DNA of 52,278 nucleotides, from assembly GCA_902793335.1 (NCBI GenBank), contig CADBCZ010000020.1, positions 1 to 52,278 on the forward strand. The letters run 5' to 3'. The notes beneath the pieces are model-generated. The model made no database searches. It was given only the letters and a program-made list of their open reading frames with translations, and was not told the DNA's origin. Of this stretch, positions 1 to 52,278 are shown piece by piece (within the stretch, counting starts at the first letter, position 1; the number at the start of each line of letters is the position of its first letter). This stretch comes from an uncultured Lachnospiraceae bacterium (GTDB lineage Bacteria > Bacillota > Clostridia > Lachnospirales > Lachnospiraceae). The translations under genes were made by a program, and so were the position numbers.

Positions 1-142
1 AGCACCTTTAGGGAGCTCTATTAAAGTTACCCTTTTTTACCATCGATATGAAAAAGAAATTTTTTGCTAATTTATACTTGACTTTTCATAGCTGGTCTCT
101 TTTATTAAATTAAAATGTCATCACTTATAATAAAGATTATTA

Positions 143-1246
143 TTACGCAACAATACTTACAGGAAGAATCAAATAAATATAGTTATTTTCTTCATCTCTT
201 ATATAGCAAGGTGATTTTGAATTTATCATATAAATGTCAACATTTTCATCATCAATTACACGCAAAGCTTCCATTAGGAACTTTGGATTAAATCCAATCT
301 TAATATCCTTTCCTTCTTTGCTTATCTCCAATTCTTCATTCATTGATCCAAAAGAAGAATCTATTTTAAGAAATAAATTTGAATTCTCTATATTAAGAAT
401 TATAGGTTTTTTATCAGATTCTTTAATAAATAATGACGCTCTGTCAATACAGCTTAAGAAATCTTTTTTGTTGATTGTAAACTTGGTTTCATAATCATTG
501 GTAAGCATTTGATCTATCTTATAGAATTCACCCTCAAGAAGTCTTGAAACCACTCTGGTATCATTAAACTCAAATAAAATATGCTTATCAGTTATATAAA
601 TTGTTATCTGATCTTCTATTCCACCATTTAATATCTTAGTCATTTCATTTAATGTTTTACCCGGAACAATAACCTTCATTGAATCATAACTGTCTTTCAG
701 CTTAACCTTACGAATTGAAATTCTGTGTCCATCTAATGAAATAACTCTCAACTCATCACCGTTTACTTCAAAAAGTTCACCGGTCATAATCTTGGTATTT
801 TCCTGATCTGATATTGAGAATATTGTTTTTTGTATAATATCTTTCAATATAAACTGAGAAATTGTAATTGATTTATCCTTTGCAACTTCAGGAAGATAAT
901 TAAAATCATCACCTGAAGTACCCGGAATATATGTTTCGTTTCTCTCACAGTGAATAATAGCCTGATTATTGACATTGGTTTCTATAATTATTTCACTGTC
1001 AGGAAGTCTTCTTACTATATCACTGAAAAACTTGGCATCAATTGCAATTTTACCTGCTTCTAATATATTACCTTCTATTTTAGTTTCAATTCCTATCTCT
1101 ATATCATTAGCAATTAATTTGATTTCACTCAAAGATGCCTCTATTAATATACATTGAAGATTAGACATTGTACTTTTGGTAGAAACTGCTTTTGATACGA
1201 TATTGATTCCGTTCATTAATGATGTCTTATTACAACTGATTTTCAA
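143..1246 (-). CDS. dnaN: DNA polymerase III beta sliding clamp
   Basis: Encodes the ring-shaped clamp that tethers the replicative polymerase to DNA. The protein has the usual clamp length (367 aa) and a typical start, MKISCNKTSLMNGINIVSKAV, followed by three similar clamp domains and a C-terminal end LILPVSIVA. I chose the TTG at 1246-1244 because an AAAGGGG ribosome binding site lies 8 bases upstream and the protein then begins like other DnaN proteins; a GTG at 1270 would add eight residues that do not fit the family. It lies downstream of dnaA on the same strand, the standard order at Firmicutes origins, separated by about 340 bases that hold the unwinding region. Confidence 0.96.
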   Translation of the reverse strand: MKISCNKTSLMNGINIVSKAVSTKSTMSNLQCILIEASLSEIKLIANDIEIGIETKIEGNILEAGKIAIDAKFFSDIVRRLPDSEIIIETNVNNQAIIHCERNETYIPGTSGDDFNYLPEVAKDKSITISQFILKDIIQKTIFSISDQENTKIMTGELFEVNGDELRVISLDGHRISIRKVKLKDSYDSMKVIVPGKTLNEMTKILNGGIEDQITIYITDKHILFEFNDTRVVSRLLEGEFYKIDQMLTNDYETKFTINKKDFLSCIDRASLFIKESDKKPIILNIENSNLFLKIDSSFGSMNEELEISKEGKDIKIGFNPKFLMEALRVIDDENVDIYMINSKSPCYIRDEENNYIYLILPVSIVA

Positions 1247-1583
1247 TTTGGTTACCCCTTTCTTATCCACTATCTAATTATTAACCAATATGGAGGATGT
1301 CCATATATATCTATATAATAATATTATTTAGGAGTAATAGTAGTAGTATGTGTGGATATGTTAAAAATAACAATAAACCCTTATTATTCCTAAAAAGTTA
1401 ATGTTTGTTATTATGCGTTTAAATAGATTAAATGCTGTTAAAAAAATGTTGAAATAATAAAAATCCTAAATTTTAAATCAAATAAATTAAGTGTATAATT
1501 AAGACATATAACATCAAATTAACAACTTATCCACATTAAAGATTAAGAAAATGCGTTAATATGTTATTAAATTGTTATTAATA
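1247..1583. other. oriC, dnaA-dnaN arm with AT-rich unwinding region
   Basis: No gene in this gap. It contains a perfect DnaA box TTATCCACA at 1527-1535, a near box (ATATCCACA on the minus strand) at 1351-1359, another near box TTATCCACT at 1263-1271, and an almost pure A/T stretch at about 1271-1334 next to DnaA-trio repeats. This matches the downstream half of a bipartite Firmicutes origin, where the duplex is opened. A small inverted repeat (TATGGA-ggatg-TCCATA, 1290-1306) sits in the AT-rich part. Confidence 0.85.
1335..1359 (-). promoter_or_regulatory. basal origin unwinding element (DnaA box + DnaA-trios)
   Basis: On the plus strand TAA-TAG-TAG-TAG (1335-1346) is followed by TATG and a near-consensus DnaA box (1351-1359). 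Read 3'->5' from the box this is GAT-GAT-GAT-AAT, the published DnaA-trio pattern that guides DnaA onto single-stranded DNA in B. subtilis. The AT-rich unwinding tract directly abuts it. Sequence match only; melting here is inferred. Confidence 0.75.
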
Positions 1584-2963
1584 TTATTTGTTAATCTTTT
1601 TCTCTATTTCTTCAACAGTATTTCTCATATTAGAGTCTGTCTCAATAAGCTTCTTAATTTTATCTACACCACTTATAACTGTTGTGTGGTCCTTACCTCC
1701 AACAGCATCTCCAATCTGCTTAAGAGAGTAGAGATCGAGATACTTCCTACATAAATACATAACAATCTGTCTGGCTGTTGCGATTTCTTTGCTTCTTTTA
1801 GAAGAAGTAATATCATTATAAGAAATATTAGTGTAATCAGAAACAGTCTTAATAATATAATCGGCTGTTAATTCTTTAATTGAATTAAATGAGATTGTGT
1901 CTTTAAGTATCTCTTCTACCTTCTCAACAGTAAGTTCTTCAATTGTTCCTTCAAGTCCACCATATAGCTTGACTGTCTTTAATGCACTTTCAAGATCTCT
2001 TATATCAGATGAAATATTAGTTGCAATGTAGTCAAGAATATCATCTGTTATGTTGATCTGTAATGTTTCGGCTTTAAGTCTTAAAATAGCCATACGTGTT
2101 TCATAGTCGGGTGGATTAATATCTATAGGAAGTCCCCAACCAAGTCTTGTTCTTATTCTCTCTTCAAATTCTGTGATTTCCTTAGGATGTTTATCTGAAG
2201 AAATAATTATCTGTTTTGTAGCATTATATAAGTCATTAAAGGTATTAAAGAATTCAACCTGTGTCGATTCTCTTCCTATTAAGTTCTGAATATCATCTAT
2301 CAAAAGAACATCAAGACTTCTGTATTTTGCTCTGAGTTCTTCTGTTTTATTCTTTCTGATAGCTTCAATTACATCATTAGTAAAAGTATCACTTGTAACA
2401 AATAATACTTTCATATCAGGATTGTGAGTAATTATGTGATGAGCTATAGCCTGCATAAGATGCGTTTTTCCAAGTCCGGAATTACCATATAAATAAAGAG
2501 GATTATATGTAGTAGCAGGTTCTTCTGCTACAGCAACACAGGCTGCATGGGCATGTTTGTTACTGTCACCAATTACAAAGTTTTCAAATGTATATTGAGG
2601 ATTGAGATTACTTCTCTCAAGTTCCATCTGTATATGTGCATCATATTCACCGGAATAAGCAGGTTTATCTAATTGAGTTTCCTCTCCGTCAACAATAAAA
2701 ATAAGTTCAAATCTTTTATCCAAAGTTGCTTCTATTGCTGATTGGAGATAAATGTCATACATTCTTTTTTCAATAAATTCAATACCTCTTCTGCCAAGCT
2801 TCTTATCCATTGACAAAATTATGGTATCATTAGTTACCTCTTTTATAGAAAGAGCACGAATCCATGTATTAATCATCATATGAGAAACATCATATTCTAC
2901 TTCCAAAAGATTTAATATATTATCCCATTGATGTTTAAGAGTTTCTATAATTTGTTCAGACAT
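1584..2963 (-). CDS. dnaA: chromosomal replication initiator DnaA
   Basis: Binds DnaA boxes and melts the origin to start replication. The 459-aa protein shows the expected domains: N-terminal helical domain I (about 1-85), a short acidic linker, AAA+ domain III with Walker A GNSGLGKT (160-167) and Walker B LLIDD (220-224), and the C-terminal helix-turn-helix domain IV. The signature there is GGKDHTTV (about 422-429), with Lys where the usual motif has Arg (GGRDHTTV). The ATG at 2963 (MSEQIIETLKHQW) is preferred over upstream starts because an AAAGGA site lies about 12 bases before it. Both flanking gaps contain DnaA boxes, allowing autoregulation. Confidence 0.97.
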   Translation of the reverse strand: MSEQIIETLKHQWDNILNLLEVEYDVSHMMINTWIRALSIKEVTNDTIILSMDKKLGRRGIEFIEKRMYDIYLQSAIEATLDKRFELIFIVDGEETQLDKPAYSGEYDAHIQMELERSNLNPQYTFENFVIGDSNKHAHAACVAVAEEPATTYNPLYLYGNSGLGKTHLMQAIAHHIITHNPDMKVLFVTSDTFTNDVIEAIRKNKTEELRAKYRSLDVLLIDDIQNLIGRESTQVEFFNTFNDLYNATKQIIISSDKHPKEITEFEERIRTRLGWGLPIDINPPDYETRMAILRLKAETLQINITDDILDYIATNISSDIRDLESALKTVKLYGGLEGTIEELTVEKVEEILKDTISFNSIKELTADYIIKTVSDYTNISYNDITSSKRSKEIATARQIVMYLCRKYLDLYSLKQIGDAVGGKDHTTVISGVDKIKKLIETDSNMRNTVEEIEKKINK

Positions 2964-3268
2964 TTTATATATAAGTCCTTTCAATATATGAATAATAATT
3001 ATTAATAATAAGCTATAAATGCACATATGCATACAAAGATATAATACACTAAAAACATTATTATTTCAAGAAAAAATCGACTGTCTCTATATGAGAGAAT
3101 ATTAAATTATTAAGTGAATATTTAATATAAATTTTTAAGTTACATAACTTGTCTACGGAATAATAATGATAAATGATTATAATAATTAAATGTGGATAAC
3201 TTAAATCAACATCAGAAAATATTGAAAAATGAAATAAAATGTGTGTAAATCCAGAATAAATCATCAAG

Positions 3269-3300
3269 TTATCCACAAGTTATTCACATTTTGTGGATAA
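3269..3300. promoter_or_regulatory. cluster of three DnaA boxes
   Basis: Two perfect boxes (3269-3277 plus strand, 3292-3300 minus strand) flank one single-mismatch box (3280-3288). A fourth perfect box lies 70 bases to the left. This spacing is typical of the DnaA-binding arm upstream of dnaA, and it also overlaps the likely dnaA promoter region. Confidence 0.85.
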
Positions 3301-3416
3301 AATTTATGTAAACACTTGTATAAAATTTTAGGAGTATGAATAATTGTGTGATATATTATTTAAGACCACAATATTTTGTATATTCTAAAAAATCGCTAAA
3401 AAATACAAAGAATTGC

Positions 3417-3445
3417 TTGACTTATAAAGGCTTTTTTAATATAAT
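3417..3445 (+). promoter_or_regulatory. rpmH promoter
   Basis: TTGACT (3417-3422), a 17-base spacer and TATAAT (3440-3445): a near-consensus sigma-A promoter about 55 bases before the rpmH start. Confidence 0.8.
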
Positions 3446-3505
3446 GGCAAATGTGTTTTTGCAGTGTAATGAAAACGCTGCTATAGAAAAGGAGGTGTAT
3501 TCGAT

Positions 3506-3640
3506 ATGAAGATGACATTTCAGCCTAAGAAGAGACAGAGATCTAAAGTTCATGGTTTTAGAAAAAGAATGAGCACAGCTAACGGAAGAAAAGTATTGTC
3601 AGCTAGACGTGCAAAGGGAAGAAAGAAACTCACTGCTTAA
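3506..3640 (+). CDS. rpmH: 50S ribosomal protein L34
   Basis: A 44-aa very basic protein beginning [18 protein letters not shown] and ending [11 protein letters not shown], the classic L34 sequence. Too short for the supplied open-frame list but unmistakable. A strong AAAGGAGG ribosome binding site (3487-3494) precedes the ATG. It heads the conserved rpmH-rnpA-yidD-yidC-jag cluster and is read away from oriC from a strong promoter. A hairpin with a T run lies just after it. Confidence 0.97.
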
Positions 3641-3686
3641 TCTTGTTTTAGTAGTACAATATATTTGTATAATAGAGTATCTTAAT

Positions 3687-3713
3687 TAGGTCACAATAAT
3701 GTGACCTATTTTT
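3687..3713 (+). terminator. hairpin between rpmH and rnpA (terminator or attenuator)
   Basis: TAGGTCAC (3687-3694), 6-base loop, GTGACCTA (3701-3708) and TTTTT. The stem is short and all downstream genes lie on the same strand, so partial termination that keeps L34 expression above RnpA is a reasonable reading. Confidence 0.6.
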
Positions 3714-3748
3714 CCATTATAAAAGGTTTTTATAACAACTATAATAAT

Positions 3749-4099
3749 ATGAAACAATTAATTTCTTTAAAAAACAGTTTAGAATTTGGAAATGTATATA
3801 AACATGGTAAATCCTATGCCAATAAATACCTTGTTATGTATATAGTAGATAATGATCTGGAGATTAACAGACTTGGGATATCTGTTAGTAAGAAGGTAGG
3901 CAATTCAGTTGTCCGTCATAGAATCACCAGATTAATTAGAGAGGCATTCAGATTACATATTAATGATTTATCTAAGGGTCATGATATTGTTATTGTTGCC
4001 AGGGTTAATTCTAAAGGTCATAACTACTGGGATATAGAGAGCGCATTTCTACATTTGGCTAAACTGCATTATATCATTAATGAAAATTCCTCATTATAA
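3749..4099 (+). CDS. rnpA: ribonuclease P protein component
   Basis: Protein cofactor of RNase P, which trims the 5' leaders of pre-tRNAs. From the ATG at 3749 (MKQLISLKNSLEF) the 116-aa protein shows the family core: YKHGKSYANKYLVMY, then the RNR-type signature region GISVSKKVGNSVVRHRITRLIREAFR. A GTG at 3701 would add 16 residues but lies inside the upstream hairpin and lacks a ribosome binding site. The chosen ATG also lacks a strong one, so low translation or coupling is possible. Confidence 0.93.
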   Translation: MKQLISLKNSLEFGNVYKHGKSYANKYLVMYIVDNDLEINRLGISVSKKVGNSVVRHRITRLIREAFRLHINDLSKGHDIVIVARVNSKGHNYWDIESAFLHLAKLHYIINENSSL

Positions 4100-4131
4100 T
4101 TCCGGTAGAAAATTATTAAAATATTAAAATT

Positions 4132-4392
4132 ATGATTATTAAGAAAATAATATTATCTATGATTAAATTTTATCAGAAGTATCTTTCGGGTTTGAAAAGA
4201 TACTCCACTTGTAAATATTATCCGACATGTTCCAATTATGCTATTGAAGCAATTGAGGCTCATGGTGTAATTATGGGTGTTTTGCTGGGAACATGGAGAA
4301 TATTACGATGTAATCCCTTTTCAAAGGGTGGGTATGATCCTGTACCATTGACAATATGTAAATGTGGTAATCATAAAAAAATTAAATATTAA
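4132..4392 (+). CDS. yidD: membrane protein insertion efficiency factor YidD
   Basis: Small 86-aa protein of the YidD family, with the cysteine-rich core [22 protein letters not shown] and [14 protein letters not shown]. YidD assists YidC-dependent insertion of membrane proteins, lies at the inner face of the membrane via an N-terminal amphipathic helix ([19 protein letters not shown]), and is encoded between rnpA and yidC as here. No clear ribosome binding site is visible before the ATG. Confidence 0.93.
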
Positions 4393-4421
4393 TTATATAA
4401 ATAAAAAGGAGGATTATTATT

Positions 4422-5696
4422 TTGATGTTTTTAACAACACAGGGTGGTATTCTGGGTCCATTTGCTGCACTGCTTGGTAAATTATTTGACCTTATATACA
4501 ATTTGCTTGCAAATGATGCCGGAATTGCTAATCTGGGTGTATGTATCATTTTATTTACTGTAATTGTTAAGCTCTTGTTGTTTCCACTTAATATTAAACA
4601 GCAGAAGTCTATGAAGATTAACCAGGTAATACAACCAGAGATTCAGAAAATTCAGAAAAAATACAAAGACAAAAAAGATCAGGAATCAATGATGAAACAA
4701 CAGGCTGAAGTACAGGCTATTTATGATAAATACGGTACTTCAATGACAGGAGGATGTTTAACCTCATTTATACAGATTCCTATTATATGGTCACTTTACA
4801 GAGTTATTCAGAATATTCCGGCTTATGTATCAAAGATATATGGTATGTATGAACCAATAGCTGAAAGTATAATGAAAAGTCATGGAGACAAGGCTGCTGA
4901 TTTTATTTCAAAGTATGTTGATGAAAATAAGATTACCAGTGCTACATATGCTGTAAATACTCTTAAAAAAGTTGATGAAATTACAGTTAATAATATAATT
5001 GATGTCTTATCTAAATTTGGTGTATCCAATCTTCACCAGTTATTGGATAATTTGGGAACAGCAGATCAGTTTTCGGGACATGTTGACAATATTAATAAGA
5101 TTCATTCATTTATATTGGGAATCAATATTTCCGAGGCACCCGGATATAAGCTTTCATGGGCATTATTAATACCTATAACATCTGCTTTATTCCAGTATCT
5201 TTCTATGAAAGTATCAAATACGAACAGCAATGCAACCGGTAATGAAGCAGCCGGATCAATGATGAAGAGCATGCAGTTTACAATGCCTCTAATGTCATTA
5301 TTTATATGTATAACACTTCCGGCAGGTATCGGTGTTTACTGGTCAATAAGTGCATTTATTACTCTACTTACTCAGCTTATTATCAATGCTTATTATGATC
5401 ATCAGGATATGGACAAAATCCTTGAAGAACAGATGGCTAAAGCAGAAGAGAAGAGAAAGAAAAATGGCGGTAAGAAATCATTTATGCAGAGAATGATGGA
5501 TAATTCAGAAGCTATGCAGGAAGAGCTTGAAAAAAGACAGAATATTAAAAAGAATTCTGCTGCATCACTTAAAAATTATGTTCCTTCTGATGAATCACAA
5601 AAAAAGGTTGATCAGAACAAAAATAAAAAGTACAAAGAAGGCAGTATAGGTTCTAAAGCAAATATTATGATGAATTATAATAAGGAGGAAAATTAA
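4422..5696 (+). CDS. yidC: membrane protein insertase YidC/Oxa1 family
   Basis: Inserts and folds inner-membrane proteins, alone or with SecYEG. The 424-aa protein has an N-terminal hydrophobic segment (about 5-30), the family hairpin helix after LFPLNIKQQKSMKINQVIQPEIQKIQKKY, the core TGGCLTSFIQIPIIWSLYRVI, and late membrane segments around 250-330. An extra domain of about 100 residues (roughly 140-240) separates the first and later membrane segments. The cytoplasmic tail is long and Lys-rich. A strong AAGGAGG lies 9 bases before the TTG at 4422; the ATG at 4425 is an alternative one codon later. Confidence 0.95.
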   Translation: MMFLTTQGGILGPFAALLGKLFDLIYNLLANDAGIANLGVCIILFTVIVKLLLFPLNIKQQKSMKINQVIQPEIQKIQKKYKDKKDQESMMKQQAEVQAIYDKYGTSMTGGCLTSFIQIPIIWSLYRVIQNIPAYVSKIYGMYEPIAESIMKSHGDKAADFISKYVDENKITSATYAVNTLKKVDEITVNNIIDVLSKFGVSNLHQLLDNLGTADQFSGHVDNINKIHSFILGINISEAPGYKLSWALLIPITSALFQYLSMKVSNTNSNATGNEAAGSMMKSMQFTMPLMSLFICITLPAGIGVYWSISAFITLLTQLIINAYYDHQDMDKILEEQMAKAEEKRKKNGGKKSFMQRMMDNSEAMQEELEKRQNIKKNSAASLKNYVPSDESQKKVDQNKNKKYKEGSIGSKANIMMNYNKEEN

Positions 5697-5697
5697 A

Positions 5698-6474
5698 ATG
5701 GGTTACAGTGAATTTAGAGGTAAGACAGTTGAGGAAGCACTTACAGCTGCTTCAGTGGCACTTGGAATTGCAAGCACAGAAATTGATTTTGAAGTTATTG
5801 ATAAGGGATCATCAGGATTTCTCGGATTAGGTGCAAAGCAGGCTGTTATCAAAGCTAAGAAAAAAGAAGACAATGATTCTTACGCTTTCTTAAACAGTAA
5901 AAATGAAATTAAAGCAAGTGATAATACATCTACTGATGCAGATAATAAAGAAGTTGATGATATTGATTTAGAAAATGAAGCTAAAAAGAACCAGACAGAA
6001 AAAGTTGTTGAAAATAAAGATGAGATAATCAAGAATACGTATGCATATCTTGATGAATTATTCAAAGCAATGAATATTGAGACAAAGGTTACTATCAACT
6101 TTGATGATTCTAATAATAGCATGAATATCAACCTTGAAGGACCTGAAATGGGAATACTTATCGGTAAGAGAGGACAGACACTTGATTCATTACAGTATCT
6201 TATAAGCTTATCTGTTAATAAGGAAAGCAAGGCATATATTCGTGTTAAGTTAGATACAGAGAATTATCGTGCAAGAAGAAAAGAGACATTAGAGAATCTT
6301 GCTAAGAATCTTTCATATAAGGTTAAGAGAAGCAGAAGAAGTGTTACTCTTGAGCCGATGAATCCATATGAGAGAAGAATTATTCACTCAGCACTTCAGA
6401 ATGACAAATATGTTGCTACCAGAAGTGAGGGAGAAGAGCCTTATCGTAAGGTTGTTATATATCTCAAAAAATAG
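5698..6474 (+). CDS. jag: RNA-binding protein Jag/KhpB
   Basis: 258-aa RNA-binding protein of the SpoIIIJ-associated family. N-terminal Jag_N domain (MGYSEFRGKTVEEALTAASVALG, with the GSSGFLGLGAKQAVIKA motif), an acidic low-complexity linker (about 60-110), a type II KH domain (GILIGKRGQTLDSLQYL), and a C-terminal R3H domain ending PMNPYERRIIHSALQ. The start follows AAGGAGG and is one base after the yidC stop, indicating translational coupling. In other Firmicutes it partners with KhpA to control cell elongation and division mRNAs. Confidence 0.94.
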   Translation: MGYSEFRGKTVEEALTAASVALGIASTEIDFEVIDKGSSGFLGLGAKQAVIKAKKKEDNDSYAFLNSKNEIKASDNTSTDADNKEVDDIDLENEAKKNQTEKVVENKDEIIKNTYAYLDELFKAMNIETKVTINFDDSNNSMNINLEGPEMGILIGKRGQTLDSLQYLISLSVNKESKAYIRVKLDTENYRARRKETLENLAKNLSYKVKRSRRSVTLEPMNPYERRIIHSALQNDKYVATRSEGEEPYRKVVIYLKK

Positions 6475-6507
6475 TTGATTAGGTTTAATTAATATTAATT
6501 GACGGAC

Positions 6508-6543
6508 GCAACAGGGTAATTTAATTACCCTGTTGCTGTTTTT
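6508..6543 (+). terminator. terminator after jag
   Basis: Perfect 12-bp stem GCAACAGGGTAA / TTACCCTGTTGC with a 5-base loop, followed by TGTTTTT. Ends the rpmH-jag operon. Confidence 0.92.
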
Positions 6544-6709
6544 ATGATAATTATAAATAAAAAATAAGATTATGATATTGAAATATAAGAGTATATGTGG
6601 AATAATCGGTATGGTAGTTTTAATTATTAATTAATTTAGTTGATTATTTAATCTTAAGAATATAGATAATTAATATAGTATTTTAATGTGGTATATTTGG
6701 GAGGAAAAA

Positions 6710-8179
6710 ATGACAGACATGTATGATACTATAGCTGCAATAGCTACAGGTATGAATCAGGGTGGAATTGGCATAATAAGAGTTAGTGGAAGTAATGCAA
6801 TTTTAGCTGTAGATAAAATGTTTATACCTAAGAAAAAAGGAAAAGAAGTACGTCAACTTGATTCCTATACTGCTGCTTATGGTAATATAATAAATCCAAA
6901 AGATAACAGTATTATTGATGAAGTTATTGTTCTTGTCATGAGAGCTCCATATACATATACCAAAGAAGATGTTGTTGAGATAGATTGTCATGGTGGAATG
7001 CAGGTTATGAAAAATATTTTACATGTTCTTATTAATTTGAATAATTTAACTGAAGTTAATATTGATAATCCTGAATATAATGATAATTTTGAAAAGAATA
7101 CAGTTAATTATAATAATATAAAAGTTAGACTAGCAAGACCTGGAGAATTCACAGAGCGTGCATTTCTCAATGGTAGAATTGATCTTTCCCAGGCTGAATC
7201 GGTTATGGAATTGATATCCGCTAAAAGTGAGATTGCTGCGAAAACTGCTGTTTCACATCTTAAAGGAAGTCTTAAGAATAAGATTGAGGATATAAGAAAT
7301 GAACTTATTCATAATATAGCATTTATAGAATCAGCATTAGATGATCCAGAGCATTACAGTCTTGATGGTTTTACAGAACAATTAAGACAAATATTAGAGA
7401 GTAAGAAGAATGAGATAGATAATCTTATAAAAACTGCTGACAACGGAAGAATGATAACAGAAGGAATTTCAACAGTTATTCTTGGAAAACCGAATGCAGG
7501 TAAGTCTTCAATTCTTAATGTTCTTGCTGGAAAAGAGAGAGCAATTGTAACAGATGTTGCCGGAACTACAAGGGATACACTTGAGGAATTTATTTCTATT
7601 AATGGTATTCCATTAAATATTATTGATACAGCTGGTATCAGAGAAACAGATGATCTAGTTGAAAAAATAGGAGTTGATAAATCTATATCTGCGATGGAAC
7701 AGGCGGATCTGATATTGTATATAATTGATTCATCCGTACCGGTTGATGAAAATGATATCAGTATCATGGAAAAGATAAAAAATCGTCAGGTTATAATTTT
7801 ATCTAACAAATCAGATCTTGATAGTGTTGTAAATGAAGAAGATATAAGAAAATATCTTGATCATAAAATAATAGAAATAAGTGCAAAAAACAGATCAGGT
7901 TTTGAAGAATTGTACGAAGAGCTTGATAGATTATTTTTTCAAGGAAGAATATCATATAATGATGAGATATATATTACTAATGAAAGACATAAACAGGCAC
8001 TTATCAATGCTGTGAATTCTATTAATATGGCAATAAGTTCAATTGATGATGGTATGCCTGAAGATTTCTATACAATCGATCTTATGTCTGCTTATGAACA
8101 GCTTGGATATATTATAGGACAGTCTGTGGATGATGATCTTGTAAATACAATCTTTAAAGATTTTTGTATGGGCAAGTGA
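6710..8179 (+). CDS. mnmE: tRNA modification GTPase MnmE
   Basis: With MnmG it makes the cmnm5 modification on U34 of certain tRNAs. From the ATG at 6710 (MTDMYDTIAAIATG; GGGAGG 5 bases upstream) the protein is 489 aa. Visible are the N-terminal tetrahydrofolate-binding domain, an inserted G domain with GKPNAGKSS, TTRDT, DTAGI and NKSD, and the C-terminal catalytic tail FCMGK (family C-x-GK). An Asn/Asp-rich insertion of about 25 residues (around 110-135) interrupts the N domain. The last codons ATGGGCAAGTGA are repeated downstream, flanking an inserted structured element. Confidence 0.96.
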   Translation: MTDMYDTIAAIATGMNQGGIGIIRVSGSNAILAVDKMFIPKKKGKEVRQLDSYTAAYGNIINPKDNSIIDEVIVLVMRAPYTYTKEDVVEIDCHGGMQVMKNILHVLINLNNLTEVNIDNPEYNDNFEKNTVNYNNIKVRLARPGEFTERAFLNGRIDLSQAESVMELISAKSEIAAKTAVSHLKGSLKNKIEDIRNELIHNIAFIESALDDPEHYSLDGFTEQLRQILESKKNEIDNLIKTADNGRMITEGISTVILGKPNAGKSSILNVLAGKERAIVTDVAGTTRDTLEEFISINGIPLNIIDTAGIRETDDLVEKIGVDKSISAMEQADLILYIIDSSVPVDENDISIMEKIKNRQVIILSNKSDLDSVVNEEDIRKYLDHKIIEISAKNRSGFEELYEELDRLFFQGRISYNDEIYITNERHKQALINAVNSINMAISSIDDGMPEDFYTIDLMSAYEQLGYIIGQSVDDDLVNTIFKDFCMGK

Positions 8180-8333
8180 TGTGCGCAAGGAAAAACAAGC
8201 AATGCTGAAAGCATTATTTGTTTTTTCCGGCACATCATCGAACAAACAGTTTGCGTAGCAAACAATTAGCACTGTAAGTGCGAGTTTGTGAGATGAGCAG
8301 AAAGACGAGCGAATACATTGAGTCGAAGATGAG
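8180..8333. mobile_element. structured 154-bp insertion at the mnmE stop codon
   Basis: This stretch is bracketed by exact 12-bp direct repeats (ATGGGCAAGTGA, 8168-8179 and 8334-8345), as expected of a target-site duplication. Inside, TGATGTGC/GCACATCA closes a long imperfect hairpin (8177-8237) with tip ATGCT-gaa-AGCAT. A second, branched structure follows: ACAAAC/GTTTGT enclosing GTTTGC-gta-GCAAAC and GCACT-gta-AGTGC. No protein is encoded. Removing the insert joins the mnmE stop directly to the mnmG leader. It has no obvious terminal inverted repeat matching the two other elements here. Confidence 0.65.
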
Positions 8334-8370
8334 ATGGGCAAGTGAGAATATATAAATGGAGAAATTAGTA

Positions 8371-10341
8371 ATGAATAATTTAGAAGAAACATATGATGCC
8401 ATAGTAATTGGAGCAGGTCATGCAGGATGTGAGGCAGCACTTGCATTGGCGAGAATGGAAATAGAAACTATTATATTTACTGTAAGTATGGACAGTGTAG
8501 CAATGATGCCATGTAATCCAAATATTGGTGGATCTTCCAAGGGACATCTTGTAAGAGAGATAGATGCTCTTGGTGGTGAAATGGGAAAAAATATAGATAA
8601 GACTTATATTCAGTCTAAGATGCTTAATAAATCTAAAGGTCCTGCTGTTCATTCACTTAGAGCTCAGGCTGATAAAGTTGAATATACAAAACAGATGAGA
8701 ATTACAATGCAAAATACTGATCATCTGACTTTAAGACAAGCTGAAGTTGCTGAAATTATTGTTGAAGAATGTGTTAATAATGAAAATTTAATTACGGATA
8801 AAATAGATAATAATTCAGAGAATATTGGCAATAATAAACGTAAAGTAGTTCGTGGTGTACGTACCAAATCAGGAGCAACATATTATGCAAAAGCTGTTGT
8901 TATTTGTACCGGAGTATACTTAAACGCAAGATGTATATATGGTGATGTTGTTAATCACACAGGTCCTAACGGTCTTTCTGCTGCTACATTTCTTTCAGAT
9001 TCATTAGAAAAGAGTGGTATTCCTGTAAGACGTTTCAAAACCGGAACTCCTGCAAGAATTGATAAGAGAAGTATTGATTTTTCAAAAATGGAAGAACAGT
9101 TTGGTGACGAAGATATTACTCCTTTTTCATTTACTAACAATGCAGAAGATATAAAGAGAGAACAGATTAGTTGTTGGCTTACATATACTAATGAAAAGAC
9201 TCATGATATTATTAGAGCAAATATTGACAGATCACCATTATTTTCAGGTGCTATTGAAGGTACAGGTCCTAGATATTGTCCTTCAATTGAAGATAAGGTT
9301 ATGAAGTTTGCTGATAAGAACAGACATCAGGTATTTATTGAACCGGAAGGTGAATTTACTAATGAAATGTATATTGGTGGTATGAGTTCGTCTTTACCGG
9401 AAGATGTTCAATATGCAATGTATAGAAGTGTTCCTGGTTTAGAGAATGCGAAGATTGTTAGAAATGCATATGCTATAGAGTATGATTGTATTAATGCATT
9501 AATGCTTAAGCATACTTTGGAATTTAAAGATATTGATGGATTATATAGTGCCGGTCAGATGAATGGAAGTTCAGGTTATGAAGAGGCCGGAGCTCAGGGT
9601 ATTATGGCAGGAATAAATGCTGCCAGAAAAATTCAGGGTAAGAAAGAAGTAGTTCTTGATAGATCACAGGGATATATAGGTGTACTTATAGATGATCTTG
9701 TTACAAAGGAAACAAAAGAACCATATAGAATGATGACTTCGAGAGCAGAATACAGATTACTTCTTCGTCAGGACAATGCAGATCTTAGATTAACTGACAT
9801 TGGTCATGATATTGGACTTATTTCTGATGAGAGATATGAGAAATTTTGTGGTAAGAGAAATCTTATAAACAGTGAAGTTAAACGTCTTAGTGAAACAATG
9901 GTTGGTGGTAATAAAAGAATTCAGGAATTCCTCGAATCAAAAAACAGTACTTCACTAAAGACTGCTGTTTCTCTTGCAGATTTAATTAAGCGACCTGAAC
10001 TTGACTATGATTCAATTGCTGAGATAGATAGTGAGAGAGAGTCTGTTAAATCTACTGAGTTATATGAGAATAATATTTCTAAAGATGTAATTAATCAGAT
10101 TAATATTGAGATTAAATATGAGGGATACATCAGTAGACAACGCTCACAGGTTGATCATTTCAAAAAATTAGAGGGTAAAAGAATACCTGATAATATTGAT
10201 TATGATGATGTTAAGAATCTTCGTAAGGAAGCAAGACAGAAGTTAAATGATATACGTCCCGAAAATATCGGACAGGCATCAAGAATTTCAGGTGTATCAC
10301 CTGCAGATATTTCGGTATTATTGATATATCTTGGACAATAA
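8371..10341 (+). CDS. mnmG: tRNA uridine-5-carboxymethylaminomethyl modification enzyme MnmG
   Basis: FAD-dependent partner of MnmE in wobble-uridine modification. The protein opens with the dinucleotide-binding motif [18 protein letters not shown] and carries [31 protein letters not shown] and [19 protein letters not shown], all typical of MnmG/GidA. The C-terminal helical domain (about 550-656) ends [16 protein letters not shown]. The ATG at 8371 has GGAG nine bases upstream; an in-frame ATG at 8356 would add five residues but has no such site. An Asn-rich insertion (about 140-160) is unusual. Full length, 656 aa. Confidence 0.96.
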
Positions 10342-10361
10342 TAAAATTAGAGGCGATTAAT

Positions 10362-10604
10362 TTGAATAAGTTATTTGTTATTCCTTCAATAATATTTTTT
10401 ATATTAGGGATAATAGGTTTAATTATTCCTATAGTACCACAGATACCGTTTTTTATTGTAAGTATATTATTTTTGGCTGCAGCTTCAGAGAAATTTAAAA
10501 GGTATATTATATCAACAAAAGTTTATAAGAAATATATTGAGAAATTTGTAAATAAACATGAGAAGCTTTCTGATATAATGAATGTTGATAATGATAAAAA
10601 TTAA
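10362..10604 (+). CDS. DUF454 (YbaN-like) small membrane protein
   Basis: 80-aa protein with two hydrophobic stretches, FVIPSIIFFILGIIGLIIPIVP and FFIVSILFLAAA, followed by a short basic soluble tail. The GxxGxxxPxxPxxPF pattern and the later FKRYI...YKKYIEKF region resemble the DUF454/YbaN family, whose function is unknown. It starts at TTG 10362 after an AGAGG site and sits 20 bases behind mnmG, so it is probably co-transcribed. Confidence 0.72.
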   Translation: MNKLFVIPSIIFFILGIIGLIIPIVPQIPFFIVSILFLAAASEKFKRYIISTKVYKKYIEKFVNKHEKLSDIMNVDNDKN

Positions 10605-10696
10605 TCTATGCATGTAGATAGAATAATATACTATAATGATTATACTGTAATGATAGTAAGATAATAAATATTTAAAACAAATAGACAGGATAAAGA

Positions 10697-11455
10697 ATGA
10701 TTATGGATAAATTAAAAAATCTTGCAAAGAATTATAATATAGAATTATCTGATAAACAGCTTGATATGTTTAGAAAGTATTATGAGATGCTTATAGAAAC
10801 TAATAAGGTTATGAATTTAACAGCTATTACAGAATTTGATGAAGTAATCACTAAACATTTTATTGATTCTTTATCTATTGCAGGTGTATATAGCGAAATA
10901 TTACAATATTCGGATGATAACAATGATGATAATAATGTGGATAATTCTATATTTAAATTGATTGATATAGGTACCGGAGCTGGTTTTCCCGGAATTCCTT
11001 TAAAGATAGCATTTCCTAAAATTGATGTAGTTCTTATGGATTCTTTAAATAAACGTGTGAAATTTTTAGAGAATGTAATTAATAAATTAGAGTTATCAAA
11101 TATTGTAGCAGTTCATGGAAGAGCAGAAGAGATGGCTCGTAATAAAGAGTATAGAGAATGTTTTGATTTATGTGTTAGTCGAGCTGTTGCTAATCTTTCA
11201 ACTTTGTCTGAATATTGTTTACCGTTTGTAAATATAAATGGTAAGTTTATATCATATAAAGCTTCTGATATTGAAGAAGAGGTAAATAATGCTAATAAAG
11301 CAATTACTACATTAGGTGGAAATTTAACCGAGGTTAAAAAGTTATCACTACCTGAAACAGATATAGAAAGAGCCTTTGTTATAATTGATAAAGTTAAAAA
11401 AACACCAAAGGTATACCCGCGTAAAGCAGGAACGGCTTCAAAAAATCCACTGTAA
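10697..11455 (+). CDS. rsmG: 16S rRNA (guanine527-N7)-methyltransferase RsmG
   Basis: Methylates G527 of 16S rRNA using S-adenosylmethionine. The SAM-binding loop LIDIGTGAGFPGIPLKIAFP and the family C-terminus YPRKAGTASKNPL are clear. There is an Asn/Asp-rich insertion (about 73-87, SDDNNDDNNVDNS) just before the SAM motif. An AGGA site precedes the ATG by 6 bases. 252 aa, slightly longer than typical because of the insertion. Last gene of the plus-strand block before a bidirectional terminator. Confidence 0.95.
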   Translation: MIMDKLKNLAKNYNIELSDKQLDMFRKYYEMLIETNKVMNLTAITEFDEVITKHFIDSLSIAGVYSEILQYSDDNNDDNNVDNSIFKLIDIGTGAGFPGIPLKIAFPKIDVVLMDSLNKRVKFLENVINKLELSNIVAVHGRAEEMARNKEYRECFDLCVSRAVANLSTLSEYCLPFVNINGKFISYKASDIEEEVNNANKAITTLGGNLTEVKKLSLPETDIERAFVIIDKVKKTPKVYPRKAGTASKNPL

Positions 11456-11483
11456 AATATAGAGTAAGCAATATAATTTAAAT

Positions 11484-11517
11484 AAAAAATACACTCATTG
11501 CAATGAGTGTATTTTTT
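11484..11517. terminator. bidirectional terminator between rsmG and the exonuclease gene
   Basis: A perfect palindrome: AAAAAATACACTCATTG followed immediately by CAATGAGTGTATTTTTT. It supplies a T run on both strands and lies between convergent genes; it overlaps the last codon of the minus-strand gene. Confidence 0.9.
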
Positions 11518-12475
11518 ATGAAGCATTTTGTTGCTTTTGATGACGCTTTTCTAATCGTCTTAATTGTAATTGTTTTTGTCTTACTTTGATTTTTTCGAAA
11601 TCTTTTTTACCGATTTTTTCAATTCTCTTTATAACAAATATTTCATCATACTTTGCCGGTTTAAACTTGATTTTTCCACACTGTAAACCATGTGTCCAAC
11701 ATCTACCAACACATACCTGATATGAATTATTAGAAAACCACTTTATTTTTGGTTTTAATTTTCTGCCGCATTTATAACAGTTCATTGATGAAACTTTACT
11801 ATCTTCCATAGCTGTTATCTTATCCGGAAATGTACGACTGATGTATTCAACATAATTGTTATGTTGAACTGTAATTTCTTCTTCCTCACATGTCGGATAG
11901 TGATAACAGTCAATGCTACACATATCAGATAATTTACGATGACTTATTTTTTGAAAAACCTTGGCAGTGTAATAGGCATCATTTTTTGCACAATGGAATT
12001 GGCCATCTACAGGTATTTTCATCTTCTCAACGGCTTTTTCCAAACTGAGATGAATATTAGAATCACCTAATTTGGTTTTTGCATATATCTCCTGAATATT
12101 ATAATATTTAAGAGGAGATGGCAGTTGATCAAAAAAATAGTAGTCCATATTCTGTTGTAGGTGAATCAGATCCAAAGTACCCCAGGTACAGAAAATGTAA
12201 TCCTCACCGCACCAGTTCTCAAATTCTTTATATACTTCCTCAAAAGGGCGTCCCGTTCTAAGTAGAGTTTCATCATAATTCAATAAATCTCTTATAGCCG
12301 GGTGTAAATGACGATGTAATCTCGGTTTAACAATACTTCCATATTGATCTACCAGATTAAAATTATCATCTAACTTGGCGGCACCTATTTCGATTACTTC
12401 AAATGGGAGATGCTTTGAATTTTTGCTGTCTTTTCGACCTTGGTTCCATTCAAGATCTAAAACTATGTAATTCAT
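11516..12475 (-). CDS. DEDDh-family 3'-5' exonuclease with C-terminal cysteine cluster
   Basis: 319-aa protein whose first 180 residues form an RNase T/DnaQ-type exonuclease domain: Exo I IVLDLEWN (D and E metal ligands), Exo II around TWGTLDLIHLQQNM, Exo III HCAKNDAYY (H-x4-D, so DEDDh class). After residue 230 a zinc-ribbon-like cluster is visible, CYKCGR ... CVGRCW ... LQCGK, then a Lys/Arg-rich tail suited to nucleic-acid binding. Substrate unknown; KapD-like or oligoribonuclease-like roles are possible. Good AGAGGAA site before the ATG. Confidence 0.8.
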   Translation of the reverse strand: MNYIVLDLEWNQGRKDSKNSKHLPFEVIEIGAAKLDDNFNLVDQYGSIVKPRLHRHLHPAIRDLLNYDETLLRTGRPFEEVYKEFENWCGEDYIFCTWGTLDLIHLQQNMDYYFFDQLPSPLKYYNIQEIYAKTKLGDSNIHLSLEKAVEKMKIPVDGQFHCAKNDAYYTAKVFQKISHRKLSDMCSIDCYHYPTCEEEEITVQHNNYVEYISRTFPDKITAMEDSKVSSMNCYKCGRKLKPKIKWFSNNSYQVCVGRCWTHGLQCGKIKFKPAKYDEIFVIKRIEKIGKKDFEKIKVRQKQLQLRRLEKRHQKQQNAS

Positions 12476-12492
12476 ATTCTTCCTCTAAAGTA

Positions 12493-13065
12493 TTAATTAG
12501 CACGCATTCTTCTGACATTGTCATTGTTGTCATTATAGTATGCATCTAATGTTTTATTAATTTCTTCCAATATTTCAATAGTTTCTTTTGAAGTGTTGGT
12601 TGTATTACCATTTAACTGAACAAGTAATTTTGAAATTCTGTCCGAACTGTTGAGATTCTTATTGCTGTTTTCCTGAGCTTTCTTAATCAGTATCTTTGTA
12701 CATAATTTCTGTTGTTCGATAAGCTCGCCATTTAACTTCTTATTTTCTTCCTGCAGTTCTTTAATCTGTGCAATCAACGCATTGTTCTGTTTGGTACTTG
12801 ATGACTCTTCACGTTTTGCAACAGAGTAGATACCTTTTTCAACTTTAACTAATTCAGTCTGTTTGTCCATGTTAGCTTCTGATATTTCATCGATTTTCTT
12901 GACAATGCTGTCAACCAGAAAATATGTGTCAGCAACGGCAATTAAACCAAAGATGATTATCAATTGCAACATTTCATGCATGTTAACGATTAAGTATAAT
13001 GTTATTAACATTGAAGCTATAAATCCGACTGCACTAAAAGTAAGATTTGACTTTTTACTATTCAT
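12493..13065 (-). CDS. membrane-anchored coiled-coil protein, unknown function
   Basis: 190-aa protein not recognised as a named family. Two hydrophobic helices (about 9-30 and 33-52) are followed by a predicted cytoplasmic coiled coil (about 55-125: heptad-rich, QNNALIAQIKELQEENKKLNGELIEQ) and a Ser/Asn-rich tail. It starts after TTGGAGGT. The 17-base gap to the exonuclease gene suggests an operon. Confidence 0.6.
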   Translation of the reverse strand: MNSKKSNLTFSAVGFIASMLITLYLIVNMHEMLQLIIIFGLIAVADTYFLVDSIVKKIDEISEANMDKQTELVKVEKGIYSVAKREESSSTKQNNALIAQIKELQEENKKLNGELIEQQKLCTKILIKKAQENSNKNLNSSDRISKLLVQLNGNTTNTSKETIEILEEINKTLDAYYNDNNDNVRRMRAN

Positions 13066-13206
13066 ATCCTACCTCCAAATTAAATCTGTATAATAATATA
13101 GTGTATAAATGGACACTAATCATGATATATTATAACCTATTGTTATGTAAATGTCGATAAGATTTTATTATGCTCAAATATATTGTTACAATATATTTAA
13201 AAAGAA

Positions 13207-13220
13207 TTAACCGTAGTTAA
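13207..13220. repeat. TTAACCGTAGTTAA palindrome, copy 1
   Basis: Near-palindromic 14-mer in the gap upstream of the minus-strand membrane protein gene. Identical copy at 15843-15856 and a one-base variant at 23306-23319. Possible regulator-binding site; role unknown. Confidence 0.4.
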
Positions 13221-13233
13221 ATTTATAAAAATA

Positions 13234-13263
13234 GCAATGATCAATATTAGCATTAATCATTGC
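13234..13263 (-). terminator. terminator after tRNA-Arg
   Basis: On the minus strand GCAATGAT (13263-13256) pairs with ATCATTGC (13241-13234) and is followed by TATTTTTATAAA. It lies just 3' of the tRNA. Confidence 0.7.
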
Positions 13264-13275
13264 CATTTATAACAG

Positions 13276-13347
13276 CGTTCCTAGAGGGAATCGAACCCCC
13301 AACAATCCCTTAGGAGGGGACCGTTATATCCGTTTAACTATAGGAAC
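13276..13347 (-). tRNA. tRNA-Arg (anticodon CCU)
   Basis: Reading the minus strand, acceptor arm GTTCCTA pairs with TAGGAAC, discriminator G. The D arm contains TAGTTAAACGGATATAAC, the anticodon loop is CTCCTAA (anticodon CCT), and the T arm is GGGGG-TTCGATT-CCCTC. It decodes AGG. CCA is not encoded and must be added enzymatically. It is a single gene with its own terminator. Confidence 0.93.
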
Positions 13348-13403
13348 AAATATTGTTGTAACGAGTTGTTACAGTTTCAATAGAAATTATTATTGTTATG
13401 TTG

Positions 13404-14288
13404 TTACTTGAATTGAACCTGTCCTTGTAACCAGATAACTCCTTTGAAACGTCTGCCTACTTTGGGTTCACCTTCTAAGTCTATTGAGTTGATTGCAACA
13501 TTAATATATATGTCGTTACACAACACAGTAAGATTATACACCATTTCTTCAGAAATTTCATTATTTATTTTATCAATTTTTTTAATTATTCCGAGAATAG
13601 AATAATGTTCATTATCTATACCATACGGAATGAAATATGTGTCTATTACTGTGAATAAATCCTCATCTTTGATTCTCTTTGTGGCAAGAGAGTAGGTATC
13701 CATATCGTCGAGTGTGAGATCTTCTAATGCATCCATATCACCGGATCGCGCTTTTGCAATCAGGTTTCTTCTTTCTTTATTGCTAATCGGTTGTTTCTCA
13801 TATGGAAGAGACATCTTATCAAGATGAACTCCGTAAAGAATTCTTCCATTTAATGAAAGAGCTCCAAATTTAACTCTCTTAGGATTTTTGAAGTAATCAT
13901 TTAACCAGATACTTCTTACATAATCTACAACATTTTGTAATTTATAGATAAGAGTTATTCCTAAGTTATAGTCATCAGAAATGGCGGAATATGCTTCCAT
14001 ATCTGTATGACCGTCAATCTGTATTTCGGGTTGAACCGAGGTAGTCTTTCCAATACAATAAGGAAATGCATTATCGACCATGATAGTACCGGAGTTATCA
14101 CATTCTGCAATAACTGACAATCCAATTCCGCCACCGATATTGTGGAAGACCTGTATTAATTTTGTGTTTGAAGATACATCAATTTCCCTTCTATCAGTAG
14201 CTTCCTTGAGTGCAGTTTTTATCAGGGTATTTTGTTCTATCTTATTTCTTAATTTGCTATATCCGATAGCACGAAAATAACTATGCAT
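13404..14288 (-). CDS. DUF3881 family protein
   Basis: 294-aa soluble protein resembling DUF3881, a family found mainly in Lachnospiraceae and relatives (start MHSYFRAIGYSKLRNK; central GGGIGLSVIAECD and PEIQIDGHTDMEAYSAISDD; later SLNGRILYGVHLDKM). No catalytic motif is evident; it includes an acidic helical middle (about 165-200) and a beta-rich end. AGGAGG lies 7 bases before the ATG. It lies between tRNA-Arg and DUF4446-parB-parA on the same strand. Function unknown. Confidence 0.68.
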   Translation of the reverse strand: MHSYFRAIGYSKLRNKIEQNTLIKTALKEATDRREIDVSSNTKLIQVFHNIGGGIGLSVIAECDNSGTIMVDNAFPYCIGKTTSVQPEIQIDGHTDMEAYSAISDDYNLGITLIYKLQNVVDYVRSIWLNDYFKNPKRVKFGALSLNGRILYGVHLDKMSLPYEKQPISNKERRNLIAKARSGDMDALEDLTLDDMDTYSLATKRIKDEDLFTVIDTYFIPYGIDNEHYSILGIIKKIDKINNEISEEMVYNLTVLCNDIYINVAINSIDLEGEPKVGRRFKGVIWLQGQVQFK

Positions 14289-14300
14289 TAATGCCTCCTG

Positions 14301-14864
14301 TTATTGACCAATTTCCGGTTTACGTTCTTCACGTTTTTTTGCAGCTTCTTTAGCTCCATCTGTTCCCATTGCAACGTTTAATGCCAGTCTTTCTTCCTCA
14401 GACAAAATGTAATAGGATTCTTCATTAGTTACTTCTTTACAATAAGTGTAACAGCCTTCTCTGCTGTGCATTGAAGTTATTATAATTCCATCATGATTTT
14501 CTGTGAGAAGCGCTAAGGAAAAGCTTAGTTTTCCTGACATCTCTTTAAATGCATCATATTTAACAAGACCAATTTTGCAAAAAGTTGATAAAAATTTATC
14601 ATTGATTGCCTGTATATCTTTGTTTTGACGTTTTTCGTTTTTGACAACTTGTCTAATCTCATTAAATCTTTTTATAATCACCTGTTCAAGATTAGCAGCA
14701 TCGTTACCTGTTGTGAATTTTGATAATCTTTTATTAAGCTTGTTGTACTTTGAAAAAACTGTAATAATTAAAATAAACTGAATAACTACAAGTAGTATTA
14801 AAATGATTACAATTAAATCTGTTCCAACACCTATTTGATTAAAAATATCTGATCCAAATATCAT
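14301..14864 (-). CDS. DUF4446 family membrane-anchored protein
   Basis: Protein of about 187 aa with one N-terminal transmembrane helix (LIVIILILLVVIQFILIITVF), a short coiled coil (about 40-80) and a globular domain containing KYDAFKEMSGKLSFSLALL and GIIITSMHSREGCYTYCKEV, which match the DUF4446 family often encoded directly after parB in Clostridia. The second ATG (14864) is preferred: AAAGG abuts the first ATG but is 9 bases from the second. Function unknown; the context suggests a link to chromosome segregation or the membrane. Confidence 0.75.
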   Translation of the reverse strand: MIFGSDIFNQIGVGTDLIVIILILLVVIQFILIITVFSKYNKLNKRLSKFTTGNDAANLEQVIIKRFNEIRQVVKNEKRQNKDIQAINDKFLSTFCKIGLVKYDAFKEMSGKLSFSLALLTENHDGIIITSMHSREGCYTYCKEVTNEESYYILSEEERLALNVAMGTDGAKEAAKKREERKPEIGQ

Positions 14865-14879
14865 AATATTCATCCTTTG

Positions 14880-15791
14880 TTAATTTTGAATTGAATATAT
14901 CATTTCCATAATATGTTCCAGCTCTTCTTTAGAAAAATATTCAATTTCAATTTTTCCTTTTTCATTATTTTTTGCTTTAATGGTTGTTTTAGCTCCAAGT
15001 TTATATTTGAATTTTTCTTCTAAGTCTTTATATAAGAAAGATAAATCTTCTTCTGTGGCAGAAGATTCATTTTTTGGAGAAGACGAATCGTTGAGTAACT
15101 TTTTTACCAGTTTCTCAGTCTCTCTTACAGATAATCTTTCATCAAAGACTTTACATGCAGTTTCATATTGTAACTCAGGATCTTCTATACCTAATAATGC
15201 TCTGGCATGACCATTAGATAGTTTCTCATCTATTACCATTTCCTGAACCTGTTCACTAAGCTTTAATAATCTAAGAGTATTAGTGATTGCTGTTCGGCTT
15301 TTGGAAACTCTTTCTGCTACATCATCCTGTTTTAAATTGAACTCATTAATCAATTTCTGATATGCAAGAGCTTCTTCAATAGGATTTAAGTCTTCTCTTT
15401 GAATATTCTCAATCAATCCTATTTCTAATACTTCCTGATCAGTATAGTCTTTGATGATTACAGGTACTTCTTTAAGACCTGCTTTCATAGCTGCACGCCA
15501 ACGTCTCTCACCTGAAACAAGTAGATAATATTTTTTTCTTTTTGTAACAACAAGTGGTTCTATAATACCGTGCTGTGTAATAGAATCAGCCAGTTCCTGA
15601 ATAGAATCTTCATTAAACTGTTTTCTTGGTTGATCTTTATTAATTTCAATATCTTTAATTTTTAATGTAATTTCTTTCGGAACTTCTTTAATAACTTCCT
15701 TGATAACTTCTTTAGTACCTGTTTTTTTACTCTGAGAAGTATTAACTCCCAGCATTGTATCTAAACCACTGCCCAATCCTTTTCTTGGCAT
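14880..15791 (-). CDS. parB: chromosome-partitioning protein ParB (Spo0J)
   Basis: CTP-dependent DNA clamp that loads at parS and organises the origin region. 303 aa: N-terminal CTPase domain with NKDQPRKQF and the SGERRWRA motif (about 105-112), a KorB-type helix-turn-helix region (EEALAYQKLINEFNLKQDDVAERVSKSRTAITN), and a C-terminal dimerisation part. Two perfect parS sites lie just upstream beyond parA. GGAGG precedes the ATG. The pair runs toward oriC, opposite to the plus-strand housekeeping genes. Confidence 0.96.
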   Translation of the reverse strand: MPRKGLGSGLDTMLGVNTSQSKKTGTKEVIKEVIKEVPKEITLKIKDIEINKDQPRKQFNEDSIQELADSITQHGIIEPLVVTKRKKYYLLVSGERRWRAAMKAGLKEVPVIIKDYTDQEVLEIGLIENIQREDLNPIEEALAYQKLINEFNLKQDDVAERVSKSRTAITNTLRLLKLSEQVQEMVIDEKLSNGHARALLGIEDPELQYETACKVFDERLSVRETEKLVKKLLNDSSSPKNESSATEEDLSFLYKDLEEKFKYKLGAKTTIKAKNNEKGKIEIEYFSKEELEHIMEMIYSIQN

Positions 15792-15842
15792 TTTACATAT
15801 CCTCCAAATTATATTTAACTATAACTAAAAATATTCTTAAAA

Positions 15843-15856
15843 TTAACCGTAGTTAA
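15843..15856. repeat. TTAACCGTAGTTAA palindrome, copy 2
   Basis: Identical to the copy at 13207-13220. It lies in the 89-base parA-parB gap, about 52 bases upstream of the parB start, a plausible position for a regulatory site. Confidence 0.4.
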
Positions 15857-15880
15857 AATTAAGTTTGATTTAAATCTTAT

Positions 15881-16648
15881 TTAGAAATTAGTATTAGCAA
15901 TTACCTCATCTGCTAATAATCTATAACTTTCCGCTCCGGTGCTTTTTGAGTCATAAGTTATTATTGGCATACCATGACTTGGTGCTTCTGCCAGACGCAC
16001 ATTTCTTGGGATTATTGTTTTATATACATTTTGATTGAGGTTATCCTTAACATTTTCTACAACCTGAAGTGAAAGATTTGTTCTTGAATCATACATAGTA
16101 AATACTACGCCTTCTAATTTCAAGTTTTTGTTCAGTTTTTGTTGTATCAATTCAATTGTATGTATTAACTGTGATAATCCATCTAGTGCAAAAAATTCAC
16201 ATTGAATTGGCACTAATACTGTATCTGCTGCAGTCATTGAATTAATTGTTAACATACCAAGCGCTGGTGGACAATCAATGATTACATAATCATATCTGTT
16301 TTTGATTTTACTTAGAATATTTTTAAGTATGAATTGGGTGTCCTGTTTACCAATAAATTCTACTTCGGCACCTGCTAGAAATTTGTTTGCAGGAAGTAAA
16401 TTAAGTCCCGGAAATACATCTATTAATAATGCTTGACCTACATTAATTTCGTCTAACATTACATCATGTATTGTATATTCCAGTTCATCTTTGTTAATTC
16501 CAAATCCAATTGTTAAATGTCCTTGTGGATCCATATCAACAGCTAATATTTTAAACCCTTTTTCTGCCAAACAAGCCGCAAGATTTACTGAGGTTGTAGT
16601 CTTACCGACTCCACCTTTTTGATTGGCTACTGCTATTATTCTTCCCAT
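15881..16648 (-). CDS. parA: chromosome-partitioning ATPase ParA (Soj)
   Basis: 255-aa Walker-type ATPase that works with ParB in origin segregation and, in B. subtilis, controls DnaA. Deviant Walker A KGGVGKTTTSVNLA (with the signature first Lys), Walker A' MDPQG and Walker B YVIIDCPPALG are clear. AAGGAAG lies before the ATG. Upstream of parB on the same strand with an 89-base gap. Confidence 0.96.
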   Translation of the reverse strand: MGRIIAVANQKGGVGKTTTSVNLAACLAEKGFKILAVDMDPQGHLTIGFGINKDELEYTIHDVMLDEINVGQALLIDVFPGLNLLPANKFLAGAEVEFIGKQDTQFILKNILSKIKNRYDYVIIDCPPALGMLTINSMTAADTVLVPIQCEFFALDGLSQLIHTIELIQQKLNKNLKLEGVVFTMYDSRTNLSLQVVENVKDNLNQNVYKTIIPRNVRLAEAPSHGMPIITYDSKSTGAESYRLLADEVIANTNF

Positions 16649-16863
16649 TTTTATTTCTTCCTTTTTAAGTTATGTGCTTTGTCATTATATAATGTAAATT
16701 ATTTATTGTTTACATATGGGCATTCGCAAAATATCCGATATAACACAGAAGTGTAAATATCGGCTACCTTGCACATTATATCATAATAAGGAAAAAAGAG
16801 AAAGACGACATATAGTAAAATATTTTTTTTACAACACAAGTTATTGAATATTATTGAATAAGA

Positions 16864-16879
16864 TGTTTCACGTGAAACA
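16864..16879. promoter_or_regulatory. parS: parS site 1
   Basis: TGTTTCACGTGAAACA, a perfect 16-bp palindrome identical to the consensus ParB-binding site of Firmicutes, about 215 bases upstream of parA. Confidence 0.95.
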
Positions 16880-17025
16880 TTTTAATGAATTATGATATTT
16901 GTATAAGATGTTAATATGATAGTCACTCGAATATACGATAGATTTGTTAAAAATCTTCATAGGTTTTGAAATTGTCAACAGTTTCAGTGACGGCAATAAT
17001 TACTTCAAGACCTGCAACATAAGAA

Positions 17026-17074
17026 ATGCCCTGTCTCTAAGCTAATGCATAGCATTTGCTAAGAGACAGGACAT
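17026..17074. repeat. 23-bp near-perfect hairpin related to the element near argS
   Basis: The left arm 17026-17048 (ATGCCCTGTCTCTAAGCTA...) pairs with 17052-17074 with three mismatches and a 3-base loop. The same GCCCTGTCTCTAA ... ATGC / GCAT ... CTAAGAGA arrangement occurs inside the element at 49281-49517. No T run follows either end, so it is not a usual terminator. Confidence 0.6.
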
Positions 17075-17326
17075 CGCGTTATCATTTAATTATGTAGCAA
17101 TACTAAACTCACAAATATTATAATAAAATATGCGTTTGTAACTAAGTAGGTACATAACGCCAGATCTAACTTCATTCGTTAATTGTTATTAAATATACTG
17201 ACGCACTGAAAAACCATCTGCAATCTGTTAACTTTCAGATATTTTTTTTTATATAATGATATAGCGTAAAATTTTATACTTATCGTTCTGTTTTATGGCT
17301 AGAGGTATTTTGTTTGTTTATTTTTT

Positions 17327-17407
17327 TAAGGTTATTAATTAGTTAGGTTTGTAGTTCACAGATAGCACATATATGTGTGTCAGTGATACAACTAATTAAT
17401 AACCTTA
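17327..17407. repeat. perfect 18-bp inverted repeat, 45-base spacer
   Basis: TAAGGTTATTAATTAGTT (17327-17344) and its exact reverse complement (17390-17407). The spacer contains CACATATATGTG. The left arm is preceded by seven T's, but no T run follows the stem in either reading direction, so it does not look like a terminator of pyrC. Possibly a miniature inverted-repeat element or a binding structure. Confidence 0.65.
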
Positions 17408-17446
17408 CGTCATATAAACAGTTCGACAAATCCTATTATGTAGAGA

Positions 17447-17462
17447 TGTTTCACGTGAAACA
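17447..17462. promoter_or_regulatory. parS: parS site 2
   Basis: A second perfect TGTTTCACGTGAAACA, 583 bases from site 1 and 12 bases beyond the pyrC stop codon. Confidence 0.95.
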
Positions 17463-17474
17463 TTTATATAATAA

Positions 17475-18881
17475 CTACTTTTGATATACGATTTTACCAT
17501 CGCATATAGTGTATTCGATTTCACCATACAACTCTTTACCGAAAAATGGTGAGTTAGAAGATTTTGAAACAGATTCCTTATAAACATGGCGTCGATCGTT
17601 AAATATAACAAGATCAGCAGGTCCATTTTCTGCAATATATCCACAATCAAGATTATACATCATGGCTGGGTTGATGGTCAGTTTTTCTAACATTTCCATA
17701 TAAGTTAAATGACCAGCTTTAACAAGATTAGTGATTGAAAGTGGAAGAGCAGTTTCTAATCCAATGATACCGCTTGGAGCTTCAGTAATCGGTTTTGATT
17801 TTTCTTCTACACTATGAGGAGCATGATCAGTAGCAATGATATCTATAGTATTATCTTTAAGTCCTTTAATGATTGCTAAACGATCCTTTTCAGTTCTTAA
17901 TGGAGGATTCATTTTAGCTAGCGTACCATATTCAATGACAGCATCTTCATTTAAAGAAAAATGATGAGGTGTAGCTTCACTATGTATATTAATCTTCCAG
18001 GCAATTTCTTTAGGTATGATTTGTGCTCCTGAATTGTTAAATAATGTATCAGAAGTTACATCAGTTACATCTTCATTTGCCAAAGGAAGAGGAAGTGGTA
18101 GATTCTTTTTTTGAATGATTTCTAATTTTTTGATTCTTACAAGTTCAACAGCTTCTCTTGTACTTATATGTTGTATATCAATAGGAGCATTGTAAGTATC
18201 AGCCAATTCAATATCTCTATATACCATATCAATTTCAGCACTTCGAGGTGAACCTTCAACGTTATAATACTCAGAAGCTTTACCATGATTAATTCCATTA
18301 TTGGTTATAAATTCCGGATTTTCTTCATGAAAACTAAGTGGTGTCCCAAGTTCAGCTGCTTTTTTCATAGCAGCAATAACAATATCTTCATCCATAATAG
18401 GAATTCCATCGTCAGTAAAACCGACAGCTCCCATATCGTATAGTTTATCCATATCTGTGAGCTCTTCACCTTTAAGACCTTTAGTTATAGATGCACAGGT
18501 AAGAACGTGAATAGGAGTTGAATCACCTTTGTCTATGACATATTGTAAAGTATCAGGATTATCAACAGTTGGTTTGGTGTTCGCCATTAAGACAACGGTT
18601 GTATAACCACCTGCAGCTGCGGCTTTTGCACCGGAATTAATATCTTCTTTGTAGGTGAAACCGGGATCGCGAAAATGGGAATGTACATCTACTAATCCGG
18701 GCGCTACCATCATATTATCAGCATAAATAGTTTGAAGATTTTCACGTTCATTATCAGGAATATCAAATTCCATAATAAATGGTTGAATCTTAACTATGCG
18801 GTCTTCCTTAATTAAAATATCATAAATACCATCTCTTCCTGTTTTTGGATCAATAACATAACCGTTTTTTATTAAAAGCAT
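17475..18881 (-). CDS. pyrC: dihydroorotase
   Basis: Catalyses ring closure of carbamoyl-aspartate to dihydroorotate in pyrimidine synthesis. 468 aa with the amidohydrolase metal motif VDVHSHFRDPG, the AAAAGGYTTVVLMANTKPTVD signature, later ligands in LSFHEENPEF and IDIQHISTREAVE, and IIATDHAPHSVEEK. This is the long class I type, usual in Gram-positive bacteria. AGGAGGC lies before the ATG. No other pyr genes are nearby. Its end abuts a parS site. Confidence 0.95.
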   Translation of the reverse strand: MLLIKNGYVIDPKTGRDGIYDILIKEDRIVKIQPFIMEFDIPDNERENLQTIYADNMMVAPGLVDVHSHFRDPGFTYKEDINSGAKAAAAGGYTTVVLMANTKPTVDNPDTLQYVIDKGDSTPIHVLTCASITKGLKGEELTDMDKLYDMGAVGFTDDGIPIMDEDIVIAAMKKAAELGTPLSFHEENPEFITNNGINHGKASEYYNVEGSPRSAEIDMVYRDIELADTYNAPIDIQHISTREAVELVRIKKLEIIQKKNLPLPLPLANEDVTDVTSDTLFNNSGAQIIPKEIAWKINIHSEATPHHFSLNEDAVIEYGTLAKMNPPLRTEKDRLAIIKGLKDNTIDIIATDHAPHSVEEKSKPITEAPSGIIGLETALPLSITNLVKAGHLTYMEMLEKLTINPAMMYNLDCGYIAENGPADLVIFNDRRHVYKESVSKSSNSPFFGKELYGEIEYTICDGKIVYQK

Positions 18882-18974
18882 CTTTCATTTGCCTCCTATA
18901 TAATATTTAAACGTAATATTAATTTTTGAAAAATACAGTAAAAATTAAATGATTAAAATATAATCAACAAAACT

Positions 18975-19182
18975 AGGCATTTGCGAAACTAAGGTTTTCT
19001 TTTTTGCTTTTGTGAATGTTATACAATCCAACGCAGGCACGCTCTCGCTGCTCGTCGCTCGCAACGGTACTAAACTCATGCTTCGCATTCATTAAGTACC
19101 GGCGGCTCGAAAGCACCGTGCTTATGGAATTTGTATAACATGCACAACGCAATTCACAATTCATAGAGTTTCGCAATCACCT
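18975..19182. mobile_element. nested-palindrome mobile element, copy A (208 bp)
   Basis: The ends are imperfect inverted repeats (AGGCATTTGCGAAACT at the left; AGGTGATTGCGAAACT as the complement of the right end). Further in, TGTTATACAA and TTGTATAACA pair, and the centre is a hairpin GGTACT...ATGC-ttc-GCAT...AAGTACC. Flanks ATCAACAAAACT (18963-18974) and ATCAATAAAACT (19183-19194) form a 12-bp direct repeat with one mismatch. A related copy lies at 49281-49517 in the opposite orientation. No protein is encoded, so any movement would need a transposase elsewhere. It lies between the divergent pyrC and vanW-type genes. Confidence 0.75.
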
Positions 19183-19348
19183 ATCAATAAAACTGAAAAA
19201 AGCATAAAATATGTCAATAAATATATTGTCAGCAGTGTTATTTGTAAAATAAAAATATATTAATTACTTATAACAATAACTATAAAATATTTTATCATAA
19301 CCGATATAAAAAATCTAATAATATAAGGCGAAAAATACGATATAAATA

Positions 19349-19376
19349 TTGAATTTCAAAGGGAGTGGAGTATAAT
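19349..19376 (+). promoter_or_regulatory. promoter of the VanW-type gene
   Basis: TTGAAT (19349-19354), a 16-base spacer and TATAAT (19371-19376), about 50 bases before the start codon. Confidence 0.6.
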
Positions 19377-19426
19377 GATGAATTGATTAATTAATTGATT
19401 CAACGAAGAATAACAGGTATTAATTT

Positions 19427-20896
19427 ATGAATGTAAAAATGATAAAGAACAGACAAAGAAATAAAAAATTGTATATTGGAAGAAAGACACTTGCTGTTCT
19501 TACAATACTGTTAATGTTTGGAGCAGCATTTTATCTAAAGGATAATGCTCTTGCAAACACAGCGAAAGCAGAAAATGAAGAATCAAGTAAGGGCAGTGAA
19601 GAGTTTGAAAATGTAACAAAAGAGGAAATAATTAACTCCGGAAAAATATATGACGGAATATATTTGGATGAGGTAGATGTCAGTGGACTTGGTTACGATG
19701 ATGCAATTAAAGAATATGAAAAATATACTGCCAAGATGGGCAAACGTAAATTAATTATTTCAGATGAATTGGGAAAATTTGATACTACATTTAATAAAAT
19801 AGGGTTCGATGTTGACAGCAAAGAAGCTGTTTGTAAGGCTTTGACCTATGGAAGAAGAGGAAATATTCTAAACAGATACAAAGAGATATGTGCTTTAAAA
19901 AATGATAATGTTACTTTGATTCCTGAAAAAAGGATTGATGAAAAAGAATTAAAAAAAATCATGTTAAATAATGAAGAAAATATGACTAAATCATCTGCAA
20001 ATGCAACGATGGTGCGTACGGATGGTGAATTTGTTGTATATCCAAGTGAGAAAGGACTTGGAATTAATTATGGTAATACCATAGCATTATTAAAGAGTAA
20101 GTTAAAGGAAGCATGGAATAATAAGGATCTTGTAATTGACGCTGTTACAACGGAACTTGAACCGGAATATTCAGAAGATGATTTCTACGGTGTTGACAGT
20201 CTTTTGGGAAGAGCTGTTACAGAGTATAATAATAAAAATCCTGAAAGAATCGGAAATCTGGTAGTTGGTACAAAAAAAATAGCGGATAGTGTGGTTCTTC
20301 CGGGACAACAGTTTTCTGTGTATAATACTGTTGCACCATTTACCGAAGAAAATGGGTATCAGAATGCAGGACAGTATATTAATGCTGAGCTTGTAGACGG
20401 CCTGGGTGGTGGAATATGTCAGGTAGCAACAACACTATACAATGCAGTGTTAGAGGCGGAACTTCAGGTAGATGAAAGATATCCACATTCCATGACGGTG
20501 AGCTATGTGAAAAAAGGTATGGATGCAGCAATTGCAGAGGGATATCAGGATTTCAAATTCACCAACAACACAGAGTATCCGATATATATAGACGCATATG
20601 CCGGAGGAGGCACTATATCTGTTGCCATTTACGGACATGAAACCAGACCTGCAAACAGAAGAATAGAATTTGAGAGTCAGGTTATTGAAACTTATGAACC
20701 GGGTGATGAAAAGACCGTTTATGATGATACATTACCATCGGGCACAACCAATGTTACGGAGGCTCATACCGGATATTACGTTGAATTGTGGAAACATATA
20801 TATGAAGACGGTGAGCTTGTAGATTCTGTTAAGGTTAATGGAAGTCAATACAGTGCAATACCGAAAACTACAAGAATCGGAACTATGACAGAATAA
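19427..20896 (+). CDS. VanW family cell-wall-associated protein
   Basis: 489-aa membrane-anchored extracellular protein: basic N-terminus, one hydrophobic segment (about 23-45), a putative peptidoglycan-binding-4 region (about 60-250), then the VanW domain (about 265-400) with LPGQQFSVYNTVAPFTEENGYQNAG and VDGLGGGICQVATTLYNAVL. The C-terminus (YEPGDEKTVYDDTLPSGTTNV...) resembles a G5 domain. VanW is named for a vancomycin-resistance cluster gene, but chromosomal members like this are general wall proteins; no van resistance genes are present. It has its own promoter. Confidence 0.88.
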   Translation: MNVKMIKNRQRNKKLYIGRKTLAVLTILLMFGAAFYLKDNALANTAKAENEESSKGSEEFENVTKEEIINSGKIYDGIYLDEVDVSGLGYDDAIKEYEKYTAKMGKRKLIISDELGKFDTTFNKIGFDVDSKEAVCKALTYGRRGNILNRYKEICALKNDNVTLIPEKRIDEKELKKIMLNNEENMTKSSANATMVRTDGEFVVYPSEKGLGINYGNTIALLKSKLKEAWNNKDLVIDAVTTELEPEYSEDDFYGVDSLLGRAVTEYNNKNPERIGNLVVGTKKIADSVVLPGQQFSVYNTVAPFTEENGYQNAGQYINAELVDGLGGGICQVATTLYNAVLEAELQVDERYPHSMTVSYVKKGMDAAIAEGYQDFKFTNNTEYPIYIDAYAGGGTISVAIYGHETRPANRRIEFESQVIETYEPGDEKTVYDDTLPSGTTNVTEAHTGYYVELWKHIYEDGELVDSVKVNGSQYSAIPKTTRIGTMTE

Positions 20897-20944
20897 TAGA
20901 CGAATTTAAGGATAATAAATACTATGACTTTTTGGGTTAAATGT

Positions 20945-20952
20945 GATATAAT
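20945..20952 (+). promoter_or_regulatory. extended -10 promoter of the GGDEF gene
   Basis: TG-a-TATAAT (20945-20952 with the TG extension) about 55 bases before the start, with only a weak -35. Reading through from the upstream gene is also possible. Confidence 0.5.
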
Positions 20953-21004
20953 ATGACCAATTAGTGAATTATTTTGTCATTACTATCAAGGAGAGGGACA
21001 ATCG

Positions 21005-23302
21005 ATGAAAAGACGGATTAAGATAGGATTATTAATCGATGATATTGATTCGAGTTTTACCCAACAGACCTGTAGGGGGGCGGAATTGGGTGCTATAAAT
21101 ATTGATGCTAATCTGTATATTTTTCCGATGAAATACTTGGATTCAAGAGACTTCTTAGATGATCACAGCAGATTTGAATATCAGTACAATATGATATGTC
21201 GTTTCATAACTGAAAAGAACATTGATATCCTTTATGTTTTGATGGGAAATATCGGATGTCGTACTGAATATGAGAAGCAGATTGAATTCCTTAATAATTT
21301 ACCGGATATTCCTATTGTAACTCTGTACACTTCTTTTGATGGATACCCATCCGTGACATTTAATAATAAGACAGGGTTAGAAGGTTTACTAGACCATCTT
21401 TTTGATAAACATGATGTTAAGAAGATTGGATATGTAAGTGGCCCTCTTACTAATGGTGATGCGGTTGAAAGATTGCAGGTATTTAAAGAAACAATAGAGA
21501 ATAAGGGAATAACCTATGACGAAAACAAGGTAGTATATGGCAATTTCGAGGCTGCCTGTGAAGACGTGGTTGAGGATTTGCTTGATAGAAATCCTGATCT
21601 TGAAGCGGTTGTATTTGCAAATGATCTTATGGCGCTTGGAGGTTACAACGTATTCAAAAGAAGAGGAATGATTATAGGAAAGGATATATTAGTAACGGGA
21701 TTTGATAATGCTCCATTTTCATCAAGTATTATTCCGTCTCTTACTACGATAGATGCGAATCCTGCTAATCTGGCATTTCGCGCCGTTACGCAAACGTATA
21801 AGTTCTTAAAGGATCCTGAATTTAAATTTGAAATAGAAACTTTCTTTATTAATAGAGAGTCATGCGGATGTGAATATTCAGAAATAACAACTTATGAATT
21901 AGAGATGGATTTGAGATCGGTATTTGATAAAAAAGACCTACCTTATGCAGGTATCTTTGAATATCTATTCGGTGAATACAGTCTTGGTAAAGCAACCACT
22001 GTAATAGAAGATCATTTAAAGGATTTTCTTGGTTCTTTATTTGATGTAGTTAAGAATAAGGACTTTAAGAAACGGAGAAAACATATAAAAGAGCTTTTCT
22101 CAATTGTAATTCAGGATCCTATTCTTTCATATACGACTACAGAAAAAATATTTAATATGTTAATGGTTACCCAAAGACAGACATCAAGGTTCTTGGATAG
22201 TGATAAGGATATGATGGATTTGTCGGAACTGTTTTCTATGATATATAGAACATTTACTATGTATAACAGCCAGATGCTCGAAAAGAAACAGGAGCATATA
22301 ATGAATATTTCAGAGATGGTCAATCGAATGACCAGTGAAATATTTGTATACGATGGTAATACGGAAGAAGCATATCAGTCTATGTTTACCCAGTTTGGTA
22401 AAATTGGTATAGCCAGCGCTTATATGCTATCGTTCAAGGATATTATCAAACACTACAGATGTGATGAATGGATTCAGCCTCAGTCATTGAATCTTAAAGC
22501 TTATGAAGTGGAGGGTGTTGTGGGCGTACTTTCGATGGAGGATGCAGAAGTATCTATTAATGATATTTTTGAAAATCAATTTCTTCCTGAGCACAGAGTT
22601 ACCATGGTGCTTACTCCGTTGTATTCATTTGAAGAGGTGTATGGAGTATTGCTCTGTGAAGTGAATTATTCCAACTTGGATTGTATTACTCCTATAAGTA
22701 TTCAGTTGTCTTCTGCTCTTAAGTCTCTTATTCTTATTGAGAAGCAGAGAATGGTTCAGAGAGAACTTGAGAATAATCTTAAGAGAATAGAAGAGAGTAA
22801 TAACGCGTTAGACGAATTATCAAAATCAGACGAACTGACGGGAATATATAATCGAAGAGGTTTCATAGAAAATGCCGAGAAGGCAATCAAAGATAAGAAG
22901 AATCACGGTAAAACGGCGCTTGTGTTCTACTCGGATATGGACAACCTTAAGAAGATAAATGATGTATATGGTCATGATGATGGTGATTTTGCTCTTAAGG
23001 AAATTGCCAATATATTGTTGGATACCTTTAGAAGTTCTGATATAGTAAGCCGTTTTGGCGGTGATGAATTTGTATGTTTCGCGTTGGTAAAGATTGAAGG
23101 AAAAGGACCTGAAATTAAACAACGAATGGAAATCATTACAGAAAACCACAATGCGCTTGCAAGAAAACCGTACACGGTTGATATGAGTACGGGATATTGT
23201 GAGTTTGAGTGTAGAGATGATGTTGATATCTATAAGATACTTGATATGGCAGATCAGATGCTATACGAAGAGAAGAAGAAAAAGAAAATTATTGAAGAAT
23301 AA
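21005..23302 (+). CDS. diguanylate cyclase with cytoplasmic LacI-like ligand-binding domain
   Basis: 765-aa soluble protein. Residues 1-285 resemble the sugar-binding (Peripla_BP) part of LacI regulators, e.g. IGYVSGPLTNGDAVERLQVFKETIE and AVVFANDLMALGGYNVFKRRG, without the usual N-terminal helix-turn-helix or a signal peptide. A GAF-like middle (about 430-580) and a coiled-coil linker follow, then a GGDEF domain (about 600-765; DELTGIYNRRGF, GGDEF at 685-689). RSSD nine residues before GGDEF is a product-inhibition I-site. It probably makes c-di-GMP in response to an intracellular small molecule, perhaps a sugar. AAGGAGAGG precedes the ATG. Confidence 0.9.
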   Translation: MKRRIKIGLLIDDIDSSFTQQTCRGAELGAINIDANLYIFPMKYLDSRDFLDDHSRFEYQYNMICRFITEKNIDILYVLMGNIGCRTEYEKQIEFLNNLPDIPIVTLYTSFDGYPSVTFNNKTGLEGLLDHLFDKHDVKKIGYVSGPLTNGDAVERLQVFKETIENKGITYDENKVVYGNFEAACEDVVEDLLDRNPDLEAVVFANDLMALGGYNVFKRRGMIIGKDILVTGFDNAPFSSSIIPSLTTIDANPANLAFRAVTQTYKFLKDPEFKFEIETFFINRESCGCEYSEITTYELEMDLRSVFDKKDLPYAGIFEYLFGEYSLGKATTVIEDHLKDFLGSLFDVVKNKDFKKRRKHIKELFSIVIQDPILSYTTTEKIFNMLMVTQRQTSRFLDSDKDMMDLSELFSMIYRTFTMYNSQMLEKKQEHIMNISEMVNRMTSEIFVYDGNTEEAYQSMFTQFGKIGIASAYMLSFKDIIKHYRCDEWIQPQSLNLKAYEVEGVVGVLSMEDAEVSINDIFENQFLPEHRVTMVLTPLYSFEEVYGVLLCEVNYSNLDCITPISIQLSSALKSLILIEKQRMVQRELENNLKRIEESNNALDELSKSDELTGIYNRRGFIENAEKAIKDKKNHGKTALVFYSDMDNLKKINDVYGHDDGDFALKEIANILLDTFRSSDIVSRFGGDEFVCFALVKIEGKGPEIKQRMEIITENHNALARKPYTVDMSTGYCEFECRDDVDIYKILDMADQMLYEEKKKKKIIEE

Positions 23303-23305
23303 ATA

Positions 23306-23319
23306 TTAACTGTAGTTAA
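23306..23319. repeat. TTAACTGTAGTTAA palindrome, copy 3
   Basis: One-base variant of the 14-mers at 13207 and 15843, here between two convergent genes and directly in front of the terminator hairpin. Confidence 0.4.
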
Positions 23320-23320
23320 A

Positions 23321-23358
23321 AAGTTCTCGTAAGCAAAAATGCTTATGAGAACTTTTTT
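23321..23358. terminator. bidirectional terminator between convergent genes
   Basis: AAGTTCTCGTAAGC and GCTTATGAGAACTT form a 14-bp stem (one G-T pair) with a 6-base loop, followed by TTTT on the plus strand and preceded by AAAAA, which gives U's on the minus strand. It separates the GGDEF gene from the kinase gene. Confidence 0.88.
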
Positions 23359-25066
23359 AGTTTCCGATATGTATGGTTGTGTAGCCATTGTCTTTTTTTG
23401 TGCCATTGACCTTATAGTTGTTTGTGTTATTGTCGGAAGCTTTATCTGACGAGTGATTGCTGCTTCCGGTGTTTGAAGTGGTGTTTGATGTATTGGATGA
23501 GAAGTTATTATCGGTTGCATTAGCAGGAGAGGTTGTATCAGAAGAAACCTCTGTATCTCCAAGACTGACAGTTAGTGTGATGGATGATATATTTCCTTTT
23601 GTAAACTGTGTATCGGGCTTAATGCTTTGCGCGATTACGACACCTCTTTCATATTCTTTATTTGGTTCTTTTAGGATTTCGATTTCTATATCGGAATCTA
23701 TGGACTGTAAATCATAACGTGCAACGGTTATATTCTTCCCGACCATATTGACCATGGTTAATATTTCGGTGCTTTGTGGTGTGTTGGTGCTATTAATATC
23801 AGATTTGTAATTGTTATCAGAGTTTGTATTATCTGTTCTTGACTCAAAATTGTATACTTCTGTATGATCAATAGTATCGTATGTTGTGCGTTTATAATCA
23901 GATTGTGTGTCTGTAATCAGACCGGGTCGTAACTTCATTATACCGGCAATTATAATCAAGGGTATTATTATTATGAGAGAAACGGATAATATTTTGAATT
24001 TGATGTTAGCGTGTTTAATGTTGACAGCAGGAGGTTTGTGCCTATCGTTTTCTGTATCATTTATATGTATCTGTGTTATTCTATCATCCTGTGGTGTAGT
24101 TGTGAGTGCACCGACAAATAGGCTTATTGAAGGATATCGTTCTCCTACGTGTAGTGACAACGCTTTGATAATGCTCTGAATCTGATAAGGCATAATTCCT
24201 TCAACACAATTGAGGTTAGATATAATTTCTTCCTGTGAATTATTCTCCTGCATTCGTAACAGAGCATCAGGTGGCGTAATGCCGGTTAGGGAATAATAAA
24301 TAGTTGCGCTGATACCATATACATCTGTCCAGGGTCCAATCTTACCGTTTGGAGAATATTGTTCGGGAGGAGCATATCCGGCTTTGAGTATTACTGTGTA
24401 GGTTTTTGATTCATTGAGATTGCTGTGATTGGCTGACCCAAAATCAATCAAATGAAGACGATTATCCATACCTATTATGATATTGTCGGGGCTGATATCA
24501 CGGTGAACGAGTCCTCTTTGATGAATAGTTGAAAGGTCTGAAAGTAGTGGGCGAAACAGTGTGAGCAATTCAGTAAAAGGCATTGCTCCGTCTGTTCCTA
24601 CCAAATTTTTGAGTGTAAGACCTTCTATATACTCCATCACAATATAGGTTGTGTTGTTGGCATCAAAGATATCAATTACGGATACAATGCTGTCTAAGTT
24701 GTAAAACTCCTTGAGTAGATATGCTTCCTGTCTGAATCGTTCAAGACCTTTTTTGAAGCTAACGGATAGTTTTCCGTCAAAGTGTGTGACATAGTAAGGA
24801 TTATCACCATGCATTTTCCTTGCTGCGATACCTGACGGATAGTATTCCTTGATAGCAACAAAAGTCGGATGTGCAGTATCCATGGAAGATAGATTATTTG
24901 AAGCAGAGTATGATGAAGAGGCATCGATTTGTGCATTATCTGATAAAATACGCGTAGCTTTGTAAGTGACACCAAAACCACCCTCGCCAAGAACACTTTC
25001 TATATGATAGCGAGAATTTAATTCATATCCAATTGGAAGTGTGTGCGAAAGTTTGTCACTTGTCAT
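23357..25066 (-). CDS. membrane Ser/Thr protein kinase with one PASTA domain
   Basis: 569-aa Hanks-type kinase. Gly-rich loop LGEGGFGVTYKA (about 25-36), a Ser/Asn-rich insertion, catalytic Lys in VAIKEYYP, catalytic loop VHRDISPDNIII, LIDFGSAN (DFG), and AGYAPPEQY in the activation segment. One transmembrane helix (ILSVSLIIIIPLIIIAG, about 370-390) leads to an outside region with a single PASTA-like domain (about 440-505) and an Asn/Ser-rich tail. Start ATG 25066 has GGAAGGAG 8 bases upstream; the 14 codons further upstream overlap the FHA gene. Last gene of the four-gene signalling cluster; the partner phosphatase is not in the window. Confidence 0.9.
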   Translation of the reverse strand: MTSDKLSHTLPIGYELNSRYHIESVLGEGGFGVTYKATRILSDNAQIDASSSYSASNNLSSMDTAHPTFVAIKEYYPSGIAARKMHGDNPYYVTHFDGKLSVSFKKGLERFRQEAYLLKEFYNLDSIVSVIDIFDANNTTYIVMEYIEGLTLKNLVGTDGAMPFTELLTLFRPLLSDLSTIHQRGLVHRDISPDNIIIGMDNRLHLIDFGSANHSNLNESKTYTVILKAGYAPPEQYSPNGKIGPWTDVYGISATIYYSLTGITPPDALLRMQENNSQEEIISNLNCVEGIMPYQIQSIIKALSLHVGERYPSISLFVGALTTTPQDDRITQIHINDTENDRHKPPAVNIKHANIKFKILSVSLIIIIPLIIIAGIMKLRPGLITDTQSDYKRTTYDTIDHTEVYNFESRTDNTNSDNNYKSDINSTNTPQSTEILTMVNMVGKNITVARYDLQSIDSDIEIEILKEPNKEYERGVVIAQSIKPDTQFTKGNISSITLTVSLGDTEVSSDTTSPANATDNNFSSNTSNTTSNTGSSNHSSDKASDNNTNNYKVNGTKKDNGYTTIHIGN

Positions 25067-25070
25067 CAGT

Positions 25071-25592
25071 CTACTCCTTCCATACAAAGTCCTTACCGCA
25101 TAGTGCAATGAAAATAAATGTCATCGAACCAATTTTAATACGGTCTCGGTCATTTAATATTGTTGAACTATTATTAATAGTTGAACCATTAATAGATACA
25201 GCGTTAGCGTCTTGATTGACATCAATAGAATACTGTATCTTTTGATTATCATAACATATTTTTGCATGTATATATCTGCTGATTTCTTTATCGTTTGGTA
25301 GAGTTATATCCATGTTGGCACCACGACCTATTGTGTTATCGCCTACATGAAGGGGAAATTCTTTTCCATATTCTGCACCCTCAATACAAACCAGCCATCC
25401 AACCGGCTTATGATCTTTTATGAGGTTAAATGATTCAACAGGTCTTATAATTGTGTCGGTGTTGATGTCATGCTGATTGGTGTCCGGTATATCTATATTA
25501 TCTTTGTTTGTTTTACGATTGGCACATTCAGGACAACTCGGATAGTGATCAGCATTGTATATGTGATTGTTTGGACATTTAACAAGATTCAT
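25071..25592 (-). CDS. zinc-ribbon plus FHA domain protein
   Basis: 173 aa. The N-terminus CPNNHIYNADHYPSCPEC has two CxxC/CxxN-type pairs typical of a short zinc ribbon. The C-terminal half (about 68-165) is an FHA domain: NTIGRGANMDITLPNDKEISRYIHAKI (IGR and S-x-x-H class residues, here SRYIH) and INGSTINNSSTILNDRDRIKIG. FHA domains bind phosphothreonine, so it is a likely substrate or adaptor of the kinase encoded 4 bases downstream. Good GGAG site before the ATG. Confidence 0.87.
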   Translation of the reverse strand: MNLVKCPNNHIYNADHYPSCPECANRKTNKDNIDIPDTNQHDINTDTIIRPVESFNLIKDHKPVGWLVCIEGAEYGKEFPLHVGDNTIGRGANMDITLPNDKEISRYIHAKICYDNQKIQYSIDVNQDANAVSINGSTINNSSTILNDRDRIKIGSMTFIFIALCGKDFVWKE

Positions 25593-25679
25593 GATAAATA
25601 CTCCTATTATAAAAATGTAATGATAATATGAGAATTAAGAAACAATAAAATACAAAAGTGCATAATGATTTGCTACAAT

Positions 25680-26420
25680 TCATATCAATCTATATTGCAG
25701 GGATATATCTCCAAAACAAATGACAGATCCGGAAGAAGCTGTGTAGATTTTATCCGGAGTTAATTTTTCTGCGGTGCCATTTTCTTTGATAATATATGTT
25801 CCATTATGAGAGTAATCTTTTATCTCATATGTATCTATTCCGTTATAACGTATATCACAATGAGATCGGCTGATATAGGGAAGATTAATTATAATCTCGC
25901 TTGATTGGTTGTCACGACCTATCTTACATATAACATTGGGATACATTCTTATAACTGAACCTAAGTATTCTCCTTTGATACACACCATTGCACCAATAGT
26001 GTATCTTAACTTATGTTTATTATCGGATATCTGAGGCTTATCAAACAAATCTATAATGGTTCGTCTATAACGTTCACTGACAGGTATTTCTTTATTGTTT
26101 ACGTAAAGATGATTGTTTTTGTAATGTGTTTTTGCAGTGACAGAAACAAGAAAGCTTTGATGACAGCGCACAAATCCGTATGGAATAAGTATATCTGTAA
26201 GTTCCGACAACTTACCATAAAAGCACAGGTCTATTGAATCATTTTCATCAAAGAAATTGGAAACATGTGGCTTGGTCCTTTTGTTTGTATAAATGTAGCA
26301 TTTACGTTCTCTGCTTTCAATATATAAAATTTCTTTTACCGGTATCTGATAGTGACCGCTTCTGTAAGAATAATGAAGAAGCGGTTTGCTTAATTCTGAG
26401 GAGTTGATATGTACGTTCAT
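25680..26420 (-). CDS. LytTR DNA-binding domain fused to FHA domain
   Basis: 246 aa. Residues 15-125 match a LytTR DNA-binding domain: VKEILYIESRERKCYIYT, FYGKLSELTDIL, YGFVRCHQSFLVSV and IPVSERYRR. The remainder (about 145-246) is an FHA domain: CKIGRDNQSSEIIINLPYISRSHCDI and DYSHNGTYI. No receiver domain is present. The fusion suggests a transcription factor whose activity depends on binding phosphothreonine, supplied by the nearby kinase. AAGGAG lies before the ATG. The operator-like repeats at 28953-29010, in front of the cluster, are a candidate target. Confidence 0.88.
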   Translation of the reverse strand: MNVHINSSELSKPLLHYSYRSGHYQIPVKEILYIESRERKCYIYTNKRTKPHVSNFFDENDSIDLCFYGKLSELTDILIPYGFVRCHQSFLVSVTAKTHYKNNHLYVNNKEIPVSERYRRTIIDLFDKPQISDNKHKLRYTIGAMVCIKGEYLGSVIRMYPNVICKIGRDNQSSEIIINLPYISRSHCDIRYNGIDTYEIKDYSHNGTYIIKENGTAEKLTPDKIYTASSGSVICFGDISLQYRLI

Positions 26421-26459
26421 CGTATTTTTCTCCTTTGTTTTTTCTTACTCCCAATTATA

Positions 26460-28901
26460 TTATTTGCTCGCTTTATTGATAAGCCGAGCATATTTCGAAA
26501 CCATCTTATTAGGAACTAATATATTTACCGAATGAGGTACGCCCTTAAATGTATGATCGCCTATTTTATTCAATTTACTGCCTTTGAATTTGATATTCTT
26601 AAGATTTTTATCATTATACAATACTTTGTTTCCAAGTTTGTTTACGTTCTTTCCAAAAGTAATATTTTTAAGTTTTGGACATTTCATAAATGCGCGATTA
26701 CCTATAACAACAACATTCTTTCCGATAGTAACGGTTTGTAATTTCTTATATCCTGCACAGGCGTCAGATGCAATTTTATTGACTTTATATTTTTTCTTGT
26801 TGATCTTTACTGTTGCGGGAACAGAGACTTTGGTGCAAGAGTTTTTCTTTGGACGAAGATAAGTCGCGGTCTTGCTTCCTGTAATCCTGTAGTAGGCGTT
26901 TCCAACAAGATATTTATCTGATTGTATTTCCTTGCTTGATGTACGACTATTCTGTGAAAGGTTACCTGTTTGATTATCGGTATCAGATAAGCTGGTGTCT
27001 TGTTGTTGGCTATTATTTGGTGGGTTGGAGTTGTCAGTGTTGCTGCCCGGATTATTGTTAACGACAGTATTGGTGTTGCCTGTTTTATTGTCCGGATCAG
27101 TATTGATGCTGTCGGAATCCGGGTTCGAAATCGTCGACGAGGATTTGATTATTGCAAAATTAACTGCGGTTGAATTAGTAAAGGGGCCGATTCCTGTAAT
27201 TATGACGGTTGCAGTTCCAATATCCACGTTATTATTATACTCTAAGGTATAATCGAAATTCTCTTTCAATGGAATTGCTTGATCATCATCATTATATGTG
27301 ACAGTACATTCAGGAGTTATGGCATTTCCTGTGTATACATAGGAAGTTGATTTAATGGTTATGGTCAATTCGTTAATGTCTACCGGTTCTCTTGCGTCAA
27401 TATATGAGTAACTAAATTCTTTACAATAATCGATTTGTGCGTCTGTGGCGCAGTAGACAATACTTTTCCCCGCTTTGATATTCTCATCATCTCCGAAGGC
27501 ATAATTACTTATGTTGGTAAGCGACTCAGGGAGGATTATACGTCCGGAAGAAAAGGCAGTTCTTCCAATAGTCGTTAATGACTTGGGAAGGACAACTGTA
27601 TCTATCATTTCACAGCGATTAAATGCATTTTCTCCGATAGACACTATTGAATCCGGAAGCTTTATGTCGGATATATTATTGCAATTGCCAAATGCGCTTT
27701 TGCCCAATGTTTTGAGACCTGAAGGAAGCTTGACGGAAGTTAGCAAACCACAATCTGAAAATGCATTATCTTCTATGGATTCTACAGAATCGGGAATGGT
27801 AATTGTACTTAAATTACAATACTGAAATGCACCATTTTCAATCTTGGTTACAGATGATGGGATGGTGATATCAGTAAGTCCCGAACATCCTGAAAAAAGT
27901 CCCGGTGATATGGTGGTTAAAGATTCCGGTATATGTATTTCAGAAATGTTAGAACACATGTGGAAAGCGCCGTTATCAATCTGGGTAACACTATCGGGAA
28001 TGTAGATATTGTTAAGTTTGCTACAATCGTCAAAAGCGAGACAACCTATAAATGTAAGACTGTCGGGAAATGTTATTGTTTTGAGATCTGTACATCCGGT
28101 AAAGCATTGCCCCTCTATTCTTTCGAGTTTGGGATTGAAATTAACTGTGGTTAAACTTGTACATCCTGTGAAGGTACAACTTCCTGTGGTCAGAGACTGT
28201 ATGTTGACTTTTTTCAATTCTGTGCACGAAGAAAACGCCCAGTAATCTATGAAACTGACATTTTGGGGAATGGTTATTTCACGGATGCTTGTGCATCCGG
28301 AAAAGGCAGACTCACCTATAAATGATAAACTATCAGGCAGAGTCAGGTCTTCTATGGAAGAACATCCAAAAAAGGCGTTGTTTTTAATTGTAGTCAGATT
28401 GTCAGATAATCTGACATCAGATAAATTACTGTTGCCTGCTAAAGAAAATGATCCTATTGATGTGACAGAATCTGCCATGGTAAGCTCTGTCATTTTATCA
28501 TACACAAAGAAGGCATAGTCACCAATAGTTGTAACACCGTCATTTAATATTACTTTTTTGACAAGTGACGGGTTGAGTATGTCTGTTGAAATCATTTGAT
28601 TATCTATCTCATTTTTGTCAATCATTTTACCGGAACCGGAAATGGTAAGAGTTCCGTTTTCAAAACTCCATTTGACATTTGAACCGTCACCTTCTGCTCC
28701 GCAGTTGCCGGAAAGTTCTGTGGACTCTTTGTTTATAAACACTTCTGCATCTGATGATTCGAAGGCATGACTGGTGAACCGTGCGGGACCATTTATACAT
28801 ATAAAAATTAAAAATAATAATATAGTGGTAATAATTGATATATGATTAGTAATATTGATTCGGGATATAGACTTGTTTGAAAAACAGATTCGGCTAGTCA
28901 T
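26460..28901 (-). CDS. BspA-like leucine-rich-repeat surface protein
   Basis: 813-aa exported protein: N-terminal hydrophobic segment (about 18-42), the BspA-type entry GNCGAEGDGSNVKWSFENGTLTISGSG, then about fifteen LRR_5 repeats (about 105-480, pattern LPDSLTFIGxxAFxxCxxL), one beta-sandwich repeat (about 525-590, YTGNAITPECTVTYNDD), a Ser/Asn/Asp-rich linker (590-665) and a second LRR_5 block to the end. No LPXTG motif is visible. Such proteins mediate adhesion or sensing at the cell surface. It is the first gene of the minus-strand signalling cluster, with GAGGAA before the ATG. Confidence 0.87.
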   Translation of the reverse strand: MTSRICFSNKSISRINITNHISIITTILLFLIFICINGPARFTSHAFESSDAEVFINKESTELSGNCGAEGDGSNVKWSFENGTLTISGSGKMIDKNEIDNQMISTDILNPSLVKKVILNDGVTTIGDYAFFVYDKMTELTMADSVTSIGSFSLAGNSNLSDVRLSDNLTTIKNNAFFGCSSIEDLTLPDSLSFIGESAFSGCTSIREITIPQNVSFIDYWAFSSCTELKKVNIQSLTTGSCTFTGCTSLTTVNFNPKLERIEGQCFTGCTDLKTITFPDSLTFIGCLAFDDCSKLNNIYIPDSVTQIDNGAFHMCSNISEIHIPESLTTISPGLFSGCSGLTDITIPSSVTKIENGAFQYCNLSTITIPDSVESIEDNAFSDCGLLTSVKLPSGLKTLGKSAFGNCNNISDIKLPDSIVSIGENAFNRCEMIDTVVLPKSLTTIGRTAFSSGRIILPESLTNISNYAFGDDENIKAGKSIVYCATDAQIDYCKEFSYSYIDAREPVDINELTITIKSTSYVYTGNAITPECTVTYNDDDQAIPLKENFDYTLEYNNNVDIGTATVIITGIGPFTNSTAVNFAIIKSSSTISNPDSDSINTDPDNKTGNTNTVVNNNPGSNTDNSNPPNNSQQQDTSLSDTDNQTGNLSQNSRTSSKEIQSDKYLVGNAYYRITGSKTATYLRPKKNSCTKVSVPATVKINKKKYKVNKIASDACAGYKKLQTVTIGKNVVVIGNRAFMKCPKLKNITFGKNVNKLGNKVLYNDKNLKNIKFKGSKLNKIGDHTFKGVPHSVNILVPNKMVSKYARLINKASK

Positions 28902-28952
28902 ATTGGTTTCCTCTTGATATTGAAAAACGATTGATTTGTTACATCTGAAACC

Positions 28953-29010
28953 GGTTATAACTTTGAAATTCGGTTATAACTTATTGTTTCATTTATAACT
29001 GGTTATAACT
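28953..29010. promoter_or_regulatory. four GTTATAAC-like operator sites upstream of the signalling cluster
   Basis: GGTTATAACT occurs at 28953-28962, 28972-28981 and 29001-29010, with a variant ATTTATAACT at 28991-29000. Starts are 19, 19 and 10 bases apart, about two, two and one DNA turns. The core GTTATAAC is itself an 8-bp palindrome. Position 50-110 bases upstream of the BspA-like start suits a transcription-factor operator; the LytTR-FHA protein encoded in the same cluster is the obvious candidate (inference). Confidence 0.65.
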
Positions 29011-29051
29011 TTTGATTTCAGTGTAAATCACAGAAATTGAAAAGTCAACAT

Positions 29052-29077
29052 TAGTTATTACAACTCAAAGCGTGTTA
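29052..29077. repeat. left 26-bp direct repeat flanking the thiamine cassette
   Basis: Begins TTAGTTATTACAACTC and ends AAAGCGTGTT; matches 34501-34526 at 25 of 26 positions. Same orientation, 5.4 kb apart, enclosing exactly the thi genes, riboswitch, promoter and terminator. Confidence 0.8.
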
Positions 29078-29142
29078 CCTTTTTTCTTTTTTTTCATGAA
29101 CTTCTTAAGTCATTTTATTATTGTTCTACCAAACAATAAAAG

Positions 29143-29168
29143 AAAAAGCCCTGGCAAAAACCAGGGCT
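29143..29168 (-). terminator. terminator of the thi operon
   Basis: On the minus strand AGCCCTGG-tttttg-CCAGGGCT is followed by TTTTCTTTT. It lies about 40 bases after the thiC stop. Confidence 0.9.
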
Positions 29169-29209
29169 AGTAATTATATACGTTTAATCAATATTATTCA
29201 TACTCTGCT

Positions 29210-30565
29210 TTATAGAATATCTACATGCTCACCATTTAACGCTTTATTCATGCTCCTAACTGCGCAGAACTTTCCACACATTGAGCATGTATCATCATGC
29301 TCAGGTGACCTGTCGTCACGTATAGCCTTAGCCGTTTCTGGATCAAGTGCACACTCCCACTGTTTTTCCCAGTCAAGTGCTCTTCTTGCATCTGCCATAG
29401 CATTATCTATATCCATGGCATGTGGAATTTTCTTAGCTATATCAGCGGCATGAGCTGCAATCTTAGATGCCATGATTCCCTGCTTTACATCATCAATATT
29501 AGGAAGTGCCAGATGCTCTGCTGGTGTAACATAGCAAAGGAATGCTGCTCCTGCAGAAGCTGCAATAGCTCCACCGATAGCAGATGTAATGTGATCATAT
29601 CCTGGTGCAATATCAGTAACTATAGGTCCAAGTACATAGAATGGAGCCCCCATACATATGGTCTGCTGTATCTTCATGTTAGCAGCTATCTGATCCATTG
29701 GCATATGACCAGGGCCCTCAACCATTACCTGAACATCTCTATCCCATGCACGCTTAGTAAGCTCTCCAAGACGAACAAGCTCCTCAATCTGGCATACATC
29801 ACTTCCGTCAGCAATACATCCTGGACGGCAGGCATCACCAAGGGAGATAGTTACATCATATTTACGGCATATTTCAAGTATCTCATCATAGTATTCGTAA
29901 AATGGATTCTCTTCGCCTGTCATACACATCCAGGCAAATACGAGTGAACCACCTCGTGATACTATATTCATTTTTCTCTTGTGCTTCTTGATCTGCTCTA
30001 TTGTCTTACGAGTAATACCACAATGAAGTGTAACAAAATCAACACCGTCCTCAGCATGAAGTCTTATAACATCAAGGAAGTCCTGGGCAGTAAGTGTCTC
30101 TAGGTCTCTCTGATAATGAATCACACTGTCATATACTGGAACTGTTCCAATCATTGCAGGACATTCGCTGGTAAGCTTTCTTCTAAATGGCTGTGTATCT
30201 CCGTGGGAAGAAAGGTCCATAATTGCCTCAGCTCCCATGTTTACAGCCTCCATAACCTTCTTCATCTCGATATCATAATCCTTGCAATCTCTAGAAACAC
30301 CAAGATTAACATTTATCTTGGTCTTCAAAACTGAACCCACTCCGTTAGGATCGATACATTTGTGATTCTTGTTGGCACAGATTGCCACCTGTCCTCTTGC
30401 AACAAGGTCACGAATTTCTTCCTCAGTTCTGTACTCCTTAGCTGCTACTACTTTCATTTCCGGTGTGATGATACCCTGTCTTGCGGCATCCATCTGAGTT
30501 GTATAATTTCTTTCACCGGCGCCTTCACCGAGCTTCTTCTCAGTGATATTTAATGCTTCTTTCAT
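29210..30565 (-). CDS. thiC: phosphomethylpyrimidine synthase ThiC
   Basis: Radical-SAM enzyme converting aminoimidazole ribotide to HMP-phosphate, the pyrimidine half of thiamine. 451 aa, the short form lacking the long N-terminal domain of E. coli. Family motifs: [30 protein letters not shown] (as [11 protein letters not shown]) and [27 protein letters not shown]. The C-terminal cluster motif CSMCGKFC has spacing C-x2-C-x3-C. The ATG at 30565 has AAAGGAG about 6 bases upstream; upstream in-frame starts lack a site. Last gene of the operon. Confidence 0.95.
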
Positions 30566-30649
30566 TTGTTTCTCCTTTTCTATTCGCATTAATTTTTCTT
30601 TTGCGATACAAGGTGGTGCCCCCAATGTACCGCTATATATGTAGAAGTT

Positions 30650-31279
30650 TTACCGACTGAACTTAGTCAGTAATCCCTCAACATTCTTAACTTTCATGGC
30701 ACTGCTCATGATGCAGGCTCCCGCTGCACCTTTGCTACGTACCTCATCTATATTCTTTGGTTCTATACCACCTATGGCATAGACTGGCAAATCAACCTCC
30801 TGCGTTACCTTTCTTAAAAACTCCAGTCCCCTTCCAGGAAGCCCCTTCTTACAATCCGTATCATATATATGACCTGCCAGGATGTAGGTGCAGCCCAGTT
30901 TCCTAGCTCTTCTAGCATCTTCAACGCTGTGGCAGGAAGCTCCAAGTTCTGAAACTCCTAATTTTTTCAGGAGTAACTCTGGCTCATTGATTCCATTTTC
31001 CAAGTACACTTCTTCTAGAATATTAAGAGGAAGATGTAGTCCATCGCTACCTAGCTCCATGGCAACCCTATAATAATAATGTAGAAAGAGTTTTGTACCT
31101 TCCTCTCTGCAGACCGGAAGGAACCAGCTGGCAAGCTCCCCATACTCCTCCTCACTCATATCCTTCTCTCTAAGAATAATTGCTGAGGGATGAGCCTTTG
31201 CAATTTCCACCAGCTTCTCTTTAAAATCTCCTTCACATAGATGTCTATTGGTAACGCAAATTATGTCACTACTTTTCAT
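30650..31279 (-). CDS. thiE: thiamine phosphate synthase / TenI-like protein
   Basis: 209-aa TIM-barrel protein of the ThiE/TenI family, expected to join the HMP and thiazole moieties. AIILREKDMSEEEY, GASCHSVEDARRARKLG and AGHIYDTDCKKGLPGRGLEFL, then VYAIGGI near the C-terminus, fit the family. However, the usual NDR...VHLGQ stretch reads HYYYRVAMELGSDGLHLP, so the Asn-Asp pair is missing. It may be a divergent clostridial ThiE or a TenI-type protein. It lies between thiH and thiC in the operon, which favours ThiE. Confidence 0.75.
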   Translation of the reverse strand: MKSSDIICVTNRHLCEGDFKEKLVEIAKAHPSAIILREKDMSEEEYGELASWFLPVCREEGTKLFLHYYYRVAMELGSDGLHLPLNILEEVYLENGINEPELLLKKLGVSELGASCHSVEDARRARKLGCTYILAGHIYDTDCKKGLPGRGLEFLRKVTQEVDLPVYAIGGIEPKNIDEVRSKGAAGACIMSSAMKVKNVEGLLTKFSR

Positions 31280-31293
31280 TTAGTCTCCTACTT

Positions 31294-32547
31294 TTATACG
31301 AAAAGATAATCATTAAGTACAGGCTGAAGACCTTCGCCCTCAATATCCTGATACATCTTATCAAGGCTTCTGCTGTCGCTAATCTCGAACTGCTCATCGC
31401 CCTGTGCATATTCATCTTCTTTTCCTGTATATTTAGACTCGTGATCTCCAATTCCTGTAGATACACCAGCTGATACCTTAGTAGCTGCTATCTTAACGAT
31501 TCCATTTCTGAACTGAGCTGTTTCTCTTGAAGAAACTGTAATACCTGCAAATGGAAGAAAGATTCTATATGCACAAAGTACCTGGCAAAGCTGCTTCTCA
31601 TGTACATCTAATGGATTTATCTTCTCATTATTTATGATAGGACGAAGTCTTGGACAGGAAAGTGAAATCTCAGCATGTGGATACTTCTTCTGAAGGAAAT
31701 ATGCATGAAGTGCTGTGGCAAGGGCATCCTTTCTAAAGTCCGAAAGACCAAGAAGAGCCGAAAATGCAACGCCTCTCATTCCACCCATTAGCGCACGTTC
31801 CTGAGCATCAAATCTATAAGGCCATACTCTCTTATGTCCCATCAGGTGAAGTGTCTCATACTTATCTGTATCATAGCTTTCCTGGAATACAGTTACATAG
31901 TCCGCTCCACACTCATGAAGATACTTATACTCATCTACATTTACTGGATAAACCTCAAGTCCCACAAGTCGGAAATACTTTCTTGCAAGCTTGCATGCTT
32001 CTCCGATATATTCCACATCACTGGCAGCACGGCTCTCACCTGTAAGAATAAGAATCTCTTCCATTCCACTGTCAGCTATAACCTTCATCTCATGCTCTAT
32101 CTGCTCTGTCGTCAGCTTCATTCTACGAATCTTGTTGTAGCAGTTGAAGCCGCAATATACGCAATAGTTTTCACAATAATTTGCAATATATAAAGGTGTA
32201 AAAAGATAAACTGTATTGCCAAAATGCTTACTGGTTTCAAGCCTTGCTCTCTCTGCCATCTTCTCAAGAAGTGGCTCAGCTGCAGGTGAAAGAAGCGCCT
32301 TGAAATCCTCTATAGAACAGTGATCGTGGTTAAGAGCAGCTACAACATCCCTTGCAGTATACTTCGAATAATCATAGCTATTCATCTCACTCAGAACCTT
32401 TTCACAGATATCTGACTTAATGATATCCATACCTGGCATATACTCCATGTGATTAGTTCTGCAGGTTGGATCATTTTCCAGACGATGTTTTTTCTCCAAT
32501 GCCTCTGGTGACAGTTCATCTGAATCTATTAAATAGTTATTTTCCAT
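31294..32547 (-). CDS. thiH: 2-iminoacetate synthase ThiH
   Basis: Radical-SAM lyase cleaving tyrosine to give dehydroglycine for thiazole assembly. 417 aa; 4Fe-4S motif CENYCVYC (Cys at 125, 129 and 132) within YIANYCENYCVYCGFNCYN, then ILILTGES and the C-terminal GDHESKYTGKEDEYAQGDEQFEISDSRS, all typical. CGGAGGA precedes the ATG. Directly downstream of thiG. Use of ThiH rather than the oxygen-dependent ThiO fits an anaerobe. Confidence 0.95.
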   Translation of the reverse strand: MENNYLIDSDELSPEALEKKHRLENDPTCRTNHMEYMPGMDIIKSDICEKVLSEMNSYDYSKYTARDVVAALNHDHCSIEDFKALLSPAAEPLLEKMAERARLETSKHFGNTVYLFTPLYIANYCENYCVYCGFNCYNKIRRMKLTTEQIEHEMKVIADSGMEEILILTGESRAASDVEYIGEACKLARKYFRLVGLEVYPVNVDEYKYLHECGADYVTVFQESYDTDKYETLHLMGHKRVWPYRFDAQERALMGGMRGVAFSALLGLSDFRKDALATALHAYFLQKKYPHAEISLSCPRLRPIINNEKINPLDVHEKQLCQVLCAYRIFLPFAGITVSSRETAQFRNGIVKIAATKVSAGVSTGIGDHESKYTGKEDEYAQGDEQFEISDSRSLDKMYQDIEGEGLQPVLNDYLFV

Positions 32548-32567
32548 TTTTCCTATCCTCCGAATTC

Positions 32568-33350
32568 CTAGTCTCTAAGGAACCCTGTCAAAGGATCAGA
32601 TGCGGATGCACCTCTTGTAAGAACTCTTCCAAGACCTGAAAGATATGCCTTTCGTCCTGATGATATTGCATCCTTAAATGCTGATGCCATAAGTGGAAGA
32701 TTTCCTGCTGTAGCAAGAGCTGTATTAGCCATAACGGCTGCGCATCCCATTTCCATAGCTTCACAAGCCTGTGAAGGACGGCCAATTCCTGCATCTACAA
32801 TAATCGGAAGATCCATCTCATCTATAAGAATCTGGATAAACTCCTTTGTAGCAAGTCCCTTATTGGAACCAATTGGTGAAGCAAGTGGCATGATAGAAGC
32901 TGCACCTGCATTTGCCAGATCTCTTGCTGCATTTAGATCTGGATACATATATGGCATTACCACAAAGCCTTCCTTTGCAAGGATTTCAGTTGCCTTGATT
33001 GTTTCCATATTATCTGGGAGAAGATACTTTGTATCTCTCATAATCTCAATCTTTACAAAGTTACCACATCCCAGCTCTCTCGCAAGACGAGCTATTCTTA
33101 CAGCCTCATCAGCAGTTCTTGCACCACTTGTGTTAGGAAGAAGAGTTACACCTTCAGGGATATAATCAAGGATATTCTCCTGATCCTTTGTATTTGTTCT
33201 TCTAACTGCAAGAGTAATAAGCTCAGCTCCCGCATCCTTCACTGCTGCCTCGATAAGCTTCATTGAATACTTACCTGAGCCTAATATAAATCGGGAATTA
33301 AACTCCTTACCACCTATCAATAACTTGTCTTCTGTTTTCATGTCTTCCAT
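32568..33350 (-). CDS. thiG: thiazole synthase ThiG
   Basis: Builds the thiazole ring from deoxyxylulose phosphate, dehydroglycine and ThiS-thiocarboxylate. 260 aa with [44 protein letters not shown], the catalytic-Lys region [16 protein letters not shown], and SPIGSNKGL with [17 protein letters not shown] binding phosphate. AAGGA lies 7 bases before the ATG. Confidence 0.96.
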
Positions 33351-33412
33351 GATTTTTCCTTCTTTCGTAGTTTTACCTTCGTATTATTTTTCATATTATT
33401 TCAGTATGCTTA

Positions 33413-34048
33413 TTAAACATCCAATTCACCTGACAGAATTCTAACTACCATATGTGCTTCATGTGCAGCGCATGCCATAACACGGGATGCCACAAGTCCT
33501 ATACCATCATTTACATCGCTCTCCCCGTCCCCACAGAGATAAAGTCTTTTCATTATCTTCTGGGTTTTTATTTCATTTGCACTACCCAAACCTGACATTC
33601 CAGAACCTGAGACAATTATCTTATCTTCAAAGCCTTCAAGAACTGCGTTTACTAACATCGCTTTATTATCTGCTTTATCAAATGCTTCGCAGACTATATC
33701 TGCATCATTTAACAGTTCCACCGTATTTTCTTCAGTCATTTTAACAGTATGGTATTCAATATCCACATACGGCGTAATCTCCCTTAGATTTTCAGCCAGA
33801 GCCTCTGTTTTATACATTCCTAGCTGACTCATTTTATACTGCTGTCTGTTAAGATTCGTTGGATCAACCTTATCAAAATCTATAAGTATCAACTTTCCTA
33901 TTCCTACTCTCGTAAGACTTATCGCTATGTTGGAACCAAGTCCACCAAGTCCACATATAGCAACTGTGGCATTCAGAAATTTTTCCTGTTTCTCTTTTCC
34001 ATGTCTCTCAGTCAGGGCCTGAAGCCATTCCTCTTTAGTAAGTACCAT
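33413..34048 (-). CDS. thiF: ThiS adenylyltransferase ThiF
   Basis: E1-like enzyme that adenylates the ThiS C-terminus. 211 aa with the nucleotide-binding CGLGGLGSNIAISLTRVGIGKLILID, DPTNLNRQQY and CEAFDKADNKAMLV. This is the short clostridial type without the extra C-terminal part of E. coli ThiF. The ATG at 34048 has AGGAGG, inside the end of thiS, nine bases upstream; start and thiS stop are nearly contiguous, so translation is coupled. Confidence 0.93.
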   Translation of the reverse strand: MVLTKEEWLQALTERHGKEKQEKFLNATVAICGLGGLGSNIAISLTRVGIGKLILIDFDKVDPTNLNRQQYKMSQLGMYKTEALAENLREITPYVDIEYHTVKMTEENTVELLNDADIVCEAFDKADNKAMLVNAVLEGFEDKIIVSGSGMSGLGSANEIKTQKIMKRLYLCGDGESDVNDGIGLVASRVMACAAHEAHMVVRILSGELDV

Positions 34049-34049
34049 A

Positions 34050-34244
34050 TCAACCACCTCCTACGAAGCTGACAACTTCTACAATATCTCCGTCTTCAAG
34101 AATTGTTTCCTCATAAGATGCCTTAGGAACGATCATCTCATTTCTTTCAACTGCAATTCTACTCTTATCATAACCAAGCTCTGTTATTACTTCTTGAACA
34201 CTTCGTCCAGCATAGTCGAATTCATTTCCATTTATTTTTATCAT
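34050..34244 (-). CDS. thiS: sulfur carrier protein ThiS
   Basis: 64-aa ubiquitin-fold protein ending in the required Gly-Gly (VSFVGGG). Starts MIKINGNEFDYAG; AAGGAGG lies 10 bases before this ATG, while an upstream in-frame GTG abuts the site. First gene of the thi operon, just behind the riboswitch terminator. Confidence 0.93.
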   Translation of the reverse strand: MIKINGNEFDYAGRSVQEVITELGYDKSRIAVERNEMIVPKASYEETILEDGDIVEVVSFVGGG

Positions 34245-34279
34245 ACTCTCCACGCCTCCTTTTCCTTAGTTTATAAAGC

Positions 34280-34310
34280 AAAAAAGCTGCCTCCAATTCG
34301 GAAACAGCTT
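34280..34310 (-). terminator. riboswitch-controlled terminator
   Basis: On the minus strand AAGCTGTTTCC-gaatt-GGAGGCAGCTT is followed by TTTTGC. Placed between the TPP aptamer and thiS, it is the likely expression platform: TPP binding would favour termination. Confidence 0.82.
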
Positions 34311-34330
34311 ACATAACAAACACATTTTCA

Positions 34331-34412
34331 GCATCCCTACGTTGGCATTACCCAAATCAGGTTATCAGGTCGAAGGTCACACCTTCCTCTCAGCCAGTCT
34401 ACTAGCTCCCAT
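34331..34412 (-). promoter_or_regulatory. TPP riboswitch (THI element)
   Basis: Minus strand carries GGGAGC, CTGGCTGAGAGGAAGG, ACCTTCGACCTGATAACC and TGATTTGGGTAATGCCAACGTAGGGATGC in order (split here), the universally conserved CTGAGA and ACCTGA...GGGTAATGCCAACG blocks of the thiamine pyrophosphate aptamer. It precedes the thiS-thiF-thiG-thiH-thiE-thiC operon. Confidence 0.97.
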
Positions 34413-34443
34413 TCTGTTCTTATTCAATTCTTCTCAGTGCCAT

Positions 34444-34472
34444 ATTTTATTCCAATCCCATATCATAGTCAA
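34444..34472 (-). promoter_or_regulatory. thi operon promoter
   Basis: Minus strand TTGACT (34472-34467), 17-base spacer, TAAAAT (34449-34444); transcription would start about 25 bases before the riboswitch. Confidence 0.75.
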
Positions 34473-34500
34473 CAAGAAATTGTACTAATCAGCGAAGAAA

Positions 34501-34526
34501 TTAATTATTACAACTCAAAGCGTGTT
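34501..34526. repeat. right 26-bp direct repeat flanking the thiamine cassette
   Basis: Partner of 29052-29077 with a single G/A difference. It lies just outside the thi promoter. Confidence 0.8.
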
Positions 34527-34718
34527 TATTACAAGTATATTTTATTGGAAATAGATATGTGATATGTATAAATCAGGCTATGTAATACCAGGTTTTTCTG
34601 TCTTAAAATAGGAAATTCGGATAGGCAATTCTGATAGGAAATTTACCTATGTAAAATACATCTGAAAATTACATTTTGTTTGCCATAAAAGGTGAATGGT
34701 AAAATAAGGAATATAAAA

Positions 34719-35051
34719 TTGAGAACGATGAAAAATTTAGAACAAAATACGACGTTAATAGGTCAAACGAAAGATGAGGGCATGGGGGATTTGAATACTA
34801 AAAATGATAACAAGAAGTATATATCTGTGTATGAAGAAATCGCTCAGGTTCTATCTAATCCGGCAGATGTTGAACGTGTATATGAACTGCTTAAAGGACA
34901 GACAGTTTCATTCCCACAGAAACTATATTCTAAGGAGTATATGAAGGAATATATCAACAGAAATTATGGTAATGAAACTGCCAGAGAAATAGCGAGCGTG
35001 TTAGGAATAAGTGATAGGAGGGTGAGACAGATAGCGAAAGAGAGAGAGTAG
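34719..35051 (+). CDS. Mor-like helix-turn-helix protein
   Basis: About 110 aa. The middle (ISVYEEIAQVLSNPADVERVYELLKGQTVSFPQKLYSKEYMKEYI, shown in part) and the C-terminal helix-turn-helix (ETAREIASVLGISDRRVRQIAKE) resemble the Mor/C transcription-activator family common in phages and mobile elements. Start uncertain: the TTG at 34719 has AAGGA eight bases upstream; ATG 34728 and GTG 34692 are alternatives. Possibly regulates the surface-protein gene that follows, or is a phage remnant. Confidence 0.6.
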   Translation: MRTMKNLEQNTTLIGQTKDEGMGDLNTKNDNKKYISVYEEIAQVLSNPADVERVYELLKGQTVSFPQKLYSKEYMKEYINRNYGNETAREIASVLGISDRRVRQIAKERE

Positions 35052-35115
35052 GTGTAGGGTAAAGTTTTTTCTGTTTATGGTGGGTTTGAAAATAGAATAT
35101 TGGAGGTGTTGGGTT

Positions 35116-38100
35116 ATGTTAAGAAAAAAGAACTTTTTTATTGTTTTGGCTTTTTTAATGTGCTTTTGTTTTTTGAACATTTTTTTTATCCAGACATATG
35201 CTGCTGGTTCTGGCTATTGTGGTGTTGGAGATAACTATGAAAACGTTAGTTGGAGCTATGATGACGAGAAAAAAATACTCATATTTTCAGGAAATGGTGA
35301 TATTGAAACATCGGAATCATTTCCCTGGACAAAATATAAAAGTGCAACAGATAAAATAGTTGTTGAGGATGGCATAACATCTATTCCTAATGGGGCATTT
35401 CAATTCTTTACAGCGACGGAAGTTGAGTTGGGAAATACTCTAACAGATATAGGCGATTATTCATTTTATTCAAGTAAGATTAAAACCGTAAGGATACCGG
35501 GAAGTGTAAAAAAAATAAATAATGGAGCATTTGGAAGTTGTAATGAATTAAAGTATGTCTATATTGAGGAAGGTGTAGAACAAATAGGAGAAGACTCATT
35601 CAGCGGTGTTGGAGATGGGAATACCGTGGACACAATCTATGATCTTCCGTCAACAATTACATCAATTCATGGAAAAGCATTTGGATCTATTACAAGAGAA
35701 GTTGCAACAGTATACGGAAAAAATGATTGTTCAAAAGATTTTTTTGAAGATCTTGATCCTGTATATGTTGATGCTACAACAGCGTTGGATTTTACAAAAG
35801 TCGAATCAGCTTTCGATGAAGATTACTATGAATATACGGGAGAGGCTATCACTCCATTACCTACTATTACTTACGCAGTAGATGAAACACAAACAGTTAC
35901 ATTATATGAGGGATTTGATTATTCTCTTTCATACAAAGACAATGTTAATAAAGGATTAGCTACAATTACCTTGACGGGCTTAGGTAATTATGACGGTCAA
36001 AAAGAAATCAATTTTAATATTGCAACGGGATTATCAAAATGTGAAATAGAATTGGAAGAAGATCCGGTTCTATATGATGGAACAGCAAAAACACCTGCGG
36101 TAAAAGTTACCTATGAAAATAATGAGCTGGAAGCAGGCAAAGATTATGAGGTTGAATACAAAGATAATGTTGATGAGGGTGTAGCTACTGCTGTTGTTAA
36201 AGGTAAAGGATTATTCGGTGGAACGGTAGAAGCGAGTTTCACAATAAGCAGGTTTAGTATTGATGGCAATGTTGACTGCGTTGCGGAATATGACAAGGTT
36301 CTCTATGACGGAACTGAGAAGAAGCCGGGTTTCACGCTGACTTATAATAATGGAAAGGTTTTGGAACTTAATAAGGATTATACGATCACTTATGAAAATA
36401 ATGTTGAAGAGGGTACTGCTCAAGTTACTTTTACAGGAATAGGTAGTTATACAGGTGTTTGCTATAACAGTTTTGAGATATACAAATATAGTTTGGAACA
36501 GTGCGATGTCATTTTAGATCTGGAAGATGAAAGAACATTATATGATGGAACAGAGAAGAAGCCGGGTGTTACGGTAAAATACGGTGATACGGTAATTGAT
36601 AGTAGCAATTACGATGTTCTGTATGAAAACAACATTGAAGAAGGTACAGCAAATGTAACAGTTACCGGAAAGAATAGTTGCAGAGATAGCCGTATGGTAG
36701 ATTTTACCATCTATAAAAATGATTTTAATTCTGAAGAACTTAAGGTCGAACTGGAATATCAGAAGATATTATATGATGGAACGGCTAAGTGTCCTAAGAT
36801 ATCAGTGAAATATGAGGATAAACAACTTGAAGAAGGTACGAATTACACAGTTGATTATTCTAATAATACTGAAATGGGTACGGCAAATGTATTTGTAACA
36901 GGTATTGGAAGCTACAAAGGAACGGTTAATAAAACTTTTTCTATTTATAAAAATGATATAAATTTAGCTACGGTTAAATTACCATACGCAGAAGTGCTGT
37001 ATGATGGAAATCCAAAGGAACCAGAGATTTCTGTTAAGTTTGATGGAACAGATCTTGTAAAAGATAAAGATTATTCTATTACATATAAAGATAATGTTGA
37101 TGTTGGTAAAGCAACTGTTACGATTACGGGTAAAGGAAGCTTTAAGGAAGAGATTAATAAAGAATTTTCAATTTATAAATATGATTTGACTAAGGCTGAC
37201 ATTTCTCAATCATATGCTGTGGTTTTGTATGACGGAAATGCAAAGTTACCGGATATTACTGTTAAATATGAGAGTAGGGAAATGGTTAAAGATACGGATT
37301 ATACTATTGAAGTATCAAATAACATCAATCCCGGTGTTGTGACATTGAAGATAGTTGGGATTAATCAGTATGCCGGAATTGTTGAGAAGCAGTTTGAAAT
37401 TAAAGGATTATCCATTGAAAATGCAGATGTGTTGCTAAAGGAAAGCATATACAGTTACGACGGTTCTTCAAAGACTCCTACTGTTGAGGTAAAGCTTGGT
37501 GATAAGATACTGGTTAAAGATACAGATTATACTGTTGCTTACGAGAATAATATAAATGATGGTACAGCTCACGTTGTTGTGACAGGAACCGGCATTTATA
37601 CAGATGTGGTAAAAGCAAGTTTTATAATCCTTCCATACAATGCAGGAATGGATTCAGTATATCCGGAAGGCACACTGATAGACGGTGATTTTGCTTATGG
37701 TGTTACGGATGATGAGAAAAATGAAGTAGAGCTTTTCTGCCCGGCAAGCCAGAATGTAAAGAATATTCAAATTCCGGCAACGATAACTGACGAGAATGGT
37801 TCAGTTTACACTGTAACATCTATCGGAAATAAGGCATTCTATAAGAACACAAAGATTACCGGTGTAACGATAGCAAATACTGTTAAGAGTATTGAGGATT
37901 ACGCTTTCTATGGTTGTAAAAATATTAAGACAATCAAGATGGGTAGTGGGGTTGAGTTGATCGGTAATTCAGCATTTAGAAAGTGTACCAAACTTACAAG
38001 TATTATTCTTCCTAAATCATTGGATCAGCTTGGTAAGAATGTATTCTATGGTTGTAGCAAACTTAAGACAATTACCATTAATGCTAAGAGTGTTGTTGAT

Positions 38101-38235
38101 ATCAAGGCTAATGCAATTAAGGGTATTTCTAAGAAGGTTGTTATCAAGGTTCCTAGTAAACTTGTGAAAAAGTATAAGAAGGAGTTTGATAAGAAGTCAG
38201 GATTTAAAGGAGGGATGAAGGTTAAGAAGAAGTGA
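35116..38235 (+). CDS. giant BspA-like surface protein with eight tandem beta repeats
   Basis: About 1039 aa. Signal peptide (MLRKKNFFIVLAFLMCFCF..., about 1-32), the same entry motif as the 26.5-kb surface protein (CGVGDNYENVSWSYD), a short LRR_5 block (about 80-190), then eight repeats of about 76-80 aa (roughly 240-850), each starting YDG[TNS]xKxP and containing DYxxxYxNNxxxGTAxVxxTGxGxY. A C-terminal LRR_5 block ends the protein; the Lys-rich tail could bind wall polymers. GGAGGT lies 9 bases before the ATG. The repeats resemble Ig-like/MBG-type stalk modules; probable adhesin. Confidence 0.85.
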   Translation: MLRKKNFFIVLAFLMCFCFLNIFFIQTYAAGSGYCGVGDNYENVSWSYDDEKKILIFSGNGDIETSESFPWTKYKSATDKIVVEDGITSIPNGAFQFFTATEVELGNTLTDIGDYSFYSSKIKTVRIPGSVKKINNGAFGSCNELKYVYIEEGVEQIGEDSFSGVGDGNTVDTIYDLPSTITSIHGKAFGSITREVATVYGKNDCSKDFFEDLDPVYVDATTALDFTKVESAFDEDYYEYTGEAITPLPTITYAVDETQTVTLYEGFDYSLSYKDNVNKGLATITLTGLGNYDGQKEINFNIATGLSKCEIELEEDPVLYDGTAKTPAVKVTYENNELEAGKDYEVEYKDNVDEGVATAVVKGKGLFGGTVEASFTISRFSIDGNVDCVAEYDKVLYDGTEKKPGFTLTYNNGKVLELNKDYTITYENNVEEGTAQVTFTGIGSYTGVCYNSFEIYKYSLEQCDVILDLEDERTLYDGTEKKPGVTVKYGDTVIDSSNYDVLYENNIEEGTANVTVTGKNSCRDSRMVDFTIYKNDFNSEELKVELEYQKILYDGTAKCPKISVKYEDKQLEEGTNYTVDYSNNTEMGTANVFVTGIGSYKGTVNKTFSIYKNDINLATVKLPYAEVLYDGNPKEPEISVKFDGTDLVKDKDYSITYKDNVDVGKATVTITGKGSFKEEINKEFSIYKYDLTKADISQSYAVVLYDGNAKLPDITVKYESREMVKDTDYTIEVSNNINPGVVTLKIVGINQYAGIVEKQFEIKGLSIENADVLLKESIYSYDGSSKTPTVEVKLGDKILVKDTDYTVAYENNINDGTAHVVVTGTGIYTDVVKASFIILPYNAGMDSVYPEGTLIDGDFAYGVTDDEKNEVELFCPASQNVKNIQIPATITDENGSVYTVTSIGNKAFYKNTKITGVTIANTVKSIEDYAFYGCKNIKTIKMGSGVELIGNSAFRKCTKLTSIILPKSLDQLGKNVFYGCSKLKTITINAKSVVDIKANAIKGISKKVVIKVPSKLVKKYKKEFDKKSGFKGGMKVKKK

Positions 38236-38321
38236 GAAGATTAAGATTTATATTACCATGGTAAACAAATAGGTGGATTTGTAATAAGAATGAATAAGAA
38301 GAGTTTAGGGAGGGATAAAAT

Positions 38322-38426
38322 ATGTTTGGTGAAACTCAGAAGTTAGTCGAGATATTAAAAATAGTGATTAATCAACAATATTGTCATAAATTTAATGTTT
38401 TGGACAGGGGGTATTATTATGGATGA
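38322..38426 (+). CDS. possible 34-aa peptide, unknown
   Basis: ATG with GGGAGGG seven to ten bases upstream encodes MFGETQKLVEILKIVINQQ... ending at TGA 38424-38426. A further 17-codon frame (38420-38473) overlaps its end. Either a genuine small protein preceding the DUF2971 gene or the scrambled remains of a longer gene. No family recognised. Confidence 0.3.
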   Translation: MFGETQKLVEILKIVINQQYCHKFNVLDRGYYYG

Positions 38427-38491
38427 GTCACTTGTAAATACATGTAATTGGGAAGATAGATTTTATAAATAGATTTACATAAGGAGAAAAT

Positions 38492-39247
38492 ATGGTTTTG
38501 GGGTCTGATAATCAAAAATTAATATGGGATAATTTTAGAAAAATAAAAACTACAGAAGAATTAATTGCGTTTTCGTATAAGCATGCTTTAAATCATGATT
38601 TATACTCGCACTATACAACAAAAAGTAGTGCTAAGTGTATTATGACGAATAAACAGTTAAAGTTTACTAATTTGTGTAATTTGAACGACTTAATCGAGGG
38701 ATTATATTTGAGTGAGGAGCAGAAGAAACGGTATTTCATTTTTTGTTTTTCTCACGAGATAACGGAAAGTTTTATCGGGTGGACAAATTATGCTGAAGGC
38801 GGAAAAGGTATTAGGTTATCAATAAGAAAAGAAAATTGTAAGCGTATAAATAGTGACAAAATAGAAATATTTGATGACAACAAAAATATAATTAATACTA
38901 CTTTCAACTTAAAGATAATGGATGTTATTTATTATAGGAATATTCCGAGCAAAAAAGGAGTAATTTTAATTTATGATGGAATTGAAAATAATAATTTTAT
39001 TGATGATGATTTCTCGGAAATTGTGAAATGTAATCCTGTGATGTTTAAAAACGAATTATGGAAATATGAGTTTGAAACAAGAATAGTAATAGATATTGAT
39101 TATTTTTGGGGAAATCAAATGTATGCATCTTTTGACGGATTAATTATGTCTGAAGATATTCGTCAGGTTGGAGGTCCTTTATTAGGAGAATGCTGTGATT
39201 ATGATTGCGCAGAGAGTAAATATACTGGATGTATAAAATATTACTAG
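38492..39247 (+). CDS. DUF2971 family protein
   Basis: 251-aa soluble protein. LYSHYTTKSSAKCIMTNKQLKFTNLCNLNDLIEG and FIFCFSHEITESFIGWTNYAEGGKGIRLSI follow the DUF2971 pattern (YHYT...L...F..P..LND, CFS...MW..YA....G). Late WKYEFETRIVI corresponds to the family K.E.WxyE.E.R motif. DUF2971 genes are frequent on genomic islands and near defence genes; biochemical function unknown. AAGGAG before the ATG. Five Cys near the end (GECCDYDCAESKYTGC). Confidence 0.75.
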   Translation: MVLGSDNQKLIWDNFRKIKTTEELIAFSYKHALNHDLYSHYTTKSSAKCIMTNKQLKFTNLCNLNDLIEGLYLSEEQKKRYFIFCFSHEITESFIGWTNYAEGGKGIRLSIRKENCKRINSDKIEIFDDNKNIINTTFNLKIMDVIYYRNIPSKKGVILIYDGIENNNFIDDDFSEIVKCNPVMFKNELWKYEFETRIVIDIDYFWGNQMYASFDGLIMSEDIRQVGGPLLGECCDYDCAESKYTGCIKYY

Positions 39248-39256
39248 TAGAACGTA

Positions 39257-39495
39257 AAGGATATTATTATAAATAATACTAAATGGCAGGAAATTCGAAG
39301 ACATGGAAATAATAAAAATTCGTTCTTCCGGAAGAGGTTCCTGTAATAAGTGTTTTATATTGGTCAAATAATGTAGATGCTTTTGAATTATATAACAGTC
39401 AAGAAGAGTGGTGGTTATATAAAATCCACCTTGCGTAGGTTGGTTGATAGATGGTCAGTATCCTGTGAATATAACAAAAGAAAAAAGAATATAAA
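39257..39495 (+). pseudogene. decayed gene, frameshifted
   Basis: Three consecutive stretches in different frames read as one sensible protein tail: NNTKWQEIRRHGNNKNSFFRK, then EEVPVISVLYWSNNVDAFELYNSQEEWWLYKI, then VGWLIDGQYPVNITKEKRI before a stop. The Trp/Tyr-rich composition is protein-like, and stops occur only at the frame changes. Original identity unknown. Confidence 0.45.
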
Positions 39496-39616
39496 TTAAT
39501 TGGTGAAAAAGACTCAAAAAAGGAGTAAGCAGTTTAATAATATTGGCAACTTTTAGGTGCCTTCTCTTTATTGGATAAAAACAAGGAGGAGCATATTACT
39601 TATATATGGGGGATTT

Positions 39617-40900
39617 ATGCTGGAGAAATATGAGAATATCAAAAAGCAGTTTGATTCAGGGGCTAGAAAAGTAGATAACGGGTTGGCAGAAATGAAATTT
39701 GCGACGACTGAGATGAAGGAAGTATTGTCGCAGAAAGAGGCAGACTATAAAAATATCAATATTATTATTAGTAATCTTGATAAGCAGTTTGCTGAAAAGA
39801 CAGGAATTACTAATATAAAAGATATGAAGTTCTTATGGGGGGCTGTAGCATTACAGTGCGTAAGATGGATATTAATACCAACTCTAGATGAAGAAACGCT
39901 AACTCCAACGGTTGATGATCGTAAAGATAGTGCAACCGAAGGGAAAAAAGATAATTCAGCTACAGGCAAACAATTGGATAAATTAAAAGAGGAACGAGAA
40001 AATTTAAAATTACCGGATAGGAAATTTATTCAATTATTGCCTGTTCCATACGATGCTATGCAAGGCACGGAAGATATTTTGATTCCGGGAGTGACACCGT
40101 TAGGAAAAAATATTACGGGTGGCAATCATCATTCTGCAACATTGGGACATGATCCGATAATAGGTCAGGTGGTTGGAACTGCTAATATTTTGACAAGATC
40201 TATAACTTTTCATGATGCATTTGCAACAACAAGAAAGGTTGAAATACCATCTGGTAGAACACAGATTGTTGTTAAAACACCAGCATACAACATGCTTGAA
40301 ATGATAAGGGATGTTTGCACGACTCTTAGAGAAGACAGCGGTAGACTGGTTGTTGCATTAACTAAAGAGAACTTGCATTTACAATCGGACAAATATACAA
40401 AAGATGGTCTGCCAATACCATTATTATCACCGGCACTACAGCAGAAGTTGTTGAAACAAAAATGGAATAGCAAAGAATTGGAAGATGTTATAAAACAAGC
40501 CGGAAAAGGGATAGCACTTAATTTTTATGCTGCAGTTTTTATCAATTCGTTAATAGGAACATTACATGGTTTTTGTTTCGATGAAAACGTGGATGAGAAT
40601 ATTAATCTATATTCTGTCAGAACTCGAAAGATTGTTTCGACATCTAATATAATATCGGAATGTATTAATGTTGCTGCTGTGGCGACAGGAAGTGCTGTGG
40701 GAGTATTGACAGAGAGTCCGGATATAGTAAAGAAATCAATCAGTCATTTGGATATTGGCGGGATGATTGAAATGATACATCAAATTGCATCATGTGAAGG
40801 CTTGCAAGAAAAGATGCGTAGGGAATTTTTGGAACAAGAATTGTTCGAAAGATTTGCATCAAACAAATATAGTTTTTTGGAGGAGGCGCATTATGGGTAG
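39617..40900 (+). CDS. unrecognised protein A of an overlapping gene pair
   Basis: 427 aa from ATG 39617 (GGGGGA just upstream). N-terminal coiled coil (about 1-65, MLEKYENIKKQFDSGARKVDNGL...), a charged linker (about 100-145), a conserved-looking core LLPVPYDAMQGTE ... GGNHHSATLGHDPIIGQVVGTANILT with His/Asp residues that could bind metal, and hydrophobic stretches LNFYAAVFINSLIGTLHGF and INVAAVATGSAVGVL. I cannot assign a family. It overlaps the next gene by 8 bases, so the two products probably act together. Confidence 0.7.
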   Translation: MLEKYENIKKQFDSGARKVDNGLAEMKFATTEMKEVLSQKEADYKNINIIISNLDKQFAEKTGITNIKDMKFLWGAVALQCVRWILIPTLDEETLTPTVDDRKDSATEGKKDNSATGKQLDKLKEERENLKLPDRKFIQLLPVPYDAMQGTEDILIPGVTPLGKNITGGNHHSATLGHDPIIGQVVGTANILTRSITFHDAFATTRKVEIPSGRTQIVVKTPAYNMLEMIRDVCTTLREDSGRLVVALTKENLHLQSDKYTKDGLPIPLLSPALQQKLLKQKWNSKELEDVIKQAGKGIALNFYAAVFINSLIGTLHGFCFDENVDENINLYSVRTRKIVSTSNIISECINVAAVATGSAVGVLTESPDIVKKSISHLDIGGMIEMIHQIASCEGLQEKMRREFLEQELFERFASNKYSFLEEAHYG

Positions 40901-42845
40901 AAAAGAATCATATAATCAAGGCATCGCTGCTGGTATTAAAATATCTGAGGAATTCGTAAAAAATGAAAAAGAAGCAATAGAACATTTGGATTGTATAGTA
41001 TCTGAAATAACGGTGGGACATGAAGAGATTAAGGACGCTGTCAATAAACTTATTACCGATGCAAATGATAAAAATGTTGCAAATGTGTTTAACATTATTG
41101 GTTCGACGTCGCCTAATGACTTAAAAGATTACGAAAAAAAGATGGTTTTAGACATTATTGCTACATTAATAACAGATGATACTAACGTATACCAAAAGGA
41201 ATATTATAATAATTTGAGGCATTGTGTAAATATTATTGGTTATAATCCTAATAGTAGTTATGACTTTAGATGTATTGAAGAGATAGAAACAATTTCTTCA
41301 ATAAAAATGATTGCTGAAGTTGTTCGTACCTATCTGTTTTTGGCAAATATGAGTATGGATGAAGTGAATATGCATGAAGATGATTTGTTCTCTCATTTTG
41401 AATTAAAATCGTTTGATCAGATAGATGCAAAAATCGAGTTGTTATTTTCTCTTTTTGGGAAAGAGGGATTGATTGAAAGATATGGACATTATGAAAGTAT
41501 AGTTGATGAAGATATTGTTGATGAGGATGATAATCTTACAAGTGATGAAGATGAAGAACATTTGAATATAGAGGTGGCCGATGATTATCAAGAAACGTAT
41601 GAATATATTTTCGATCAATTAGTTTTAATGCCAGGAAAAGTAGACATCAAGACCAAAAAATGGATAGATAATAGTATCTCGAACATATCGGAAAGTACCG
41701 CAGTTGCAGTTTATCATTTCCCGAAAGATGAAGTTCTCTTTACATTATGCGGATTGTATAGAAATAATAGTTCTACAGATTATTCGTATATTCTTTATGA
41801 TGAGTTTGATGATTTTAACTCTTTTTATAAAAAAGCTGTATCGGATAAATATTATGATACTTATACAATAATGGATAATTCTGAAGAGCCACTTTCGTTA
41901 TGTGTTGAAAGAAATGAGGCAAAAGTTTTGCAAGAAATGCTAGTAAAATTGAAGGATATGCCGAAACCATCCGATGACAAAATAGTTTCGTATCGTTCTA
42001 AGGAACATGAAAATTTTTTTGATTACATATTGCTGATGGTAGAATTCTTGAAAATTGGAAATCTAGAACCTTTCTTCGTCATTAGATTGTTTAGTGATAT
42101 TATAGATTATGAAGATGTTGATCAGGATGTGTTTGAAGAAATGGTTAAAATAGTGATTGAAGATAATGGTGTTTTATCGAATAAACAATTTATCGAAAGA
42201 GCTCGATACTTGATTTATAATGAAAATTTGGCAAGCAGATTTAATAATACATTGTTGTTTATTAATGATTTAGTCGTTCTATTACAGTATGCTACAGGAA
42301 AGGTGAGCCAGTATAATGGATTATATTCTGATATTTTGAAACAAATATATGAAATTAGTTTTGATGAAGACGATTCGACTAAGTATGATGACTTTATTAG
42401 AATATGTGAAATGCCATATAAATTCATTAATTATCTGGCTGATATGGACGAATTAAGAAAATGCTACAATAATATAGATAATTACTCAGATATTAATCAT
42501 ATTGCTTTTGTAGATGCAACAAAAGCGTTCTGGGTTGGAGTAATGAAAATTCTTGATCAGGATTATGGTATTTTTACATCTAAAGATAAAAGAATGGGAT
42601 TGTTACGAAGTTTGTTTAATAAAAGATGGAATGTTGAAGAATCATCATATTTGAGATTGATAGGTCGTATTAATAATATTAAGGATGATAAGATTAGAAA
42701 CTTATGCTATAAAAGAATTGATTCCATTATTATGTATCCTGATGAAGAAATGAACGAACATTTTTGTGAGCTTATTAATGAGTATCAAAACACTAATTTA
42801 GGTCCGGAAGAAATTATAAAAAAGTATAAAGAGAGTGATGATTAA
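40893..42845 (+). CDS. unrecognised protein B of an overlapping gene pair
   Basis: 650 aa from ATG 40893, with AGGAGG 7 bases upstream inside the end of gene A. Mostly helical and strongly acidic, with an Asp/Glu run at about 208-235 (DEDIVDEDDNLTSDEDEE). The N-terminus GRKESYNQGIAAGIKISEEFVKNEKEAIEHL is amphipathic. The C-terminal 300 residues look like helical repeats. No signal peptide, transmembrane helix or enzyme motif seen. Likely cytosolic partner of gene A. Confidence 0.7.
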   Translation: MGRKESYNQGIAAGIKISEEFVKNEKEAIEHLDCIVSEITVGHEEIKDAVNKLITDANDKNVANVFNIIGSTSPNDLKDYEKKMVLDIIATLITDDTNVYQKEYYNNLRHCVNIIGYNPNSSYDFRCIEEIETISSIKMIAEVVRTYLFLANMSMDEVNMHEDDLFSHFELKSFDQIDAKIELLFSLFGKEGLIERYGHYESIVDEDIVDEDDNLTSDEDEEHLNIEVADDYQETYEYIFDQLVLMPGKVDIKTKKWIDNSISNISESTAVAVYHFPKDEVLFTLCGLYRNNSSTDYSYILYDEFDDFNSFYKKAVSDKYYDTYTIMDNSEEPLSLCVERNEAKVLQEMLVKLKDMPKPSDDKIVSYRSKEHENFFDYILLMVEFLKIGNLEPFFVIRLFSDIIDYEDVDQDVFEEMVKIVIEDNGVLSNKQFIERARYLIYNENLASRFNNTLLFINDLVVLLQYATGKVSQYNGLYSDILKQIYEISFDEDDSTKYDDFIRICEMPYKFINYLADMDELRKCYNNIDNYSDINHIAFVDATKAFWVGVMKILDQDYGIFTSKDKRMGLLRSLFNKRWNVEESSYLRLIGRINNIKDDKIRNLCYKRIDSIIMYPDEEMNEHFCELINEYQNTNLGPEEIIKKYKESDD

Positions 42846-42952
42846 CATACTATATAATTTCAGGAAAACGTTTGAAATTAATTGCAATCAGTTTTTAACT
42901 TAAATATCAGTGTTAGGATTCTTTATTATTACACCCAACAAGGAGTCACACT

Positions 42953-43963
42953 ATGACATACCGAACATCCAAAAACAACCGCATACTTGATATCTATGCC
43001 AGACTGTGGGAAAACAGGGTTATCAATAAGTCTGTTGAGGCCGAAAGGTTTGGCGTGGATGAAAGATCTATTCAACGTGATATAGATGGCATTCGTGCAT
43101 TCCTTTCTGAAAGGGCAGTTGATAATTCTTCTGATGGGGTAGAAGTTGTATATGACAGAATTAAAAAGGGTTTTGTTATGAAGGGTGGCAGATCTTCTGC
43201 TATGACTAATAGCGAGATTTTTGCAGTTTCCAAGATATTATTGGAGAGCAGGGCATTTACTAAGAAAGAAATGAATGATATCTTGTCAAAGCTTATTGAA
43301 GGGTGTGTTCCTTTGAAAAATATGAAACTTGTAAGAGATCTGATTTCTAATGAAAACTATCATTATATAGAGCTTCATCATAAATCTGTTTTAAAAGATA
43401 AGTTATGGTGCATTGGCGAGGATATTAAGGAACATAATGTGCTTGAATTGGAGTATTCAAGGGCAGATGAGCCGGATGATATAGTCAAGAGAACAGTAGA
43501 ACCTGTGGCAATAATGTTTTCTGAATATTATTTTTATCTTAATGCTTATATTGTTGAGCGGTACAAAGGTGGAAAATTAATAAAAAAATACGATTACCCT
43601 GCTGTGTTTCGTCTTGATAGAATTAAATCGTATAAAGTAACCGGAGATAAGTTCCGTGTTGAATATGGTTCGAGATTTGAAGAAGGCGAATTCAGAAAAC
43701 GTGTTCAGTTCATGTATCCGGGCGAATTAATAAAACTGACGATGAATTATTATGGGAAAAATCCGGAGGCGGTTTTAGATCGTTTGCCGACAGCCAGGGT
43801 CATTGATAAAACAGAAGAGAGTTTTGTGATTGAAGCAGAAGTATATGGTAAAGGTATAGTTATGTGGTTACTTAGTCAGGGGAATAAAGTGGAGGTGTTA
43901 AAGCCGGAATCTTTGCGGCAGCAGATAAAACAAGAGATATTGGGGATGTTAGAGCGATATTAA
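42953..43963 (+). CDS. WYL-domain transcriptional regulator
   Basis: 336 aa: N-terminal winged helix (about 5-60; RILDIYARLWENRVINKSVEAERFGVDERSIQRDIDGIR), WYL domain (about 135-225; VLELEYSRADEPDDIVKRTVEPVAIMFSEYYFYLNAYI) and a WCX extension ending MWLLSQGNKVEVLKPESLRQQIKQEI. WYL proteins sense ligands such as nucleic acids and often control defence or DNA-damage genes. AAGGAG precedes the ATG. It lies 108 bases after the unknown pair, which makes it a candidate regulator. Confidence 0.9.
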   Translation: MTYRTSKNNRILDIYARLWENRVINKSVEAERFGVDERSIQRDIDGIRAFLSERAVDNSSDGVEVVYDRIKKGFVMKGGRSSAMTNSEIFAVSKILLESRAFTKKEMNDILSKLIEGCVPLKNMKLVRDLISNENYHYIELHHKSVLKDKLWCIGEDIKEHNVLELEYSRADEPDDIVKRTVEPVAIMFSEYYFYLNAYIVERYKGGKLIKKYDYPAVFRLDRIKSYKVTGDKFRVEYGSRFEEGEFRKRVQFMYPGELIKLTMNYYGKNPEAVLDRLPTARVIDKTEESFVIEAEVYGKGIVMWLLSQGNKVEVLKPESLRQQIKQEILGMLERY

Positions 43964-43985
43964 AGCCAGGACTTTAGTCCCGGCT
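43964..43985. terminator. hairpin between convergent genes
   Basis: AGCC-a-GGACT, TT loop, AGTCC-c-GGCT. It lies just after the WYL gene and before the end of the minus-strand gene. The T run is poor (TTTAAT on the minus strand), so termination is uncertain. Confidence 0.4.
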
Positions 43986-44010
43986 CTGGAAATAATGGTT
44001 TGGGGTTATG

Positions 44011-45327
44011 TTATTTGTCGTTGTAACCGGCAATTTCATCAAGACATTTTTCTATTTTTTGCACATACCGGTTATATTCTCGATGCGCATATTTATAGAA
44101 TGTCAGTACGTGATCATCCATATCTGAACGCAACTCGTTAAAGGAAGAGTGAATGTCGGATATAATGTATTTGGTGGATGTATCACAGAGATAATCAATA
44201 ACCTTAATAACCATGTCTAATAATTCGTAATCTGACGAATCATCTAATTGGATACTATCTATATCCACTTGATCTACAAAATAATCAAGATCATATAATT
44301 CGTAGAATTCAGCATCCTCAACAAGTTCACAGTCATAGCTTTTTTTCAATTTTGATTTGCTTTTGTTAATGAGCTTACATAATTTGTTGTAAGCTTCTTC
44401 GGTATTATTATTAATACTTGTATCTCTCAATGATGTGAGCTCATCCTCAAAGGTGCTTTTGATAATATTGCTATAATGCTTTGAGCATTCTCTGGCGAGA
44501 GAGTTTTTGCTTTCCGGATCGAAAAGACTGTTTGCTTTTTTATACACGTTTTTTAGAATTTGTTCAGCAGCATTCTCACAGGAAGAATAGCTGTCATAAT
44601 ATGCATCGTTGTCAGGAATAATAAGCTCTAATGTTTTTTTCACAATTAACGGTTTAACTTTTAATGCTTCGTGATATTTTGATGCCAAAGAACTGTGATA
44701 ATCTGCAAAGTCATCATAGCCATAGTCCGCTGCGGCTGACCTTGCTATTTTAATTGCATTCGGGTCTTCGTGTTCGGGAAGATTAATGTTTTTTATGATA
44801 ATTCCAGCGTGCTCATATTGAGTTTTTGTAAATGGATTCTCTATTACAACGTCGTTTCCAACACCTATATATGTTTTGTCGGGGACAGAGATTGGAATAG
44901 AGAACGTATTGTTACATAGATATATTAAGTTGGCATTTTTATCAAGTAGTGATGCAAGTTCGGATTGTGAAGTTGCTACAAGATGGGCATGTTGTAATAT
45001 CTCGGTATCAGTGGTGATAGTTGATAATAGTTTCTCTTTTTCGGGTATGAGGGCTTTATCTTCATCACTGAAGTAAAGAAGTAATGAGTATTCAACGCCC
45101 AAAGCGTTGCAAAGATCTTGTAGACGAGTGTCACTATCCGGATCGATATTGATGACGGCAAGGGCTTCGTTTTCGTAATAGTTTTGATTGAGCCATTTTG
45201 CAAGCTTACCATTGCTATGTTTTTTAAGAATGGTTTTAGGGTCAAAGTTGTCTCTTAATTCCTGAAGAGAATTGATTGTGTGATTTTTCATTTTTAATGT
45301 TGCTTTCTTTGGTTTTGAATTTTCCAT
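44011..45327 (-). CDS. unknown protein with N-terminal 'IxSLxELrdnFD' module
   Basis: 438 aa, no signal peptide. The first 155 residues (HTINSLQELRDNFDPKTILKKHSNGKLAKWLNQNYYENE, later LASLLDKNANLIYLCNNTFSIPI and YIGVGNDVVI) resemble an N-terminal module I have seen in diverse Lachnospiraceae proteins; its function is unknown to me. The rest is helical and acidic, lacking recognised motifs. AAAGGAG lies before the ATG. Divergent from the next small gene. Confidence 0.6.
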   Translation of the reverse strand: MENSKPKKATLKMKNHTINSLQELRDNFDPKTILKKHSNGKLAKWLNQNYYENEALAVINIDPDSDTRLQDLCNALGVEYSLLLYFSDEDKALIPEKEKLLSTITTDTEILQHAHLVATSQSELASLLDKNANLIYLCNNTFSIPISVPDKTYIGVGNDVVIENPFTKTQYEHAGIIIKNINLPEHEDPNAIKIARSAAADYGYDDFADYHSSLASKYHEALKVKPLIVKKTLELIIPDNDAYYDSYSSCENAAEQILKNVYKKANSLFDPESKNSLARECSKHYSNIIKSTFEDELTSLRDTSINNNTEEAYNKLCKLINKSKSKLKKSYDCELVEDAEFYELYDLDYFVDQVDIDSIQLDDSSDYELLDMVIKVIDYLCDTSTKYIISDIHSSFNELRSDMDDHVLTFYKYAHREYNRYVQKIEKCLDEIAGYNDK

Positions 45328-45468
45328 GATAAAAACTCCTTTCGTAATTAGCCATTAGTAAACGTGCTAAAACAATATGCTATTTGGGAGTATATGATGC
45401 GTGAATGACACGGGATGTCATTTTGATAGATTTTAAAAAATATTTTTAACATTGTTTGTTGGGATGAC

Positions 45469-45798
45469 ATGCTATGTTATGGGGATAACTGTGATTGTTG
45501 TTGCATCCAGGTTGCTACTTGTGACGCAAATGGTCTGTGGCAAGTGGGAGCGTTAAAACATAATTATGTGGCGCTCGAAACATATCCGTTTATCTCTCCC
45601 TTATTTACAGCCACGCGGTATAGAGGGGAGTTAAGTCCTGATGAATTGATACTTGCAGAGCTTCGGGATTTTATTGCAGGTTCTGAGGAAAAGGGTAAAA
45701 TCATCTGGGATTATTTGGCTTGTGATAATAGAAGTGAAACGGATTTGAGAAATTATATTAAATCATTTATATCTATGACATGGACTATGGCAACATAG
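45469..45798 (+). CDS. small hypothetical protein, possibly a gene fragment
   Basis: 109 aa, Cys-rich at the start (MLCYGDNCDCCCIQVATCDANGLWQVG), no family recognised and only a weak GGG upstream of the ATG. Its last codons (WTMAT-stop) lie within a hairpin GGACTATG-gcaa-CATAGTCC that recurs twice downstream. A similar NGLWQ phrase appears in the decayed frame at 46021-46200, suggesting both are remnants of related genes. Confidence 0.4.
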   Translation: MLCYGDNCDCCCIQVATCDANGLWQVGALKHNYVALETYPFISPLFTATRYRGELSPDELILAELRDFIAGSEEKGKIIWDYLACDNRSETDLRNYIKSFISMTWTMAT

Positions 45799-45885
45799 TC
45801 CTTTTGTAATGCTTATTGTTGTATAGTGTGATTTTAAGGCTAGCATTTTTATGGGATATCCTATGTGATACACTGATTTTGTTGG
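45780..45885. repeat. duplicated segment, copy 1 (106 bp, empty site)
   Basis: Matches 46156-46350 with only two substitutions once an 89-base insertion in copy 2 is removed. Begins with the GGACTATG-gcaa-CATAGTCC hairpin followed by TTTTG. Confidence 0.8.
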
Positions 45886-46020
45886 GAAAAGTTGGTGGTT
45901 AAATGAAATAAAAGACGAAAAACAATCTCGGTATTTCAATATGTGGTTTACATTCTGAAATAATAGTTATTTTATAGAAGTGTTATTTCAAAAACAGGTG
46001 AATAATCCAGGCAGGGATAT

Positions 46021-46200
46021 TGAAAAAAACGACAAATGCATCTCGCAATAGAGTATTTTCATATGAGGAATATCTGGATATCCTTCGTAAAGACACATAA
46101 GTGGACATTAAAACTGGTGAGAGAGTTGTTGCAGCGTATGAATACTGTAATTTGAATGGACTATGGCAACATAGTCCTTTTGTAATGCTTATTGTTGTAT
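46021..46200 (+). pseudogene. decayed gene fragment
   Basis: An open stretch (KKTTNASRNRVFSYEEYLDILRKDT) ends at TAA 46097-46099 and continues in frame as VDIKTGERVVAAYEYCNLNGLWQHS before running into the duplicated hairpin. Protein-like composition but interrupted by a stop codon; identity unknown. Confidence 0.35.
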
Positions 46201-46350
46201 AGTGTGATTTCTTTAAATGAAAAAGTAACTGCTAGTTTGCAATCGTAGTTGCAAGCAAAAACAAGCGTTTAAAAATTCATTTAAAGGATAGGGTGATTTT
46301 AAGGCTGGCATTTTTATGGGATACCCTATGTGATACACTGATTTTGTTGG
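46156..46350. repeat. duplicated segment, copy 2 (carries an insertion)
   Basis: Second copy of 45780-45885, interrupted after position 46210 by an 82-base element plus a 7-base duplicated target. Confidence 0.8.
46211..46292. mobile_element. 82-bp mini-insertion with inverted repeats and 7-bp target duplication
   Basis: Interrupts copy 2 exactly; copy 1 (45780-45885) is the uninterrupted site. GTGATTT flanks both sides (46204-46210 and 46293-46299). CTTTAAATGAA at 46211-46221 is repeated inverted at 46276-46286, six bases short of the right end. An inner TTGCAA-tcgtag-TTGCAA hairpin is present. Non-coding. Confidence 0.65.
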
Positions 46351-46495
46351 AAACCCTAGAATGCGAATTTAAATGTTGGGTCATTTGAAAATTTTTGAAA
46401 AAAATATACACATTTACTTTCGCAATAATTTTAGTTGTAACAGACTTTTGTTATATTTAATACATGTCGATTACTCTCTGCGGATAGGAGCAGAT

Positions 46496-46573
46496 ATGAA
46501 GAGTAATAAAGATTATAGCAAAGGTCAGATGACACTGACAGATCGCGTTGCAATTGAAATTATTATACAGTAG
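46496..46573 (+). pseudogene. possible fragment of an IS30-type transposase N-terminus
   Basis: ATG with GGAGCAG upstream encodes MKSNKDYSKGQMTLTDRVAIEIIIQ then stops. The 'LTLxDRxxIE' phrase resembles the N-terminal helix-turn-helix start of IS30-family transposases. The frames beyond the stop give only short traces, so if correct this is a remnant cut off by the DUF-type gene that follows. Weak evidence. Confidence 0.35.
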
Positions 46574-46615
46574 AGGCGATGCACAGCATCATTTGAAAGA
46601 ATAAGGAGGACAATA

Positions 46616-47332
46616 ATGAAAACTATACAGCAGGTTATAAGAGAACATGATTCGAAAAGCATAGAAAGAGCATATTTTTATAAATACCCAATTGAACTGG
46701 ATGAATTAAATGGATTTGAAGATATTACTTTGGGGGAAATAAAAGAAAGGATATCAAAGCGATTTCAAGATTTTATAGAAAGACTTCGTACATTGGAAGT
46801 TGAAAATAGGCACGATGAACAGTCTGTGCTTTTTGTTTATAAGGCGCAGAGTGATGAAGCTTCTTTGGGAAAAGAAGTGGGGTTATTACATGCTGGAGAG
46901 TTGATGCAAAAAGATGATCTTACAGATGTCCAAACATATGCATATGAGTTTACAGAGCAGAAGGAGGCTCTTGGCTTTTTTGTTGCTGATACAAAACTTA
47001 CGCAGGATAATTTAATGGATGTCATAGTTCAGTTTCTATATGAAATATCATTTTTTGGATATGAACAGGAAAGATTAGATCAGGAAAAGGATGAACTTGA
47101 AAAATCGATAAGGGAAATTGAAGAACATCCAGAACGTTTGAAGAAACTTGACTTTGATGAAATAAGAAAAAAATATGGATTACATAAGGATGAAGAATAT
47201 CCCGAAGAACATGAAAAAAAGAATAAGTTTTATGAAGCTGCTATGGATTATACTAACTATTGCATGTGTATTGAAATGGAACGAATAAAAAATATATTAC
47301 TAAATAAAAAAGTTTGTACCAGTAATTCTTGA
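46616..47332 (+). CDS. hypothetical protein, possibly DUF6557-like
   Basis: 238 aa, acidic, soluble, helix-rich at the C-terminus (about 150-215 heavily Glu/Lys). The N-terminus MKTIQQVIREHDSKSIERAYFYKYPIE may correspond to DUF6557-type proteins, which I recall only loosely. Strong AAGGAGG before the ATG. Two Cys pairs at the end (YCMCIE, VCTSNS). Function unknown; it sits in an accessory region between a transposase trace and argS. Confidence 0.55.
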   Translation: MKTIQQVIREHDSKSIERAYFYKYPIELDELNGFEDITLGEIKERISKRFQDFIERLRTLEVENRHDEQSVLFVYKAQSDEASLGKEVGLLHAGELMQKDDLTDVQTYAYEFTEQKEALGFFVADTKLTQDNLMDVIVQFLYEISFFGYEQERLDQEKDELEKSIREIEEHPERLKKLDFDEIRKKYGLHKDEEYPEEHEKKNKFYEAAMDYTNYCMCIEMERIKNILLNKKVCTSNS

Positions 47333-47356
47333 CAATTATTATGTACTTGATATAAT
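47329..47356 (+). promoter_or_regulatory. strong promoter after the hypothetical gene
   Basis: TTGACA (47329-47334), 16-base spacer, TATAAT (47351-47356): consensus hexamers. It overlaps the upstream stop codon and points at a short non-coding region, not at argS, which is on the other strand. Confidence 0.8.
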
Positions 47357-47362
47357 CATAGT

Positions 47363-47463
47363 CAAAGGAGGGTCCTGCCTAAGGAAGTGGACGTTGAACA
47401 GAGTAGCGTCGCCTATATGGTGAACTATGACAAGGACTATGGCAACATAGTCCTTTTGTTTTT
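47363..47463 (+). ncRNA. candidate small RNA (about 100 nt)
   Basis: The region from about 7 bases past a consensus promoter to the T run after hairpin GGACTATG-gcaa-CATAGTCC (47434-47453, then TTTTGTTTTT) would be a transcript of about 100 bases. It contains GTCC-tgcctaaggaagt-GGAC as a further stem. A GTG-started 36-codon frame (47392 on) runs through the hairpin but lacks a proper ribosome binding site spacing, so an RNA product is favoured. Inference from promoter and terminator only. Confidence 0.5.
47434..47463 (+). terminator. terminator hairpin, third copy of GGACTATG-gcaa-CATAGTCC
   Basis: 8-bp stem, GCAA tetraloop, TTTTGTTTTT. The same 20-base hairpin occurs at 45782-45801 and 46158-46177. 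Confidence 0.75.
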
Positions 47464-47486
47464 AGGGGATAACATGGAAATAACAA

Positions 47487-47509
47487 GGCGACGGTGAATA
47501 ACCGCCGCC
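47487..47509 (-). terminator. terminator of argS
   Basis: Minus strand GGCGGCGGT-tattc-ACCGTCGCC (one mismatch) followed by TTGTTATTT, about 20 bases after the argS stop. Confidence 0.7.
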
Positions 47510-47529
47510 GTTCCTATCTTATATACAAC

Positions 47530-49215
47530 TTACATCTGTTCAGGACAATCTATACCAAGAAGGGCAAGAGAGTCTTTCAATGTTTTCTTAGTCATTGATA
47601 CAAGTTTGAGTCTTGCATTTCTAAGCTTTTCATCATCAACAAGTACCTTGTCGGCATTATAGAATCTTGAGAATGACTGAGCAACATCCATTGAGAAACG
47701 AGCTACTACAGATGGCTCATATTTATCTGCTGCATCTTTAACGACCTGTGGGAAACGGTTGATTTCCTTAAGTAATGCTATTGCAGGCTCGTCTAGAATT
47801 TGACTACAGTCAATTTGTGCATTGTCATCATAAGATGCATTACGAAGGATACTTGCACAACGACAATAAGTATATTGAACATATGGACCTGTCTCACCGT
47901 CAAAGTTGAGTACTTTATCCCATTTGAAAGATACATCCTTGATTCTCTGATTGTACAGATCGTTGAACAATATTGCTCCTACACCGACAATTTTGGCAAC
48001 CTCATCTTTGTCTTCGAGATCCGGATTCTTCTCTGCAATTATATCTTTGACTTTGGCAATTGCTTCTTTCAAGATATCCTCTGCATATATGATATTACCG
48101 CTTCTTGTAGAAAGTTTGGCACCCTCAAGACTTACCAGACCGTAAGGGATGTGAACAAGACTATCCTTTGCCCAATCATTTCCCATAAGCTCTATAACTT
48201 TGAACACCTGTGCAAAGTGAAGCTTCTGTTCCTGGCCTGTTACATAGAGACATTTATCGAAGTTCCAACGATCTTTTCTGTAAAGAACTGCCGCAAGATC
48301 ACGAGTTGCATATATTGTACTTCCGTCTTTCTTCATGATAAGGCAAGGTGCCATGTTGTATTCTTCAAGATCAACGATCTTAGCGCCCTCGCTTTCCTGT
48401 AACAATCCGGCTTTATCAAGACGATCCACAACATCACCGGTCTTATCACGGTAGAAGCTCTCTCCCATAAAGTGATCAAAATCCATACCGAGAAGAGAAT
48501 AAGTTCCTTTGTATTCTTTAAGACTTATATCTACGAACCACTGCCAGATAGCAAGAGCTTCTTCGTTGCCCTGCTCCATTTCGCTAAACCAGTGACGAGC
48601 TTCATCATTTAATGCATCATCCTTGTCTGCCTCTTCATGGAACTTAACATACAGACGCATAAGCTCTGCAACACCGTCTTTTTCAACGTCCTCTTTGTTT
48701 CCCCATTTCTTATAGGCAACAATAAGCTTACCAAATTGTGTACCCCAGTCACCTAAATGATTGATTCTCTCAACCTGATAACCGAGCTTAGAATATATTT
48801 TATATAATGAGTTACCGATGATAGTTGTTCTTAAATGTCCAACATGGAAATTCTTAGCAACGTTAGGCGAAGAGTAGTCGATACAGATTGTTTTTCCTTT
48901 GCCAATTTCTGAAGATCCGAAGTTATCCACATCTGCTGTGTCTAACATTGATTTAACAAACATCTCCTTCTTGATGAAGAAATTGATATATGCACCTTTA
49001 ACCTCAAGCTTCTCAAGAATATCTACGTCACCAATCTTTTCAGCGATATCTGCAGCGATAAGTGGAGGAGCTTTTCTAAGTGTCTTTGCCAACTGAAAAC
49101 ATGGAAATGCGAAATCACCCATATCTGCTTTAGGTGGGATCTCCAAAAGACCGGCTACTGTGTCGTGCTCTAGTTCAGATGCTTTTGTGATTATGTCGAT
49201 TATTTGCTCTTTCAT
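47530..49215 (-). CDS. argS: arginyl-tRNA synthetase
   Basis: Charges tRNA-Arg. 561 aa, class I: N-terminal Arg-S domain (about 1-85), HIGH motif as HVGH within NVAKNFHVGHLRTTIIGNSL, the KLSTRSGN stretch at the KMSKS position, and a C-terminal DALR anticodon-binding domain ending KTLKDSLALLGIDCPEQM. Start after AAGAGGAA. Codon and base use look like the core genes rather than the accessory zone to its left. Confidence 0.96.
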   Translation of the reverse strand: MKEQIIDIITKASELEHDTVAGLLEIPPKADMGDFAFPCFQLAKTLRKAPPLIAADIAEKIGDVDILEKLEVKGAYINFFIKKEMFVKSMLDTADVDNFGSSEIGKGKTICIDYSSPNVAKNFHVGHLRTTIIGNSLYKIYSKLGYQVERINHLGDWGTQFGKLIVAYKKWGNKEDVEKDGVAELMRLYVKFHEEADKDDALNDEARHWFSEMEQGNEEALAIWQWFVDISLKEYKGTYSLLGMDFDHFMGESFYRDKTGDVVDRLDKAGLLQESEGAKIVDLEEYNMAPCLIMKKDGSTIYATRDLAAVLYRKDRWNFDKCLYVTGQEQKLHFAQVFKVIELMGNDWAKDSLVHIPYGLVSLEGAKLSTRSGNIIYAEDILKEAIAKVKDIIAEKNPDLEDKDEVAKIVGVGAILFNDLYNQRIKDVSFKWDKVLNFDGETGPYVQYTYCRCASILRNASYDDNAQIDCSQILDEPAIALLKEINRFPQVVKDAADKYEPSVVARFSMDVAQSFSRFYNADKVLVDDEKLRNARLKLVSMTKKTLKDSLALLGIDCPEQM

Positions 49216-49280
49216 TGTATGATTCCTCTTTTCTTATTTATTCTATATATTATCTATTGCTACCTATTATCTACCTCTTT

Positions 49281-49517
49281 TAGGTGATTGCGAAACTCTA
49301 TGAATTGTGAATTGCGTTGTGCATGTTATACAAATTCCATAAGCACGGTGCTTTCGAGCCGCCGGTACTTAACGAATGACGAGCAGCGAGATCCCCTCTC
49401 TCTTAGCGAATGCGAAGCATGAGGTTAGAGACAGGGCATGCCTTGTGCTGCGTGCCTGCGTTGGATTGTATAACATGCACAAAAGCAAAACAAAGAAATA
49501 GCATTTCGCAATTACTA
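49281..49517. mobile_element. nested-palindrome mobile element, copy B (237 bp)
   Basis: Reverse-oriented relative of the element at 18975-19182: same ends (TAGGTGATTGCGAAACT; complement of the right end TAGTAATTGCGAAATG), same TTATACAA and TTGTATAACATGCACAA arms and same CGGTGCTTTCGAGCCGCCGGTACTTAA block, but a different central arm (GCCCTGTCTCTAA...ATGC-ttc-GCAT). It is flanked by exact 12-bp repeats ATCTACCTCTTT (49269-49280 and 49518-49529), the right one covering the stop codon of the kinase-like gene. Non-coding. Confidence 0.78.
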
Positions 49518-49519
49518 AT

Positions 49520-50656
49520 CTACCTCTTTATAGGGAAGGAGAATCTGACGTTGGTACCGGATATCAAGTCTCCTTCTATCTGCAATTTCCCGTCTAACTG
49601 GAAAATGGTTTCGTGTAATTTATGAAGTCCGGAATGCCATGCGGCTCTATCAAGATAATCCTCCGGAATTCCGACGCCGTTGTCGTTGACATATACATCA
49701 ATAAGTCGACTGCTGATAAATATCTTTGCTGTAACTCTGTTAGCATTGCTATGTTTGAATATATTATTAAATACCTCACGAAGCATCGATATAAGACGAA
49801 CTGTTATGACAGGTGGAATGTTGAGTTCATGTTCGGTGCAATCACAAGAGTAATCAATCATACACTCAGGATGTATTTTCTTGTAGGTATCAATCAGCTT
49901 ATCCACCTGATCCCATATAGGCTGTTTGGTGTCAACGTTGTAATTGAGTTGGAACAGCACACGGTCAATAGACTTTAAAATGTTTTCTGAAGAGTTATGA
50001 ATCTCTGTTGCTGTAACCATGGCACGACCTATATCAGAATGGAGTAGCCATTTTAATACATCCAGTTTGTTCATCGAAGAAATCAATTCTTCTTTTACAT
50101 TTTTGTCTAAAGAATTAGCGCATCTATATCTTTCATAATCCTCTAAACGTAACATGTTATAGTTGTGGGAAGCAGAGTCTTCTGTATCTTCCTGTTCGAT
50201 GAATTCTATACCGGTATCTTCATCTTCCGAAGCGGCTATTTTGCTTTCCTGCTTTCCTATAAGAACTGTGTGTATGCATTTACTTGCTTTGGAGAGCATA
50301 TCAACCTGTTCTTTATAAAATGTTATATCATTTTCCAATTGTCTGATGCGGTTTTCAAGACTTATCTTTGCTTCCTCTAAAGCCTGAATCTGCTCTGCAA
50401 GCTGTGTTCCTCTGGTTGCATTCATGCCTTTGATATCTGTAAGAGGAGAGAAAACATTTCGCCGGTCTTCACCCTGGTAGGTATATAACTCACGGGTTTT
50501 TTGTAAGGTCTCAATCTGTACTTCCAATTCAAAAAGCTCTGTCTTTAATTTCTGAACCATTTCAAGATTGTTAAGATAAGTTTTGTTGAAATAGTCTAAA
50601 GTCTTAGAATTGGCTTCTTCAATTATACTAAGTGGATTCTGTTCTTCGTTCGTCAT
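49520..50656 (-). CDS. soluble sensor histidine kinase-like protein (GHKL ATPase)
   Basis: 378 aa, no transmembrane helix. Residues 20-130 are coiled coil (LKTELFELEVQIETLQKTRELY; QIQALEEAKISLENRIRQLENDI), followed by an acidic linker, a DHp-like helical part (about 185-240) and a C-terminal HATPase domain (about 270-378) with N box MLREVFNNIFKHSNANRV, G1 DNGVGIPED and a closing GTNVRFSFPI. The layout resembles DegS-type kinases. No response regulator is adjacent. AGGATA precedes the ATG. Its stop codon forms part of a target-site duplication. Confidence 0.82.
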   Translation of the reverse strand: MTNEEQNPLSIIEEANSKTLDYFNKTYLNNLEMVQKLKTELFELEVQIETLQKTRELYTYQGEDRRNVFSPLTDIKGMNATRGTQLAEQIQALEEAKISLENRIRQLENDITFYKEQVDMLSKASKCIHTVLIGKQESKIAASEDEDTGIEFIEQEDTEDSASHNYNMLRLEDYERYRCANSLDKNVKEELISSMNKLDVLKWLLHSDIGRAMVTATEIHNSSENILKSIDRVLFQLNYNVDTKQPIWDQVDKLIDTYKKIHPECMIDYSCDCTEHELNIPPVITVRLISMLREVFNNIFKHSNANRVTAKIFISSRLIDVYVNDNGVGIPEDYLDRAAWHSGLHKLHETIFQLDGKLQIEGDLISGTNVRFSFPIKR

Positions 50657-50689
50657 CTTATATCCTCATGTATATCATCTGTTTCTTAA

Positions 50690-52129
50690 CTAAAAGTAAT
50701 AGTCATTATCTTTGTATTTTCTTTTCTTGCGACGTCTGCGCCTGTGCTCGTTGGTATAGCGCTGGCGTCTTTCATTTCTCCTTTTCTCCTGAACAATTCT
50801 GCGTAAAGCTGTTACGAGCAAAAAGAGTATTACAATTCCTGCCAGGATACAGATTATACGAAGTAATGTGCTTTTAAATGGAGTATTGGTGACAACTTCT
50901 TCGTCATCTTTGGTATTTCCAATTAGCGAAGAAAGGGCTGCTGAACCGTTGGTTATAGGAGTTGAACCGATTGTCTCGCCATTATACAAAAAGTTTATTT
51001 CTCCCAATGCGTTGTCAGTAGCTTTGTCATATAAATTAATCTGTTTTTCTATCTTAGTAGTGTCTGTGGATTTGTGGATAAGCATGCAGTAATTTTTATC
51101 CACAGATAAATTTATCAATTCATGATTAAGGCTGTTATAATAATTGTTTAAGATGTAGTTTTTATCTTCGGTTTCATTTTCATCAGTTGAAAATGAGAAG
51201 TCTGATAATGGATAGAAGTACATGTAGTTGTTGTAACAATAATTATAAAGCGCTTTGGAATCAGAGAAAGTGTATTTCAGACCGTCACAATCCAATACAA
51301 CGCAGATTAGCTCAAGTCCGTCTTTCTTTGCAAATGTAACTAATGTGTTGTTAGCATCCGTAGTATATCCGTTCTTACCACCCTCGCAGTATTCATAATA
51401 GTATGGATTAGCGGGATTGATCATCTTGGTTCCCGTCCAGAGAGGTCTGGATTCGTCTGTAAGATTGGTCGGTGGTATAGTATAACTTACTGTTCCTGCT
51501 ATCTCACGAAACTGGTCGTTTTGAATTGCGGCACGCATTATCAGTGCCATATCATAGGCTGTTGTGTAATGATCATCATCATGAAGACCGTTAGGAGTAA
51601 CGAAATGAGTGTGCTTACATCCGAGTTCTTTAGCCTTCTGATTCATCATTTTTGCAAAATTCTTAACATCACCACCAACTAATTCTGCTAACGCATAAGC
51701 ACATTCATTTGCTGAATTGACCATTGTAGCATACATGAGATCTCTTATGGTGAGCTGTTCACCGACATCAAGACCGATATTGGTGCTTGAACGCTCTATG
51801 CCCCATATGGCATTTTCTGACATTGTGACAACCTGATCTAAGTTGAGATTGTGTTCAAGTGCTATAAGTACTGTGATGACCTTGGTGATACTGGCAGGAT
51901 ATTTTCCGACATCAGAATTCTTCTCATATAATACCTGCCCGGTTGTTGCATCCATGACGATGGCAGCATCAGAGACAATATCAGGCTCCTTAGACGGATT
52001 GTCTGGATATTCCGTTGTATCAGGATGCTCTGTGGTTTCATTAGGCTCCTCCTGCTCTGTAGCATGGCAGGTGAAAGATAATGAAAAACAGAGCAACACA
52101 GTTAGAAATAATGCGGTCCACCTTTTCAT
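50690..52129 (-). CDS. D-alanyl-D-alanine carboxypeptidase (peptidase S11, DacF-like)
   Basis: 479-aa low-molecular-weight penicillin-binding protein trimming peptidoglycan stem peptides. Signal peptide (MKRWTALFLTVLLCFSLSFTCHA), catalytic SITK (SxxK, in YPASITKVIT), NSANE (SxN) and GGKNGYT at the KTG position (KNG). A C-terminal domain (about 310-420) and a transmembrane helix (LLRIICILAGIVILFLLVTAL) with a very basic tail anchor it in the membrane. AAGGAG precedes the ATG. It lies 33 bases upstream of the kinase-like gene on the same strand. Confidence 0.93.
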   Translation of the reverse strand: MKRWTALFLTVLLCFSLSFTCHATEQEEPNETTEHPDTTEYPDNPSKEPDIVSDAAIVMDATTGQVLYEKNSDVGKYPASITKVITVLIALEHNLNLDQVVTMSENAIWGIERSSTNIGLDVGEQLTIRDLMYATMVNSANECAYALAELVGGDVKNFAKMMNQKAKELGCKHTHFVTPNGLHDDDHYTTAYDMALIMRAAIQNDQFREIAGTVSYTIPPTNLTDESRPLWTGTKMINPANPYYYEYCEGGKNGYTTDANNTLVTFAKKDGLELICVVLDCDGLKYTFSDSKALYNYCYNNYMYFYPLSDFSFSTDENETEDKNYILNNYYNSLNHELINLSVDKNYCMLIHKSTDTTKIEKQINLYDKATDNALGEINFLYNGETIGSTPITNGSAALSSLIGNTKDDEEVVTNTPFKSTLLRIICILAGIVILFLLVTALRRIVQEKRRNERRQRYTNEHRRRRRKKRKYKDNDYYF

Positions 52130-52278
52130 ATAGTGCAGCTCCTTATATATTCGCCAGATTAACTTGGTTGTTCTTTTTATTATTGTACCAAGTCGCTAGC
52201 GCGACGGCTAGCCCCAGTTACAATAAATTTACCACTACTTTAAAATAAAGATAGCAGTTTTTGAATTTATATAGTATT

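Follow-up and report, generated by a model that had tools for sequence, protein, structure and literature searches.

How might a kinase at the cell surface of a gut-type bacterium be connected to a promoter when the genes for the whole route seem to lie side by side? This question is raised by four genes in a stretch of 52,278 nucleotides from an uncultured Lachnospiraceae bacterium (hereafter the window), whose contig (C20) is part of a 3.6 Mb genome in 157 contigs. The initial annotation had described four same-strand genes with gaps of 4-90 bases. The ORF list and Pfam confirm that all four are real and lie on the minus strand, in the transcription order LRR_5 protein, LytTR-FHA regulator, zinc-ribbon FHA protein (ZnR-FHA) and kinase, with measured gaps of 39, 87 and 4 bases (Table 1). 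The span given for them, 23357..29010, is right for the genes, but its last part (28902-29010) is promoter and leader and holds no gene. The unit is flanked by terminator-like signals on both sides, the thiC site upstream and a hairpin 3' of the kinase. The cluster had also been called self-contained, which fits the transcription unit but perhaps not its targets, since the best operator-like pair of the genome lies ~5.4 kb away, 5' of another LRR_5 gene.

Table 1. Features of the four-gene unit and its surroundings, in window coordinates
Feature	Position	Strand	Evidence or remark
Terminator-like hairpin after the kinase gene	23318..23357	-	fold z -7.64
One-TM Ser/Thr kinase, one PASTA domain, 569 aa from ATG 25066	23357..25066	-	Pfam
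Zinc-ribbon FHA protein (ZnR-FHA), 173 aa, conserved linker Thr45	25071..25592	-	FHA 4.4e-9
LytTR-FHA transcription regulator, 246 aa, without receiver	25680..26420	-	Pfam LytTR 1.9e-12, FHA 1.1e-12
BspA-type LRR_5 protein, first gene of the unit, 813 aa	26460..28901	-	LRR_5 E 3.4e-111
Three exact AGTTATAACC copies (palindrome GTTATAAC) in the operon leader	28953..29010	-	tandem pattern only here in the 3.6 Mb genome
Promoter-like TTGACT-17-TACACT	29020..29048	-	sigma-70 type, 5' of the first gene
21-base element ending in a half-site (TGTAATAAC, 29062-29054)	29055..29075	-	5 bp upstream of the -35 region
thiC terminator-like site	29147..29168	-	marks the unit's upstream limit
Perfect TTGTAATAA-12 bp-TTGTAATAA direct repeat, thi / second-LRR_5 intergenic	34505..34534	.	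only exact pair of the pattern in the genome
Second LRR_5 surface-type protein, possible target	35077..38235	+	LRR_5 2.9e-49

The four genes are conserved together, as judged against control loci, and the grouping proposed in the initial annotation survived this test, which could have refuted it. Domain maps and Pfam identified the full set at nine loci in eight genomes: the window, contig C13 of the same genome (L024), G286 (L058), G147 (L060), G686 (L072), a Roseburia MAG (L078, with the LRR gene truncated at a contig end), L079, L080 and L084. At L081, three of the four are present before the contig ends. The LRR_5 gene lies upstream in the window and in G147, and on the opposite strand in C13, L058, L072, L078, L079, L080 and L084. 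Eighteen fused LytTR-FHA loci were compared with 24 loci of plain LytTR regulators, with L077 (the same as L072) and L105 (the same as L059) each counted once. Within 7 kb, a kinase-profile match was found at 13 of the 18 fused loci and 2 of the 24 controls, ZnR-FHA at 12 and none, and LRR at 10 and none. The profiles were derived in part from these cases, and each of the 10 cases positive for LRR also matched LRR_5 in Pfam. Only about eight of these 24 controls carry a title that places them in Lachnospiraceae; for one no group is named, and two (L091 and L094) are part of ZnR-kinase clusters. A further control, made up of 30 loci of three kb from the family (24 from the scan of family genomes and 6 from the window's own genome), contained two kinase, two FHA and no LRR matches within the locus, compared with 10, 13 and 4 of the 18 cases within 1.6 kb. 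Its two positives are an FHA match at L047 and an apparent split LytTR/FHA pair at L040.

A nearby kinase match was absent at 5 of the 18 loci (L062, L082, L085, L063 and L059). L062 and L082 are truncated by contig ends, with the LRR gene still visible at L082, and L085, on a 5 kb contig, has none of the three partner genes. WXG100-like genes surround the regulator at L063, and a kinase lies ~16 kb away. Counted among the 13 kinase-positive loci is L083, where a gene (742-1890) near the LytTR-FHA gene matches the kinase profile only in part, and Pfam finds in it PASTA (3.4e-11) but no kinase domain. Two of these neighborhoods differ in other ways. The LytTR-FHA protein of L063 (9362-10492) has a degenerate receiver and sits amid genes, WXG100-like by eye, of what is perhaps a type VII secretion locus, and at L059 an exported M14 peptidase (9901-12282) stands beside LytTR-FHA in place of the LRR_5 gene.

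Profile searches of the window's own genome gave 7 FHA, 12 LytTR and 8 kinase matches, including two more LytTR-FHA proteins, on contigs C13 and C14, which are also beside kinase and FHA genes. C13 has LytTR-FHA, ZnR-FHA and kinase genes with an LRR_5 gene on the opposite strand, and C14 has two ZnR-kinases, an FHA protein, a plain LytTR regulator and a LytTR-FHA protein whose receiver is degenerate. The second ZnR-kinase of C14 (L025:8012-9499) reads HRNISPE versus HRDISPD and is likely a pseudokinase beside an active-looking one. In wider scans, with family, order and phylum samples that overlap and at most five candidates scored per genome, an alignment of the three proteins of the window's genome gave listed matches over both LytTR and FHA in 6 of 397 family genomes, that genome among them; in G040 the match spans a stop, i.e., two adjacent genes. 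The order scan, made with an 8-row alignment, gave two-domain matches in 2 of 392 genomes, again including the window's own, and a third covering the FHA part only, and the phylum scan gave one in 398, namely the window's own. G188, of the same genus, had no LytTR-FHA match in the family or order scan. A contig scan with a single protein as query returned no match; a second contig scan returned at least 80 loci, of which 30 were mapped. Estimates of dN/dS were 0.05-0.2 in seven of nine gene pairs, and are rough since dS exceeded 1 in all nine and was saturated in the other two.

The first gene carries the LRR_5 repeats that mark BspA-type proteins, and its product is predicted to be exported from a hydrophobic N terminus read by eye; no LPXTG-type anchor was seen by eye in this protein. 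The kinase ORF was listed as 23357-25108, for which the ATG at 25066 is the better start. The longer ORF matches Pkinase (9.1e-29) and a single PASTA domain (1.6e-6) and has one transmembrane stretch by eye. The residues K73, E114, D190, N195 and D208 are intact and fall in invariant columns of five sequences, and the activation-loop T224 is likewise invariant in five kinases. PASTA is absent from 4 of the 10 compact-set kinases scanned, and the AF2 model of the kinase (pLDDT 45.7) was too poor for use. That the unit is a housekeeping PASTA-kinase locus was considered and rejected, as its kinase scored 147.8 bits against the Stk1/PknB model NF033483, for which the cut-off is 450. The best of the eight kinase matches in the genome, at 191 bits, is on another contig.

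The regulator is modeled by AF2 as two well-folded domains with a loose linker (pLDDT 81, pTM 0.46). The top 50 Foldseek matches are FHA domains or FHA-bearing entries, with ComE from rank 37 down. In its FHA domain, all 12 aligned rows share R169, S204 and N206, and 10 of them also have S184. Compared with a LytTR response regulator, the window protein has the LytTR domain, including the fold match to ComE, and lacks a receiver with its Asp. Among the 18 fused proteins, seven receivers keep the phospho-acceptor Asp (and also the Lys), four are degenerate, and seven proteins, including that of the window, have none; one of the first seven, the receiver of L082, has no acidic pair. The initial annotation had the route operating without a response regulator, which is misleading: 11 of the 18 fused proteins retain a receiver in intact or degenerate form, so the window protein resembles a response regulator from which this domain has been lost.

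In the LytTR tree, the window protein pairs with that of G147 (89/90) and the C13 protein with that of L085 (98/88), so the window and C13 proteins are not recent duplicates of each other; support in this tree is weak, with 4 of 29 inner branches starred, and the row RR_L025_9859 duplicates C14. Repeated loss of the receiver among LytTR-FHA proteins is a suggestion of this analysis (supports 89/90). At L061 and L086-L089, a REC-LytTR gene is followed by a separate and directly adjacent FHA gene, which as a gene-fusion sign hints at joint function. It is tentatively possible, although we would lean against it if pressed, that the family was rewired from His-Asp to Ser/Thr control: a REC-LytTR gene would have fused with the neighboring FHA gene, passed through a stage of dual aspartyl and threonyl reading, and lost or degraded its receiver more than once, leaving in the window a LytTR switch for surface proteins under purely Ser/Thr control. 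Two other arrangements were seen among these loci. L040 is another apparent split pair of LytTR and FHA genes, with a kinase alongside, and the L061 cluster contains an ABC transporter with two FHA matches (9923-12211) as well as a kinase-FHA fusion, a PP2C phosphatase and several ZnR-FHA proteins.

The ribbon of ZnR-FHA, read by eye, is C-x3-H...CPEC. Its linker (alignment columns of window residues 24-64) varies freely among 10 compact-set members with a mean pairwise identity of 0.45, and the only positions shared by all 10 are Q40 and T45. By eye, Q-x-x-V-E-T is also present in two of five ZnR-FHA proteins from larger clusters (L064 and L086). Its FHA domain, also read by eye, retains GR and SR..H but lacks the usual SxNGT loop, so ZnR-FHA may serve as the partner that is phosphorylated and not as the reader. 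A short ZnR protein resembling the ZnR-FHA N terminus, without FHA, lies just 3' of LytTR-FHA at L090 (8365-8568), with a matching stretch behind the LytTR-FHA gene of L025.

From the domains and synteny observed here we infer a signaling path, and we consider the chances evenly balanced that the cluster is a dedicated Ser/Thr-phosphosignaling operon of the Lachnospiraceae type that controls BspA-type surface proteins, running from the kinase through pThr45 and LytTR-FHA to surface-protein promoters. The one-TM kinase would sense an envelope signal through its outer part and would then phosphorylate the conserved Thr45 in the ZnR-FHA linker, much as PknG acts on an N-terminal Thr of GarA/OdhI. 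Through its canonical FHA pocket, LytTR-FHA would read pThr45 and assemble regulator molecules in place of a receiver, a domain that is present, decayed or absent among relatives. The GarA/OdhI switch is described as an FHA domain with a phosphorylated Thr in the region N-terminal to it (PMC8546545), to which the conserved T45 before the FHA domain would correspond. ZnR-FHA differs in having a zinc ribbon and an adjoining regulator gene, and it scores 19.5 against the GarA/OdhI family model NF041660, below the cut-off of 200.

A search of the open-access literature found no paper with LytTR together with FHA or forkhead-associated, and among the papers listed by broader searches none describes this architecture in its title or the opening of its abstract. 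The closest precedents are EmbR-PknH and StkP-ComE, and these and the LytTR Regulatory Systems each share part of the design. The genes for EmbR and PknH are adjacent. ComE is not known to carry an FHA domain, nor StkP to be encoded next to it, whereas here the LytTR regulator has an FHA domain and the kinase is encoded alongside. In Streptococcus pneumoniae, StkP-ComE is described as a LytTR regulator under Ser/Thr kinase control (PMC6010298), and EmbR of Mycobacterium tuberculosis as a transcription factor with a C-terminal FHA domain that is under a Ser/Thr kinase and acts on envelope genes (PMC4601284). The window regulator shares with EmbR the C-terminal FHA on a DNA-binding protein and the neighboring membrane Ser/Thr kinase. 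EmbR, however, is OmpR-type with a BTA domain, whereas in the window LytTR stands in place of the OmpR/SARP and BTA domains, many relatives have REC, and ZnR-FHA and LRR_5 genes are present as well. HdrRM and BrsRM, as LytTR Regulatory Systems, are likewise described as having a receiver-less LytTR regulator and autoregulation via repeats 12 bp apart, but theirs is placed under a membrane inhibitor protein, with no FHA part in that description (PMC6193735). No such inhibitor gene is beside the window regulator, whose neighbors are LRR_5, FHA and kinase genes.

The EmbR precedent could also be taken more literally. LytTR-FHA would then dock through its FHA domain on the autophosphorylated kinase and itself be phosphorylated, which would raise its DNA affinity, and ZnR-FHA would be a separate substrate or scaffold. 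Phosphorylation of EmbR by PknH requires the EmbR FHA domain, according to PMC4601284, and StkP is described as phosphorylating the LytTR regulator ComE with an increase in DNA binding (PMC6010298); the invariance of T224 in the activation loop also favors this route. The ZnR-FHA gene, however, accompanies the regulator nearly as often as the kinase does (12 versus 13 of 18) and its product has an invariant Thr, and we consider this direct route unlikely, if still a serious competitor to the route through pThr45.

For the route through pThr45, the last step would be the binding of the LytTR domain to 9-12-9 direct repeats beside its own operon promoter and those of LRR_5 genes; such repeats occur in three relatives and partly in the window. 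Published LytTR repeats are described as mostly 12 bp apart and often 10 bp 5' of the -35 region (PMC6193735). In G686 and the Roseburia MAG the gene for the regulator is preceded, at a distance of 79-100 bp, by a TGTAAGAAT-12-TGTAAGAAT repeat, and so it is in L081, where the repeat is one base off and in the other orientation. The window's own operon has the half-site only, with the full pair ~5.4 kb away. The sequence at 29055-29075 is identical to 34505-34525 over 21 bases, which include the spacer and one half-site, and no such identity arose in 100 shuffles. The distant pair ends 10 bp before a weak plus-strand promoter-like TTGGAA-16-TATAAA of the second LRR_5 gene, which is tied with a candidate 24 bp off; this placement is the one favored by published LytTR repeats. 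The pair reads opposite to that gene, with a 119-aa ORF (34692-35051) between them, and it could equally serve thi as well as the second LRR_5 gene, the thi -35 region being 32 bp away.

In a direct-repeat search of 30 upstream regions, four regions had a best pair that none of 60 shuffles equalled: the window leader (AAGTTATAACC, period 19), G686 and the Roseburia MAG (with ATGTAAGAATT at period 21 in each), and the L084 LRR gene (10/11 bases, period 26, a different sequence). The half-site TGTAAGAAT occurred in 30 pairs at period 21, defining sites included, which stands out, since every other period between 12 and 32 gave 7 to 22. The pattern TGTAAKAA-N13-TGTAAKAA has six exact places in ten genomes, three of which helped define the motif, with K chosen with the window in view. 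In three genomes the place is 5' of the LytTR-FHA gene; the others are in the window, in the interval separating thi from the second LRR_5 gene, 5' of an LRR_5 gene (1.2e-13) in the genome of L079, and near a contig end. Counts were close to those of a reversed control, at 28 versus 26 places with up to one mismatch in the ten genomes and 35 exact matches in 387 genomes versus 31, by hand count, for the control; significance by number alone was therefore rejected, and only position supports the pattern. Among the six family genomes with regulator matches, the exact pair occurs in two, in one of which (G330) it is inside an ORF. One-mismatch places, including one at the G686 kinase promoter, were not counted as evidence, as many are inside ORFs and some, by eye, in LRR-coding repeats. 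No intergenic pair with up to two mismatches was found at C13, C14, G286, G147 or L084. The leader of the window operon folds better than all 200 shuffles (z -3.41). Its GTTATAAC palindromes were rejected as a LytTR operator, as they are spaced in steps of 10, 19 and 19 bases (variant copy counted) and lie downstream of the promoter; in no relative's upstream region are they the best repeat.

The repeats in the window might instead belong to another regulator, of the WalR type or a different LytTR protein, with LytTR-FHA acting elsewhere. WalR-type half-sites read TGTWAH with a period of 11, and TGTAAT fits this half-site. The pattern is not enriched by number, and the genome has 12 LytTR matches from which another regulator could come. 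Of 29 background loci examined, 12 were intergenic; Pfam found LRR_5 in none of the 10 ORFs beside intergenic background matches, and 4 of these 10 (L193, L194, L206 and L210) are three NlpC/P60 genes and one cell-wall hydrolase gene, perhaps the cell-wall regulon of another regulator. The period of 21 nevertheless departs from the 11 of WalR, and TGTAAG, a sequence incompatible with the WalR half-site, is present in the repeats of G686, the Roseburia MAG and L081, which sit at the regulator's own promoter. We consider this explanation improbable.

T7SSc-j clusters, described as containing kinases, PPM phosphatases and FHA proteins (PMC11217815), are comparable kinase/FHA neighborhoods in Bacillota, but the ORF list of the window from 17 to 36 kb contains by eye no secretion ATPase or WXG100-like ORF. 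The module might be an anti-phage system, or else a leftover or adjunct of larger clusters, either ZnR-kinase/FHA/PP2C ones or those for type VII secretion, but this seems to us very improbable: related regulators do occur in such clusters (L061, L086-L089 and L063), kinases and FHA proteins are known from T7SS loci (PMC11217815) and the PADLOC model PD-T4-6 matches the kinase at 8e-40, but dN/dS is low, eight genomes share the compact set, PADLOC gave no match at E 0.001 for any of the other three genes, and PD-T4-6 is probably a generic kinase match here.

If the reading through pThr45 is true, the unit would be a membrane-to-promoter Ser/Thr circuit of Lachnospiraceae-type bacteria with every part encoded in one operon. 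Stages on the way from His-Asp to Ser/Thr control of a single regulator are apparently still visible among living relatives. The circuit would also offer an account of how some BspA-type surface proteins may be switched, with a named Thr, an FHA pocket and a candidate operator.
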